Below, piece after piece: positions 1 to 64,000 of a DNA stretch of 64,000 nucleotides. Numbering within the stretch: the first letter of the stretch is position 1; the number at the start of each line of letters is the position of its first letter. Both the position numbers and the translations under genes were made by a program. The stretch is from Tritrichomonas musculus (lineage: Eukaryota > Parabasalia > Tritrichomonadida > Tritrichomonadidae): NCBI GenBank assembly GCA_039105265.1, contig JAPFFF010000003.1, positions 7,192,001 to 7,256,000 on the forward strand. Reading direction: 5' to 3'. The notes under the pieces are model-generated. The model saw nothing but the letters and a program-made list of their open reading frames with translations, searched no databases and was not told where the DNA came from.

Positions 1-239
1 AATATCAGGTAAAATGACCAATAAAAAAATGTTTAATGTCCGTAAGGGTTAATGTAGATGAAATTCATCATCTTAAGGAATGCCAGAAAATGATGAAACA
101 CTATATTAATTCCATTTAAAGTCAAACTTTAAAATGATAAAATAATAAATAAAAAAATAAAAGGAATAGCAAAAAAACTTAACCAATAAAATTTGAAATA
201 GGTATTCAAATTTTAAATTTACTATTTTGCTTTTTACGT

Positions 240-786
240 CGGATCATTGAAACAACTCAAAAATAGCTTTAGGCATTGAAATATTTTGAATGACCAAACT
301 AAATATATCGTCAACTTCTGCATAGCAAAAGGAATGCAAAATCTTCATGAGTGCCAAATTTTCGGTTTCAAATTTGATACCAGAAACAATTCTTATTGAC
401 AAAGACGAGAGGCCTTTGATTTGCGATTACGGTTTGTCAGAAACAATTCTTATTGACAAAGACGAGAGGCCTTTGATTTGAGCATATCACCAGAGGCTCA
501 CGAAGGCAAGGAAATTGTATTAAAGTCAGATGTTTATTCTTATTCAATGGTCTCTCATTGGTTGTTTGCCAAAAAAGTGCAACTTTTTGAAGAAACACCG
601 TGCACGATTATAACTAATATTTTGAATGGAAAATGGCCTGACTTGGCCTTTATTGATGAAGATCTAATTAAAGACTTTCTTCTGAAATGTTGGAAAGAAA
701 ATCCTGATGACCGTCCTTCTTTTAGTCAAATAGTTGACATGCTATCTGCGCTTGAATTTGGCCGTTTATTTAATGTGAATCTATAG
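240..786 (+). pseudogene. broken TKL-like protein kinase
   Basis: Remnant of a protein kinase catalytic domain. The first half reads as an alpha-E-like segment (IAKGMQNLHECQI) after an in-frame TGA where kinases of this style often have Trp. The HRD catalytic loop is unrecognisable because the frame changes there. A DYG (for DFG) motif follows as CDYGLS. After a 43-bp direct duplication and an in-frame TGA the activation segment is missing, and the C-lobe resumes at SPEAHEGKE with DVYSYSMV and the final CWKENPDDRPSF helix. The C-terminal open part is 478-786. With no catalytic Asp or activation loop it cannot be an active kinase. Family assignment is from motif order; no N-lobe is seen. Confidence 0.8.
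381..480 (+). repeat. 43-bp direct duplication inside kinase pseudogene
   Basis: The segment 381-423, beginning cagaaacaattcttattgac, recurs exactly at 438-480, offset by 57 bp. It duplicates the codons around ILIDKDERPLI and replaces the activation loop. The exactness suggests a recent replication-slippage or repair event in an already dead gene. Confidence 0.9.
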
Positions 787-1013
787 TTAAAAAGTTTGGA
801 GTACGTTAAGCCTCTCTTTTTGAATGGTTTATATTTTCTGAAAAAGTTATCTATCATAGTTTATAATTGGTGATAATTACCCAGTAAACTCATCTTGCTA
901 ATAATTTAAACTATTTAAAATGAATTTGCAAATTGGTTATTAAGATTAAATTAAAAATAATAATAATAAAAAATTTAATAATAAAAAAAGCATAAAATTA
1001 TAATAATAACATG

Positions 1014-2804
1014 TTATTCCTGAATATTTTCTTCTTCAAAATGTGAATGAAAAGTAGAAGATAAATAATCATACTCTTCTTCATAGATTATTTCTGTTTC
1101 AGACTCAGTAACATATTCATACACGTAATAAGAATATGAATATGAACTCGTAGAATCATAACTTGTTTCTAAGAAGGAATTTGAAAAGTCTGGAGTTTTA
1201 TATTTTAGTTGCTTTGCTCGTATCCTCATATAAACAATGATCAAAACAACTGATACAATAATGAGAACCAAAGATATACCAACAGTTGCTCCAACTTGGG
1301 CGGCTGTTGGTGGCTGATCGAAAAACTTTCTTCCATCTGAAATATTCGCCTTCATGTAACTGTCTTTGTTACCAATTCCGTCTGGATACTTCGTTCGCTC
1401 TGGACTAAATGTAAAAGAAGGAGTAAATTCACTTGATGGAGTGAATTCATTTGAAGGCGTGAATTCACTTGATAAAATGGAATTGCTTGATGGAGTGAAT
1501 TTATTCGAATGAGTGAATTCACTTGATTTTGTGAAATCGCTTGTTTGTGTGAATTCACTTGAAAGAGTAAATTTAATTGATAAAGTAAATTTATCTGTTG
1601 GCGATGGTTTAAATGTCAACGAATCGCTGAAGATTGATGATGGCGAGAATTTACTTGTTGATGTAAATTCAGACGATGAAGTGAACACAGTCGTTGGAAA
1701 AAATATTCCACAGAAGCTTTCACCTGCGTAATCCGACGGAATGTTTATTATATGATTCTTTTCAATTGCATCATGCGAACAATTCGGTGGAATATTTCCT
1801 TCATAAGTGACGTTTGAGAACATCTTATTAGCGAACGCTTCGCTTCCTATGTTCTTCACATTTGAAAGAAAGTGCAACGAACACTGATCTTTTCCACACT
1901 CAGAAAAAGACCTCACACCGATATCCTCAACGCCGCTACCAATTGTAATACTATCAAACATTTTACACTTCTCAAAGGCCGCGTTTCCTATCCTGATGAC
2001 AGAGTTGGGGATCACGAGTGGCCCCTTCAAATTATAGCAACTAAAAAACGCACCATCTGAAATATTCACAACATTCGAATTCTCAGCGAAAACAAGTCCA
2101 CTCAAATTGAAGCAACGATAGAAAGCGTTTATTTCTATCGTCTTGATTGATGATGGAATCGTAATCGTTCCTTTGGCACTGCTACAGTCAAAAAAAGTCG
2201 ACTCATAAATAGCTTCCATGCTTTCGCTTATTCTGATCGTCTTGAGTTCATAACATTGGAAGAATGCGCACGTTCCAATATAAACAACAGAATTTGTTAT
2301 ATTTAGGTTAATTTGGAGCTTTCCGCATAATTTGAATGCAAAGTTGCCAATTGATTTTAAGCTTGTTGGAAAAAAAATTTCACCTGTCAATTCACCACAA
2401 CCTTCAAATGCACACAATCCAACAATTTCCATTCCTTCATGTATTTTTAACGTACTTGTTAACGAGCTACACATGTAAAATGTTGCATATTCAAATTCTT
2501 TCACTTTTTGGGTTTTGAATTCGAGAGTTTTGATGTTGGAGCATCCACTGAATGCTTGGTAACGGATTGTTACAACTGATTCTGGAATAATTAATGATTC
2601 GGTGAATCCTGTACAGCCAAAAAATGATTGTACTCCAATGTATGTTACTGAATCTGGAATGATTATTGAACCGGTGTAATCAGCACAACTTGTATATTGA
2701 TAATCTGGAATTGAAGAAGTGCCTGGAGCAATTGTTAATGAGCCGATTCCGCATTGTGCAGTTGTAATATGCTTTAATAAAATAAGAAAAAAGAGTTTCA
2801 GCAT
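1014..2804 (-). CDS. BspA-like LRR surface membrane protein
   Basis: A 596-residue type I membrane protein. A signal peptide (about residues 1-16, MLKLFFLILLKHITTAQ) is followed by TpLRR/BspA-type leucine-rich repeats to about 360, with the usual pattern IPSSI..I...AF..C..L. Next is a Ser/Thr/Phe-rich stalk (about 370-475) built of short copies of SSEFTPSNEFT-like units. A transmembrane segment of about 23 hydrophobic residues near 504-526 precedes a Tyr/Glu-rich tail of about 70 residues that could carry endocytic or phosphorylation sites. BspA-like proteins are abundant trichomonad surface proteins linked to host or matrix contact. The frame is intact. The stalk repeats are similar at DNA level, so stalk length probably varies between alleles. 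Confidence 0.88.
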   Translation of the reverse strand: MLKLFFLILLKHITTAQCGIGSLTIAPGTSSIPDYQYTSCADYTGSIIIPDSVTYIGVQSFFGCTGFTESLIIPESVVTIRYQAFSGCSNIKTLEFKTQKVKEFEYATFYMCSSLTSTLKIHEGMEIVGLCAFEGCGELTGEIFFPTSLKSIGNFAFKLCGKLQINLNITNSVVYIGTCAFFQCYELKTIRISESMEAIYESTFFDCSSAKGTITIPSSIKTIEINAFYRCFNLSGLVFAENSNVVNISDGAFFSCYNLKGPLVIPNSVIRIGNAAFEKCKMFDSITIGSGVEDIGVRSFSECGKDQCSLHFLSNVKNIGSEAFANKMFSNVTYEGNIPPNCSHDAIEKNHIINIPSDYAGESFCGIFFPTTVFTSSSEFTSTSKFSPSSIFSDSLTFKPSPTDKFTLSIKFTLSSEFTQTSDFTKSSEFTHSNKFTPSSNSILSSEFTPSNEFTPSSEFTPSFTFSPERTKYPDGIGNKDSYMKANISDGRKFFDQPPTAAQVGATVGISLVLIIVSVVLIIVYMRIRAKQLKYKTPDFSNSFLETSYDSTSSYSYSYYVYEYVTESETEIIYEEEYDYLSSTFHSHFEEENIQE

Positions 2805-4087
2805 TTAAGATAATAAAATATAAGATAAAACGAATTGAATACAAAAAAATTGAATAAATAAAGCATTGAAATCTTGTTCGTCTTTCAATTTTAATTATCG
2901 ATAATCAAAACTCGAATAATTAGAAAAATAATGTTTATTTATTTATTATTTGGATTCTTATATTACGAACCATATATGAACTTTTGATTAACCATATAGA
3001 ATCGTTAAATATAAATAGAAATAGAATTCTTTTTTTTCAAAGTTTTATATTTCAGGAATAATAAAGATTATTGGGGTTCACAGTGTTGTAGACTGTAAGT
3101 TAGAAAACCTTGAGTTCTGAATTTTCAACGTGCTTTTTCTCGGTTTTTAATATTTTATGATTTCTAATTTACATTAGAATAGATAGTTATATAATTATTT
3201 AATCTTTTCGATAGAAAAAAAAATAACCATTCATTTACTTACTTTTTTAAGTTCACTTTGACTTAAAGACTCTAACAGAGTAGACTAAAATTTCAAAAAA
3301 GAGGTTTTTTGTTAAATCCTTTATAAGATAAAAAGACGCAATTGTGAACATCATTATTTGTTAATTTTGAAAAGAAATATCTAATAGATCTTTAGAAAAA
3401 TTCTATTTTAATCAGCCACATTATTACCTATTTTTTAAGTATAGATGGATTTATGTCATTTATCTAATATTAAATTATGCATTTATTATGAATTTTTATA
3501 TTAAAAACGCATAATTCAAATTATTATTAAGATATTTATATTTTTAAAAATGTTTGATTAAAAATTGTATAATAAAGATTGCCCCTATCTTAGATCTTTT
3601 TATCATTATATAAAGAATCCTTTATTATATAATTTTATGTTATTTATTTTTTCAACTTATTAAAATTTTTTATTCTATTCAATTTTTTCAATACATGTTC
3701 AATAAATTTCATAAACCTCATTCAAATAATACGATATTTTATATATTAGCATAATATTTTATATTTTTCAGAAAATTGGCCCAAATTTATCATTAGTTGT
3801 CAATATATATTATTATATAAATATATTAAAATTAATTTAAATATATAATTTGATGTATTTACTTACCAATTTTCAGATATAATTATTTTTTATACATTTA
3901 ATTCAATTTAAATTTTTCATCATTGAAAACAATTCAATGTATAATTTTGCTATTAAATCAATAACAAAAGAAATATAAAATTAATAAAAAAAGAATATAT
4001 ATATACAAATCTATATTTTTCAAAAAAAAAAAAAATATCTATTATATGCATTATAAATTGTCTATAATTTATTTAAAATAAAAAAAG
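2805..4087. other. AT-rich intergenic DNA, no gene seen
   Basis: No coding-like frame and no repeat of note. The stretch is AT-rich with poly-A/T runs and ends at an abrupt shift to higher G+C where the gyrase-like fragment begins. Confidence 0.7.
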
Positions 4088-4089
4088 GT

Positions 4090-5720
<1,631 letters not shown>

Positions 5721-5846
5721 TAATGGGTTAAAATTAACCCGATATGTACCCCTTATAGTAACCAATCGATTTTGATCCAAAAATAAGCCATTTTCAGTTG
5801 AATCTAATGCGAATATAGATGATCCGATATCGATGCTGTTATCGTT

Positions 5847-5975
5847 CAACTGTTAATGATGCTGTTAATGATCGATTGTTAATGATCGATTGTTAGTGAT
5901 CGACTGTTATCGGTTCATTGTTAGTGATCGACTGTTAAGGGTTCATTGTTAGTGATCGATTGTTATCGACAATAT
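5847..5975. repeat. iteron-like direct repeats, TGTTARTGATCGA unit
   Basis: At least five copies of a 12-14-bp unit, consensus TGTTAGTGATCGAC/T, lie head to tail with partial copies reading TGTTATCG. They sit beside a gene for an SF2 helicase with virus-like character. Clustered short repeats next to a replication helicase resemble replicator iterons or origin-binding-protein sites. That function is inference. Confidence 0.6.
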
Positions 5976-6235
5976 GTATCCACATATGATGTATCCGCAT
6001 ATGTTGCACCTGTATATGATGTATCCGATGATGTATCCTCATATGTTGTAATCGATAAGTTATATACGCATGTGTTGTACTCGAATAAGTTGTATCCGCG
6101 TATGATGTAATCGCATATGATGTATCTGTATATGATGTACTCGTTAATGATGTATCTGTATATGATGCATCTGCATATGTTGTCATCGATAATGATGTAT
6201 CTGTTTATGTTGTATCTGTATATGATGAACCATCC
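5976..6235. repeat. degenerate tandem repeats of ATGTATCYGYATATG type
   Basis: A run of imperfect units built on GATGTATCTGTATAT and TGTTGTATCCGCATAT spaced about 12 bp apart. This is a satellite-like tract adjoining the iteron field. No function is evident. Confidence 0.6.
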
Positions 6236-6303
6236 ACTTATATTTGTATTCGATTCGACTGTTACCGATCAAAAATAGATATGTTACCAATGGAGTGATT
6301 CAC

Positions 6304-6696
6304 TTAGTATTTGGATTGTATTCTAGTGACATACTTAAACGATTTGGTGTGTGGATCGTAGTATCTGGACTTGTATGTGTATGAGTCACTCTCTTCTGGT
6401 TTGGTAGTACTCTGTCGTGGAACTGTTCGTGATACATTACAGAGCTTACCATTACGTTTGGTGAATCGTTTTGTCGATTGCGGTATATCTTCATTAAGTG
6501 TTCTACTATCGAACTTACTAGCATTTGGATTACGACGAAACAGGGTGTTGAGGGTCTTATAATCTTGTTTGGTTGTTAACTCGATGATAGCTCGTTTAAG
6601 TACTGATAAGTCATCGGTTGTGTATAACTCTTCGAGAGTTGGTTGTCCATTGTATGGAGTTTGCTTTGAAAATGATGGATTCTTGGTCTTACTCAT
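6304..6696 (-). CDS. small virus-like protein of unknown function (paralogue A)
   Basis: A basic protein of about 130 residues. The frame allows an upstream Met at 6729, but the Met at 6696 (MSKTKNPSF) is equally good. The core TLEELYTTDDLSVLKRAI and NTLFRRNPNASKF, then RTLNEDIP and FTKRNGK, is shared with the gene fragment at 7137-7373, so the two are tandem paralogues on the same strand as the helicase. The basic composition suggests nucleic-acid binding. No known family was recognised. Confidence 0.6.
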   Translation of the reverse strand: MSKTKNPSFSKQTPYNGQPTLEELYTTDDLSVLKRAIIELTTKQDYKTLNTLFRRNPNASKFDSRTLNEDIPQSTKRFTKRNGKLCNVSRTVPRQSTTKPEESDSYTYKSRYYDPHTKSFKYVTRIQSKY

Positions 6697-6767
6697 TTCG
6701 ATGGAATTAAACTTACACAGATAACGCATAAATGTTAATTTCGATACTATAATTAGCTAGCTGTGTT

Positions 6768-6841
6768 GGTATAGTTGTTGGATCATGAAGTGCATCTCCG
6801 GACTTCGGTTGCAGGTGCAAGTTCGATTCGCTGCTATACCA
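6768..6841 (+). other. degenerate tRNA-Arg-like element
   Basis: A 74-nt segment with perfectly pairing ends (GGTATAG at 6768-6774 and CTATACC at 6834-6840, then A). It has a B-box-like AGTTCGATTC and an internal GGACTTCGGTTGCAGGT resembling the anticodon arm and variable region of tRNA-Arg(UCG). The D-stem and T-stem do not pair properly, so it is not a normal tRNA. It may be a tRNA relic, a virus-borne tRNA-like structure or chance. Confidence 0.3.
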
Positions 6842-7136
6842 CTTTTCTGTGTAAATTTGTATCATATTTGTGATAGAACCCTAGCGAACTAAACACCTTG
6901 TGGTAAACTATTACTTGTGGTATAGATTACACAGAAACATTTGTCGACAAATGTAATCCTCGTAATGAACGTGATTTAACACGTTCCCCAACTATAGTAG
7001 ATGCATATTGTTTCTCTTTATAAGGATTGGATGTACGATCCCGGGTTAGTATGTTCATCTCTTATATCGAATGCATGACGCATCTACTGTAGTTGGTTTT
7101 TGCCAAAAAAAATCTTCTTTTTGGTCTCATCATGTC
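6842..7136. other. intergenic stretch with palindromes
   Basis: No gene is seen. Two clear symmetrical sites occur: an 18-bp perfect palindrome ACATTTGTCGACAAATGT at 6937-6954, and a hairpin with 7-bp arms GAACGTG/CACGTTC at 6967-6986. These could be protein-binding sites or processing structures between the virus-like genes. Confidence 0.55.
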
Positions 7137-7373
7137 TTAGTCTTTACGTCGAGGTCTGGTCTCGAACTTCATTACACCTTTTCGTTTAGTGAAGTGTTTA
7201 TCATCACATGGTATCTCTTCATTAAGTTCACGAGTATTAAATTTCCATGTATTTGGATTACGACGTAACAATGTATTCACTGTCTTATAGTCTTTGGATT
7301 CGATAAGTCTAGCGAGTTAATGCTTCAACTTGTTCATATCATCACATGCGAATAGTTCTGTTAATGCGGTCAT
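7137..7373 (-). pseudogene. paralogue B of the small virus-like protein, one nonsense codon
   Basis: A 79-codon frame starting 39 bp after the helicase stop, on the same strand. It matches the product of 6304-6696 over NTLLRRNPNTWKF, RELNEEIP and FTKRKG. One in-frame TAA at codon 19 (7319-7317) interrupts it; there are no frameshifts. Arrangement helicase-paralogue B-paralogue A on one strand suggests a former transcription unit. Function unknown. Confidence 0.65.
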
Positions 7374-7412
7374 TTAAGTTCGAGAAAAATACAAAGTAAT
7401 CACATTGTCGAT

Positions 7413-9362
7413 TCACTTCTTCACCAATTTATACACTCGACCTTGTTTACCGTTAACTCTGTTATATCTCATATTAACTTCATACCCATCTGGTATTGTC
7501 TTAATATCGATTCCATAATAGTTGTATAGATCTCTTTTGGTAGTAAATTCTATATCAACGATAGGTTCATTAACGACATGTTCATCAACGATAGGTTCAT
7601 TAACTGGTTCATCAACGATAGGTTCATTAACTGGTTCATCAATGATAGGTTCATTAACGACATGTTCATCAACGACATATTCGTCAACGATAGGATCATC
7701 AACGATAGGTTCATTAACGACATGCTCATCAACGATAGGTTCATTAACGACATGTTCATCAACGATAGGTTCATCAACAGATTCATCACCATCAACTGGT
7801 TCATCCGCGGTAGCGGAGTACGAAGTATCATTCTCTTCGAGAACTTCACTTTGTGAATCGTCATCATCAGTAGATTTACCGAATCGTACACGACCAAACT
7901 CATATAATGCGACATTTCAACCTGTTTTGCTCATACAATTCCATGCTCTATCACGCAGTTCGTTTAAGTATCTCTCATATCTGTTGTTCGGTATCGAGTA
8001 CTTTCTCTTGTTCATGTGTTTACCATATCGAACATATACATATACATCCGAGTTTCGATTTCGGTTTCGACCTAGAAACTGTTTAACACTGGATACAGTA
8101 TCGATATATGTTTGGACGAATACAGATAGAATATTCTCTTTAATGGACTGTCCATTCTGTATAGATGAGGTAGATATAATAACATCAACGTCTTCGTCGA
8201 ACAAACCATCTTCATTCAACTTAATCTCTTTGGTATCACCTGTGTATAACGCAACCTTGTATCTATCTTTCAACATCTCTTTCAACAACTTACATTATTT
8301 CTTATCTTCGATCTTAATTAATACTTTATCGTAGTTCATTCGCTTTGTATCAATTAAGTTCACTATCTCAGCTCGTTGTTCATCAGCATCTGGTATCAAC
8401 TTGTTAACGTATATATTTCGATTGTATCTCTTATCGATACACGGATTAACGATTATGTAATCTCTGAAACACGCGAAGTGTTTAATATCGTCAGCAGTAG
8501 CACTTATTAACGCAACCTTATCGAACTCTTTAGTAATCTCAATCAATCCAATATGTTGTAGTAACATATGTGCTTCATCAATCACTAGAAAGTAATCTAA
8601 TCGTTGTTCGTTCATGTAGTATTCTTCAATTAGATCCCCTAAACATTTCGAAGCTGTGTTGTATGTAGTAATAATCACATTAACTTCATTGTGTACAGCT
8701 TTGTGAAACTCTTTAAACGCATTATCGTTAACACACAACCGAATGGAATTAACATCCATATCATTCAACTTGGTATAGAACTCTTCAGCGATATTCACTG
8801 TTGGAACTATAACCATAAACCTCTCTGTATTATGCGATGCAATCCATTTACGAATCGCTGTCGATTTACCAGAACCGATTGGAGCTTCACAGATGAACTT
8901 CTTGGTCCGGATTTGTTTAGTGATCTTACGTAAATCATACTTGTTGTGATCCATACAATAATAATAATCATCATAATCCATATAATCGATTACATTGCCA
9001 TTCTCATCACAAAGTTCTAGTTCATCATCGATATTTACTGGCGGTTCACCATTAGTTAGGTGTTTAATCGATGTTTCATCTTCTAATGGATGGCCGTTCT
9101 TATCGAAGTAACCTTCACACTGTATAGTGTATAATCGTTCAGGGATCTCATCAAACATCTGCCATCGAATATATGACGGATCATGGACTTCTTCTGGTGT
9201 TGGTATTGGTTCGATTTGTTGTTTCAATGGATCATCGTCATCACGGAAATCATTTATAGACATGGATTTCATACCTTCATATACGTGATCGTATAACATA
9301 GTGTTCAGTGTCATTGGTTTCATTCGGAGAAAATTTTCATGTAATTCACATACCAAATCCAT
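7413..9362 (-). pseudogene. virus-like SF2 helicase interrupted by two stop codons
   Basis: A continuous frame of 650 codons broken only by TAA at 8297-8295 and TGA at 7919-7917. Superfamily 2 motifs are in order: Walker A EAPIGSGKST (about residues 160-168), motif II FLVIDEAH (about 259-265), motif III ISATA (about 287-291), then past the first stop DVIISTSSIQNGQSI (motif V) and QFLGRNRNR (motif VI). An acidic repeat tail of DEPIV-DEHVVNEP units (DNA repeats 7554-7800) and a basic C-terminus ending GRVYKLVKK follow. The layout resembles replication or origin-binding helicases of large DNA viruses rather than host helicases. Both stops are single substitutions away from sense codons and neither is accompanied by an indel. 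Readthrough is possible but recent inactivation is simpler. Confidence 0.8.
7554..7800 (-). repeat. tandem repeats encoding acidic DEPIV/NEPIV tail
   Basis: Short units reading ATCAACGATAGGTTC/ATTAACGACATGTTC on the plus strand repeat about a dozen times. In the helicase frame they encode alternating DEPIV, NEPIV and DEHVV pentapeptides. The other frames give spurious Met/Ser/Leu-rich open frames that are not genes. Confidence 0.85.
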
Positions 9363-9597
9363 CGTTTATACATATAGTCATTCATTATATGCTACAATAG
9401 TCATTCATTATCTGCCACTATTAGTTCTACTTTATTGGACACAATCTCGATAATGTCGTATATGAGTATAGCTATGGAATTGTTTAGAAACGGTTTCATA
9501 TTAATATAGCCGATTTCGCCTATTATAATAGTTTATTTAGCCATTATTTTAGGTTATCGCTATTAGTATTGTCATATATAGACATATATCCATAGTC
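9363..9597. other. helicase upstream region with short tandem repeat
   Basis: This is the non-coding 5' flank of the helicase gene. A 21-22-bp unit containing ATAGTCATTCATTAT occurs twice at about 9374-9410. The segment ends in AGTCTTGTG at the insertion point of the capsid-encoding element, so the helicase promoter may lie here. Confidence 0.5.
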
Positions 9598-9602
9598 TTG
9601 TG
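9598..9602 (+). repeat. target site duplication TTGTG, left copy
   Basis: TTGTG at 9598-9602 directly precedes the left inverted repeat and recurs at 18582-18586 directly after the right one. Five to six bp is the duplication size made by Maverick/Polinton (retrovirus-like) integrases. Confidence 0.85.
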
Positions 9603-10039
9603 AGTAGTATAGGGTAGGCGCGTTGGGCCCCCAGATATTTTGAGCTTCAAATATGACCCCAAATCCCAAGGACAACTAGACCATTTTCAGGGTATGGCTT
9701 ACTCGGTCCAAAACCCCGTGTAAATACCCATTTTGAGCCCCTTTTTTACGATTTTCATTTTTGGATCCTAAGTGTTTCTCACGCATGAAAACCATACAAA
9801 AACAACGTTTGTGAGAGTAGTTGACGACATATCAATCACGTGTTTCACGCATGAAAACCATACAAAAACAGCGTTTACGGGCGTCTGGAGAGATGTCGGA
9901 AGGGACTAAATATGAGTGAAAATCACGTGAGTGATAATTAATACACGATAAATCAGTTATGGAGATTTGATGGTGTTTTAATAGGTATCGAGAGGACCCC
10001 CAGATATTAAGAGGTGTTATACAGTATAAGATTCGTGAG
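9603..10039 (+). repeat. left inverted terminal repeat (437 bp)
   Basis: Begins AGTAGTATAGGGTAGGCGCG and ends GATTCGTGAG. It matches the reverse complement of 18145-18581 over its whole length with about five substitutions and no net length change. Inside are two copies of a motif containing CACGCATGAAAACCATAC (about 9780 and 9846) that may be subterminal binding sites. Open frames within the repeat are shadows. Confidence 0.95.
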
Positions 10040-10105
10040 ATTCTCATCTCCCATATGTATCTCAATGAGTTTAGGGTTGATATTTTTTTTATCACATATA
10101 AAATA

Positions 10106-11188
10106 ATGAATTTCGATGAACCCAATTATGATGAATCAATTGGTTTCGATGATCTTAGAATTTTGTGGAAACACTTGAAGAGACTTGCTCATATGATTGA
10201 TATCCCTAACGATACCATTAACGAGGTATACTCATCGGTCAAACGTGATCATAACATCACTGGTGTTATCACTAAAGCTCAATTTAAAGAGATAAAACGT
10301 CCACTATATAATCAAATCTCTGAACTCATAGCTGATAGAATCCTTGATCTCGGTTATGATGGTAACGATAAATTCATGTCTATGTATAGATTCGCTCAGG
10401 GATATCAATCAGGTAAGCAAAAACGTGAAGATAATAAATTCTTTAAAGATTTACGTTTACATCCTATCATTCAACATGATCCATTATCGAAATTAGTGAG
10501 AAATATGCTCGGTAAGAAGTTCACCGATAATATTAATAAAGAGAGTTCTCAGGTAAAAACATCGAAAGTGAATTATCGAATGATGCTCGATAAACTCATT
10601 ACTGAGAGACCTATCCTTCGTCCTCTTCCACCAGGTGAAATGCTTGAGTTGAAACCCTATTCGATACAACTTTTCGAGAAGAATAATGAAGATTTAATCG
10701 ATTATTTCAAGACTTTCGGGCATGACTTCAAGAGTAAGAGCGATGAGTACCTCACCATCAACGAACCTAACGATGAAATTAAAGCTCTTGCTGCGTTTCG
10801 TAATAAGAAATATCATGGAACTCATATCGAAAACAAGATTCTGAAGAAGAATCCAATCGTTTTTTATTACTTGAATGAGATTCATAAGCTTGAAGATATC
10901 TTCAATTACCTTGAAAATACTGTATATAAGAACGAACGTAAACCCTTTAAGATAACATTTAATCTCAGTGGTGTATTCGAAACTCCTAAAAATAACGGAG
11001 ATTTCATTACTGAATACATATATGAAGAGCGTGAGATAAACACCACAAAATATAATAACGATAACAACATACCTATTCTGATTCAGTTAAACGATGAACT
11101 CAATAGAGTGAAATATTATATCGAATCTGTGCTCTTCAATTACTCAACAACTGAATCGATTCATACTTGTTATCGGACTCGGATTTAG
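10106..11188 (+). CDS. element protein of unknown function (360 aa)
   Basis: An intact frame just inside the left terminal repeat, transcribed inward. The frame is open to a Met at 10055, but the Met at 10106 (MNFDEPNYDES) is preferred because the upstream part lies beside the repeat and is hydrophobic noise. The protein is charged. Its C-terminal half contains KPFKITFNLSGVFE and IPILIQLNDELNRVKYYIES, looking like a beta-rich domain followed by a helix. The 3' end overlaps the convergent fibre gene by 53 bp. No family recognised. Its position and the capsid context suggest a virion or assembly role, which is inference. Confidence 0.75.
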   Translation: MNFDEPNYDESIGFDDLRILWKHLKRLAHMIDIPNDTINEVYSSVKRDHNITGVITKAQFKEIKRPLYNQISELIADRILDLGYDGNDKFMSMYRFAQGYQSGKQKREDNKFFKDLRLHPIIQHDPLSKLVRNMLGKKFTDNINKESSQVKTSKVNYRMMLDKLITERPILRPLPPGEMLELKPYSIQLFEKNNEDLIDYFKTFGHDFKSKSDEYLTINEPNDEIKALAAFRNKKYHGTHIENKILKKNPIVFYYLNEIHKLEDIFNYLENTVYKNERKPFKITFNLSGVFETPKNNGDFITEYIYEEREINTTKYNNDNNIPILIQLNDELNRVKYYIESVLFNYSTTESIHTCYRTRI

Positions 11189-12707
11189 AGTATCGGTTAC
11201 TGAGTTTGTTGTTGAGATCGTTGATGGATGTGGTGAATGATGTTGTCGTCACGTAGTTACTGAGGTTGTTGTTAGTTAAGGAGAGCTTGTCATCAACTTC
11301 TTTCTTTGTGTATCTGTTGTTTAGGGATGTCGTCAATGAATTGATATCACTAGTATGCTTCGTTGATGTAACGAACTTGTTATCGACTTCACTCTTTGTA
11401 TACCTGCTGTTGATGGAGTTGTTGATAGTGGATACCTTGTTATCGATCTCGCTCTTGATGTATCTGTCACTGAGTTCGTCATTGATATCGCTAACGGTTG
11501 TGGTGAATGATGATGTCGTTACGTAATTATTGAATTTATTATTCGTTTATGTGAGTTTATCATCAACTTCTTTCTTTGTATATCGATCTGTAAGTGATGT
11601 ATTGAGATCGCTTATCGATGAATCGAATGATGTCTTCAACACATAATCATCGAATTTATTATTTATCGGAATGAGTTTATCATCAACTTCTTTCTTCGTA
11701 TATCTATCACTGAGATCTGTAGTTATCGATCCAACATCACCAATGAGCTTATCATTAATAGGTTTGAGTTTATCATCAACTTCGGATTTGGTATATCGAT
11801 TATCAACAGCAGTATTCAATGAGTTGATTTCATTAGTGAGTTTTTCATTAACATCATCGAGATCGACTTTACATGCCATAGTATTACTTATTGATGATAC
11901 ATCGTTAGTGAGTTCATCAACATCAGTTTTCAGTTGAGTGATATCAGTTGTATTCTTATTGATTGAAGGTTCGAGTTCATCATCGATACAAGCATTGATA
12001 TTCGTTATCATCTCAATAGCTAGTGCCATACCATCATCGAGAATCTCAATTCGTTTATCATGCTTGAGAGTAATCAGATGAAGTGTTTCATCATTGTTTT
12101 CGAAATGAACGAGTGATTCATTAAGATTAGTAATCATGGAATCCATTGCAGCGTTTACATCATCGACAGTGACTTCAACAGGTGGTTCATCAATGATTTC
12201 ATCTTCAACGTCATTAGCGAGTAAGTCGATATCTCTAGTGATTATTGTTGGTGATTTCTTTATCGATGCATGTGTAGATGTTGTTGAAGGTTGATTATCG
12301 ATATTGATATCGGGATGAGTGCTGAGATGTTGATCTAGAGTGTCTGATACCTCAGTTATTTTTTCAATCAATGCATTCTCTACTTCATAGTGCACCCCAT
12401 CGATTTTATTCACAGCTGCAGCTATTTTATTATTACTATCACTCAATGACATGATATTATTCATTACATCATTCATCGATGTGGGTTCATCATCAATCAT
12501 CACAATAATATCATTATCGAATATCGGCGTTGATTTAAATGTAACACTAGCTCCATCGAAGTTCTCAAAACGAGTGGGTCCATCGAAAGTTGCATCGTGA
12601 TACACATGTAATGTATTCAGTAATCCATTGATATCACCGGTACCTCCACCACCTCCACCTACAAGAGCTTTATCTATAGCATTCTGTTTCGTTAATATTC
12701 CAGTCAT
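11136..12707 (-). pseudogene. tail-fibre-like repeat protein with one nonsense codon
   Basis: A 524-codon frame interrupted once, by TAA at 11549-11547. The N-terminus has a run of six glycines (LVGGGGGGTGDING) and a short beta-rich head-like segment. The rest is a predicted elongated coiled shaft with repeated NRYTKKEVDDKL / DRYTKSEVDDKL units (at least seven), a motif seen in phage and giant-virus fibre or receptor-binding proteins. The part beyond the stop keeps the repeat register to the end (SKSESDNKYES), so loss of frame is recent or the stop is read through. Likely a capsid-vertex spike. The upstream product alone is 386 residues. Confidence 0.78.
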
Positions 12708-12812
12708 GTATGTTTCATCGATGTTAAAAATAGTAGATATGCATTCATGCTAGTGTAGTTCGCTTCATCCACGTAGTGGACTTTGCTTCGCAAATGAATC
12801 GCTGATGAAAAT

Positions 12813-13142
12813 TCAATATTCAAGTTTCAAGAAAAGCGTGAAATTATCAGGTTTAATCTCTTTACCTTCAGCATCAGTGAACCACACTTTAAAGGTATTT
12901 TTACGTGATATAATTTCGTACTTGCGATTATCATCAGGAGGTGTTAAGTTCGCATACCACACTAAGGAATCACAGTATTCATCACGTGGAACGAATGAGC
13001 AATGGACTTCAGTTTCACCATCGAGATAGTGTTGACAAGTAGCTCTACAGTATTGAAATGATATGTATCGATCATTCGATGAGTTAACGAATTCTGGAGG
13101 TAATGTATTCTCATAATCGCGAGTGATGAAGTATGTTTTCAT
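12813..13142 (-). CDS. small element protein, possible minor virion protein (109 aa)
   Basis: An intact 109-residue frame between the fibre and capsid genes on the same strand. Alternating hydrophobic/polar stretches (YISFQYC, EVHCSFVP, FKVWFTD, FTLFLKLEY) suggest a small all-beta fold. Several Cys residues are present (YCRATC, EYCDS). No family is recognised. Its place within the structural gene cluster suggests a capsid-associated role. Confidence 0.65.
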   Translation of the reverse strand: MKTYFITRDYENTLPPEFVNSSNDRYISFQYCRATCQHYLDGETEVHCSFVPRDEYCDSLVWYANLTPPDDNRKYEIISRKNTFKVWFTDAEGKEIKPDNFTLFLKLEY

Positions 13143-13166
13143 CGTTGGTTCTGTGGATTGATTGTT

Positions 13167-13316
13167 TTATACTTGACGTTCATAATCATCAATGACTCCA
13201 TCACCGTTGATATCCATCGCTTCATCAAATGTATCACCTCGATAAGGATTGATGTTGAAACCAGTGATTCTCTTGATTGGGATTGAATGAAATTCTCGTT
13301 GCGAGTATGTCGACAT
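13167..13316 (-). CDS. 49-residue protein with EF-hand/dockerin-like Ca-binding loop
   Basis: A small frame in the 240-bp gap between the 109-aa gene and the capsid gene. The start at 13316 reads MSTYSQREFHSIP and the end reads DINGDGVIDDYERQV. The loop D-I-N-G-D-G-V-I-D-D-Y-E fits the DxNxDGxIDxxE calcium-binding pattern. Spacing and strand match the neighbouring structural genes, and a second such loop occurs in the gene at 17175-18050. Confidence 0.65.
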   Translation of the reverse strand: MSTYSQREFHSIPIKRITGFNINPYRGDTFDEAMDINGDGVIDDYERQV

Positions 13317-13381
13317 GTGTTTCATTCACGTTAAAATCGAAAAATATATCATTTAATGTATGTGTCGATGATGAGATTCAT

Positions 13382-15106
13382 TTACTCATAACCTGTTGGA
13401 ATTCCACGAGGATGATACTTAACACCTCCATCGATACTCCAACTCCACCATGTATCACTACAGATCCACATCTCAGGTGCTGGTGGATGAACATCTTTAA
13501 CGACAGTTCCATCATCGAGGGTATCTGGATAGAAATATGTATCGTTTTCACCTCCATGAATAGGTAATCCCTTGAATGTAACGGTGACTGAGTGACATCC
13601 AGTATCGATACCGTCGAAAACATATCCACTATTTCCACGTTCGAGTTGGAAGTTGATACCGAATGATGTGTTATCAGCAGCTGATGATGATTTATATCGC
13701 TTACCTGTGGATTCATCATTGAGTGCGAGAGAGAAAGATCTAACGAGTTTATCAGTAGCTTCAATGCATCCATCGAGTTCGTTAGCGATGAGTTGATGTT
13801 GAACGAATCTTCCATCATATGTTGTTTCGAATTCGGTATCGGGGTACTGTTTCTTGTTGACAGTGAGTTGACAGTTGCGATACATAATGTTTTGGAAACA
13901 TGTGATATCACCTGGATGACGAGGGAACATGAGAGTGATATTAGTAGCGTTGCGGAGAGGTATTGATTTAGAGACATCAAGTCCGCTATTACCCTTAGCT
14001 GAGCCCTCGAAAATCTCACGAGTGAGCTCTTGTGATGGAATGATGATTGGATTCTTTAATATTTCATATAATCCCTTCATAACTTCAGGTTTAACTCCGA
14101 ATCCAGCACAGTTAGTTCTAGCGACAGTGATAGTACCTGTATTTGCAAGTTGAAGAGTAATGAATTTAACGGTCCATACATTACCGACACTATCACCTGA
14201 TAGAGCTTTGAATTGAGTGTTAGTATCGAATGTATCTTCAGCGACGTTGTTAGAGGAAATAACACTGTGTACTATCTTTGCTGGCATATTGATTTGTGTG
14301 AAGTGAGCTGTGATTGGGAGATACCATGGAGTGTTATATTCACCTGCTGGATCATAATCCATGAATTTCAATACATCAGCAACAGCTGTAGGATTTACTT
14401 GACACCAAACGAGTGCTTCTAATGATGTGCGAATTTCTTCTTCAAATTCACCGAGGATTCGATTGGGATAGAGTCTCCATGCTTGTAATGCGAGTTGATC
14501 TGTGAATGGGATGATGAGATCGAGTTTAACATCAACAGCTTTACCACCTTCGAAATTCGATAACGGAATGTAAACACCACACTTGCATGGCATGTAATTC
14601 ATAACGTTTTCCCATATGGAATGAGCATGAGGATTAGCTGCTTTAGCATCACGAGCTTTAATAGAATTGTAAGCAAATGATTCGCGAATGAGTTCATCTT
14701 GACGATATGTATCAATGAGTTTACCGTTAACCCAGAACCTACAGTCTTCAATGAATTCAACAGCATCTTTAAATCCGATGAATATACGATTCAAACCTTC
14801 TGAATCACGTAATGAAATATCACCTTCTTTAATATCGTTTTGAAGTTTTACCTTGAATTCAACTGTTGCATTGATGAACCCCTTTTCGATTTGACTGATG
14901 GTGTGTCCGCTGTGTGTGAGCTTCAAACGTGTTTTAGTACCGACGGGCATAGGTACATCTTTATTCTGAAACTCTTCAGTGACGAATGAGAATGTATTAT
15001 CCCCACCGTTTTTCTGTACGAGATTTCTGAGTGTATCGTTAAAGAATTCGAGAATATCACCTTCATCATTTCCGCTGTTTTTGAATTGAGCGTTCTGATA
15101 TGTCAT
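13382..15106 (-). CDS. major-capsid-like protein (574 aa)
   Basis: An intact 574-residue frame, the largest in the element. Features typical of double-jelly-roll capsid proteins of Mavericks and polinton-like viruses: beta-rich throughout, an N-terminal helical arm (FFNDTLRNLVQ), and a central GVYIPLSNFEGG...LIIPFTDQLALQAWRLYPNRILGEFEEE segment that resembles the conserved hinge of this family. The length also fits the family range. The C-terminus is acidic and Trp-rich (MWICSDTWWSW). Upstream of the ATG lies GTGAACCCAA. It would assemble the icosahedral shell with the 15186, 17175 and fibre products. The call rests on motif resemblance and gene context, not a search. Confidence 0.82.
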   Translation of the reverse strand: MTYQNAQFKNSGNDEGDILEFFNDTLRNLVQKNGGDNTFSFVTEEFQNKDVPMPVGTKTRLKLTHSGHTISQIEKGFINATVEFKVKLQNDIKEGDISLRDSEGLNRIFIGFKDAVEFIEDCRFWVNGKLIDTYRQDELIRESFAYNSIKARDAKAANPHAHSIWENVMNYMPCKCGVYIPLSNFEGGKAVDVKLDLIIPFTDQLALQAWRLYPNRILGEFEEEIRTSLEALVWCQVNPTAVADVLKFMDYDPAGEYNTPWYLPITAHFTQINMPAKIVHSVISSNNVAEDTFDTNTQFKALSGDSVGNVWTVKFITLQLANTGTITVARTNCAGFGVKPEVMKGLYEILKNPIIIPSQELTREIFEGSAKGNSGLDVSKSIPLRNATNITLMFPRHPGDITCFQNIMYRNCQLTVNKKQYPDTEFETTYDGRFVQHQLIANELDGCIEATDKLVRSFSLALNDESTGKRYKSSSAADNTSFGINFQLERGNSGYVFDGIDTGCHSVTVTFKGLPIHGGENDTYFYPDTLDDGTVVKDVHPPAPEMWICSDTWWSWSIDGGVKYHPRGIPTGYE

Positions 15107-15176
15107 TTGGGTTCACATAAAAAAATCGGAAGTACTGTTGATGAACTAGCATTGAATAAATCACTTTTTATTCCCA

Positions 15177-15186
15177 ACTCAAAATA
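15177..15186 (+). promoter_or_regulatory. initiator-like ACTCAAAAT before the 15186 gene
   Basis: ACTCAAAAT lies directly before the ATG. The same ACTCAAA sequence abuts the start codons at 15600 (15592-15599) and 18050 (minus strand, 18051-18057). It resembles the trichomonad initiator TCA(Y/A)WWWWT, suggesting host transcription machinery starts just upstream of these genes. Confidence 0.5.
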
Positions 15187-15503
15187 TGGCGTTCGGAAGT
15201 TGGTTGAAGAATCTCGGTAAGAAGATAGTTAATGGATTCAAGAAAGTAATACCCATCGCAAAAAAAGTAGGTAAAGTCGTTAAGAATACCGTAGCTCCAA
15301 TACTCGGAACTATAGGTAATGCTATCGGTGGTAAAGCTGGGAAAGCACTTGATATCGCAAGTAGCATCACCCGTACTGCAGCAGATAAAGCTCTCTCCAT
15401 CACTGATAAAGTCGATAACTACATCAAAACGAATGGGCGTTCAGCGATGGATGATTGGATAGCTCATGAGAGAAACCTCTCAAAACACCTCGTAATCCCC
15501 TAA
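15186..15503 (+). CDS. small basic amphipathic protein, pVI/membrane-lytic-like
   Basis: A 105-residue protein with a strongly basic, amphipathic N-terminus (MAFGSWLKNLGKKIVNGFKK), a Gly/Ala hydrophobic centre (APILGTIGNAIGGKAGKAL) and a helical C-terminus. It lies divergently from the capsid gene. In adenovirus and polinton-like viruses the gene near the capsid gene often encodes such a lytic or cementing protein. That role is inferred from composition and context only. Confidence 0.62.
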   Translation: MAFGSWLKNLGKKIVNGFKKVIPIAKKVGKVVKNTVAPILGTIGNAIGGKAGKALDIASSITRTAADKALSITDKVDNYIKTNGRSAMDDWIAHERNLSKHLVIP

Positions 15504-15599
15504 ATAAACGTGTTTGATAACGATTGATAACGATTGAATATTTATGAAATCATTCAGAAATTATCATTAATAATTCACTATTTTTATTAACACTCAAAC

Positions 15600-15953
15600 A
15601 TGGATGTTAAGATTATAGAGCCCATCACACATTACATTAAAGAATTCGATACGCCTAACGACTTCGATTCATGGTATAAGTCCCATCAAGAAGAGCTTGA
15701 TAAACTCACCACTCACAAACTCAACAAGATGTATCACATCAACGGATATCGCATCACGCGTATCAAAGGTGTATTATCACTCAAGAAAGCACCTCGAAAA
15801 TCAACTCCTAAAGATGATATCATCACTGATAATTCAGAGAACGAGCAGCGTTTCATAGCTATCGAAAATGAGATATCAGATATGTCTGAAGATATCAAGA
15901 ATATTAAGATTGCTTTAAAATCTATAGAGAACTACTTCTCAAACCTCGAATGA
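15600..15953 (+). CDS. element protein with YRITRIKG motif and coiled coil (117 aa)
   Basis: An intact 117-residue frame. The N-terminal half has TTHKLNKMYHINGYRITRIKG, a compact motif that looks conserved, followed by a Lys-rich linker and a C-terminal coiled coil (about residues 80-117, ENEISDMSEDIKNIKIALKS). It stops 1 bp before the convergent ATPase stop codon. An ACTCAAAC sequence precedes the ATG. Function unknown; the coiled coil suggests oligomerisation. Confidence 0.65.
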   Translation: MDVKIIEPITHYIKEFDTPNDFDSWYKSHQEELDKLTTHKLNKMYHINGYRITRIKGVLSLKKAPRKSTPKDDIITDNSENEQRFIAIENEISDMSEDIKNIKIALKSIENYFSNLE

Positions 15954-15954
15954 G

Positions 15955-16815
15955 TTATAATTGAATGAATGTTTCGCCACCGTCAATCACTTGAATTACG
16001 AGATATGGATGAGAGTCGGGATACTCATTCTTTAACGACATGATATTCTCATATTTTTCATAGAAATCATCGAAACAGAGGTTAGAAGCTGATTGACTAT
16101 AGATATATCGCAATTGTTGTTTATTGAAGCATGGGAATATGAATAACGTAGTGATTTCGTTTTTGATATGAGGTTTGAGTCCCTTCCATCCCTGAATCAA
16201 GAGAAAGAATGTCATATTCGTATGTCGACAACGACGTAACAATTGCGAGAAATACGATGTTTCATTCGTGAAGAGTTTGCTGTTACTGATATCATCAAAT
16301 AACACAAGTGTATGAAGATACTTTTTATCGAAATCATCAATGTGTAATGTATTGAATAACCCCTCAATATCTCTCTTCGTGATGTTTAATTGTGGATCGT
16401 TGAGCATGTTTTCGAGATGATTATTCTTAATGGAGTAATACTCATTCTTCGATTTAATGATTTTCTCGATAGTTTTCTCAGCATCGTATTCACTCACAGT
16501 TATTATCGGTAATCGAGATTCTATTAAAGATTTCAATGCTAAGAAAGATCTATCACTTTCATTCCCATCTTTAGTAACATAAACGAGTAGATGATGAGTA
16601 TTCATTAACGATATTTTTATCACCTCTTCCAGAGCTATCACAGTCTTCCCCTGCCCTTGTTTACCAACGATTACATTAACTGAATTATATCTCACGTTAA
16701 TCTCAGGATGTATCTTATCGATGAATGCTCCACACATATCTTTCTTCTTACTCGTTAATACCTCATTCACTTTATTTTTAACGATATCGTTTAACGATAT
16801 ATTCTCAGGTATCAT
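15955..16815 (-). CDS. genome-packaging ATPase, FtsK/HerA (A32-like)
   Basis: An intact 286-residue protein. Walker A is VIVGKQGQGKTVIA (about residues 48-61), Walker B is HTLVLFDDISNS (about 166-177), followed by an arginine-containing segment LLRRCRHTNMTFFLLIQGW and a C-terminal PCFNKQQLRYIYSQ. This order matches the A32-like packaging ATPases of Mavericks and nucleocytoplasmic large DNA viruses, which drive DNA into preformed capsids. It is next to the capsid module, as in Mavericks. All catalytic motifs are present. Confidence 0.85.
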   Translation of the reverse strand: MIPENISLNDIVKNKVNEVLTSKKKDMCGAFIDKIHPEINVRYNSVNVIVGKQGQGKTVIALEEVIKISLMNTHHLLVYVTKDGNESDRSFLALKSLIESRLPIITVSEYDAEKTIEKIIKSKNEYYSIKNNHLENMLNDPQLNITKRDIEGLFNTLHIDDFDKKYLHTLVLFDDISNSKLFTNETSYFSQLLRRCRHTNMTFFLLIQGWKGLKPHIKNEITTLFIFPCFNKQQLRYIYSQSASNLCFDDFYEKYENIMSLKNEYPDSHPYLVIQVIDGGETFIQL

Positions 16816-16865
16816 GTTTATGAGATGTAAAAATATATATCACAACAGCATCATTCGTATCCCAC

Positions 16866-17165
16866 TTACTCTTCAGGATAAGTAATTCCAGGCATTGGAT
16901 AATCGGGATCTATTGGGGCATCTTCATCAGCGTCATCAGCTAATCGAGCATCAATATATGTATCTGATGGTGGTGGAATAGGACGAGCACCGAATTGAGA
17001 TGGCGAAGCATTACCTTCGAGATACATACTAGCATCGTTAGGTACAGCCCTTACACCACCTACTGCTGTGTTTATTTCGCTAACGATGAAATTAACGACT
17101 CCATCATAAGCATGAGTATTCGTGTTATCTTTAAATGCTGATATCATTGAGCGTACCATATTCAT
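16866..17165 (-). CDS. small element protein of unknown function (99 aa)
   Basis: An intact 99-residue frame between the ATPase and the 17175 gene. The N-terminal half is helical (MVRSMISAFKD). The C-terminal half is Pro- and Asp-rich (IPPPSDTYID, DEDAPIDPDYPMPG), suggesting a disordered acidic tail. No family recognised. It is probably co-expressed with its upstream neighbour, 9 bp away. Confidence 0.6.
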   Translation of the reverse strand: MNMVRSMISAFKDNTNTHAYDGVVNFIVSEINTAVGGVRAVPNDASMYLEGNASPSQFGARPIPPPSDTYIDARLADDADEDAPIDPDYPMPGITYPEE

Positions 17166-17174
17166 AGTAGATGC

Positions 17175-18050
17175 TTAACCGTTTTCACTACGTTTCAGCT
17201 TATCGAATTCTTTCTTAGTGAGTGTGTTATGTGGATCTAATGCTGATTTAAGTGATTGATTCCATATCTTTGATGAGAGTTTACCGATGAATTTCAACTT
17301 CTCAGGACCCGTCAATGCACGTCCGATACCACCTTCAACGATTGCAGCAGCATCATCAAAAGCGGGTTGGAAGAGGTATTTCTTGAAGATCGCGTATGCC
17401 GATAAATTCTTAGGTGCTGTCGATGTGTATCGCTTACTATTAACTGCATCTTTATAGAATGGGAAGTTCTGATCGTAGTAACTAGTATCGAGGCGAACTC
17501 TACCAACATTCTCAACTAAGTCTTGTGATGTAGCATCATCGTAACCGAAGTATTGAGGATTGAATTGATCGCGAAGGAAATCTCTCTTACTATATACTTT
17601 AACTTCATTTCCGTGAGCATCAACATGTGATTTACCTCGCTGATTTCTTACTTGTGCACGTGCTGCCCTTGTTGGAAGTGCTGTGTTATATACTAAATCG
17701 TCAGCCCATTCACTCTTCTTTGTAGTCCATCCGTTAACGATTAATGGATTACCACGTTTATCATAAACGATGACATCAGGGATATCATCACCATTAACAT
17801 CAGTGAGATTCGCTAATACTGCGGGACCGTTGGGATCACGCTTATTCAAGTACCATGGTGAGTTAGGTGATGATCGATTGTGTTTCTGTATCATAGCTTC
17901 AGCGTTTTGTGGAGCGATAGCACTCTTAACACGTTTAACATCACGTTTGATATCGAGAACTATATTCATCAATGAATCCATACCAGGTTTCTTCTCAGCA
18001 GTTACTTGCTTAGGAGTATATCGCAATTGAGGGTAATTTTGTTCTGTCAT
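17175..18050 (-). CDS. element virion-like protein with Ca-binding-loop motif
   Basis: A 291-residue frame using the Met at 18050 (MTEQNYPQLRY), preferred over the upstream Met at 18092 because an ACTCAAA initiator-like sequence abuts it. About residues 84-93 read DVNGDDIPDV, a dockerin/FG-GAP-like calcium loop, followed by VIVYDKRGNPLIVNGW. The C-terminal region is basic and helical (FKKYLFQ, KLKFIGKLSSKIW). It lies just inside the right terminal repeat. Minor capsid or core protein is plausible, but no family was recognised. Confidence 0.65.
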   Translation of the reverse strand: MTEQNYPQLRYTPKQVTAEKKPGMDSLMNIVLDIKRDVKRVKSAIAPQNAEAMIQKHNRSSPNSPWYLNKRDPNGPAVLANLTDVNGDDIPDVIVYDKRGNPLIVNGWTTKKSEWADDLVYNTALPTRAARAQVRNQRGKSHVDAHGNEVKVYSKRDFLRDQFNPQYFGYDDATSQDLVENVGRVRLDTSYYDQNFPFYKDAVNSKRYTSTAPKNLSAYAIFKKYLFQPAFDDAAAIVEGGIGRALTGPEKLKFIGKLSSKIWNQSLKSALDPHNTLTKKEFDKLKRSENG

Positions 18051-18144
18051 TTGAGTCGGAATAAAAAAACAATATCCCATAATCACATTCACTAACGATT
18101 ATCCCACTGACCCCTCGTTTCACCATGCTCGTCAACGTCATTCA

Positions 18145-18581
18145 CTCACGAATCTTATACTGTATAACACCTCTTAATATCTGGGGGTCCTCTCGATACC
18201 TATTAAAACACCATCAAATCTCCATAACTGATTTATCGTGTATTAATTATCACTCACGTGATTTTCACTCATATTTAGTCCCTTCCGACATCTCTCCAGA
18301 CGCCCGTAAACGCTTTTTTTGTATGGTTTTCATGCGTGAAACACGTGATTGATATGTCGTCAACTACTCTCACAAACGTTGTTTTTGTATGGTTTTCATG
18401 CGTGAGAAACACTTAGGATCCAAAAATGAAAATCGTAAAACAGGGGCTCAAAATGGGTATTTACACGGGGTTTTGGCCCGAGTAAGCCATACCCTGAAAA
18501 TGGTCTAGTTGTCCTTGGGATTTGGGGTCATATTTGAAGCTCAAAATATCCGAGGGCCCAACGCGCCTACCCTATACTACT
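18145..18581 (-). repeat. right inverted terminal repeat (437 bp)
   Basis: Reverse complement of the left repeat with about five substitutions, for example CAGATA versus CGGATA near the outer end and a T/G change beside CCAAAACCCCGTG. It ends CCTATACTACT immediately before the TTGTG duplication. Confidence 0.95.
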
Positions 18582-18586
18582 TTGTG
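18582..18586 (+). repeat. target site duplication TTGTG, right copy
   Basis: The right-hand copy of the 5-bp duplication. Removing the element and one copy restores AGTCTTGTGCCACAAGTAG, which contains the palindrome CTTGTG-C-CACAAG. Confidence 0.85.
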
Positions 18587-18880
18587 CCACAAGTAGCACT
18601 AAATTAAATACCAAAAGAGCTGATTTTTGGGGGTTTTCGTTAATTAAATTAGCTGTCACGCGACTGTGGCGGGTATATATACTAATTTGGTCGAGGATGA
18701 CAAAAATGACAATTTTTGGTAGACTGAATGAATTAGAGTTAGGGGAGTGAGCGAAGCGAACGTGGGCGTAAGGTACGTAGTACCTGTAGCACCCCCTAAC
18801 ATAGATACTGCTTCTTCTTTATACAAATAAATAAAGGTATGGAAACTTCTATCCACTCGACAGATCATTTTTCTTTCAAT
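18587..18880. other. right flank, GC-richer segment with structured hairpin
   Basis: Unlike the AT-rich DNA beyond 18880. A hairpin is closed by GTTAGGGG (18739-18746) and CCCCTAAC (18794-18801). It contains the inner palindrome GGTACGTAGTACC (18773-18785) and GAGCGAAGCGAACG. The segment probably continues the DNA into which the capsid element inserted, and so may be the far end of the helicase-bearing element. No gene is supported. Confidence 0.5.
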
Positions 18881-20548
18881 ATATAATTTTTAAATGACAG
18901 TATTAATGATAAATATAATATAAAAAAGACCTATTTTTCGAGAGGAATTTAAGATAAAAATAAATTATTTTTTTTGAAAAAAATTGAATCCTAATCCAGT
19001 TATCTTAATTCAAAAAACAATTTTTTTTTATTTTTATAAATATATTATTTTTAAATATAATTATATAAGTAATTTATATTTCATGAGGAAGAACTCGAAA
19101 TTTACCAATTTTTATATTCAGATCACAAATGATATGAATTATTTTAACCTAAAAGGCGAATTTTTTTTTACCTAAAAGGCGAATTTCAAAATTTTGAAAA
19201 TTATGAGTTTATACAGGAAATTGTTTTCTAATTTTCTTCATATTGATATTAAAAATTCTATTCCCAATTCGTTCAAATCACTTTTTCCATTTTAATTGTT
19301 GATTATACATCATGGATAAGCAAACCAAGCAAAGATTATTCATTTTTAATATTTTTTCCTAAAACTCAAGCAAATTTCCCAAATTTACTAAATAAAAGCG
19401 ATTTACAAAATAACTATCGTACAAATTCCAGCACATAGTTGGCAGATGAAAAAACTATCGATAATTTATTTGTTTATAAGGAAAATAAAACATACTGGAA
19501 TTAATAAAAGAATTATTTTGTAAAACAATCTTATTTAGTGAGTTTTTTGAATTTGTTTGAGCTTTAGGAAAAGGAATTCTAAAATAATTATCTTTGCATG
19601 GTTTACTTTTCCACGTTGCGCTGGGATATACCTAAGAATTGTTTTGTAAACTACTCTTATTTAGTTATTTTGTTGAGTTTATTTGTGTCTTTGGAAGAAA
19701 TACTATAAAAAAAATAAATTAACCTTTTTGGTCAAAAAATTTTCATCTTTATTGGTCAATAATAAAATTCATATCATCAATGATATGAACTATACAAAAA
19801 ATTGATAACATCATATAAGATCTCAAAATCCACTCGAAAAACATGGCCTTTTTTTATTTTATTTTCTAATAAATAAAAAAATGAAGAATATATAAAAAAA
19901 CTAAATACTTTTGTCGACTCATTCATCTTTAAATTGATTTTTTCTTAAAAAAAAATTTTTTTCTCATTATGCATTTTATGAGATTTGAATTAAGCACTTT
20001 CATGCTATTTTCAAATATGTTAATAATATGATAAAACAATATTAGATATGTATTAAACTTTGATGAGGTTTTTTCCGTAGATCAAAAATTGCAAATTTTT
20101 GGATTTCATTTTTTTCTTGTTTTTCAGTAATAAAATTAAAATTTTATTTTTTTGAATTTATATTTATGCTACAAATATTATATACATGACGAAGGACTAA
20201 TTTTAAATAAAAAATGATCAATATTCGAGCTTTTTTTGCATAAAATAAAATTGAATTGAAAAAGAGTTTCCATACCTTTAAATAAATTAATGAAGAACTT
20301 AATTTGACATCCTTGATTAAGTTATATTTGTTCTTCTTCATCAAGATTGAATTTTTTTAAGACTCATTCTTCTATAATATTTTAAAAATATATAATTTAA
20401 ATATAAAAATTAAAATTGTAATTAAAAATATACTTAAATTTGAAAATATTAATATATATAATTAATTTTAACCTCAAAATCTTTGCATTTAAGAAAAAGT
20501 TTTTATTGTCTAATTCAAAAAGTTAATCAAGTAAATTGAAAGTTTTAT
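18881..20548. other. AT-rich intergenic DNA, no gene seen
   Basis: No coding frame is supported. A small direct repeat of CCTAAAAGGCGAATTT occurs at 19149-19187. Otherwise poly-A/T-rich. Confidence 0.6.
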
Positions 20549-20877
20549 ATGATTGAAAATTGTAACGGTTTTATCAGAAAATATATAATATATTTTATGC
20601 AAAATTTAACTCTCATATCGTTAGACCTTCTATCTCTCTCAACAATTTCAACATTCTATTTGATCACTCAAAGAGATTTTAAGAAGACTTCTTTTATTCT
20701 CAATTCATTCTTTTCTAATTCTTTTTCTACCATAATTTATTCTTACAATCAAAGGCATTCATCGTTGATACATAGCAATTCTTTTTCTCATATTCTTAAT
20801 ACTCCAATTGTTTTTACCAGAAACATACTTAATAAAACAATTTTGGATGATCCAAATTGGAACGAATATAATGAAGG

Positions 20878-21978
20878 TATTTTATGTTTTGACAAATCAA
20901 AAAAAAGTGTCATGTTAAGTTACACTTAACTTTTTATGTCGTCAAATATTTTTTAGAAATTTTTGAATATTTTTTTTCGGTGAAAATTTTTGATCAATAT
21001 ATTATTTGATATAACTCTCTTCATATGCTACAATTGAAAAGTTTTATATAATTTACTTTAAAAATATGAAATGCTCGCAATTCAATATGTATACTTTTTA
21101 TATGATAATATGGTTGGATAAGTGTAATTTTTGAAGACTATTCATTCATATAATAAAATAGTAAACGTTCATTGGAAAGATTATATTATTTTTTTTCTTA
21201 TTTTTAATGAATTTAGCTAGTTTTAAAATTATAAGTATTTTTCATTATGAAGATAATAAAAATACAATAAATATGAATTATAATAAAAAGCAGCATTTTG
21301 AAAATTCAAATTAATGATCGTTTCCCCACAACAAAAAAAAAGAAACATTTTTAGATATACACTTCTTTAAAATTACTCTCAATTTATGCCAATCAAATTC
21401 TTTCTTAAGACTAATTGCTAATAATAATAAATCATATATTATAATATTTTTTGTTTTATGGATTTGATGTGATATCATTTGTACAACGATCTTTATGAGA
21501 TTTTGTTCAGACACTTTTCATTCTACAAAAAAGTCATATGAAAAAATCTTTTGCAATCCCCAAATGTTACTGTTTATATATATAATTTAAAATCTGTTTT
21601 TATTTTATTATTAACTCATGAAAAATTATATATTAAAATTCTAAATTTATAAACCTGTGGTACACTTAAATGAAAATATAAACAATTCAGAGTTATTTTT
21701 TGATTATCTATTGGACAAATTCTAAACGTGCGTGCTAAAAAATAAACGCCAATAAAATGTAATAATGTATTTTTAGGAATCAAATAATATTATTTCAAAA
21801 CAAAAACAAAGTGGGTTTTGAATATATAAAAAATATTATAGAAGATTGTCTATTGGACCAATACGATCACTTTCTTTTGAAAAGTGAATACATTTTGATA
21901 AGTATATCTGTCTTAATAAAAAGTTAAGTATAACTTAACATGACACTTTTTTTTATTGATTTGTCAAAACATAAAATA
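20878..21978. repeat. inverted-repeat-bounded segment (about 1.1 kb)
   Basis: A 53-56-bp sequence, TATTTTATGTTTTGACAAAT through ACTTAAC, at 20878-20930 recurs inverted at 21923-21978. Each inner end has its own palindrome (GTTAAGTTACACTTAAC and GTTAAGTATAACTTAAC). The interior is AT-rich without a gene. It could be a non-autonomous transposon, but no clear target duplication is visible. The 126-codon open frame at 20549-20929 ends in the left repeat and is not convincingly a gene. Confidence 0.55.
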
Positions 21979-22121
21979 TTGTTAAGAATATTCATACTTT
22001 TATGTAATAATAAAATTGCACTCTATAATAGTTTCTATCATGATACACTTGAAGTTGGACACACTATATAATAAAATTTGTGATATTCATTATCTAGAGT
22101 TTCTTCCGTTATCAAACCTTA

Positions 22122-22562
22122 ATGAAAATGAGGTGTAAATACGTTACTTCGTTTACGTCGGTTGAAATCGGGAACCTTTTGATTCACTCATGTAACGTTA
22201 ATAGTAACGTTGTATCGATGGCTTCTGATGATTATGACAGTGGTAACAACCCAGCCTTAGTTTTTGTGCGTGACAAAGAGCTGAAAGTTGAAAACTTCTA
22301 CTTTTTCAGGAACAAATTGAATAACAACGGAAAATTTGCTAAAAGAAACGAAAACGGAAACAAAATAACAATCTCTCTTATCGATTGTTATGCGGATACT
22401 AATATCGACGGGCAATGGAAGCACGATTATGTGAAAACTCAAAATTGTCACTTTTCAAACCCAATTGAAAAGACCTTTCCACTCAGGCAATTGAATTTGA
22501 TATCAATGGTAGATATTAGTATCCGCATAACAATCGATAAGGTAGACTTGTTAATGGTTTAA
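22122..22562 (+). CDS. unrecognised 146-aa protein fragment containing a 30-bp inverted repeat
   Basis: Open frame with ordinary-looking amino-acid composition, richer in G+C than its flanks. The segment DSGNNPALVFVRDKELKVEN and the beta-like ISLIDCYADTNIDG suggest part of an extracellular beta-rich protein. A 30-bp sequence at 22377-22406 is repeated inverted at 22512-22541 inside the frame, so the 3' end may be an inversion artefact rather than the native C-terminus. No family recognised. Probably a gene fragment. Confidence 0.4.
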   Translation: MKMRCKYVTSFTSVEIGNLLIHSCNVNSNVVSMASDDYDSGNNPALVFVRDKELKVENFYFFRNKLNNNGKFAKRNENGNKITISLIDCYADTNIDGQWKHDYVKTQNCHFSNPIEKTFPLRQLNLISMVDISIRITIDKVDLLMV

Positions 22563-22624
22563 ATAAGGAGAATGAGTTAACGGTAGGCTCCGAGGCCATA
22601 AATGCCCTCCCAGCATACCACTAC

Positions 22625-22646
22625 TCCAGGGGTTCGCACCCCTGGA
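22625..22646. other. GC-rich hairpin
   Basis: A perfect stem CCAGGGGT/ACCCCTGG around a TCGC tetraloop (22626-22645), extended by one T-A pair. It sits in a 100-bp GC-rich patch (22590-22680) within AT-rich DNA. It resembles structured ends or terminators of mobile elements. Confidence 0.55.
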
Positions 22647-23129
22647 CCCCCTTCAGAAGGCCCCAAAAGCACCCACATTCAAAAAGTTCGCAACAAAAAA
22701 ATTCCAAACTAAAACTTTTATCGTCTCGTTATCAAAATTATTTTTAAAAAAAAAAAAAAAATTAAAAAAATTTAAAAATTTTTCTTGTTTTTTTGTCTAT
22801 ATAGTTCAGGTTTAAAAAATTCATTGAGACTCAGTAAAAAGAGGCCGAGTTTACAAATCAAGAATCTGTTCAAACTATTTGTAATGTATCTTTAATGAAT
22901 ATTTCTTTTTTCATTGTTTTTTATAAGATTTATTTCTCCGATCCATAAATCTCCATTTTAATTGAATAATCACGTTCAGCTCTCTCTTCTGATGCAGAAA
23001 TTTAATAAATTCTAGTGACCAATTTTGATATATTCTCCGTTTGACTTTTTCGTCATCCGAATAGTTTATAGCAGTTTTTTTTTTTTTTTTTTTTTTTTTT
23101 TGGGGGGGAGCTGCTAGATTAGTCATATG

Positions 23130-24420
23130 CTTTGTAATTATATTATTGCCTAACCTACTGGTCTATTGTCAACATCTTTTTCACTTTCATTAGTACTAGG
23201 AATATGAGTATTAGTATTATCAATAAATTGATTAGATATATAATATGTACTAGAATTATTTTGACCATAAGTATTTAGAGCCAAAGCATTAGATGGCGAC
23301 AAATATTTACATAACCATCTAATGTTTGTTTCTTTTTTCTTTTCATCTCACATTTTATTTGATTATTTATTTTGTACTTTTGTATTTATTGGTTCTTTTG
23401 ATTGAAAAAAAATCTTTTCTTTCGTTTTTTTTTTTAAAAAAGCTGATTTGCAAGTGGATTTTGTCTTTTCATATTAAAAATGTATATAAATTATAATATT
23501 TTTATCTCGAATTGGCTGATCAGCCAATTTTCATTTTATTGCATATTATAAGTTTTAATGTTTTTTTTTTTTTTTTTTTTTTTTTGAAAAAGAACCATTC
23601 CTTCCAGCATTCAAAAAAAAAAAAAAAAATAATTGATTATTGAGATTAGGCAGCACTCTTTTTTCATAAAATAATACAAATCTTTTCCTACTTGTCTTAT
23701 GTTAAATTTAATAATGTTTTGTTTTATTATTTACAAATAATGTTCTTCTATTAGAACAGCCTTAAAACAAGAAAAGTTATCTTCATGCAAAGATTTTGAG
23801 AAAGTCAATGTTGAAAAGGAATGGAAAGTATGCTTTCAGAGAACAATACCATATATTAGTGGATATGTTTTGAAATGCAACTATGATGCTTTGAAAAAAA
23901 TTAGATAACTCTTCTAGTTCATATTTTCAGAGTTTAATTCGGGATATTGCATTCTGGGAAAATTGGGATTACTAATAACAAATTGCTGTACAGTTAACCT
24001 ATTTGTCTTCCCCTTATCAGCCTGTAAATTTGCATAATTTATATCTTCTGAAAATTTTGGTATCATTTTAGATTCTATTTCTCCAGAAACTTTTTCTGTA
24101 ACTTCATGAAAATGAAATGTTGAAATAATAAAAAGATTTGATTTATCAAATATAAGTTTCTTGATCTAAGTCTTTTCCCGATTGATATCATTTTTGATAT
24201 AAATGAAGGCATCTCATTTGAGCAAGCTTTACGGGCTGATATATCAAGCTTTGATGAAAGAATTGCATGGGCTTAAGAAATAATTAAATTTATTTCATCA
24301 TTTTCTAGAATATCATTACAATTGTAATTTTTTGGAAAACATTTGTCTTGGTTATGAGTTCTTTAAGAAAATGCTTAACGTTCATCGCCTTGTTTTTGGA
24401 TCATTAACGGCATATCATAT
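23130..24420. other. degraded coding scraps, possibly transposon-derived
   Basis: Several short frames look formerly coding. One on the minus strand near 23140-23330 contains RWLCKYLSPSNALALNTYG. Two are on the plus strand: near 23755-23908 with ISGYVLKCNYDALKKI, and near 24178-24275 with FDINEGISFEQALRADISSF. All are broken by stops. ISGYVLKC is faintly like the YIAGYV motif of P-element/THAP-type transposases. Identification is weak. Long homopolymer runs (23074-23100, 23560-23585) lie nearby. Confidence 0.3.
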
Positions 24421-25336
24421 CATTGGACACCTATAATGTTGCTATAAGCTACCATTTGGCATAATAAAAGGACTCGATGTCCTTTTTGGAGGAACTTTTG
24501 ATCCGATTTTCCATACTTTCCTTTTTTTTTAAAAAAAGTATTATTTTTTTGTTTCAAAATTTTGAAACCGATTCTTACCGCCAGCTGCTGGGTCTCGACG
24601 CCCGCTAGGTGGTATGTAGTCTCGGTAAAAATTATGTAAAAATATAAAAAGATTTGTTTTTTCAATTATTTTATTAAGATTATTTTTTCTGAATGATTTC
24701 CACTTTTTGAAGGTTCTTCAGAAAAGACTAACTATACTTTAGTTGTTCCAAAGTTTCATTATATTACATGTTTGTGATATGAAATTGCAAGAAACATTTA
24801 ATCATAAGCTCTTTTTAATTCAAAATAAATATGAAAAAAGATTTCATTAAAAATGAAAAAAAAAAAAAAAAAAAAAAAAAGCTTGAATTAATCTCGAAGT
24901 GTATTTGCAATTCTCAAAAAACAGTATTATACAAAGAATTTGAAATGAAAAATATAGAAATATTCGTGATTTTGTTGTCAGCCATGAAATTTGGTTTTAA
25001 TATTGAAGATTTTTTTTTTGATATATCATAATAGAAAATGGACGAATAATGGAGAAAGATATTGACAAAGCTTTGAAATATTTAAGAATGTATACCATTT
25101 TATTTATTTTTTTGGTATTCAACAATTTTTGGATAGGTGAACATCCCTGCTAAATAATAAATGAGAACAATAGATGACTACCAATTACAGACGATGAAGA
25201 ATTGTAGAAAAAGAAAGATGCCACTTTTTCATGTTTTTTCATTGATATTGAATTAACAGCAATTATAAATTATTAATTAAAAGTTTGAAATGAAAAATAT
25301 ATTAAAAGAAAAAGAAAAATCTTATTTTTATTAAAA
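24421..25336. other. AT-rich intergenic DNA, no gene seen
   Basis: No convincing gene. A GC-rich patch (24570-24615, containing CAGCTGCTGGGTCTCGACG) and a long poly-A tract (24853-24880) are the only features. Confidence 0.55.
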
Positions 25337-26161
25337 TTAATATATTATAACTTTTGTTGCTGGTGGTATTGAGAGAATTCTTAGATCTATAAATGATGGG
25401 ATTGTGACTTGTGTTAGTGATGAGCATATAGCGAAAGCAGAATCTCCAATTGAAGTTACAGATGACCTAATTGATATTTGTCTTAATGATGAACATTTAA
25501 AGAAAGCATAACTTCCAATTGAAGTCACAGATGATGGAATTGATATTTGCGTTAATGATGAACATCCAGAGAAAGCAGAATCTCCAATTGAAGTTACAGA
25601 TGACGGAATCGATATTTGCTTTAATGATGAACATTTATAGAAAGCATAACTTCCAATTGAAGTTACAGAAGATGGAATTGATATTTGTGTTAATGATGAA
25701 CATTCAGAGAAAGCAGAATCTCCAATTGAAGTTACAGATGATGGAATTGATATTTGCTTTAATGATGAGCATTCAAAGAAAGTAGAACCTCCAACTGAAG
25801 TTACAGATGATGGAATTGATATTTGTTCTAGTGATGAATACCCTCTGAAAGCAGAATCTCCAATTAAAGCTACAGGTGATGTTATTGATATTTGTGTTAA
25901 TGATGAACATCCTATTTCACCATAATGTGCAATTGAAGTTACAGATGATGGAATTGTTATTGGTGATAAATTGGTATTTTCACTGAAAAGTTTATATGAT
26001 ATTTCATTTTCTTCTAATAACAAAAAATAAATAACTTCAATGTCATTATTTCTGGCTGCTTTTTTTAATGCTGTCTTATATAAAAAAAATTTGAAATATT
26101 GAAAAAATTGATTTGGATGAATGCCATAAAAACATTGAATATTTGAAATATCATAAAATAT
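25337..26161 (-). CDS. ankyrin repeat plus BspA-like LRR segment (3' part of the 27422 gene)
   Basis: Open from 26161 down to the stop at 25337 without an ATG in the upstream part. It opens with a single ankyrin-like repeat (KTALKKAARNNDIEVIYFLL), then eight or nine 23-residue BspA LRRs of the form SIPSSVTSIGDSAFSECSSL. The DUF3447 frame of 26211-27422 lies directly upstream on the same strand, and DUF3447 joined to LRR is also seen at 60769. So this is most simply the 3' portion of one gene, separated by a stop-rich spacer at about 26085-26210. The LRRs are nearly identical at DNA level (69-bp unit), implying recent expansion. Confidence 0.75.
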   Translation of the reverse strand: MFYDISNIQCFYGIHPNQFFQYFKFFLYKTALKKAARNNDIEVIYFLLLEENEISYKLFSENTNLSPITIPSSVTSIAHYGEIGCSSLTQISITSPVALIGDSAFRGYSSLEQISIPSSVTSVGGSTFFECSSLKQISIPSSVTSIGDSAFSECSSLTQISIPSSVTSIGSYAFYKCSSLKQISIPSSVTSIGDSAFSGCSSLTQISIPSSVTSIGSYAFFKCSSLRQISIRSSVTSIGDSAFAICSSLTQVTIPSFIDLRILSIPPATKVIIY

Positions 26162-26210
26162 TCATTTATTGAACAGACTTAAAATATTTTATGAAGTTAT
26201 CTTATTGAAT

Positions 26211-27422
26211 TCATGCTGTAGGAATTAGTTCTTCATTAAAATATTTGTGATTTGAAATAATTCTTAATTTGATTCCTTCTTCTTTCTCTTTTAATAAAAG
26301 GTTGAAAAGTTCGTTATATTCGTAAAGGCTTAAATAGAAGAATCCATGATCTTTGATAGTTTCTGTTTCAAAATAATAGTAGTTATGATATTTTATACAA
26401 TTAATAATAATCATTTCGTTTCGATTTGGATCTTTTTCTTCTTGAAACAGAAAATTATTTTGAATGTAGTCAGCGAAATCATTGTGATGACATTTAATTG
26501 ATTCAATAAAGCATCTCAAATATTCGTTATTTGGTTCGTTTAATTCTCCTTCATTTTTGTTCTCGAATTCGGGTCGACAAACGTTATTTGTTTCAAGAAT
26601 ATGAATCAGTTCTGCATTTTTTGAATGAATCACATAAAGCCACAGTGATGCTGTTAATTCAACTCCATTCATCATCAAGTATTGAAAAATTTGAATCGAT
26701 CCAAAAAAAGCCGAATATTCAATCAGCGTCGTATCATTTTGTTCGATTAAGAATGAATTTGTCTCAAAAATTGATGGTATAATTCGGCTTGAAAGTGAAC
26801 AGTTACTCCGAATCACATATAAAACAAATTCTTCAACTGAATCGTTTCGTATCATTGAGCAAATGTGTGAGTCATTTTCGCCTTCTTGGCGTTTCAATTC
26901 ATAATTGTCAAAAACATTTTCTGACTTATTTAAAAGTTCGTTTTTAACGTATTTCATTTTCTCTTCTCCAAAAAATTGTTCAAGCTCTGGATAGAAAAAG
27001 TGACAGTAACGGTTACCGTTAGTTTCTTGTTTACTCATCATCTCTTCGCAAATCTTGTCGGTCATTCTAATAACGTCATTCATCAATAGAAAATGAACGA
27101 GTAATTTGTTGTCTTCAAAAATATTAAAGATTTCTTCATTTGACAAGGTCTGTTTGATTTGAATTTTATACTGAAGAAGAAGTTGCTTAGTTCTGGTGAT
27201 GAAATTTGTATTGCGGTGGTGTTCGTCACTGATATTTTTGATGATTCGTAAAAATTCTTTCATACTTTAGTAATCTCCATCTTTGACTTCCTGCTTGATA
27301 ATTGGAGATAACCTTTCAAGATATTTTTCATCAGTTGTGTCGTCGAAATTATCATCTGAATTTTCTAGAAATTCGATAATAGCAGTGTAAAGCTTCTTCT
27401 TATTAGCAATATAGCTTTCCAT
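26211..27422 (-). pseudogene. DUF3447/ankyrin-type protein with one nonsense codon (5' part)
   Basis: A 404-codon frame from the Met at 27422 (MESYIANKKKLYTAII), interrupted by a single TAA at codon 52 (27269-27267). The DUF3447 hallmarks are all present: NEEIFNIFEDNKLLVHFL, ENDSHICSMIRNDSVEEFVLY, SIFETNSFLIEQ, LIEYSAFFGSIQIFQYLMMNGVEL and ESIKCHHNDFADYI. At the stop position the relatives at 34382 and 53127 have Glu, so GAA to TAA is likely. The final residues EELIPTA run into the spacer before the ankyrin/LRR part. These proteins are thought to be intracellular scaffolds, with no known catalytic activity. Confidence 0.75.
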
Positions 27423-28379
27423 TATTTGCAAAGAAAGAAAAAAAAATTCAGAGAAATTATAATTTGAGAGGTGTATTTTTCTCTGAATTTTTTATGGCAA
27501 CAATTCTTTATACAGAAATCTATTTTTGTTCTCTGAATTATAAAAGATATAAAAAAAAATTTTTTTAAACTGTTTTCAAACCAAACAACAAAACGGGCAA
27601 TCGTTAGATTGTATGATAATCATTCCATTTGAAGTGACCATATATCTAATTACTATTTTTATTATTATTTTGATTAAAAAAGAAAAAAAAAGCTAACTAA
27701 TTTAGATGCCTCTTTGTTAGCTCCAGAAGTGGAAATCTCAGATGGTTTTGAAAGTGATTCATATGCATCTTTTGATAATCATTTGAGAGATGAAGTACCT
27801 GAAAATGATCCTTTTGATAGGCTTCATACACTTAATTAAATAGCCAAAAATAAAAATGAGTTGTAAGACCGAACTAGCATTTATTTAAAATAACAATATT
27901 GCTTGAGTGTTCAATAACATTCTTCTTCTCGATTGTTATGTTTTTTCTTTTTTCAAAACAATAACAATCAGGCCAACTACCATGACACCCTCAAAGAAAA
28001 TTTGGTTAATAAAATAACTTGGATCGAATTATAAAGTTTGTAAAAATTAAAAATGTATTGTTGTAATTCTGAAAAAGCAAACAGAGAACATCATAAATGA
28101 ATTGCAATCAAAATTTTTAATTGGAGAATAAAATTTTCACCACATGAGAATAAAATTAGAATACTGACATACTATCCAATCAAATATAAATTATATTATT
28201 TTATAAGCTTGTAGGAAATTGATTTAGATAGCAAAGCCAATGAAAACGAGTTATAATTCAATTTAGATATGGTTAATGAAATGAGATAATTCAGTTAACA
28301 GAAAAACGTTACATTTAATTCTATAATTCTTAAACTTTTTCTAGGAATTATCTCTAATACAAGGCTATATATTTTTAAA
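27423..28379. other. intergenic DNA with one short coding scrap
   Basis: No full gene. A short acidic plus-strand frame near 27704-27838 (DASLLAPEVEISDGF to FDRLHTLN) looks like the end of a vanished gene. The rest is AT-rich. Confidence 0.5.
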
Positions 28380-30146
28380 ATGAATGTTGATTCTCAGAAT
28401 ACAATACTTATCCAACGATTACTTGATCAATTTAAAACTGTTTCTTCTGGCATCCAATTGATGAAAAGTTTCTTTGAAAAAATAAATTTTACCGAAATCG
28501 AAATGAAATGTCAAACATCAAATATACAAGATGTTCTTCAAAAAGAAAATCAAGACACCATCATCTCACTCATAAATGAATTTATAGGTTTTCATAAAAA
28601 ATATCTATCAATGGAATTAAATATTGAAATTCAATCAGAAGAACTAATTAAAACGATTAATTACTTAAAAGAGCATAATAATTTATTAAATCAAACAATA
28701 AAAGATCAAGCGCAGCATATTAATATCCTAACAGATTCAATTAATCAAATAAAGCATGAAAAAGAAGATTTGGCCAAACAAAATGATGAATTAAATATAA
28801 AGAATGTTAAAGAGGGAGATCTTATAAATACTTTACTAAATCAGCTCAGCACACTAAAAGATAATTTTGATAAAATTAAGAAATATGTCAACAAAGATCA
28901 AACTAACTCAGATCATCCCACAAATAAATCGCCTGATCATGAAAATTTATTAAATAAAACAATAAGTGACTTACAAAAACAAAAAGATTCATTAAATCAG
29001 GAGATCAATAATTTACATAATTATAATACTTCATTAGAACAAACAATAAATGAGCAAACACAACAAATTAAAGTTCTTCTTGATGAATCTAATCAAATTA
29101 AACAAGAAAAAGAAGATTTATCCAATGAAAATGATAGAAATTTAAACATAATAAGTACTTTATTGACTGAAGTGAGCAAACTCAAAGAATCTTTTAATAA
29201 TTTAAAACCTCTTGTCATTCATCGTCAAGATAAAAAAGAAACTGACAAGAAGGACCAAAATCAAACACAAAAATTTAAATTGTTTGAAATTCTTGATGAA
29301 AAAGAAATAAAAAATCTTGAAATCATTGAAGAAATTGGCTACGGCAAAGAAGGGAAAGTTTTTAAAGTTGCAAAGAAGAAGAATTATGCATTAAAAGTCA
29401 TGAAAGTCAATGACTGCACTGAAGTTGACTTTCATAAATTCATTGAACAATACGAAATCATGAATCTTTTTGATCATCCAAACATCGTCAAAACTTACGG
29501 AATTTTCTTAAGCACAAAAGACTCAGAACCATCGATTCTTCTTGAGTATTGTCCAATAAACTTAAGCAAGGCAATGAGAAGTAAGACTCTTACTAATGTC
29601 AACATCATCTGCGCAATTTATCAAATTGTTGAAGGAATGAAATACATCCACTTTCAAAAAGTTATTCATCGTGATTTGAAGCCTTCAAATATATTGATTG
29701 CTGAAGATGGAACCGTCAAAATCGGTGACTTTGGAATCTCCAAGTTGATGACTGTTGAAGAACAGTCAATGACAGGCGGAGTTGGAACTCAGAATTACAT
29801 GGCGCCTGAAGTTATGAATAAAGAAAAATCTGACGAAAAAGTGGACGTGTATTCATTCGGTGTTTTGCTCTTCTTTCTCTTGAATGATGGAAAATTGCCA
29901 GAATTTAGGATTCTTGACGTTTGCACAGGAATAATGGCCCAGATTCCTTCATCATTCACTCCTTTTGCAAAGGATTTGATCGAGTCATGCTGGAATTTCA
30001 CGCCAAATAAAAGACCAAGCTTCAATCAGATTTGTGATGATTTGATCAAAAATGATTTTAAATTGCTTCCTTTGACTGAAATGGAAATCGGTCAAGTTAA
30101 AGAATTTGTTAATAAGCATCAAAAATTAATTCCTTTAAAGTATTAA
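28380..30146 (+). CDS. coiled-coil protein kinase (TKL-like)
   Basis: An intact 588-residue kinase. An N-terminal coiled-coil region (about residues 1-300) carries two related heptad-rich blocks (NQTIKDQAQHINILTDS and EQTINEQTQQIKVLLDES). The kinase domain is complete: Gly loop IGYGKEGKVFKV (about 319), YALKVMKV (beta-3 Lys), HRDLKPSNILI (about 430), GDFGISKL (about 449), TGGVGTQNYMAPEVM (APE, about 474) and CWNFTPNKRPSF. All catalytic residues are present, so it should be active. The coiled coil suggests dimerisation. The 3' half and downstream flank are duplicated inverted at 39030-40276. Confidence 0.9.
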   Translation: MNVDSQNTILIQRLLDQFKTVSSGIQLMKSFFEKINFTEIEMKCQTSNIQDVLQKENQDTIISLINEFIGFHKKYLSMELNIEIQSEELIKTINYLKEHNNLLNQTIKDQAQHINILTDSINQIKHEKEDLAKQNDELNIKNVKEGDLINTLLNQLSTLKDNFDKIKKYVNKDQTNSDHPTNKSPDHENLLNKTISDLQKQKDSLNQEINNLHNYNTSLEQTINEQTQQIKVLLDESNQIKQEKEDLSNENDRNLNIISTLLTEVSKLKESFNNLKPLVIHRQDKKETDKKDQNQTQKFKLFEILDEKEIKNLEIIEEIGYGKEGKVFKVAKKKNYALKVMKVNDCTEVDFHKFIEQYEIMNLFDHPNIVKTYGIFLSTKDSEPSILLEYCPINLSKAMRSKTLTNVNIICAIYQIVEGMKYIHFQKVIHRDLKPSNILIAEDGTVKIGDFGISKLMTVEEQSMTGGVGTQNYMAPEVMNKEKSDEKVDVYSFGVLLFFLLNDGKLPEFRILDVCTGIMAQIPSSFTPFAKDLIESCWNFTPNKRPSFNQICDDLIKNDFKLLPLTEMEIGQVKEFVNKHQKLIPLKY

Positions 30147-30262
30147 TAAACAACCTTTTAATTTTCAGTAATTTCATTTATGCATATTTCTCTTTTTGAA
30201 AGCTAAAAATAAATAATTTTATTCTACTATTCAATTTCATAATATTTCAAATTCATGAGTTT
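29016..30262 (+). repeat. 1,247-bp arm of long inverted duplication
   Basis: Covers the last two-thirds of the kinase gene plus 116 bp of 3' flank. It is nearly identical to the reverse complement of 39030-40276 and of equal length. The duplicate breaks within the coiled coil, at CATAATTATAAT. Confidence 0.92.
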
Positions 30263-30269
30263 AAAATAT

Positions 30270-30834
30270 AATGAAAATTGCCAGAATAATCAACATTGTG
30301 ATTTTCCTCTATGATCACTTTCTTGATAGGTTCTTCATATCGATTGATGCATTCCCATTCTGAATACCTCGGTGGATCTTGGTTATTTGGAACAATCTTC
30401 GTGTTGATTTAGGGTATCAATATAGTGATGATTTGAAGACACGATACAAAGTCACTGTCGATCAAGAACGAAAAATTATCAGAGATCTTCGAACAGGAGA
30501 AAACATCGAAGTATCGCCATGGTACAATTCATCAGAAGAACGTATAACAGAGGCTGGCCATTTATCAGAAGAAATTCAAACAAGGAATAGAATATTTGAA
30601 AGAAAAGAGGTTGAACATCATAAAGGGCATGGCGTTTTTGGTGGAAAAGATCACACGTATTATAAAATATTTCATACAACATATCAAGAACAAAGAATTA
30701 ACAAATATGATTATGACGGAAATAAAACAGATGGAAAGTGGTTTTTTGTTCCTGGTACATTAGTCACGACCCAAGTTGGAGGAGGTGAAGAAGGAGGCCA
30801 TACAGAAGGCTATGATAACAAATGCTTACAATAA
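30270..30834 (+). pseudogene. C-terminal AIG1-type GTPase remnant with a local inversion
   Basis: The plus strand from about 30391 encodes DLGYQYSDDLKTRYKVTVDQ then GENIEVSPWYNSSEERI and a Gly/Glu-rich end, resembling the C-terminal extension of trichomonad AIG1-like GTPases. The matching upstream piece (PPRYSEWECINRYEEPIKKV, IIEENHNVD) is read from the minus strand of 30285-30385. A block of about 100 bp has therefore been inverted, directly beside the end of the kinase inverted-repeat arm (30262). No GTPase domain is present here. The family assignment of this C-terminal region is tentative. Confidence 0.5.
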
Positions 30835-31259
30835 TTCTAACATACCTTTTCAACTCCAATTTAATTAAAAATTTAATTAATTACATATTATTTTTAATAA
30901 CATATGATTCATTTTAAAGTTCAATTATATGAAATAATCTGGATTTTAAATCAATGATTAATTTTCAGTTCAAACTTTTTCAACTCGAATTTAATAAAAA
31001 ATTATATTAATAATATATTTCCATATTTGATCAAGAACTATTTCAAGGAATTAAATAGAGAATTGATAACGATACAAGTTAACTTGATTTTCATTTTCTA
31101 ATAGAACATAAATAACATCAATTAATTTCTTTAATGTATGAAAAAGGAAATGAATAAAAATTCACATACATTTATATGATCATTTTAATTTGCTTATTTC
31201 TTTGATAGATTTGTTATTCTGATATCAATTATCAGGTTTGGCACTTTTTTTAACTCAGA
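30835..31259. other. AT-rich intergenic DNA, no gene seen
   Basis: Nothing coding. Two similar phrases, CTTTTTCAACTCGAATTTAA and CCTTTTCAACTCCAATTTAA, recur about 130 bp apart. Confidence 0.55.
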
Positions 31260-31905
31260 TTTTAGACTATAATTACTTCTTCTTTAACTTCAATTGGGCA
31301 AGGAGCTTTTATTAACTGTTCATTGCTATCAGTATTACCAATTCCGTCATCTGTAACATCAATTGGTATAGATGCTTTCAATCATTGTTTAAATTTGAAA
31401 GAAATGCCAATTCCATCTATTAGGCTAATTCATCAATGCACTTTTTTAAATTGTTCATCATTGAAAGAAATATCAATTCCTTCTTCAGTAAGATTTATAG
31501 ATGAATACGCATTCCAAGGTTGTTTATTAGTTGAATAGTTATCTATTCCTTCATCTGTGGTACAAATAAAGCCATTTGCATTTAGTAAAATTGCTTTTTT
31601 GACTGATATTGAGCCATTTGCATTCAATAAAATGCATTGAAGATCATTTATTTTGGCAATGTGAATCACTTAAAAGAGTATCAATTCCTTCTTCTGTGAC
31701 AACTATTTGTCAATTCGCTTTTAAAGAATGAATTTCACTTGAAAAAATGGAATTTCTTTCATTAGTTTCTATAAATGGTCCACATTCATTTGGTAAATGC
31801 ACTTCATTGAAAAAAATTGAAATTGCTCCATCACTGAAATCAATTGGGGCATTTGCATTCAATGAATGCTTTTCACTTAAGGAAATATCATTTTTTTTTT
31901 AATTT
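31260..31905 (+). pseudogene. BspA-like LRR remnant
   Basis: Repeats of the form IPSSVTSIGIDAFNHCLNL, ISIPSSVRFIDEYAF and SSLKEISIP are recognisable from about 31280 to 31540. Further copies to 31895 (SINSFFCDN-like, IEPFAFNK) lie in shifting frames with several stops. No start, DUF3447 domain or membrane segment is present. A decayed fragment of a BspA/LRR gene. Confidence 0.7.
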
Positions 31906-32419
31906 TTAAAAATAAAAGTTATTTAATCATTTTTTTAAGAGTTTTAATTTTGAAAAAATTTAAATATAGCCAAGATTCCTTATCCAAAAAATCTATAGAT
32001 GGCAATTAAAGCTCATTGATCTTCTCTAAAAGAAGAGATCTATGAAGGATTATTGGCCATTTTCCAAGGAAAAACTTCAAAAATCATAAATTCTGGTATT
32101 CTTTGATTTTCATAACTTTTAATGCATTAAAGACTTTCAAACATTATTATTATTTTTAACAGACTTAGCTAAGATTTTCTAAATAAAAAAGTAAAATTAT
32201 AAATAGCTAATTTATGTTTTTTTATTATTTTTAATTTTTTTTTACCTTTTTTTATCAAAGATAAAAGCATTCAAAATATTTGGCAGGATCTATCAATCTC
32301 TTTTATATGTCTTTATTCAATTTTGAATAAAAATTTTATAAATATTTAATTTTATAACGGATAAAACCATTTTGCCAAATATCTTCAGAAAAAGTTTCAA
32401 ATAAACTTAAAAAATATTA
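31906..32419. other. AT-rich intergenic DNA upstream of MAF1
   Basis: No coding frame. Poly-T runs. It presumably carries the MAF1 promoter, but no distinct initiator was identified. Confidence 0.5.
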
Positions 32420-33094
32420 ATGATTCAAAACAGCCAAGAGCTATTAAGTATCAATCAGGAATTCCTCAGCCTTACAACTTTTTGCCCTAAAGTGCACGGG
32501 AAAGTTGAATGCCTTGTATTTCAGAAAGAGCCATCCAAAAAATATTCTCAAAAAAACAAATATAATAATATTGATTCACTTTATTCTTACAATCAATTAA
32601 AGGAAATGAGCAATATCTTAACAAATAGTACCATAGCTGGTAATTCATTACGTAATGATAGTACAGGCCTTTATGCTGCCCCGCATCATTTTAAAGCATT
32701 ATTAGAATCGCTTTCTCAATCCTTTCCAGATTTTGACTTTTCTACGATAACCCCCTGGAATTTCAAATTAATTCAATCACCGGAACATGCACAAGCCGAC
32801 ATAAACTTCAAATTCATGACAATTTTACCAGATAGCGATCAACTGGTAGCTCATATATGGAAAATGCTAGAAAACGATATTATCCCTTCTTCCTGTTATA
32901 TATACGCATACGAATCAGACAGGCCTGATGCTTTTTCTGCAATGGGCACTGTTTTCAATTTAAACTATTTCTTTTTAAATGAAAAAACAAATAAGGTTAT
33001 TCTTGTTCATCTACGTGAAGGTTCCAATGAGTTTGATGATGAAGAATTAAACAGTTTTGATGAAGATGATAATCTTGAATCAAACTGGGTTTAA
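32420..33094 (+). CDS. MAF1: Maf1 homologue, RNA polymerase III repressor
   Basis: An intact 224-residue protein with the Maf1 signatures in order: an N-terminal box with VHGKVECLVFQ, then LLESLSQSFPDFDFSTI (about residues 92-110), and the C-terminal core AHIWKMLENDIIPSSCYIYAYESD and DAFSAMGTVFNLNYFFLNEKTNKVILVHLRE, ending in an acidic tail (FDEDDNLES). In yeast and animals Maf1 binds RNA polymerase III and represses tRNA and 5S synthesis on starvation, under TOR and PKA control. This is the clearest housekeeping gene in the window. The length fits compact protist Maf1 proteins. Confidence 0.87.
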   Translation: MIQNSQELLSINQEFLSLTTFCPKVHGKVECLVFQKEPSKKYSQKNKYNNIDSLYSYNQLKEMSNILTNSTIAGNSLRNDSTGLYAAPHHFKALLESLSQSFPDFDFSTITPWNFKLIQSPEHAQADINFKFMTILPDSDQLVAHIWKMLENDIIPSSCYIYAYESDRPDAFSAMGTVFNLNYFFLNEKTNKVILVHLREGSNEFDDEELNSFDEDDNLESNWV

Positions 33095-34381
33095 ATTTTA
33101 GTTTTGTTTAATAAATATTTTTACCCAATTTGAAACGAAAAACAATTATTTAATATTTTATTAAATGTTTTTATTTAAAATAAAGATTTATTTCATAACA
33201 ATCTTCGAGATTATTTTGCACATGAAAATACGGCAACAAAGGTTGTTACAAAACTAATAGAATTCATCATTGAAGATTAATTTTGATGTCAAAACCTATT
33301 CTCTTCATCATTTCGGACATATGATTGATAACAATTCGAATGCCCGAAAATTATTGAAGTACTTCAATAATTAAGAAAATCTTTTATTTTAATGAAATTA
33401 TATAATTTTTTCGATTTGTTTTAAAAGTTATAAATAATCATATTTAAAAATACTAAACAAGTTTGATTAGTTTTCTATACATGGTCAAATATCTTTGGTT
33501 TTGAAGGTAAATTGAAACATCACATAATTAATTAACCATTCAGCATTTTAATATATATAATTGAATTTTTCTTGTTAAAAAATAAAACATACATTTTTCT
33601 AAGGCTTAGAATTTTTTATATTGATAAGATAGATCAATTCTTTGATTTCTGACTAAAAGAGCAATGTAAAGATTGATACACCAAAATCTATTACTTCAAA
33701 CTATGCGGATATAATAATTGGAGTTAAAATAATTCAAATATTCATTCAAAATGAAAACAATGAAAAGGATTTTCATGTCTATAGGGAAATTCTAACACCG
33801 CCTTGAAGACTTCTCCAATATATCATATCAGAATTAGAAATTAATCATTTATATTATAATTAGTTCATATATCCTTTTTCTTTAGAGGATCTTATTTGCT
33901 TAAACAAACAAACAAACAAAAAAATAAAATAAAAACAGATAAATAACTGATGTAAAAAAGATTTTATACTTTACCTGATTGATACTAACAGATAAATAAC
34001 TGATGTAAAAATTTTTGAAAGAGCCTTCAAAAAGTGGAATTTCTTCAGAAAAAATAATCAAATAAAAATGCTAAATAAAAATAAATCTTTTTATATTTTT
34101 ACATAATTTTTTATTATCAAAAAAGCTCAAATATGTGATGATTTCAAAGATATCTTATCCAGCAAAGAAAAAATCTAAAAACCAAATGAGTTATATTTGG
34201 TAAATAACAACATTTATATAAAAACCATGTATCAACAATGTAATATTACTGATAAATCATTTTTCAAAAAAGTTTTGCATAAATTTAACATGCTTTTTGA
34301 TAAATCATTTTTCAAAAAGTTAACTTTTTGAGAAAAAAGTTAATTTTCCATAAATTTTCCATAATTTTTTAATTTTTATAA
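33095..34381. other. intergenic DNA with a faint ankyrin scrap and short repeats
   Basis: Around 33210-33370 short plus-strand pieces look like broken ankyrin-gene sequence. A direct repeat ACAGATAAATAACTGATGTA occurs at about 33935 and 33990, and GATAAATCATTTTTCAAAAA at about 34252 and 34300. Nothing else coding is seen. Confidence 0.45.
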
Positions 34382-35536
34382 ATGAACAGTAAGGAATATA
34401 TGGAAAAAAGTCGAAATATCCATGATATACTTTTAAGTCTTATAGAAAATGAGTTCCATTCTAGTGTAGATTACAAAATTTTATGCAAATATCTGGATGA
34501 ATTAAAAAACAGTGATGATAAATATGAACTTATTTCTTTTTTACACTTACTTTCAGAAATATCTACGAATCATCACTCTGGACTTAAATTTATTGACAAA
34601 TTTGAACAAATTTTAAAAAAATTATCAAATAATATAGCAAAAAAAATTTTGAATTCAGAAATATTCAACATTTTTCAAGATAATAAACGAATTCTACTAT
34701 TTCTTTTTGAAGAAAAAATCTTAATCATGGATCAATATATAATTAATAAAATTACCAAGTTCGAAAAATTTAAGCAAGCAAATTATGCGTTTTATTTTTT
34801 GGCAGAAATCAAGTCATTAAAGCATGAAAAATGGCTTTCACAATATGTTTATCATGAAATAATCAATAAAGAATTACCAGAAAATTTCTATGAATTACGA
34901 AAAGAAGGCCAAAATGACAGTTACATTTGTAAACTAATTCGAAATGATTCAGTTGTAGAATTTATTGAATATGTTAATAGGAGTAATTATCCACTTCAAT
35001 CACCGATTGGAAATTCAATATATGAAACAAATCCGTATCTAAACAAAACAATCAAACCTTTTAGATATGAACAAAAAAATTATAATGAATATCATCAAGT
35101 AACATTGATTGATTATGCAGCATTTTTTGGATCTTTAAATATTTTTAAATATTTACAATTAAACGGGGTTGAAATTAAACCATATCTATTGATTTTTGCA
35201 ATTCATGGAAAAAATGCAGAATTGATTCATCTTTTAAGAGAATATAAATCAGAAAATGATATTTATTTCTATCATTTATTGACTGGTAAATGTATTGAAG
35301 AATCAATTAAATGCCATCATAATGATATTGCTAACCATTTTGTTGATAACTGGATTTCAAATATTGATAAGTATTCATTTTTACGAAAAAGTTTAAAATT
35401 TTATAATTTTTCATTTTTACCAAACGAAATAACTTGCAAATCAATGTTTTATATATGCAAATATGATTATTGTTTGCTATTAAATATACTTTTGAATGAA
35501 GTAAATGTAGATATCAAAGATATTCAATATTATTAA
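34382..35536 (+). CDS. DUF3447/ankyrin-type protein, 5' part
   Basis: A 384-codon frame with the complete DUF3447 pattern: SEIFNIFQDNKRILLFLFEE, QNDSYICKLIRNDSVVEFIEY, SIYETNPYLNK, LIDYAAFFGSLNIFKYLQLNGVE, AIHGKNAELIHLLRE and EESIKCHHNDIANHF. It ends at VNVDIKDIQYY just where the first ankyrin repeat would start. Ankyrin islands in open frames then continue downstream (35560-37370). The annotated stop may therefore lie inside an intron-like spacer. Likely an intracellular interaction scaffold. Confidence 0.75.
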   Translation: MNSKEYMEKSRNIHDILLSLIENEFHSSVDYKILCKYLDELKNSDDKYELISFLHLLSEISTNHHSGLKFIDKFEQILKKLSNNIAKKILNSEIFNIFQDNKRILLFLFEEKILIMDQYIINKITKFEKFKQANYAFYFLAEIKSLKHEKWLSQYVYHEIINKELPENFYELRKEGQNDSYICKLIRNDSVVEFIEYVNRSNYPLQSPIGNSIYETNPYLNKTIKPFRYEQKNYNEYHQVTLIDYAAFFGSLNIFKYLQLNGVEIKPYLLIFAIHGKNAELIHLLREYKSENDIYFYHLLTGKCIEESIKCHHNDIANHFVDNWISNIDKYSFLRKSLKFYNFSFLPNEITCKSMFYICKYDYCLLLNILLNEVNVDIKDIQYY

Positions 35537-35559
35537 TTTTATATAATTACAAGAAAGAT

Positions 35560-37370
35560 TTCATAATACAGCATTATACATTGCTATTGAAAAAGAAAAC
35601 ATTGAAATTGTAAAAATTTTATTAATGAATGCTAAAATTGATGTTAATTTTTCATATATTTTTATATTATATTTTTAACCACATTCAAAATCATATATTA
35701 TCAAATAAAATTCAAATTCAATTATTTCAATTCAATTCAAAGATCATACGTTTCAATGGAATTCAAAAATTTGAAAATTTGATCAAATTATAAAAATGAA
35801 TTCATCAGACGCTATTACATTTGGCCGTTGAAAAAGAAAACATTGAAATCGTTCAACTTTTATTATTGAATAATGATATTGATATCAATCTTCCATTTAT
35901 TATCAGTGAAATTTTAATTTAATTTTATATTAAAATTTTCAAATAGAATTTAAAAAAGCACATTTTTAAATCATATTCAAAAATTGATTTTTTCAATGAC
36001 ATTTATAAAAAATATATATTTGAATTTTATTTAAAATAATATAATTAAATGTGATTTGAAATTAACTATTTCAATGCAATTATAAATGTTAAATTTCAAT
36101 GAAATTATAATTCATATATTTCAACGAAATTTCATATAAAAATATTGAATTATATTTCATTTGAATATATATAAATATGGTTCAATATCTTTTATTTTAA
36201 TGAAATTATAAAATGATTTCACCAAACACCATTTCATTTAGCAGTTGAAAAAGAAAATATTGAAATCATCAAACTTTTCTTAATGGATGATAAACTTGAT
36301 ATCAATTATCTATATATTCCCAATGAAATTTTTATAGAATTCAAAATCATTAATTTCTAATTGGATTTTAAAAACATATATTTCAATTCCATTCAAAATC
36401 ATTCATTTTAATCACATTCAAAATAATATATTTCAATATTATTCAAATTCATATATTTCAATAACATTTAAAATATATATTTCAATTGCATTTAAAATAA
36501 TATATTCTAACGACATCTAAAATCATATATTTCAATGACATTTAAAATATTATATTTTAATCATATTACAGTTTATACATTTCAATGAAATTTCCATATT
36601 TTACTTTTATAAACCTGCTTTATATATGGCTGTTGAAGAAGAAAACATCGAAATTGTCAAGCTTTTATTAATGAATGATAAGATTGATATCAATATTCCA
36701 TATATTTCAATCAATTTTTTATAAAATTCAACATTTTTGTTTTTATTGCATTAAGAATAGTATAATTTAAATATCCTTAAAATTAAATTTTTTAATAATA
36801 TTCAGAATTATATTTGTCAATATAATTCAAAAGTGTATTTTACAATAGAATTTTAAATTGCATATTTCAATGATATTCAAAATCCAAAAATTTCAATGAA
36901 ATTTCAAAACATTTAGTCAAATTTAATTCATATAATTATGCTGTTTTACGAAATTCGATATCATGTTGTTTTATGAAATTCGATATCATGTTATTTTATG
37001 AATCATGCTTATATTATGCAATTCATGAAGAAAGCATTGAAATCATTAAACTTTTATTAGAGAATGAAAATCTTGATATTAATTTTTTAAATATTCATTT
37101 TAATATATTTTATACAATTATGAGCCAAATTTTTTATATAGTTTTAAAATTGATGAATATGGCGTTTGAAATCATTTGAAATTTTTATCAAATTATAAAT
37201 GATAAATTTTATGAAATTTTAATCAAATTGAATGTTATAATAAAATTTATGTTATTATATTCAAAGAACAGCTTTACATCTTGCAATTATAAAAGAGCAT
37301 ATTGAAATAATTAATCTTTTATTATCTAGGAGTGATATTGATATTAATGCAAGAGATGAAATTTCCTAAA
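35560..37370 (+). other. six one-repeat ankyrin islands separated by AT-rich spacers
   Basis: Open islands of about 30-40 codons each encode one ankyrin repeat: NTALYIAIEKENIEIVKILL (35572), QTLLHLAVEKENIEIVQLLL (35806), QTPFHLAVEKENIEIIKLFL (36219), KPALYMAVEEENIEIVKLLL (36610), ESCLYYAIHEESIEIIKLLL (37000) and RTALHLAIIKEHIEIINLLL (37262). The spacers of about 130-300 bp are full of stops and similar to each other in composition. No consistent GT-AG borders are visible. They continue the gene at 34382. Confidence 0.6.
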
Positions 37371-37739
37371 ATGTATTATAAATCTAATTTTTTGCAATAT
37401 TTTTATGATTATGAATGAATAATTTTATGGAGAAAACCTATCGATATTACTGATAATCAAATAATCAAAGAATTAATCAAATTAAAATGATCAATTGTAG
37501 TTTCAACATTTGTAATCATATAAATTTAAATCAATCTGAATTAACTTCTTATTAAACATTTGAATTATAATTAAAAAATATGTTTTTCATATAAATTATA
37601 GCTTCAAATTTTTATTTAATCAATGAAATAAATCTTCAAAAAAAGTTGATATATGAATATTTATTAATAAATATTATCTTTCATATCAATATCTCGTTAT
37701 ATACATTGTTAATTGAAGATATTGAAAACGAACTATACT

Positions 37740-37976
37740 TTTAAATCAAAGCAAACCTTCAATTAATTTATGTAAATAAGAATGTATATCTGTGATTGGG
37801 CGAATATCAACTCCATAAATAATTTTTAATGCATCATTTCCTTTTAATTACATTGAAGATAATCAAGATTACTAAATTTAAATAACAATTCAACATTTTC
37901 TCTCTTTTTATATTCACATGCGAGCATTAATGGTATCATTCCGAACTGATCCTTTGAATTAATATCCTGTGAATTG
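37740..37976 (-). pseudogene. C-terminal ankyrin-gene fragment
   Basis: The minus strand reads INSKDQFGMIPLMLACEYKK and NVELLFKFSNLDYLQ, then after a 1-nt frame change DALKIIYGVDIRPITDI. This is the end of an ankyrin-family protein like the fragment at 51590. It follows directly on the AIG1 fragment stop, so two gene remnants are fused at about 37977. Confidence 0.55.
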
Positions 37977-38633
37977 TTATGTGTCAAGTGGTTCACGTGA
38001 GACAACCCATCCATGAAATTGAATCATGTTCTCTTTCGTGTCTTCATTGTCATCATCAGGATAACAATCAACGAAAAATATTGGAATTTCTGGAATCTGT
38101 TCAAGAGCAATTCCTGATATTTCACTCAAGTATTTTCTTACTGCTTCCTTGTACATTGTTCTCTTTGTTTCTCGGTTGGGCCTTCGAGTGTCATAATATT
38201 TAGTGAAGACGATACAGATATGATTCAATGCTTCTTTAGTTCCAAATGCATTATATGCGAATTTGATGATATCTTTCACACCTTGAGAAAATCTATCATA
38301 TTGACCATTTAATACGATTGTGATTGCATTGACTCCTCGTTCATAGTTTCTCATAAGTTTTGCAAGATTTTGAATTTGTACTGCATTGATTGACTGTCCA
38401 TCATTGAGTCCTTCGGTGTCAATGACCCATCTCTTGCAGCCTTCTACTTCATTCGACTTCGCAACTGCTTCTAATGTTACTGGATCTGTCGAATCACTTG
38501 CTGCAAATTCTTCTTTCCCAAGATAATAATTCCCGAATGAACTCTTTTCTGCTCCTGTGTCTCCAATTAAGCAAATCTTTTTTACTTTTCTAATATATTG
38601 ATACTCAACTGAATAATTATTTATCTTTTCTCA
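37977..38633 (-). pseudogene. AIG1-type GTPase, N-terminally truncated
   Basis: The frame is open from 38633 to 37977 but has no Met until MRNYERGVNAIT. It contains KICLIGDTGAEKSSFGNYYL, a G1/P-loop with Glu where AIG1 proteins have Gly (GxTGxGKS), then WVIDTEGLNDGQ (G3, normally DTPG), FDRFSQ-like AIG1 hallmark NGQYDRFS, and HICIVFTKYYD (G4-like). It ends with an abrupt junction to ankyrin sequence. The missing start and altered P-loop argue for a non-functional remnant. Confidence 0.7.
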
Positions 38634-39029
38634 ATTTTTTAAATATATCTTATCAATATTGACAAAAATTTTTATTTTTGAAGCCCTTTAGCTGAATTCT
38701 GAATAGAAATGATTTCGATATACAAGTTATAATTACCCATATTCTTGCAACTTTTTTCTCAATTTCAAAAGAATGATCTATATTCTTTTTTATTTATATA
38801 ATATTCAGAAAAAAACAGTTATCGTTTTGAATAATTTTTTATGAAAAAAAACAAAATTTTTGTCATATCCACAACTTTTTGAATGTTTGAGAATAAATTT
38901 TTCAACTTTTTGAATGATTTCAATCAATATCAAAAGAAAGAAAAATAAAGATTTCCAAAAACATCATTTTAACTAAGCATACATACTTAAGTTTTACATT
39001 TTTTTCAGTAAAATATTTTAATTATTAAA
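38634..39029. other. AT-rich intergenic DNA, no gene seen
   Basis: Repeated phrases around CAACTTTTTGAATG occur at about 38872 and 38898. No coding frame. Confidence 0.5.
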
Positions 39030-40276
39030 AAACTCATGAATTTGAAATATTATGAAATTAAATAGTAGAATAAAATTATTTATTTTTAGCTTTCAAAAAG
39101 AGAAATATGCATAAATGAAATTACTGAAAATTAAAAGGTTGTTTATTAATACTTTAAAGGAATTAATTTTTGATGCTTATTAACAAATTCTTTAACTTGA
39201 CCGATTTCCATTTCAGTCAAAGGAAGCAATTTAAAATCATTTTTGATCAAATCATCGCAAATCTGATTGAAGCTTGGTCTTTTATTTGGCGTGAAATTCC
39301 AGCATGACTCGATCAAATCCTTTGCAAAAGGAGTGAATGATGAAGGAATCTGGGCCATTATTCCTGTGCAAACGTCAAGAATCCTAAATTCTGGCAATTT
39401 TCCATCATTCAAGAGAAAGAAGAGCAAAACACCGAATGAATACACGTCCACTTTTTCGTCAGATTTTTCTTTATTCATAACTTCAGGCGCCATGTAATTC
39501 TGAGTTCCAACTCCGCCTGTCATTGACTGTTCTTCAACAGTCATCAACTTGGAGATTCCAAAGTCACCGATTTTGACGGTTCCATCTTCAGCAATCAATA
39601 TATTTGAAGGCTTCAAATCACGATGAATAACTTTTTGAAAGTGGATGTATTTCATTCCTTCAACAATTTGATAAATTGCGCAGATGATGTTGACATTAGT
39701 AAGAGTCTTACTTCTCATTGCCTTGCTTAAGTTTATTGGACAATACTCAAGAAGAATCGATGGTTCTGAGTCTTTTGTGCTTAAGAAAATTCCGTAAGTT
39801 TTGACGATGCTTGGATGATCAAAAAGATTCATGATTTCGTATTGCTCAATGAATTTATGAAAGTCAACTTCAGTGCAATCATTGACTTTCATGACTTTTA
39901 ATGCATAATTCTTCTTCTTTGCAACTTTAAAAACTTTCCCTTCTTTGCCGTAGCCAATTTCTTCAATGATTTCAAGATTTTTTATTTCTTTTTCATCAAG
40001 AATTTCAAACAATTTAAATTTTTGTGTTTGATTTTGGTCCTTCTTGTCAGTTTCTTTTTTATCTGGATGATGAATGACAAGAGGTTTTAAATTATTAAAA
40101 GATTCTTTGAGTTTGTTGACTTCAGTCAACAAAGTACTTATTATGTTTAAATTTCTATCATTTTCATTGGATAAATCTTCTTTTTTTTGTTTGATTTGAA
40201 TAGATTCATCAGTAAGAACTTTAATTTGTTGTGTTTGCTCATTTATTGTTTGTTCTAATGAAATATTATAATTATG
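39030..40276 (-). repeat. 1,247-bp arm of long inverted duplication
   Basis: Reverse-complement partner of 29016-30262. The two arms are separated by 8.8 kb. Differences are a few substitutions, concentrated in the coiled-coil part. Confidence 0.92.
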
Positions 40277-40279
40277 CAT
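39146..40279 (-). pseudogene. 5'-truncated copy of the coiled-coil kinase
   Basis: A 377-codon frame almost identical to the last 377 codons of the kinase at 28380-30146. The copy begins where the duplication begins: its Met is created at the breakpoint (ATGCATAAT versus TTACATAAT). The kinase domain with HRDLKPSN, GDFG and APE motifs is undamaged. It lacks the original promoter and most of the coiled coil. It could still be expressed as a short kinase, but a truncated duplicate pseudogene is simpler. Confidence 0.7.
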
Positions 40280-40739
40280 ATATGATAATCATAAAAAAAT
40301 AGGTTGAGAGTCTGAAAAAAATTGTTTTGAAAAAAATATTTATGTATTTTCATATTTTTCATGAAAAAATAGCTCATTAATAGGATGAACTTTCTTTAAC
40401 GTACAATGATAAAAGACGTTTAAAAATATACTTATTTTTTTACAACATTCCTAAGAAATGGAAGGGGAGAAAGATCTAAAACTGATTTTAAATTTCAAAA
40501 CTTACTCGATTCAATCAGACTTTGGTCCTATGAGCAACATAAATCCATAAATATACTCAACTTTAATGACTAAAAAGAAATACGAAGTTAAATCCGACGT
40601 ATCAGAAAAAAAATTTCAATTTTTTATTAAATATCTGGTTCGAAGAGATATTCCACCTATTTCTTCATATAATTCAAATTTATTAAAATTATCGAACTCA
40701 TTAATTTGTTTGATTTCTCTCAAAAATTAGCCAAAAAAA

Positions 40740-41650
40740 TAGTTGCTTTTTTTTACTAATTAATTGATTGTATTGTTTCTTTATCATTGAATTCATCTGA
40801 ATTTGTTAATGTTTTATCTGAAATGTTGAATAAGTATGCAACTGTTCTAATATACTTGTGGTGTCTGTAATTGATTCATCATCAATAATAAATTTATCTT
40901 TTCGAATATTGATAGAAGGATTTAAGAGATTTATGTAAGATGTCCTTGCACTACTTAATTTAAAAATGGATGAAGTTAAATATGTGAAAAATTTGTTCTT
41001 TTTAAAATGTAATGGAAGATCGTCAAAATATTCATTTATTTGATCTTTAATCATCATCACATTCATTCTTTTACTGATATTACTACTTGATTTAAGCAAT
41101 GATATATTTTTAAGCTTTTAGACTTTATTAATTGATTTTTGAATTTTTATTGATATGTAAGTTTCCATTTTATGGATTTCTTTGACTTTTGATTTCAATT
41201 TGATCTTTCAAATATTTTTTTATGATCAATAATATATCGTCATATTTTTTTTTTTAATCTTCTGTATTTTTAATTACATCTAGTTTCTTGATTAGTTCTT
41301 CATACCAACCACTTTGATGAATACAAAGAATAAATAACTATCTTTTTGGGTAGTAATTATATAATTGCAGGAATGAAAAATTCTGAAATGTTCTTTCCTG
41401 ATATTGATATTTCAACTTGAAATGATATTGATATTCTTAATAAATAATTTATTATCATCGCTTTCATTGAAAATATCAACAAGAATAAAAATAATAGAAA
41501 GTATATCTATTGTTTTAAATTGATTTGCAACTATTTTCATCAAGATAATAAGATGCAAAAAAAAAAAAAAGAAGAAAAATACTGATGATGGCTCAAGTAA
41601 TGATATTATAGCTTGCTCAATATTATATACAGACTTCAAATACATTTCAT
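40740..41650 (-). pseudogene. broken gene of unknown family
   Basis: Several minus-strand pieces look like one decayed gene. The first (41412-41645) has YLKSVYNIEQAIISLLEPSS and IVANQFKTIDILSIIFILVDI and is disrupted by a poly-A tract at 41554. Middle scraps have stops, and the last piece (40806-41099) has INEYFDDLPLHFKKNKFF and SIFKLSSARTSYINLLNPSI. The frame changes repeatedly. I do not recognise the family. Confidence 0.4.
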
Positions 41651-41934
41651 GTTGATTTGATTGAAAAATTATGTAAAATAAAATGCAATTTAATCGAATA
41701 CTTGTTATATCATAATAACAAAATCATATGACTTTACCTCAAAAAAATGCTTTGAAATGAAAAATAGTGTAAAAATGATGATCAATATATGAGAAAATTT
41801 TTATTTATTGCCTGAGCTAAAAAAATATATTCCTTTATCAACATCATGTGTAACATATCTTCCTTTATAATCAAATTATTTTTGGCTTATTTTTTGTTGA
41901 TTATTTGCCAATACCAAGCTTTTTTGGATTTTTA

Positions 41935-44601
41935 TTAAAGCAAGTCATAACCAAATCCTTCATAAAAATTATGGTTAATTTCTCGAAGATTTTTATTTTT
42001 TTCTTCTTTTTCTTTGATTTTTTTCTCACGTTCAGAAAAGAAATCTGACGTCATAATTGGTGTCCAATTAATGTCATATGTGAAATCAACATTTTTATAT
42101 TCCCAATAAAAAAATTCGTAATATAAATCATTTTTAAGGTGATACAGTTGTATAATGTCTAATATTTCTTGTGTTAATTTGTCTGTCTTTTCGTGTGATT
42201 TATTTATCTCTTCTTCTATTGTTTCTTTGGTGATTTTTGGCCCTGTTATTTTTTTAATCAGAGCCAAACACAGCAAAATTTTTGAATGTTTAAAGCCACC
42301 ATTTGATGATCTTATTAATAATTCAATAGATTTGTCAAGATCAATGTTGGCTTTTTCACCATATAAATATATATGGCCTAAATTGTACATTGAGACAATG
42401 TCATTCTTATCATGAATGGCTTCTTTAAAATATTCAATTGGAAACTTATTTTTATAATCATTGTATTTGTAAATGATTCCAAGATTATTTTTGGAATAGT
42501 TATCACGACGATTGGAACCATTGTTATAATGATGAATTGCTTCTTTAAAGTTTCTTTCAATATGAATTCCTTGAGAATATATGACACCAAGAGCAAAATG
42601 CGATCTAATATCACCTTTTGATGCTGCAAGTGAAAAATAACGTATTGCAATGTTGGCATTCTGCTCAAAATATTTGCCATCATAATAAAATGAACCAAGG
42701 ATAGATTGCGCTTGTGGATGATTTTGATTAGCAGCAAGTGAATAATAATGAATAGCTTTATTAATATCTCGTGTGATATATTTACCTTCGTAATAAATTA
42801 CACCAAGATTATATTGTGCTTGTGGATATTTTTGATTAGCAGCAAGTGAAAAATAATGAATAGCTTTATTAATATCTCGTGTGATATATTCACCTTCGTA
42901 ATAAATTGCTCCAAGATTATATTGTGCTTGTGGATATTTTTGATTAGCAGCAAGTGAATAATAATGAATAGCTTTATTAATATCTTGTGTGATATATTCA
43001 CCTTCGTAATAAATTAATCCAAGATTATATTGTACTTGTGGATATTTTTGATTAGCAGCAAGTGAATAATAATGAATAGCTTTATTAATATCTCGTGTGA
43101 TATATTCACCTTTGGAATAAATTACTCCAAGATTATATTGTGCTTGTGGATGATTTTGATTAGCAGCAAGTGAAAAATAACGAATAGCTTTATTAATATC
43201 TCGTGTGATATATTCACCTTCGTAATAAATTAATCCAAGATTATATTGTACTTGTGGATATTTTTGATTAGCAGCAAGTGAATAATAATGAATAGCTTTA
43301 TTAATATCTCGTGTGATATATTCACCTTTGGAATAAATTACTCCAAGATTATATTGTGCTTGTGGATGATTTTGATTAGCAGCAAGTGAAAAATAATGAA
43401 TAGCTTTATTAATATCTCGTGTGATATATTTACCTTCGTAATAAATTATACCAAGATTAAATTGTGCTTGTGGATGATTTTGATTAGCAGCAAGTGAAAA
43501 ATAATGAATAGCTTTATTAATATCTCGTGTGATATATTCACCGTTGTAATAAATTATACCAAGATTAAATTGTGCTTGTGGATCATTTTGATTAGCAGCA
43601 AGTGAAAAATAATGAATAGCTTTATTAATATCTCGTGTGATATATTCACCTTTGGAATAAATTACTCCAAGATTAAATTGTGCTTGTGGATCATTTTGAT
43701 TAGCAGCAAGTGAAAAATAATGAATAGCTTGTGTGATATATTTGCACGAATAATAAATTACTCCAAGACTATAAAGTGCTTCTGGATCATTAAAATATAT
43801 CTCAAATTTGGTATTATTATGGAAGTTTTTATTTTCTTTGTTTGGTAAATTGTCTGAATTTCCTTTAAATAGGTCAATTTGCATACAATTTTCTTGTTCT
43901 TTTATCTCTAATGTTGAATTATTATTTTTTTGATCTTCTCTTTGTTTCAGATTCAATTTTTCAATTGATGATGAATAATATTTCAAAAAATCTTGAATTA
44001 TTTTATCAATCACTGGGCGAGTTGATCTTTCAATGTTAATGCAATTCTGAAATATTTGTTTCATTTCACAAAAATCTTCACTAAAATCTTCAAAAATATT
44101 CCGGCTGTGTAATTCTTTTGGTGCTCCTTTTTCCATCACTATAAAATATATTATGAGCCCAAGTGAATAAATATCAACTTCATATGAATATCGTTTTGAT
44201 TCATAAACTTCGGGTGCGATATATATGGTCGATAAATCTTTACTATTTTGTTCATCTTTTTCAATTAACATTCGATCAAAATCAATTAGAACCAGTGTCT
44301 TGCTTTCATCAATGATGAAATAATCAGGTTTCATATCTCGGTATATAAATTCGTTATGATGAAGGTATTCAATAATTTTCAGAAGTTCATAAATGATTGA
44401 AATTTTATCTTCTTTATTTAATTTCATTTCACTAATTTTTTGAAGTGAACTTCCTTTGATATACTCAATAAGTAAACGTTCTTCTTTATTAATTTTCCCA
44501 ATTCCATAAAATTTTGGAATCAGCGGATGACAAATCATTTTATAATTTCGTTTTTCTCTTTCGAATAATTTTTTACGATCAGCGTCATAAAATATTTTCA
44601 T
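41935..44601 (-). CDS. protein kinase with Sel1 repeats, N-lobe cut off by a stop
   Basis: An 888-codon frame: kinase C-lobe first, then about 16 Sel1 repeats (about residues 270-790) of the type AIHYFSLAANQNDPQAQFNLG. It starts exactly at the beta-3 strand (MKIFYDADR). The sequence upstream, in frame and past a single TAG at 44610-44608, encodes the missing Gly-loop region (FNFIRIKQLGASISSAELIC), so the gene is nonsense-interrupted. The catalytic loop is YRDMKPDYF (Asn replaced) and DFG is DFD (LIDFDRML), which points to low or no kinase activity. Ten or so Sel1 repeats share a 108-bp DNA unit. Sel1 arrays act as scaffolds. Confidence 0.78.
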   Translation of the reverse strand: MKIFYDADRKKLFEREKRNYKMICHPLIPKFYGIGKINKEERLLIEYIKGSSLQKISEMKLNKEDKISIIYELLKIIEYLHHNEFIYRDMKPDYFIIDESKTLVLIDFDRMLIEKDEQNSKDLSTIYIAPEVYESKRYSYEVDIYSLGLIIYFIVMEKGAPKELHSRNIFEDFSEDFCEMKQIFQNCINIERSTRPVIDKIIQDFLKYYSSSIEKLNLKQREDQKNNNSTLEIKEQENCMQIDLFKGNSDNLPNKENKNFHNNTKFEIYFNDPEALYSLGVIYYSCKYITQAIHYFSLAANQNDPQAQFNLGVIYSKGEYITRDINKAIHYFSLAANQNDPQAQFNLGIIYYNGEYITRDINKAIHYFSLAANQNHPQAQFNLGIIYYEGKYITRDINKAIHYFSLAANQNHPQAQYNLGVIYSKGEYITRDINKAIHYYSLAANQKYPQVQYNLGLIYYEGEYITRDINKAIRYFSLAANQNHPQAQYNLGVIYSKGEYITRDINKAIHYYSLAANQKYPQVQYNLGLIYYEGEYITQDINKAIHYYSLAANQKYPQAQYNLGAIYYEGEYITRDINKAIHYFSLAANQKYPQAQYNLGVIYYEGKYITRDINKAIHYYSLAANQNHPQAQSILGSFYYDGKYFEQNANIAIRYFSLAASKGDIRSHFALGVIYSQGIHIERNFKEAIHHYNNGSNRRDNYSKNNLGIIYKYNDYKNKFPIEYFKEAIHDKNDIVSMYNLGHIYLYGEKANIDLDKSIELLIRSSNGGFKHSKILLCLALIKKITGPKITKETIEEEINKSHEKTDKLTQEILDIIQLYHLKNDLYYEFFYWEYKNVDFTYDINWTPIMTSDFFSEREKKIKEKEEKNKNLREINHNFYEGFGYDLL
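42690..43765 (-). repeat. 108-bp tandem repeat array encoding Sel1 repeats
   Basis: About ten tandem 108-bp units (36 codons each) with few differences; for example GATTAGCAGCAAGTGAATAA recurs in every unit. High identity indicates recent unequal crossing-over or gene conversion, so copy number is probably variable. Confidence 0.92.
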
Positions 44602-44769
44602 TGCAAACTATTGCTCAAGTCCAATATGGCAAATTAATTCCGCAGATGAAATTGATGCTCCTAATTGTTTAATTCTTATAAAATTGAAGTTGTTAAGTTC
44701 ATATTCATTAATTTCTTGGTTTTTATTATAATTAAAGTATTTATATATTAATTAGTATATAGAAAGCTA

Positions 44770-45235
44770 AACAAATAATAAAATATATTTTTAATTATTA
44801 AGATATTATAATTTTAAATTGAATGTTTAGAGAAAAATTAAAAACAACGATTAAAAAGCTCAGAAAAAATAATTGTATGAAATTAAAGCACAATTCAAAT
44901 GCTGAATATATCAATATTTCCTTATCTTACTTTCAAAATGCATAAAATTTTCATTATTTATTATCTTTTTGAAATAAAACATTTATATAACCAAAAAAAG
45001 TATAATAAGACATTTTACATTATTTCCCAAAAACCGTTTGCCCAAGAATGGGCAGACACTTTTTGGGCAAATAAACCTTAGAAATTAAATGTAAACTACA
45101 CAATTTTGGGCAATTTGGGCTTTGGGCAATGGGCACATAAACCATAGAAAATTCTGAGAAAAATCGGTTTTTGCCCAAAGCACCGACATTCCTCGAGGAA
45201 TGTGTGTGAGGAGCATTTGAGGCTCGATTCAATAA
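44770..45235. other. intergenic DNA with repeated GGGCAA/TTGCCC motifs
   Basis: From 45028 to 45180 the hexamer GGGCAA or its complement TTGCCC occurs about eight times in both orientations. A perfect 16-bp palindrome CATTCCTCGAGGAATG lies at about 45187-45202. No gene is supported. Confidence 0.5.
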
Positions 45236-45239
45236 ATTT

Positions 45240-46165
45240 TAAAAGTGTTAAAATGAAAATTTTTATACTCTTTGGCATAAAAAATAATGATTCTTCACCG
45301 CCAACATATGTGACAACGTGGCCGTTTTGCTGTGCATAAATCATGCCATTCTTGTAGACAAAGTGCTGGTTGTGTCTTCCGTGGAATGGGAAGATGTAGA
45401 ACGGCGTTCCCGCTGGCGGATCTTGGTTGAATTCATCGGCGACGTCCCAGACCATTCCTCGCTGGACAATCGAGTCGATGACCGTGCTCCACTTGTCTTC
45501 GCCAAACACAAATTGCTGGTTCGAGTCGTTGTCGATGTCTGGCCTTTCCATGCCGAGCTTCCTTCCCGACGGATTCAAGAACGGCTTCTCGACGTTCTTC
45601 ACTGTGAGCGCGAGTTCGACGTCCTCGCCAAAGCTGACCTGCTCTCTGAGCGGATTGATTCTCTGGCGTTTTTGTAATCCGTTTCCTTCAATTTCATGAT
45701 CAGGCCAAACTTCTTTGCTGCGTATTTCTTGTTGCTCCCTTCTTCTCTGTGCGACACAAATTCGTCGTCGAGAATCAGCGTCCTCGACTTCGATATTGTT
45801 CGCTGCGCTGGCTGGCGTCGTTCAATCGCAATTTTGATCACTGACAACTGTGTCAGCAGCGCTTTGTCGTCGATTTTCGAGCTTTGAAGCTCGCTCAAAT
45901 CAAACAGAAGCGGAATTTTGAGTTCTTTCATCGCTTGCGATGCAACTTTAGCGACCGTTTCTGTGTCTTTTGGGTCGAGTGTGAAGTAGTTGACCTTCTC
46001 CGGGAAGAAGGAGTCGAGAAGTTCGCACAAAGCCAGGTTCAGCGGCTGGAATTCGGCGATTCCTGCGTAACTCCCAATGCGTTCGAGCGCCCACTGCATG
46101 AGTGCCTGCTTGTAGTGCTTCTGGGCGACGTAGTGCGAAACTTTTGATGTGGATGAGAATCTGGA
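45240..46165 (-). pseudogene. calponin-homology plus ricin-B-like protein fragment
   Basis: The upstream half (46165 to about 45700) encodes a calponin-homology-like, actin-binding domain: YVAQKHYKQALMQWALERIG, LNLALCELLDSFFPEKVNY and a linker SKSRTLILDDEFVSHREEG. After a 1-nt frameshift near 45690 the frame resumes as EQVSFGEDVELALTVKNVEK and a beta-trefoil-like region (SNQQFVFGEDKWSTVIDS, FPFHGRHNQHFVYKNGMIYA). No Met precedes the CH part. The DNA is visibly GC-richer than its surroundings, as expected of a highly expressed cytoskeletal gene, so this is a displaced 5'-truncated copy. Confidence 0.68.
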
Positions 46166-46545
46166 GTTATTTTTTCTTATTTTTTATAATTGATAAAAAA
46201 CTACTTTTATCTCGAAAATTATTAAATATAACAGATATTTTTTAGAGTATTCTACAATTATTAATATATTATTATTCTATGTTATATATAATGCTAGTAC
46301 TGATTGTAAAAAAAGCAATAGGCCAATTTCAAAAATATATATTATTGAACAGCATGCCATTGTAGTTTCATAAATTAGTATTTATGCCATATGTAAACTT
46401 TCTGATTAAATCATTTTTTCATTACTATTTTGTAAAGATGAATTCTAAAAAAGAGCTAATAAAAAAATGAGGATAGATAAAATTTTATATATAATATCAT
46501 TACTTTTCTTCTTATCAATAATTCCGCTTTGCATAGTATTATCAA
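46166..46545. other. AT-rich intergenic DNA, no gene seen
   Basis: No coding frame or clear repeat. G+C drops abruptly at the edge of the calponin-homology fragment. Confidence 0.55.
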
Positions 46546-46880
46546 TTATAAACAATTAGATTGTTTTTCAGTCAAATGAAAATATTCATCTTCCATTAAT
46601 TCATCAATGCTAGGTCTATCTTCTGCTTTAGTTGCACATTTTTCAACTACTTTTCGGAGGGCAATTGGCGTACTTTTGGTTAGTCTGATTTTTTGAGACG
46701 CTATTTGGTCAATAATTTCTCTTTTATTTCCTTTCCTGAAAGGAAATGAACTCTGTGTCAAGCAATACAATGTTATTCCAATAGACCAAATATCTGCTTT
46801 TAATGTATTATATTCTCCTCTCACGAACAATTCGGGAGCTGCATAATATAATGTTCCGTCATTTGGAACTTTTCATAAAA
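46546..46880 (-). pseudogene. protein kinase C-lobe fragment
   Basis: The minus strand from about 46876 reads GTLYYAAPELFVRGEYN, then KADIWSIGITLYCLTQSSFP and KCATKAEDRPSIDELM, the APE-to-end part of a CAMK/STE-like kinase C-lobe. The N-lobe and catalytic loop are absent. The fragment ends at the RCC1-like remnant on the opposite strand. Confidence 0.75.
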
Positions 46881-46899
46881 TATTTAAATTCGTCCTCAA

Positions 46900-47220
46900 T
46901 TTCTCATGAACTGTCAGGCCAAAAAGTCGTCTGATGGCCTGACAGACAGCAATGAAGGCCGAGTCTTTGGGCATCGATCAAACAGTCGTGGCCAACTCGG
47001 CTTTGAGCAAGGAAAAAGTGAAGTTCACTCGTTCACTGTGATTTCATCACTTTCTGAAAATCAGTGCAGCCTACGCCTGCATGAAGGCAAAGTCCTCGCC
47101 CATGGATGGAGCTGTTATATTTAACTCCTCCTCAGAGGTTGCTCAAGTGACGAAAACATTTGTTCCCCAACAGAGACAACGATCACAAGAGGTGTCACTT
47201 TCTGTATTGCAGATTGAGTA
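46900..47220 (+). pseudogene. RCC1-repeat-like fragment
   Basis: A GC-richer stretch whose plus strand reads NEGRVFGHRSNSRGQLGFEQ, then EVHSFTVISSL and, after a frame change, KISAAYACMKAKSS..DGAVIF. This resembles RCC1/beta-propeller repeats (G.V...G.N..GQLG). Probably a displaced fragment of a regulator-of-chromosome-condensation-type gene. Two frames are needed to read it. Confidence 0.5.
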
Positions 47221-47431
47221 ATAATTGCTGTTTTCATCGGAGGAGATCCACCACAAAACACACCAAACATGTAAGTCAGACATCAACACCAACCAACTTT
47301 TGAATAAAAATGAATTAAATCTTTCTTCTAAACTCAATTGATTAAAATAAATGAAATAATAATTTTCTTTTTATTAAAAAATAAATAAATAAAGTAGACT
47401 TTACTTAAAATGCCAATTTACAATTTCTCCT

Positions 47432-48169
47432 TTAAAACTTTGCTATGAGCAATGATTTCCTTTGGTAGTAATCATTAAAAAAATAATAAGAATTTCTGAG
47501 TTCTTTTTTATATTTTCCAACTGATTTATTTGAAACAAATAATTCAAGGACAGACATATATTTGTCAAAAGGTATAATGAAGCTGAAGGTTGCGCTTGGA
47601 TTTTTTGGACTCTGATACGGAACTGATGATAATAGCATTTGTAGTGGTATTTTTTTCTATAATGTTAGATTTAAAAAAAAAGATATAAAAAGAAACGAAT
47701 ATATTTGTTGCCATGATATCAATATCTTCTCGATCAAGAAGTAATTTTAAAATTTCAAAATTAATATCAAAATTATCATTTTTGCTTATTCTTTGACAAA
47801 TGATATGAAGTGGTGTAGAATTATTTATGTTTTTGCGATTCACATCAATTTCTGGATAATTCAATAATAATTTAACAATTTCTAAATTTGAACTCAAAAT
47901 CGCCAAATGTAGAGGTGAATATTGTTCTCTTTGTTCTTGAATATTGACATCGATATTTTTTAAAGAGAAAAACATTTTTCCTCCTTCGGATAAGTCCTGT
48001 GATTTTCTAGTACACAAAAGATGAATTGGCTGACAATTTAAAGGTTTTATTTTCATATTGAAATCAAAATTTTCATCAATGTAGTTTGCAAGAACGATCT
48101 TTAAAATATCATGTTTTTCATTTACTATCGATGCATTAAGGAGTGTTAGTTTGTAAAAAACAAAAATAA
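47432..48169 (-). pseudogene. ankyrin repeats continuing the 48170 gene out of frame
   Basis: Directly downstream of the stop at 48170, another frame reads LTLLNASIVNEKHDILKIVL, CQPIHLLCTRKSQ, YSPLHLAILSSNLEIVKLLL and STPLHIICQRISK, followed by a short interruption (poly-A at about 47671) and further scraps. The ankyrin repeats are in register with those upstream, so one gene is split by a spacer or frameshift, again immediately before a 'TLLNA' repeat start. Confidence 0.6.
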
Positions 48170-50443
48170 TTAAAAAATTTCTCTTGGCTTCCAATCATCT
48201 ATATTTAATTTATATTTTTCAGTAAACTTGACAAATTCACTCTCATTATAAATCCTAACAGCTATTGAAAAGAGGTAACTATTGTTTTTTGCAACAATTT
48301 CGGTTTTTATTTCTTTTTTATTTTCAGAATCATCTAAAAAGAAAGCAATTAAATTCTTTGCATATTTAAGCAGCGAATTCCTAATTGGTATAACAGACAT
48401 ACTGTAATATCCAGAGCTACTATAATTATAGTTATTACTGAAGCCAAAAATATTATAATTCTCAGTGTGAAAAGGGCTATGAATGAAATCAAATCCAGAA
48501 TATACAAATTGTGTATGAATATCTAAAATTGAATTTGTATAATGCCCAAATAAATTCTTTTTCTCCAATTTTAAAAGAAAATCTATTAATTCTTGCTGGT
48601 TTTGTTGTATCGCATATTCAAAGATGGTCATGTCATTTACTTTGGAACTGATTGGGAAAATATTCACATCAGCCAAATACTTGAAAATATCAATTCGATC
48701 GTAAATTATGGCAAAAGTAAGAGGCGTTACTTGTTCATATCTCCAACCTGGGCTGCATAATCCTGAATCGACAATCTTTTTAACAAAATCAAGTCTATTT
48801 TTATAAATTGCAATGAAAATTGGCAATTCAGAATTATGCTTGTATAAAAATGGCGATTTTTCAACGAAATGAAGATTTGGTGAAGATTTGTTACAATTAT
48901 ATCCGAGTTTCAATGCAACTTTCGCCAAATAAAAGTTGTTGTACAACAAGGCAAAAGAGAAAAGAGACGTGTAATCAAAACCGATAGAAAACATGTAAAA
49001 AAGTGCATCAAAATTATTGAATTGAATTGCCTTTTCAAATAAATATTCTTCACTGATTGTATTAAAATGGAAAAAAAAGTTATAATAATAACCGTATCTT
49101 CTTTTTAATTTTTTAGCATTTGTTATGATTGAATCATTTGACTCAAGTAACCATTCAAAAACTTCGTTTCGATTGTATTCAACCGCATTTTTAATATAAG
49201 TAGAAACATTCAAGTCAGCTGAGTCATTATTGAAGCATTTTTGTATGATCGTTATGTTGCCGCCTGCAAAGGCCAATGAAGTCGTTTTTATATTAATAAG
49301 GTCAATTTTTTCTGAATCAATATTCATCATGATGTAATTGAAAACTTTTTCTGAGCCATAAAAAGCACACAAATCAATGTATGAAAAATAATTCCGACTA
49401 AGCATTGAATTTCTTTCATATTTAAGTGTTTTAATTAGTTTGTTAAACTTCTTGTCATCAGATTCTTCAGCCATCAATTGCGAAAAAAGTTCAATATCGT
49501 CATTTTTAATTGCTTGATAAATTTTCAATGGATTGTATCCACTTTTTGAATACTCATTCAATTGTTCTTTACTCAAACCATTTTTCTTTATTATGTTGCC
49601 ATTTTCATCTTCAAATTCGTATTCATCACTGCCATATGTATCCTCATTGTAATAGGTGATTTCTCCAATGTCTTCTTCTTCTTCTTCAGGTATTTTTTCG
49701 GTTACTTTTGTGCTTTCAATTTCTTTTATATCCTTAAGATAACGAATGACAAAATCAATCTCATTTGAATATTTATTCTCTTTGAATTCAGGAACAATCA
49801 TTTTTTTAAAATATTCAAATTGACCTTGATTTGACCTTGTTTCTAATTCTTTCAAAAATTTCATAAGTAACTCAATTTTATGAGAACGTGTTTGACACGC
49901 TGTGAGAACAGCACTGTAGAGGAAATCGTTGCTCGCTATACTTTCTTCATCTTCGTCTTTTTGTTGAAAGATATCTTCTATGTATATGATCGTTTGATCA
50001 AAATTTTCTTCTGTTATATCCATGATTTTGCTTGTGATTTCTTTCTGAACTTGAATTAGTGGATCTTCGGTAATTGTATTGTACGATTTTTCAAACATTT
50101 CAACAATGTTCTTAAGTTCGTCGATTTCAAATTCTTCGGCAAATATTTTAAGTGAATCCTTGTTTATTAAGTTAATTTTTACTGGAACCAAATTAAATAT
50201 ATTAAAAAAATTTGTATAATCAGATTCTGAGCAAATAAGAGGGTTGTCGAACTGTGAAATTTGTATAGTAAATGCATCATCTTTTTTTTCATTGTTTGAA
50301 TCGGTTTCCAAAGATTTGATATAATTTGCTATTTTTTTACTTATTGTCTGGGAGATATTTTTGGAGCAGAGTATTTCATGGTTATTAATATTTATTTTCC
50401 ACTTTTCTTTTTGTGGCTTAAGTTTAAAAACAAACGAAAACAT
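48170..50443 (-). CDS. large ankyrin-type protein (757 aa)
   Basis: An intact 757-residue frame. The N-terminus (KWKININNHEILCSKNIS) resembles the BTB-like or DUF3447-associated leading domain of trichomonad ankyrin proteins. An acidic linker (IPEEEEEDIGEITYYNEDTYG) lies near residue 255. From about 300 on, divergent ankyrin-like repeats occur: NPLKIYQAIKNDDIELFSQL, SYIDLCAFYGSEKVFNYIMM, LPIFIAIYKNRLDFVKKIVD, TPLTFAIIYDRIDIFKYLAD. It ends WKPREIF, and further ankyrin repeats follow in another frame. Probably a soluble scaffold. No catalytic motif. Confidence 0.72.
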   Translation of the reverse strand: MFSFVFKLKPQKEKWKININNHEILCSKNISQTISKKIANYIKSLETDSNNEKKDDAFTIQISQFDNPLICSESDYTNFFNIFNLVPVKINLINKDSLKIFAEEFEIDELKNIVEMFEKSYNTITEDPLIQVQKEITSKIMDITEENFDQTIIYIEDIFQQKDEDEESIASNDFLYSAVLTACQTRSHKIELLMKFLKELETRSNQGQFEYFKKMIVPEFKENKYSNEIDFVIRYLKDIKEIESTKVTEKIPEEEEEDIGEITYYNEDTYGSDEYEFEDENGNIIKKNGLSKEQLNEYSKSGYNPLKIYQAIKNDDIELFSQLMAEESDDKKFNKLIKTLKYERNSMLSRNYFSYIDLCAFYGSEKVFNYIMMNIDSEKIDLINIKTTSLAFAGGNITIIQKCFNNDSADLNVSTYIKNAVEYNRNEVFEWLLESNDSIITNAKKLKRRYGYYYNFFFHFNTISEEYLFEKAIQFNNFDALFYMFSIGFDYTSLFSFALLYNNFYLAKVALKLGYNCNKSSPNLHFVEKSPFLYKHNSELPIFIAIYKNRLDFVKKIVDSGLCSPGWRYEQVTPLTFAIIYDRIDIFKYLADVNIFPISSKVNDMTIFEYAIQQNQQELIDFLLKLEKKNLFGHYTNSILDIHTQFVYSGFDFIHSPFHTENYNIFGFSNNYNYSSSGYYSMSVIPIRNSLLKYAKNLIAFFLDDSENKKEIKTEIVAKNNSYLFSIAVRIYNESEFVKFTEKYKLNIDDWKPREIF

Positions 50444-50515
50444 ATAAATGCTTATTTTTCATTGAAAAAGTTTAGAAAATTTTCCAAAATTTGTTTCATA
50501 TTTTTGAATCATATA
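50444..50515. other. short gap before MITE
   Basis: Non-coding upstream flank of the ankyrin gene. The transposon-like element listed next may sit within its promoter region. Confidence 0.4.
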
Positions 50516-51239
50516 CAGCTGTTTCGGAAATAGATTAGAATTTTTTGGAAATAAAATAGTAACCTTTTTATTTTTTTTGGAAATAAAATAGAAACGATCA
50601 TTTTATATTCAATTTTATCATATTTAAAAACAGAATTAAAAGATAGATTAAAGAAATTTTATGGCGTTTTACACATTATTATGCTAATATATACATGAGT
50701 TTTGTTTTTAACAGTTCAATATGAAACATAGAGTATGTTATTGTGTTTTTAATATGATATTACTAAAATATTGTTTTCATCCAAAATTACTCAATAAAAT
50801 CTTCAATTTATTGACAATTATGCATTTTTTATGATTTTTAATATGAAAATTGATGATAATGAATATTTTGAAAAAACTCTTGCATTAATGAAAAAATCGC
50901 TTTATTTATGATTATTATTGATTATTATATCGAATATGAAAAGAAATTTTCTTTTTGTTTTATTCAGGATATAATTTAAAAAAGATATTATGCATTCGGT
51001 GAAATATCAATTATAAAGTATCTTTCTAATAACATCTGTCAAAATATATTAAATTGGCAAAAGATTGTTTAGATGTAATTAATATTTGCTTCTGATTTAA
51101 ATGTTTTTCATCAACAAAAATATTGGAAATTGAATGCAAAATAATCGTTCACTATTTTATTTCCAAAAAAAATACAATCTTTTAGCGGTTTTATAAACCA
51201 TTCAAATCATGCTATTCTAATCTATTTCCGAAACAGATG
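50516..51239. mobile_element. Tc1/mariner-like MITE (724 bp)
   Basis: Flanked by TA on both sides (50514-50515 and 51240-51241). Termini CAGCTGTTTCGGAAATAG and, inverted, CATCTGTTTCGGAAATAG. The terminal repeats continue imperfectly for about 120 bp, sharing GGAAATAAAATAG, CGAT(C/T)ATTTT and ATTCAATTT. The interior is AT-rich with no transposase. TA flanks and CAG-type ends match the Tc1/mariner superfamily. Confidence 0.75.
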
Positions 51240-51589
51240 TATGAGTAAAATAAAAGATTTATTTTTTCAACTCATTATTAAATATATATATATATATATA
51301 TATATATAAGTTTATTTAGTCTTTTTGGGTTGGAAAAGGAAATCTCCAAATAGGATAATTGTCTCAATTTCTGGCTTTCTTCTTTTATCATTGTATTGGT
51401 AACGAGACTCTTAAAAAATAGTGATTATGTTTCCACATTTAGGTGGTGGAATCATTATAAAAAAAATCTGTTAAGCATCCATCCATTTCTTAGCGATTGT
51501 TTGTAAAAATTTATTTCATTGAATCCGAATTCAAATTCTTATTCTTATGATTTTTGTGATTATAAAAGAGAATTTATATCAATTTACCA

Positions 51590-51865
51590 ATTTTCCAAGA
51601 AATTTTGGATCAAAAAGTAATTAATATAAATGAAACAGATAGTCAAGGTGAAACACCTTTAATGATTGCGGCAAGATACAAAAAATGTGATATTATTACA
51701 AAATTATTTGACATAAATGAACTTGACTACCTACATACTAATTTAAAAGGAGAAAATGTACTTGATATATCTTCTCGAAGTGGGCATTACTTTTGGTTTA
51801 AGAAAAAACCAACGAAAGATCATTACTATAGAACACTTACGGAATTATGTAGTCCACCTAAATGA
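51590..51865 (+). pseudogene. C-terminal ankyrin-gene fragment
   Basis: The frame reads INETDSQGETPLMIAARYKK, then TKLFDINELDYLHTNLKGEN, a last ankyrin repeat plus C-terminal tail, without an N-terminal domain. It resembles the minus-strand fragment at 37740. Probably a terminal exon-like scrap of an ankyrin gene. A (TA)n tract at about 51280-51308 precedes it. Confidence 0.55.
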
Positions 51866-53126
51866 TTCAAATAAATTGATTTTTAACCTGATTTATATAT
51901 ATATAGATATATTCTTTTGACGAAAAGATTAAAAAATATTTAATATCAGTTTTTGTACATTTTGAAATAACAAATTTATCACTTTAATATCAAAGGGTAT
52001 ATTTATGGATTCTCAAATCCAGGATTTACTTATATATATATGTATATAAATGTTTATGAGAAATAGACCTTGTAAGGGGTACCCGATTTACCTTTTTTCA
52101 ATCGGGTCAAAAATTTTTGGTATATTTTGACCAGGGGTCGCAAATTACCGCCTACCCAAAGCGGTTTTTGACCCGAAATTTTTAAAATTCATTTATCTCA
52201 AAATGTGGAATAAATATTTATATAAAAAAAGGTTTATTAAAAAATTTACAAGCTTTTTAATACTTTTTAATAAAAATTTTTATTTCATTAGAATAATGCA
52301 TCTGATAATTTTCTCAAAAATTGTTTTTTGAAATTATTTTCTCTATCATTCTATTTACTTACAATTTTTAATATCAGAAAACCTTTTTTCTTGAAAGTTA
52401 ATTGATTTTTTTTTGTATCGTATTTTTTTCTGATTTTCATTGTCATTTAATTTATTGTTTAGATGACTTATGAAAAGAGAAATAATACCTAAATTTAAGT
52501 TATGTAATATTTTTTTTATATTAAACTTTAAAATCTACAAATTTTAAATAATATAAACTATTCATTTACTTGTTTTATATTTTTTATCTTTTTATCATAG
52601 TTTATACTATGCATTTTAGTTTATTTTGCTATTAATTAATGTTACTAATCACTTATATAATTAAAAAATATTGGCATTTGGTTCTTTTATTTCATGTTTG
52701 AATACAATATTAAGATATATTAATAATTATTTCAGATTTTAAAAGATTATCCTGTTTTGACAAACTTTTACTTGATTTTCAAATAAAAAAGTCTTTTCTA
52801 AATAAAATTTAAAATATTTCATATAACAAGTCATATCATAAAATTTTGTTTTCTAAAATCAAAATTCACTTTAAAAAAATGCATGAATCAATAAAAAATT
52901 AATTATAAAACATGGTTTTATAAAAAATAATCCAAAAAATACACTAGAAATAAAAGGGTCAAACGCGAACGCTTCATTTTTTTTTTGGGTAGTGACCCAA
53001 AAAAAAAATTTGTGGTCGGGTTAATATTTTAGGGTGACCTTTCGAAGGTTTAATGAGAATAATAAATGATTTAAAATATTTCAGATCACATTTCTTTTAT
53101 TTTGACAATTCACAAATTTGAAGAAA
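51866..53126. other. AT-rich DNA bounded by two GC-richer patches
   Basis: Patches at about 52063-52180 (GTAAGGGGTACCCGATTTAC, ACCCAAAGCGGTTTTTGACC) and 52950-53050 (GGGTCAAACGCGAACG, GGGTAGTGACCC) carry related GGGTC/GACCC elements in opposite orientation around about 800 bp of AT-rich DNA. They may be the worn ends of a transposon. No gene between them. Confidence 0.4.
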
Positions 53127-54326
53127 ATGAACTTTAGAGATTTTAGCGAAAAAATGAAAAGTATTCAGAGTATTCTTCTAGAATTTATTGAAGACAAATC
53201 AGAATCAGAAGAAAGATATGAAAATTTAATAAATTGTTTCATAGTACAACGAATAAATAATGATCACTACGAATTCAAGGGATTTTTACAGTTAATAAAC
53301 CACATATTTGACAATCATAAACGTTGTTATAATTTCATTTCTAAGATTGAGATGCTTTTGAGATATTTCAAAAAAGATATTCAAAAGTATTTTACAAATT
53401 CCGAAATTTTCAACATTTTTAAGAACAACAAACGAATTCTTCTTTTTCTCATTGAAGAAAAAATCATGACAATTGACGAATACATTTTTTCACAAATTGC
53501 AAGTGACGAATTTAATGACCAAAAATACTTTGAATATTTTTTGCCAGAAATTAAACCGTTTCTCACAAAAGAAAATATTGAAAAATATGGCTTCAAGAGT
53601 CAATCTTTAAGAAATAACGGATTTGTTAATGAAGTAATAAAAAAAGAAATTGATGAAGATTTTTATGAGAAACGAAGAAAAGGTGAAAATGACGGTTATT
53701 TATGTGAACTGATTCGATCTGACAAAATTAAAGAATTTATCACTTTTGTTAATCAAACCAATTTGTCCCTTGAAAGTTATATTAAAGAATCAATTTTTGA
53801 AACAAATCAGTTTTTGATTGATGAATTCAATACAAAATTGAATGAAAATAAAGGAATCAACTTGATTGAATATGCTTCATTTTATGGATCATTTAAAATT
53901 ATGCAATTCTTGATAAAGAAAACAGAAAAAATTGATCCAAAATTATGGATTTATGCAGTTCATGGTAATAATGTAAAAATGATTCATTTTCTTGAAGAAC
54001 ATCAAATTGAATATGATTCAAAAATAATTCTGAAAGAAACGATCAAATGTCATCATAATGCAATTTCAAACTACATTATTTGCAATTTATTCAAAGAAGA
54101 AGATCTGCAAAATGACATTGAAAATAATTATTACGACAACCTGTATCAGTATGCACTCGAATATGGAAATTATTATTTCTTCCCAGAAAATACTTTGAAA
54201 TGCAAAAATCTGTTTTTTTATTCATGCCAATTCGGCTATTCTGTACTTGTTAGAGATTTTTTAAAAGAGGGAAATATTGATATAAATGCAACAATTAAAA
54301 TCATCAATATTTTAAATATCATTTGA
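53127..54326 (+). CDS. DUF3447/ankyrin-type protein, 5' part
   Basis: A 399-codon frame from the Met at 53127 (MNFRDFSEKMKS) with all DUF3447 blocks: SEIFNIFKNNKRILLFLIEE, ENDGYLCELIRSDKIKEFI, SIFETNQFLIDE, LIEYASFYGSFKIMQFLIKK, AVHGNNVKMIHFLEE and ETIKCHHNAISNYI. It ends GNIDINATIKIINILNII, then a stop-rich spacer and nine further ankyrin islands. Same architecture and same break point as 34382 and 26211. Likely intracellular; no enzymatic motif. Confidence 0.77.
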   Translation: MNFRDFSEKMKSIQSILLEFIEDKSESEERYENLINCFIVQRINNDHYEFKGFLQLINHIFDNHKRCYNFISKIEMLLRYFKKDIQKYFTNSEIFNIFKNNKRILLFLIEEKIMTIDEYIFSQIASDEFNDQKYFEYFLPEIKPFLTKENIEKYGFKSQSLRNNGFVNEVIKKEIDEDFYEKRRKGENDGYLCELIRSDKIKEFITFVNQTNLSLESYIKESIFETNQFLIDEFNTKLNENKGINLIEYASFYGSFKIMQFLIKKTEKIDPKLWIYAVHGNNVKMIHFLEEHQIEYDSKIILKETIKCHHNAISNYIICNLFKEEDLQNDIENNYYDNLYQYALEYGNYYFFPENTLKCKNLFFYSCQFGYSVLVRDFLKEGNIDINATIKIINILNII

Positions 54327-54419
54327 AATCAAAAATATTTAATGATATTCAAATACAACTTTTTCAAATGATATTGGAATTTTGAATGGTTTATGGAATT
54401 TAACTCAAATATTTTATAG

Positions 54420-56035
54420 AACTGCATTGGTTCTTGCTGCATTTGGTTGTCAAATAGAAATTGTCGAATTATTGTTGGAACAAAAAGGCATTGATATAAA
54501 CATCAAAGACATCTGAAATTTCAAGCTTTTTATGACATTAAAATCTAACTTTTTCTATAAAATTAAAATTTTTAAATAATATATAGAATTTAAACTCCAA
54601 CATTTAAATTGGACAGCTTTGATAATGGCTGCATATAATGGCCAGATAGAAGTTGTTAAATTATTATTAAGACAAAAAGGCTTTGATATCAATGGCAAAT
54701 TAATTCGAAACCTAAATTATTCATATAATTCAAATTCAACTTTTTCAATAATATTGTAATTTTGAATGGTTTATGGGATTTATATCAAACATTTAAATAA
54801 GTCAGCATTATTTTTTGCTGCATGTCGTAACCATACAGAAGTCTTTAAATTATTATTGGAGCAAGAAGGCATTGATATCAATATACAAACAATTTAAATT
54901 GAAAAAAAACTTATGATATTGAAAATTCAACTTTTTCCATGATATTGAAATTTTGAATGATTTATGGAATTTATCCCAAGCATTTAAATAAGACAGCTTT
55001 GATTGCCGCTTCATGCTTTAACAATACAGAAATTATTAAATTATTATTGGCACAAGAAAGCATTGATATCAATATCCAAGACATTTTAAGTTGAAAATAT
55101 TTCATGATATTCAAATATAACTTTTTCAATAATATTTTAATTTTGAATGATTTATGGAATTTACCTTGAACATTTCAATTGGACTGCCCTTATTGGTGCT
55201 GTGTTTATGAGACAAACTGAAGTTATTAAATTATTATTGAAGCAAAAAGGTATTGATATAAACATTAAAAATATTATGAAATTTAATACTTTTCATATTA
55301 TTCAAATCTAACTTTTTCTATGATATTTAAATTTTGAATGATTTATGGAATTTAAACTCGATCATTTAAATTGGACAGCTTTGTTTTTTGCTGCATATAA
55401 AGGTAATGTAGAGAATGTTGAATTATTATTATCACAAAAAGACATTGATATCAATGTTATATCAATTTAAAAACAAAAAAAATTTCATGAAATTCAAATC
55501 CAACTATTTTAATGATATTTAAATTTTTATTGATTTATGAAATTTAAATTGAGTATTTATTGTTTTACAGCTTTGATTTTGGCTGTAAATAAAGGTCATA
55601 CAGAAGTTGTAAAAGTATTATTGGCACAAGAAAACATTGATGTCAACATCAAAGGAATTTTAAATTAAAATCATTCATGTAATTCAAAATTAACTTTTTT
55701 TCATAATATTCATATTTTAATTGATTTATGGAATTTAAAATGAACATTTAAATTGGACAGCTTTGATTTATGCTGTAACAAATGATAATAAAGAAATTGT
55801 TGAATTATTATTAAAAAGAAAAGATATTGATATCTACATAAAGGACATTTTGAGTCATAAATCATTCATGATGTTTTAAACCAATTTATTTAATTACATT
55901 TAAAAATATGAACGATTTATGATATTTTTGAATGAAAATATTTACCAAACTGCTATTGACTATGCAAAAACACAAAAAAGCCATGAAATTTTTGACATTT
56001 TATCTAAAGTACCCATTAAAACAAGCGAATCATGA
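54420..56035 (+). other. nine ankyrin islands with conserved spacers, ending in a capped repeat
   Basis: Islands starting near 54420, 54612, 54800, 54990, 55180, 55370, 55567, 55752 and 55945 each encode one ankyrin repeat (RTALVLAAFGCQIEIVELLL, WTALIMAAYNGQIEVVKLLL, SALFFAACRNHTEVFKLLL, and so on). They are separated by about 90-105-bp spacers that share AACTTTTTC, GATATT and GAATGATTTATGGAATTT. The last island (QTAIDYAKTQKSHEIFDIL) runs to a natural C-terminus at 56035. They continue the gene at 53127. Confidence 0.65.
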
Positions 56036-56318
56036 AAGGATGAAATAAAATGAATGCAAATATTAAATAATGTACCTCATTGATTTAAAAGATTAAAATC
56101 TAAAATAAACTTTTTATTTAATTGCTAATTTACATTAATTATTTTTCTAATTATTTAAAATTTGTAGCCTTTTTTTCTCTTTAACTGCTTATTAAAAAAC
56201 ATAAAAATTATTCAAATAGTTGTTAATAATCATAGATAGATTGAGATAAACCAAATAAAAAACAAAATTAAAATATATTCTTAGAGTGATAGTTTATTGT
56301 ATTAGTTCTTTATATCTA

Positions 56319-59300
56319 TTAAAGACCAACTGAATCGTTAAGCTCATTTTCTTCTTCAATTCCTTCGTTTTCTGAAGATTTTTCCTTTTCTTGTTTTTTC
56401 TTACGTAACTTAATAACGAGAATAATTATCAAAACAATAATAATCACAACAACGACAACTCCAACAACAATTTCTATAATAAGTATTTTTGATAACTTTT
56501 TCTTTCCTTTTTTATCATTGGTATTAAAAGGAACATTAGGTGGTGGATCATTAAGTTCATAATTTTCATCAAAAATTAAATTTTCATCAAAAATTAAATT
56601 TTCATCATCTTCATCATCTATAATAACTGTCTCAGGTGCTTTTGATTCATCAAATTCTTTATCAACCATATAAAAGCCTTGTTTATCTTTGGTTGGAATT
56701 ACTTTATAATCATCAATTGATGAATTATATATATCGACAATAGTAATTTTTGATAAAATAGAGTCAGCTTTTTGTGGATCTAATCCTTCAATTAAAAGTG
56801 ACAATTCATCTCCTAATTCTTTTTTATTTATTGATAAAAGTGATTTTGAATAAGGATAATCATATATTGTTATCTTTATTTCTGTTGGATCAAATGTTGT
56901 GTTTTCTCTAATGTTGATTGATGGTACATTGTCGTAATATAAATAAAATTCTATTTTTCCGTTTATGTTGCAATTTACAAATTTTGTTTTTGAATAAACA
57001 ACGTGCAAGTTTTGAATATCCAAGTTCCTAATTGTTGGATTTGATTCAACAACTGTTGTTTCAGAACATTTGCAATTTTCTAAATCAACATTATGATTTG
57101 TTCTGAAATAAAGTTCTCGATAAATGACCGGATTATCAGATGATGATGAAAGATCGATATCATTGCTTCCAATTACATCGGTGCATATTCCTTTAACTTG
57201 TTTATTATTAGCATCAACAAACCTTGCTTTTGATACATTCATCAATCTAATGGAAGAAAAGTCATCACTAGTAATTGTCACATCTTCATAATTCATGATG
57301 AATATTTTTTGATATGGTGAAGATCCGGATGAAAAATGAAATGCAACAGGTTTCGATGAAGAAGAATCAGTTGATTTTATCCTTAAATTTACAAGTGCAT
57401 CGTCATCTGATTTTGTGAATGTGTACTTATCATGAACACCATTTGTTATAAATAATGGATTGTAAGGAACGCCTCCATTATATGATTTTGATGGATAATT
57501 ATAAGCTCCGTTGGAATTAGCAAAAGGCTTTGAGCTTTCATCGTAAATCTCAGATTCTTCCATTGCTAAAAGAGACTTTGCTTGTTCATCGCCAAGCAAA
57601 TCTGGAACCATGTAACCATTTCTTTTAACACTGCTGCCCAAATTTGTCAAATAAAGATTCTTGAAAGGAAAAACATTCTTTAATACTTCATTATATAGAT
57701 ATGGTGTTCCATAAGGTAATTGAGAAAACAAAAACTTAGGATTTAATTCTCTTCCTCTAAAATTACTTATGTTTATCAATCTCGTTCGTTCTTCTAAAAC
57801 TGGTGAATATTCTAATGTTAAAGAATTTCCAGAATAAAAATAATAATCGGCATAAGTTTTTGGAAATGAACGAACAGAGATCTCAAAAATACCATCAGAA
57901 TAAACCTTGATTATTTTCTTATTACTTTTTATTTGTCGTAATTCAGAAAGTTCATTAAAAGGACGACAATTAATACTTGAATCAATATAATCATCGTAAA
58001 AATATTGATCGCCTTGGCAAAGATATTCAACATTAATTATAGGTGTGCAAACTAAGTACGTTTCTGATTCTTTGTAGGAGAGTCCAAAATAATAAATATA
58101 ATCACCAGCCGCAATTTTTTGAGTAACATTAATATTTGTATATGAGCCAATATAAAACAAAGAACGAACTCGTTTTCTTGTTGTTGGTTGCCTTGTGAAT
58201 GAAACTTTAATTGACTTTGCTTTCGTTGAAGTCCTCAAAATTCCACATTGAAAATTGGATGGATCAACTTCAATTACAAAGTCGGTCGAACTTGGATCAT
58301 GAATATCAACATCATTGTTTGTTCCAATGATAATATTCCCGTTAATTTTGTTGCCTTTAACAATGATATATTGTGAATAATCAAATCTCAAATCATTGGA
58401 AACAGTTATGTCTTCTGCAACATGAATGATTGTTCTAGCGATGTTTTCATTTGACGGTTTGTAGTTCAAATATTGGCCATTGCCATATTTGTTTGAATCA
58501 GGAATTGAATCTGGACACTTGGACTTATCTTTATCATAAAAGCAAACTGATTGTTGAGGCAAATCATCGAAAAAGTCGATTGTATAATCAAGAACTTCTC
58601 TCGTTGAATCTTTCAAGAAGTAAACTTGAACATGAACACTGTGTCCAGCGGTTATCAATTCAAGTGAATCGTCTTTTAATTTGAAAACTATCTGGCCAGA
58701 TAATCCGAATGATGATTTATCTAAATTAATCTTAGAATACTCCAAAATTTTTCCATCATCTCTTGTTAATCTTACAACAATGTTGCTGATGTTAACGTCT
58801 TCCTTGTGAAACTCTTTGTAATAAACAGACCACGAAGTTGGAAGTCTTTCAATTGGAAAAGGACCTGGTGGCGGCCAAGATATAAAACTGTCGAATTCAG
58901 CATTAGATAAACTTCCATGGCTAACACTAAATGCACCACAAGAAGGATAAGACATTACATATCCTTGCATTTGATGTTTTGAATGAGGATAAAATCCAAT
59001 TCCAATCGTTTTCAAATAAGGATAAAGAAGCCACCTTCTATGACCAACAGCGTCTTCATTATTTGAGCCTTCATCATCAATTAACCCAGAAATCATTGGT
59101 AAAACATTTGTTTCACCTTGTGCCAAATTAGATTTTTGTAAACTTGTTTTAATTTGGTCCCAGTGGCTCTCAAAATCACATTCTTTTCGATAAAAATCAA
59201 TCGCTTCATGCGAAATTGCTCCGATTCGAGACGAATATTTAGCTGCATAATAACAGCCTTCATTCAAAGAGGCGTCATTAGTAACATCTGTTGATAATCC

Positions 59301-60317
59301 AGCCAATTCTCTATAAAAGTTGACTAGTCTAACAACATCAGAATAAGCTTCTTCCTTCAGTTGGACATTGTTGCATGAGTAAACGTCAGCGGCGCCTGTA
59401 AAATCATCTCCTTCATAAGAACGTTTTTTGGCTTGATTATATTTGTTCCGAATTGTGTCAACATTTCGATTTTGTAAATCAGTCAATGTGATCGTTTTGA
59501 CATCAGTGATTTCCGGAGGTTGAGTAGGCTGCGGAATTTCAAAGGGCAATGGTGTTGGGTAAACTATGTCACTTTTATTAAGAAATGAAACGACAGATTT
59601 TACACGATTAGCAATGTTATCGTTTTCTTTGATACTGACACTAATGGCTTTGTCTTTAGAGTAAACATTGGCTGATGGAACTTTGGCTCCCCATTTGAGG
59701 CACTCATCAGGATATATTGAGCAATCAAGTCGGCCAAAACCGTAATCTTCGGAAGAAATTTTGCCGTCTGTAACATCAATAATCCACCTGGAAATAAAAT
59801 CTGAATCTTCTTCACATGATGAATCATATAAAATAAATATTGGATATTTGTAAGATTCGAAAAAAAAGTTTGTCGATTGAGGTAGCAATTCGGTAATAGT
59901 TGATGTATCAATAGGATAAAAACCTAAATGACGATAAATTACATCAGAATAATAATTTGATGAGGATGATATTGCTGATGGGTTCCCAAAAGAATCCAAT
60001 GGTGTCTGTGAATTAGGGCCAAATAAAGCATGAGAAGGTGAAACAGTTGCTCCTAGTCTATTGCAAGTTTCACGATTATATATGCACTCTGCTCTAGCAA
60101 ATTGAATAGTCGGGAAAAGCTGTGCTGCTTCTTCCCAGTAATATTTAGAAGTTTTTGCGTATGGGCATCCTTCATTTTCCATTCGCACAAATACTGGTCT
60201 TGAAGAGCCAATAATGGAATCATAAGTAGAATTTTTCAGGTCAAATAGTGTTCTTCTAGGCGTGCATTTTTGGGTTCTATTATATGATGATTGAAGACAA
60301 AGGATTATAAATATCAT
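56319..60317 (-). CDS. large type I membrane protein with thioredoxin-like and CAP domains
   Basis: An intact 1,332-residue protein. A short hydrophobic N-terminus (MIFIILCLQSS) is a likely signal peptide. Two thioredoxin-fold-like segments follow (about 35-130, RPVFVRMENEGCPYAK without a CxxC pair; and about 155-245, YPIFILYDSSCEEDSDF). A CAP/SCP-like domain lies at about 320-460: VVRLVNFYRELAGLS, LNEGCYYAAKYSS, AQGETNVLP, AVGHRRWLLYP. A long beta-rich ectodomain comes next, then an acidic stretch (ENLIFDENLIFDEN) and a transmembrane helix (about 1273-1300) before a charged cytosolic tail. Domain order suggests a cell-surface or secretory-pathway protein. CAP proteins are commonly secreted. 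Function unknown. Confidence 0.82.
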   Translation of the reverse strand: MIFIILCLQSSYNRTQKCTPRRTLFDLKNSTYDSIIGSSRPVFVRMENEGCPYAKTSKYYWEEAAQLFPTIQFARAECIYNRETCNRLGATVSPSHALFGPNSQTPLDSFGNPSAISSSSNYYSDVIYRHLGFYPIDTSTITELLPQSTNFFFESYKYPIFILYDSSCEEDSDFISRWIIDVTDGKISSEDYGFGRLDCSIYPDECLKWGAKVPSANVYSKDKAISVSIKENDNIANRVKSVVSFLNKSDIVYPTPLPFEIPQPTQPPEITDVKTITLTDLQNRNVDTIRNKYNQAKKRSYEGDDFTGAADVYSCNNVQLKEEAYSDVVRLVNFYRELAGLSTDVTNDASLNEGCYYAAKYSSRIGAISHEAIDFYRKECDFESHWDQIKTSLQKSNLAQGETNVLPMISGLIDDEGSNNEDAVGHRRWLLYPYLKTIGIGFYPHSKHQMQGYVMSYPSCGAFSVSHGSLSNAEFDSFISWPPPGPFPIERLPTSWSVYYKEFHKEDVNISNIVVRLTRDDGKILEYSKINLDKSSFGLSGQIVFKLKDDSLELITAGHSVHVQVYFLKDSTREVLDYTIDFFDDLPQQSVCFYDKDKSKCPDSIPDSNKYGNGQYLNYKPSNENIARTIIHVAEDITVSNDLRFDYSQYIIVKGNKINGNIIIGTNNDVDIHDPSSTDFVIEVDPSNFQCGILRTSTKAKSIKVSFTRQPTTRKRVRSLFYIGSYTNINVTQKIAAGDYIYYFGLSYKESETYLVCTPIINVEYLCQGDQYFYDDYIDSSINCRPFNELSELRQIKSNKKIIKVYSDGIFEISVRSFPKTYADYYFYSGNSLTLEYSPVLEERTRLINISNFRGRELNPKFLFSQLPYGTPYLYNEVLKNVFPFKNLYLTNLGSSVKRNGYMVPDLLGDEQAKSLLAMEESEIYDESSKPFANSNGAYNYPSKSYNGGVPYNPLFITNGVHDKYTFTKSDDDALVNLRIKSTDSSSSKPVAFHFSSGSSPYQKIFIMNYEDVTITSDDFSSIRLMNVSKARFVDANNKQVKGICTDVIGSNDIDLSSSSDNPVIYRELYFRTNHNVDLENCKCSETTVVESNPTIRNLDIQNLHVVYSKTKFVNCNINGKIEFYLYYDNVPSINIRENTTFDPTEIKITIYDYPYSKSLLSINKKELGDELSLLIEGLDPQKADSILSKITIVDIYNSSIDDYKVIPTKDKQGFYMVDKEFDESKAPETVIIDDEDDENLIFDENLIFDENYELNDPPPNVPFNTNDKKGKKKLSKILIIEIVVGVVVVVIIIVLIIILVIKLRKKKQEKEKSSENEGIEEENELNDSVGL

Positions 60318-60768
60318 TAAACCTTAAAGTTTATAGAAATTTATTTAATTGCTTATATCTCTGTAATTTATTTATTATATGTTAATTAAAAACCAAATTT
60401 ATTGTAAAATTTTATTTAAAACTAAAATTATGCATTTATTTTAAAATATAATTGAATAACTGTATATATATGTTTATATTTGTTTTATAAAAAAAATATT
60501 AATAAACGGAAACAATTCAAAATTTTGAATAAAATTGTAAAAATAATTCATAAAAAATAACTATTTTAATATATAAATATTTCGGTTTGTATAATATTTT
60601 TTAAAAATATTTTTATTTTAATTATAACAATATTTTATTATATTTAATAAATTAATAATATTTATTACCAAAATAGATGATAAATTATCATATCATATGT
60701 TAACCATTATTCATTATTTTGCTAACCATTGTTTAAAAAATAAAAAACGTTATAATAATACTTGTAAG
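60318..60768. other. AT-rich divergent promoter region
   Basis: The intergenic space between divergent genes (56319-60317 minus and 60769 plus). AT-rich, no other gene. Confidence 0.6.
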
Positions 60769-63700
60769 ATGGAAATAGAAAAAGAAGTGATTAAAAGGAA
60801 AGAGCTAGAAAATCTTATTTTAAATTTTATTGAGAATGACGATAATAATGACAATCTTCAATCATTAACGAAATTTATCACAGATAATGGTATTAATACT
60901 TGTAAGACTGATTTAGAAGATTTATTTTGTATAATATTGTGGATAACATATTATCACCGCAGAAAGTTTAATTTTTTCGACAAAATTCTACAAATTATCG
61001 AATTTATGCTTCCGTATATTAAATCCCTTTATTCAGATAATGAAATTTTTAGCTTATTCCTGTCAAACAAAATTATTATTCTTTGGCTCCTTCAAAATAA
61101 AATAATTTCTTTAAATAACGAATCTCTTCATGACATAGAACGAAGATTATATATAAATGCAGATAATTCACCAAATAACCTTTACTTTAAGAAGAAACAA
61201 TTAGATCCATATAATGCTTTATTTTTATATTTTCATTACAAAACAATTGAAAACAAAGAGAAACAAGATGAAATAGAATCAAAACTTACAAAAAGATTCA
61301 AATTGAATGTTGATTCAATTTTGCAGCTTTGCCAAAAAGGCGAAAACGATTCAAAAATATGTGGCCTAATTCGTAATGACTCTCTTAATGACTTTATAGA
61401 TTATACTGCTCAGAAAAAGTTTGATTTTGACTCAAAAATTCCGTTTTCAATATTTGAGACAAACAACTTTTTGAATAAAAAAATGGTTTCTTTGATTGAA
61501 TATGCAGCTTTTTTCGGCTCAACCCAGATATTCAAATATCTGTTAAAGAACAGAGCAAAAATCTATCCGAATTTGCTAGAATTTGCAATTCACAGCGGAA
61601 ATCCGGAAATGATTCATCTTGTTGAAGACAACTCTGACAAGTTTGAAAAAGATGTTTTTTTAATGAGTAGAAGTGGAGGTCCAAAAGAAGCCCTGATTGT
61701 GTCAATAAGATGTTTTCATAATGATATTGCAAATTATCTTTTGCAAAACAATTTTAATGATAATAGCGTTGCTGATGTTGATGAAGTGATATTAAAAACG
61801 AGTTTCGAATGTTATAATTATGAGTTTTTACCAGAGAATTACAATGATTTGTATAAATATAAAATTTTAGAGAAGAAAGATGATTTTAACGCAGATGCTT
61901 TAAAGTTCATGTATTCGCTTCCTAAACTTATAATTCCTTCCTCGATAAAATTTCTATATAATTCCAGCTTTGAAATGTTTAAAAACTTAAAAGAAGTTGT
62001 CATTCCTTCATCTGTGACATCAATAGGTCCAAATTCGTTCAGTAATTGCTGGTCACTCATGAATGTGTCTTTTTTGGATCCTCCTTCTTTGAGAACAATT
62101 GGAATCTTGGCTTTTTCCAATTGTGTTTCACTTACCGAAATTCAACTTTCTTCTTCTTTGGAATCAATTGAAGATGGTGCATTTAAAGATTGCAGCTCAC
62201 TTAAGCAGATATCGATTCCGTCATCTGTTAAATCGATTAAAGAAAAATGCTTTTTTAATTGTTTATCACTTTGTAAAATTGTATTTTCGGATTCTTCTTC
62301 TTTGGAATCAATTGAAAGTTGTGCTTTTGGAAAGTGCAAATCACTCAAAGAAATAACACTTCCTCAAACTTTAACGAAGATTGAACAATTCACGTTTAAT
62401 AATTGCTTGTCACTTGTTCATGTTGCAATTCCATCGTCAATAACTTCAATTGATAATTTTGCTTTCTCTGATTGTTTATCACTTACTCAAATAACGATTC
62501 CTTCTTCTGTTACTTCGATTGGAAAAGGAGCTTTTCAAAATTGTTCTTCACTTGTTGAAGTAAAGATTCTTTCTTCTATTCAATCAATTGAAGATTATTC
62601 ATTCGAATGTTGTTCATCTTTAAAGCGATTCGAAATTCCTTCATCTGTGAAATCTATTGGAAATTTCGCGTTCAGAAAGTGCGCTTCACTCACTGAAATA
62701 ACAATTCCTTCTTCAATAATATCAATTGGAAAAGGAACATTCGGATACTGTTCTTCACTTGAACAAGTTGAAATTCCTTCTTCTGTAATTGTGATTGAAG
62801 ATTATACTTTTGAATTTTGTACAAAATTAACTAAAATATCAATTCCTTCGTCTGTAACTAATATTGGAGATTATTCATTCAGAAAATGCACGTCGTTATC
62901 ACAAATAAGAATTCCTTCTCTTGTAACATCAATTGGAAATGATGCTTTTAGTGAATGCTCTTCATTAATTCATATTGAACTTCCTTCTTTGATTTCTAAA
63001 ATTAATGATTTTACATTTTATAAATGCACATCACTTAAGCAAATAACAACTAATTCATCAAGAATTGAAATCGGTTCTTTTGCATTTTATGGATGTTATT
63101 CACTTAAACAAATGAATTTTCCTTCTTCAATACTAAAAGTTGGTGATTTTGCTTTTGCTGGATGCAGATCAAAACCTGTAAAAAATAAATCAAAAATTCA
63201 AGGCAAAAAAGATGATGTGCAAAAGTATATCGAAAACCGAAAAATAATTTACATAAACATTATCAATTATTTGGAATCACCAGATGATAATGATGAGCAA
63301 TTAATGGAATTGTTTAAAGTCTTTGATAAACAAAAATTAGATTATAACAAGCTTGATTTAGTTGAGATTTTGAATCTTCTATCGAAAATATCAGAAAATC
63401 ATGCAAAAACAAACAATCTTATTGAAAAAGTTGAAAAAATACTCATTAATTACAAAGATAAAATTAAATTAAATTTATCAAATAACAAGATTTGCCACAT
63501 ATTCAGATATAACAGAAGAATTCTTTTATTTTTATTAAAAAATGAAATAATAAACATGAATCAATCAGTAATTAATTTCATTACTGAACGGAAAGAAAAT
63601 GATTTCATAAATAAAGATGTATATCAACAAACGATAAATGAATATTTAAAACCAGAAATAATGAAATTTAAAGGACAAGATATTCCAGAATTGCCAAATG

Positions 63701-64000
63701 ATTTTGAAGAAAAAAGAAAAATTGGAGAAAATGACAGTGAAATTTGCCAAATAATTCGAAATGATTCAATTAATGAATTTATTGTTTATTATGAAAAAAT
63801 TAAAGAAGAACAAAGATTTAATTTAGATAAAAATATAGAAAATGTCCCATATTCCATTTATGAAACCAATCCAATATTGTTTAAATGCAGCTTTGTACAA
63901 TATGCTGCTTTTTATGGCTCAGTCAAAATATTCAATTTTATGTTTAAAGAAGATTTAAATAAAAAAATTAGCCATATCAAAAGTACAACTGATTTTGAAG
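60769..64000 (+). CDS. DUF3447-LRR-DUF3447 fusion protein, runs off the window
   Basis: Open for 1,077 codons from the Met at 60769 (MEIEKEVIKRKELENLI) to the window end with no stop. Residues 1 to about 390 are a DUF3447 domain (NEIFSLFLSNKIIILWLL, ENDSKICGLIRNDSLNDFI, SIFETNNFLNKK, LIEYAAFFGSTQIFKYLLKN, FHNDIANYLLQN). About 395-800 are some 17 BspA-type LRRs (VIPSSVTSIGPNSFSNCWSL onward). About 810 to the end is a second DUF3447 domain (KICHIFRYNRRILLFLLKN, ENDSEICQIIRNDSINEFI, SIYETNPIL, VQYAAFYGSVKIFNF). Unlike its relatives it has no interruption. It may be a fusion of two neighbouring family genes. Likely a large scaffold. Confidence 0.83.
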   Translation, partial: MEIEKEVIKRKELENLILNFIENDDNNDNLQSLTKFITDNGINTCKTDLEDLFCIILWITYYHRRKFNFFDKILQIIEFMLPYIKSLYSDNEIFSLFLSNKIIILWLLQNKIISLNNESLHDIERRLYINADNSPNNLYFKKKQLDPYNALFLYFHYKTIENKEKQDEIESKLTKRFKLNVDSILQLCQKGENDSKICGLIRNDSLNDFIDYTAQKKFDFDSKIPFSIFETNNFLNKKMVSLIEYAAFFGSTQIFKYLLKNRAKIYPNLLEFAIHSGNPEMIHLVEDNSDKFEKDVFLMSRSGGPKEALIVSIRCFHNDIANYLLQNNFNDNSVADVDEVILKTSFECYNYEFLPENYNDLYKYKILEKKDDFNADALKFMYSLPKLIIPSSIKFLYNSSFEMFKNLKEVVIPSSVTSIGPNSFSNCWSLMNVSFLDPPSLRTIGILAFSNCVSLTEIQLSSSLESIEDGAFKDCSSLKQISIPSSVKSIKEKCFFNCLSLCKIVFSDSSSLESIESCAFGKCKSLKEITLPQTLTKIEQFTFNNCLSLVHVAIPSSITSIDNFAFSDCLSLTQITIPSSVTSIGKGAFQNCSSLVEVKILSSIQSIEDYSFECCSSLKRFEIPSSVKSIGNFAFRKCASLTEITIPSSIISIGKGTFGYCSSLEQVEIPSSVIVIEDYTFEFCTKLTKISIPSSVTNIGDYSFRKCTSLSQIRIPSLVTSIGNDAFSECSSLIHIELPSLISKINDFTFYKCTSLKQITTNSSRIEIGSFAFYGCYSLKQMNFPSSILKVGDFAFAGCRSKPVKNKSKIQGKKDDVQKYIENRKIIYINIINYLESPDDNDEQLMELFKVFDKQKLDYNKLDLVEILNLLSKISENHAKTNNLIEKVEKILINYKDKIKLNLSNNKICHIFRYNRRILLFLLKNEIINMNQSVINFITERKENDFINKDVYQQTINEYLKPEIMKFKGQDIPELPNDFEEKRKIGENDSEICQIIRNDSINEFIVYYEKIKEEQRFNLDKNIENVPYSIYETNPILFKCSFVQYAAFYGSVKIFNFMFKEDLNKKISHIKSTTDFE

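Follow-up and report, generated by a model that had tools for sequence, protein, structure and literature searches.

Non-autonomous DNA transposons of the Ds type keep their ends intact with the coding middle gone, and they occur in many sizes per genome. Defective viral genomes carry private internal deletions, keep their ends and can in principle be complemented by a helper. Virophages such as mavirus are satellite-like and form complete lineages with replication genes of their own. Counts of the major capsid protein (MCP) show Maverick/Polinton elements to be abundant in two trichomonads, T. vaginalis and T. foetus (PMC10120064).

The window analysed here is a 64,000-nucleotide stretch of the genome of Tritrichomonas musculus, a protist of the mouse gut, and it contains a Maverick insertion of 8,979 bp at positions 9603-18581. 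The insertion resembles the trichomonad Mavericks in its long inverted repeats, AG ends, short target duplication, double-jelly-roll MCP and A32-type ATPase, and its relatives carry a large putative PolB gene and a retroviral-type integrase. It differs from them in having lost PolB catalysis, the integrase and part of a fibre gene; a protease, moreover, was not recognised in the scanned open reading frames (ORFs) even of C53, a gene-complete relative. Its family shares with Ds-like transposons intact ends, a deleted middle and many sizes in one genome, but it is virus-like and the leftover genes are capsid genes. Private internal deletions and kept ends are likenesses to defective viral genomes, although the family is known here as integrated DNA alone. 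The capsid protein fold and the ATPase recall mavirus, yet the window element is one broken copy.

How did an element with complete Maverick ends come to carry little more than capsid genes? We conclude that the window copy is very probably non-autonomous and derives from a ~20-kb T. musculus Maverick that one internal deletion of ~11 kb has shortened. Deleted Mavericks of Tritrichomonas do not appear in the titles and abstract openings of the papers listed by the literature searches.

Insertion site and capsid genes

The left (9603-10039, forward strand) and right (18145-18581, reverse strand) terminal inverted repeats are each 437 bp long, the first starting with AG and the second ending in CT, and they differ from each other by 5 substitutions over the 437 sites. 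Direct copies of the target sequence TTGTG lie at 9598-9602 and 18582-18586. When the flanks are joined with a single TTGTG, they align without gaps to C27 (97.5% over 606 bases) and C53 (96.8% over 441 bases), and with two small gaps to a site at C9:3.87M (92.4% over 536 bases); the uninterrupted, empty site is therefore present elsewhere in the genome. The host of the insertion is a repeat family, part of which is a DEAD-box helicase ORF outside the element (8295-9362, reverse strand; PF00270, E 5.6e-14). The preliminary description had reported the inverted repeats, the AG/CT ends and the 5-bp duplication, and these hold, now joined by the empty sites in copies of the flanking repeat. Long AG-ended inverted repeats, a duplication in the 5-6 bp class, a double-jelly-roll MCP and an A32/FtsK-type ATPase together place the copy, as a derivative, among the Mavericks/Polintons.

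The genes for the MCP and the packaging ATPase are intact; those for a fibre-like, a 179-aa and a 404-aa protein are broken. The MCP gene (13382-15106, reverse strand) encodes 574 aa. Its product has no Pfam match and no PDB match by sequence profile; its identity is supported by a predicted fold, an AlphaFold model (pLDDT 85.6) for which Foldseek finds double-jelly-roll capsid proteins, including the mavirus MCP 6g44 (E 1.8e-11). The second intact gene encodes an A32-like packaging ATPase of 286 aa (15955-16815, reverse strand; Pox_A32 PF04665, E 4.2e-7). Between them lie two open ORFs on the forward strand with no function assigned, of 105 aa (15186-15503) and 117 aa (15600-15953).

The 5' part of a fibre-like gene occupies 11166-12707 on the reverse strand. 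In C53 the protein has 1144 aa; here a 386-aa ORF representing its N-terminus ends at a nonsense codon, after which the frame is open up to the deletion junction, so that a premature stop interrupts the gene ahead of the point where the deletion truncates it. A neighbouring gene (12813-13355, reverse strand), whose protein has 179 aa in C53 and C15, contains two nonsense codons, and a 109-aa ORF (12813-13142) is its C-terminal part. The third broken gene encodes a putative minor virion protein of 404 aa (16866-18080, reverse strand). A stop splits it into ORFs of 301 aa (17175-18080; 291 aa in the preliminary description) and 99 aa (16866-17165); it is one unbroken ORF in C15 and has a 411-aa homologue, P0121. 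The idea that the 291-aa protein is a hidden divergent polymerase or integrase is rejected, the protein being half of this virion-side gene. The claim that the element carries capsid, packaging and attachment genes stands for the capsid fold and the ATPase; the fibre gene is truncated.

Across seven reading frames, 10 window-specific changes are nonsynonymous and 5 synonymous, and together with the nonsense codons we count them as decay of the window copy. In pairwise comparison with C15, dN/dS is 0.17 for the MCP and 0.08 for the ATPase. The intact genes and low ratios could mean that the capsid half was still under selection, a point against the deletion reading, although both copies may instead carry an inheritance from full-length ancestors.

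A single deletion relative to a gene-complete copy

C53 is a 19.8-kb relative with the gene order PolB-integrase-fibre-capsid; the PolB, integrase and fibre proteins have 1952, 647 and 1144 aa. Sequence searches of Pfam, NCBIfam, PHROGs and PDB identified neither the PolB nor the integrase, and Pfam, NCBIfam and PDB gave no polymerase match for the 1952-aa ORF. We read the 1952-aa ORF as PolB from its gene position and from the motifs SLYPS, NGSYG and DTDS, which we take to be those of PolB. That the 647-aa protein is a retroviral-type integrase is supported by the fold of a 99%-identical homologue, which matches the PFV intasome (E 7.4e-10). A profile search found no Pfam protease in the scanned ORFs of either C53 or the window copy.

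Alignment to C53 shows the window copy to be collinear with it to the left and to the right of one junction, at 11159-11166, at which ~11.0 kb is absent relative to C53 and about five bases are unmatched. To the left, window 10430-11159 corresponds to L052:1655-2384 of C53, within the PolB ORF (96.8% DNA identity). To the right, window 12486-17866 corresponds to L053:4597-10000 (96.9%), and the fibre stretch at 11166-12177 matches in pieces at 77-94%. C53 is a close relative and not the direct parent, because the terminal ~0.8 kb (the outer repeat and first PolB codons) differs and window 12178-12485 cannot be aligned. The window's ends do match those of copies that carry the missing genes, with 99% identity to C5 and 98% to C30 over the outer repeat.

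What remains of the protein-primed PolB is an N-terminal stump (10055-11188, forward strand), a 377-aa ORF from the first ATG whose last few codons lie beyond the junction; the integrase is gone. The 360-aa protein of the preliminary description is this stump by its DNA match to C53, and we reject it as a hidden divergent polymerase or integrase. The same description had named a polymerase identity for this protein as fatal to its satellite-virus reading, and a polymerase fragment essentially amounts to that. It had also recognised no PolB, integrase or protease: the integrase is indeed absent and the scanned ORFs hold no Pfam protease, but the PolB fragment was missed.

We propose that one ~11-kb deletion fused the PolB gene, at about its codon 370, to a mid-gene position in the fibre gene. 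Lost with it were the catalytic part of PolB, the whole integrase and a portion of the fibre gene. The capsid half survives because it adjoins the right end, outside the cut. Such a copy would be unable to replicate or integrate alone, and for any mobility it would have relied on other copies, for example C53, C30 or C5, to supply PolB and integrase; it has been decaying ever since insertion. Intact ends around a partly intact capsid half do support the earlier view of a non-autonomous element.

Order of deletion and integration

The 274-bp outer repeat of the window has 30 genome matches from 22 candidates, all scored. Two-ended copies number 16, of which 14 are internally deleted (1.3-10.8 kb); besides the window copy, 13 have internal deletions with other breakpoints. 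The preliminary description had named, as fatal to its reading, an internal deletion within a family that otherwise keeps PolB and integrase: the window copy is indeed deleted, but among the other copies that bear these repeats at both ends, most lack those genes as well. C15 and C1 retain the capsid side without integrase, and C5 has the opposite deletion, keeping polymerase and integrase and losing the capsid. The nearest long copy sharing the outer repeat (98%) is C30, which, read in parts, has a PolB start, integrase DNA at 100%, fibre and half an MCP; its left end alone is present. Relatives were absent from viral contigs by MCP patterns or a 20-base end, in scans that may omit records near the window's genome.

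Did deletion come before or after integration? One account, to which we give an even chance, places it during Maverick replication: a short genome with both ends would be replicated and integrated in trans by a helper, once, much as a defective viral genome is. This refines the internal-deletion explanation and does not contradict it. Support comes from five copies, all with large deletions, whose arms are identical over 437 bp (0 substitutions; C15, C49, C5 and C4:3.67M) or 260 bp (C19). These insertions look young because their own arms are identical while comparisons between elements (n=4) show 3-6 substitutions. Arm conversion could, however, maintain identical arms, and other deleted copies have unequal ones (C9 1/259, C52 1, C8 2, C12:3.49M 2/437, C29 5/430). 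Perfect five-bp duplications in 13 of the 14 copies examined also favour this account. So does the clustering of left breakpoints, as if a stretch at the left end must be retained: with C19 and C71 omitted as complex, 9 of 13 fall within 900 bp, a degree of clustering reached in 0 of 20,000 draws from a model of two random cuts. That null is naive, however, and a direct test of left against right breakpoint spread was not significant (p 0.10). Nor was any junction common to two loci: three were searched in the genome and each was found once, which on balance favours neither order.

Alternatively, a full-length Maverick inserted at the window site may have lost its middle later by end joining, an account to which we give slightly less than an even chance. 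Since the window's arms differ, its own deletion may postdate its insertion. The privacy of the three junctions fits this sequence of events, and the 0-7 bp of overlap at most junctions is ordinary for end joining (the C5 alignments overlap by 30 bp). Copies that have lost one end (C30, C22:1.2M, C17 and C5:2.33M) suggest that deletion and rearrangement are common in this genome. Loss in place, however, requires several large deletions inside insertions too young for their arms to have diverged at all. Among the genome matches, moreover, none of the copies with the window-type outer repeat was both two-ended and full-length. For the Maverick family we lean slightly towards deletion before integration.

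A bolder extension, which we think improbable, is that the T. musculus Maverick persists largely as mutually complementing partial genomes, a virus split over host chromosomes whose deleted genomes are made by replication and integrated in trans. The capsid side is kept by C15 and C1, as it once was by the window copy, and PolB and integrase are kept by C5; the remaining copies are little more than ends, with compatible termini throughout. If so, the copies together could make, replicate and integrate particles.

Still harder to sustain, and rejected here, is the satellite virus of the preliminary description, a stable capsid-only lineage with its own particles, replicated by a helper. The open MCP and ATPase genes, the capsid side without integrase in C15 and C1, and the matching ends of the PolB-integrase-only C5 would suit it. 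Such a lineage should, however, leave several copies of the same architecture; instead, the junctions of the capsid-bearing copies differ from one another, and with 40 of 47 candidates scored, nothing but the window's own sequence spans the window junction. Siblings of 1.3-3.5 kb have equally good ends with little or no capsid gene sequence. With its fibre, 179-aa and 404-aa genes broken, the window copy is unlikely to be packaged in a shell of its own, and the element is better described as an internal deletion of a Maverick whose long relatives carry PolB and integrase. An assembly artefact joining two Maverick copies is scarcely credible even in a repeat-rich genome (42.67% masked, PMC11978803; 2126 MCP-like candidates in a first genome search, 76 scored), given an exact duplication, matching empty sites, private point changes within the element and an assembly built from PacBio HiFi with Nanopore reads.

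Implications for Maverick biology

Read as an internally deleted Maverick, an apparent capsid-only satellite virus becomes an ordinary deletion derivative, a warning to surveys that class Maverick types by the gene content of a single copy. The copies form a graded series from 1.3 to 10.8 kb, with intact ends, target duplications, several identical-arm members and complementary gene losses. This series makes a further question testable: do trichomonad Mavericks, like viruses, give rise to defective genomes and integrate them?

An internal deletion relative to a gene-complete Maverick

The Maverick at 9603-18581 lies on contig C3 of the Tritrichomonas musculus genome (193.4 Mb), and its boundaries are as first described: the 437-bp inverted repeats (arms), the AG/CT ends and the 5-bp duplication, TTGTG, are all exact. 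A gene-complete relative occupies C53:672337-692181 (19,845 bp). From left to right it carries PolB (1952 aa), integrase (647 aa), small genes, a fibre-like gene (1144 aa), a 179-aa gene, MCP, two small genes, ATPase and a minor virion gene. The window copy tracks C53 from the start of PolB to L052:2384, resumes in the fibre gene at L053:~3406 (both loci lie in C53) and stays with it as far as the right end, except for an unaligned stretch at 12178-12485 and the divergent outer repeats. Relative to C53, 11,021 bp are absent, and at the junction roughly five bases have no counterpart on either side. Because the copy jumps from PolB to fibre, its 360-aa protein is a PolB stump, and the preliminary description's statement that no polymerase B is recognisable gives way to this collinearity.

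Searches of Pfam, NCBIfam, PHROGs and PDB sequences returned no polymerase match to the 1952-aa ORF of C53, which we take to be PolB from its gene position and from motifs recognised in its sequence. An HNH or endonuclease VII-like stretch inside it (L052:3990-4505; phrog_1035, E 6.3e-9) falls between what are presumably the exonuclease and polymerase parts. The 647-aa protein is probably an integrase, as supported by fold: the predicted structure of a homologue with 99% identity matches those of retroviral intasomes (E 7.4e-10). Its three invariant acidic residues, assigned by us as D378, D450 and D509, follow one another as they should in a DDE enzyme. The capsid and packaging genes had been correctly recognised; the predicted MCP structure is a double jelly-roll whose nearest matches are the capsid proteins of iridovirus, PBCV-1 and mavirus, and the ATPase matches Pox_A32.

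In the window copy, MCP, ATPase and the 105-aa and 117-aa proteins are open. PolB is broken by the deletion, the fibre gene by a nonsense codon and the deletion, and the 179-aa gene by two nonsense codons. A stop splits the 404-aa gene; in the ORF listing C53 is split there too and the copy on C15 is unsplit. Window-specific changes in seven reading frames number 10 nonsynonymous to 5 synonymous, a sample too small to test but with no sign of constraint. Between window and C15, the low dN/dS of MCP (0.17; 7 and 11 changes) and ATPase (0.08; 2 and 6 changes) speaks for past constraint.

The insertion site

The sequence on both sides of the element is part of a helicase-bearing repeat (window 8807-9602 and 18587-18792) with at least 40 matches, the window included, among the 40 of 153 candidates scored. 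Uninterrupted sites with a single TTGTG occur in its copies on C27 (606 bases, no gaps), C53 (441 bases, no gaps) and C9:3.87M (536 bases, two gaps). The window insertion is not brand new, since its arms differ at five sites, four of them private to one arm and one also found in C9 and C17. Elsewhere the helicase repeat occurs several times as inverted pairs with 4-20 kb between the members, which may be the termini of another mobile element. The full-length C53 Maverick lies inside another copy of this repeat, ~40 bp from the window site (18582-18627; L052:792-837 / L066:683-786), a possible insertion preference. Farther upstream, 4082-5723 on the forward strand holds a bacterial-type gene for DNA gyrase B in broken pieces (GC 44% over 4001-6000); PF00204 matches 4334-4903 (E 7.9e-32), and the adjoining pieces in other frames were read as gyrB by eye.

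A family of deleted copies

A search using the outermost 274 bp of the window copy's arm (22 of 22 candidates scored) found seven two-ended copies, that is, with facing arms on one contig, all with perfect 5-bp duplications: C5 (9.8 kb), the window copy (9.0 kb), C15 (7.9 kb), C4:3.67M (7.1 kb), C49 (3.5 kb), C9 (1.9 kb) and C19 (1.3 kb). Copies sharing these terminal repeats, which the preliminary description proposed to look for, thus exist, the two-ended ones all deleted and to differing sizes (1.3-9.8 kb). One-ended copies include C30, C22:1.2M, C17 and C5:2.33M. Scoring 40 of 75 candidates for the sister type, with divergent ends as in C53, gave at least nine two-ended copies, a lower bound: C53 (19.8 kb) and C22:1.82M (18.9 kb), both full length, and C1, C71, C29, C8, C12:3.49M, C52 and C4:273k, between 10.8 and 2.5 kb. 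In searches C22:1.82M yielded integrase, the PolB start and an MCP matching 525/574 residues. Internal deletions therefore mark 14 of the 16 two-ended copies found, the sister-type part being a lower bound; C12:4.64M, with two inner arms and a deletion, is counted apart, its ends not located. Duplications are perfect in 13 of the 14 copies examined (all but C1 and C22:1.82M), the exception being C4:273k. Integrase DNA at ≥98% over the full query occurs in at least six places (C53, C30, C5, C22, C11 and C45) and in part at C4:3.05M, among the 40 of 138 candidates scored.

At C61:61916-143059, seven sister-type terminal repeats recur on one strand every ~13.4-13.5 kb, a tandem array containing Maverick ends. 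The long copy C30 (L055:2-4859) stops inside its MCP and is followed by a different region with 1365-aa and 248-aa ORFs, perhaps another element.

The capsid half is not preferentially kept, because gene losses are complementary. C5 retains PolB and integrase, whose frames are open throughout the overlapping loci that were read; of the capsid genes it retains just the start of the 404-aa gene. C15 has open MCP, ATPase, 179-aa and 404-aa genes. C1 has no integrase, little of PolB and only the first three quarters of the fibre gene; its MCP is open, and its capsid side beyond MCP is known in part. Whether the capsid half survives depends on a right breakpoint that happens to lie far in.

When the deletions arose

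Recurrence was searched for three junctions, and each is unique among the candidates scored: window (40 of 47), C15 (39 of 39) and C52 (38 of 38). Breakpoint positions were compared without the complex copies C19 and C71. On the left, 0.8-8.6 kb is retained, and 9 of 13 breakpoints fall inside one 900-bp span; on the right, 0.26-8.5 kb is retained. A crude model of two random cuts produced such a left cluster in 0 of 20,000 draws; a direct test of the unequal spread of left and right breakpoints was not significant (p 0.10).

Arms are identical over 437 bp in C15, C49, C5 and C4:3.67M and over 260 bp in C19, against 3-6 arm substitutions between elements in four comparisons. This suggests that these five are young insertions, already deleted, and so favours deletion before integration. 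Arm-to-arm conversion is an alternative account of the identical arms. The argument from identical arms does not extend to all deleted copies, since C9, C52, C8, C12:3.49M, C29 and the window copy have 1-5 arm substitutions.

Degenerate Mavericks are commonplace, and the window copy is one more such element. PMC8097293 classes 96% of vertebrate copies as defective, and PMC7845603 describes Maverick blocks in T. vaginalis that are fragmentary and nested. The word Maverick is absent from the T. musculus genome paper (PMC11978803), and among the papers listed by the literature searches none deals, in its title or abstract start, with deletion derivatives of Tritrichomonas Mavericks. In this mouse-gut commensal, the family-wide deletion series is of more interest than the window copy itself.
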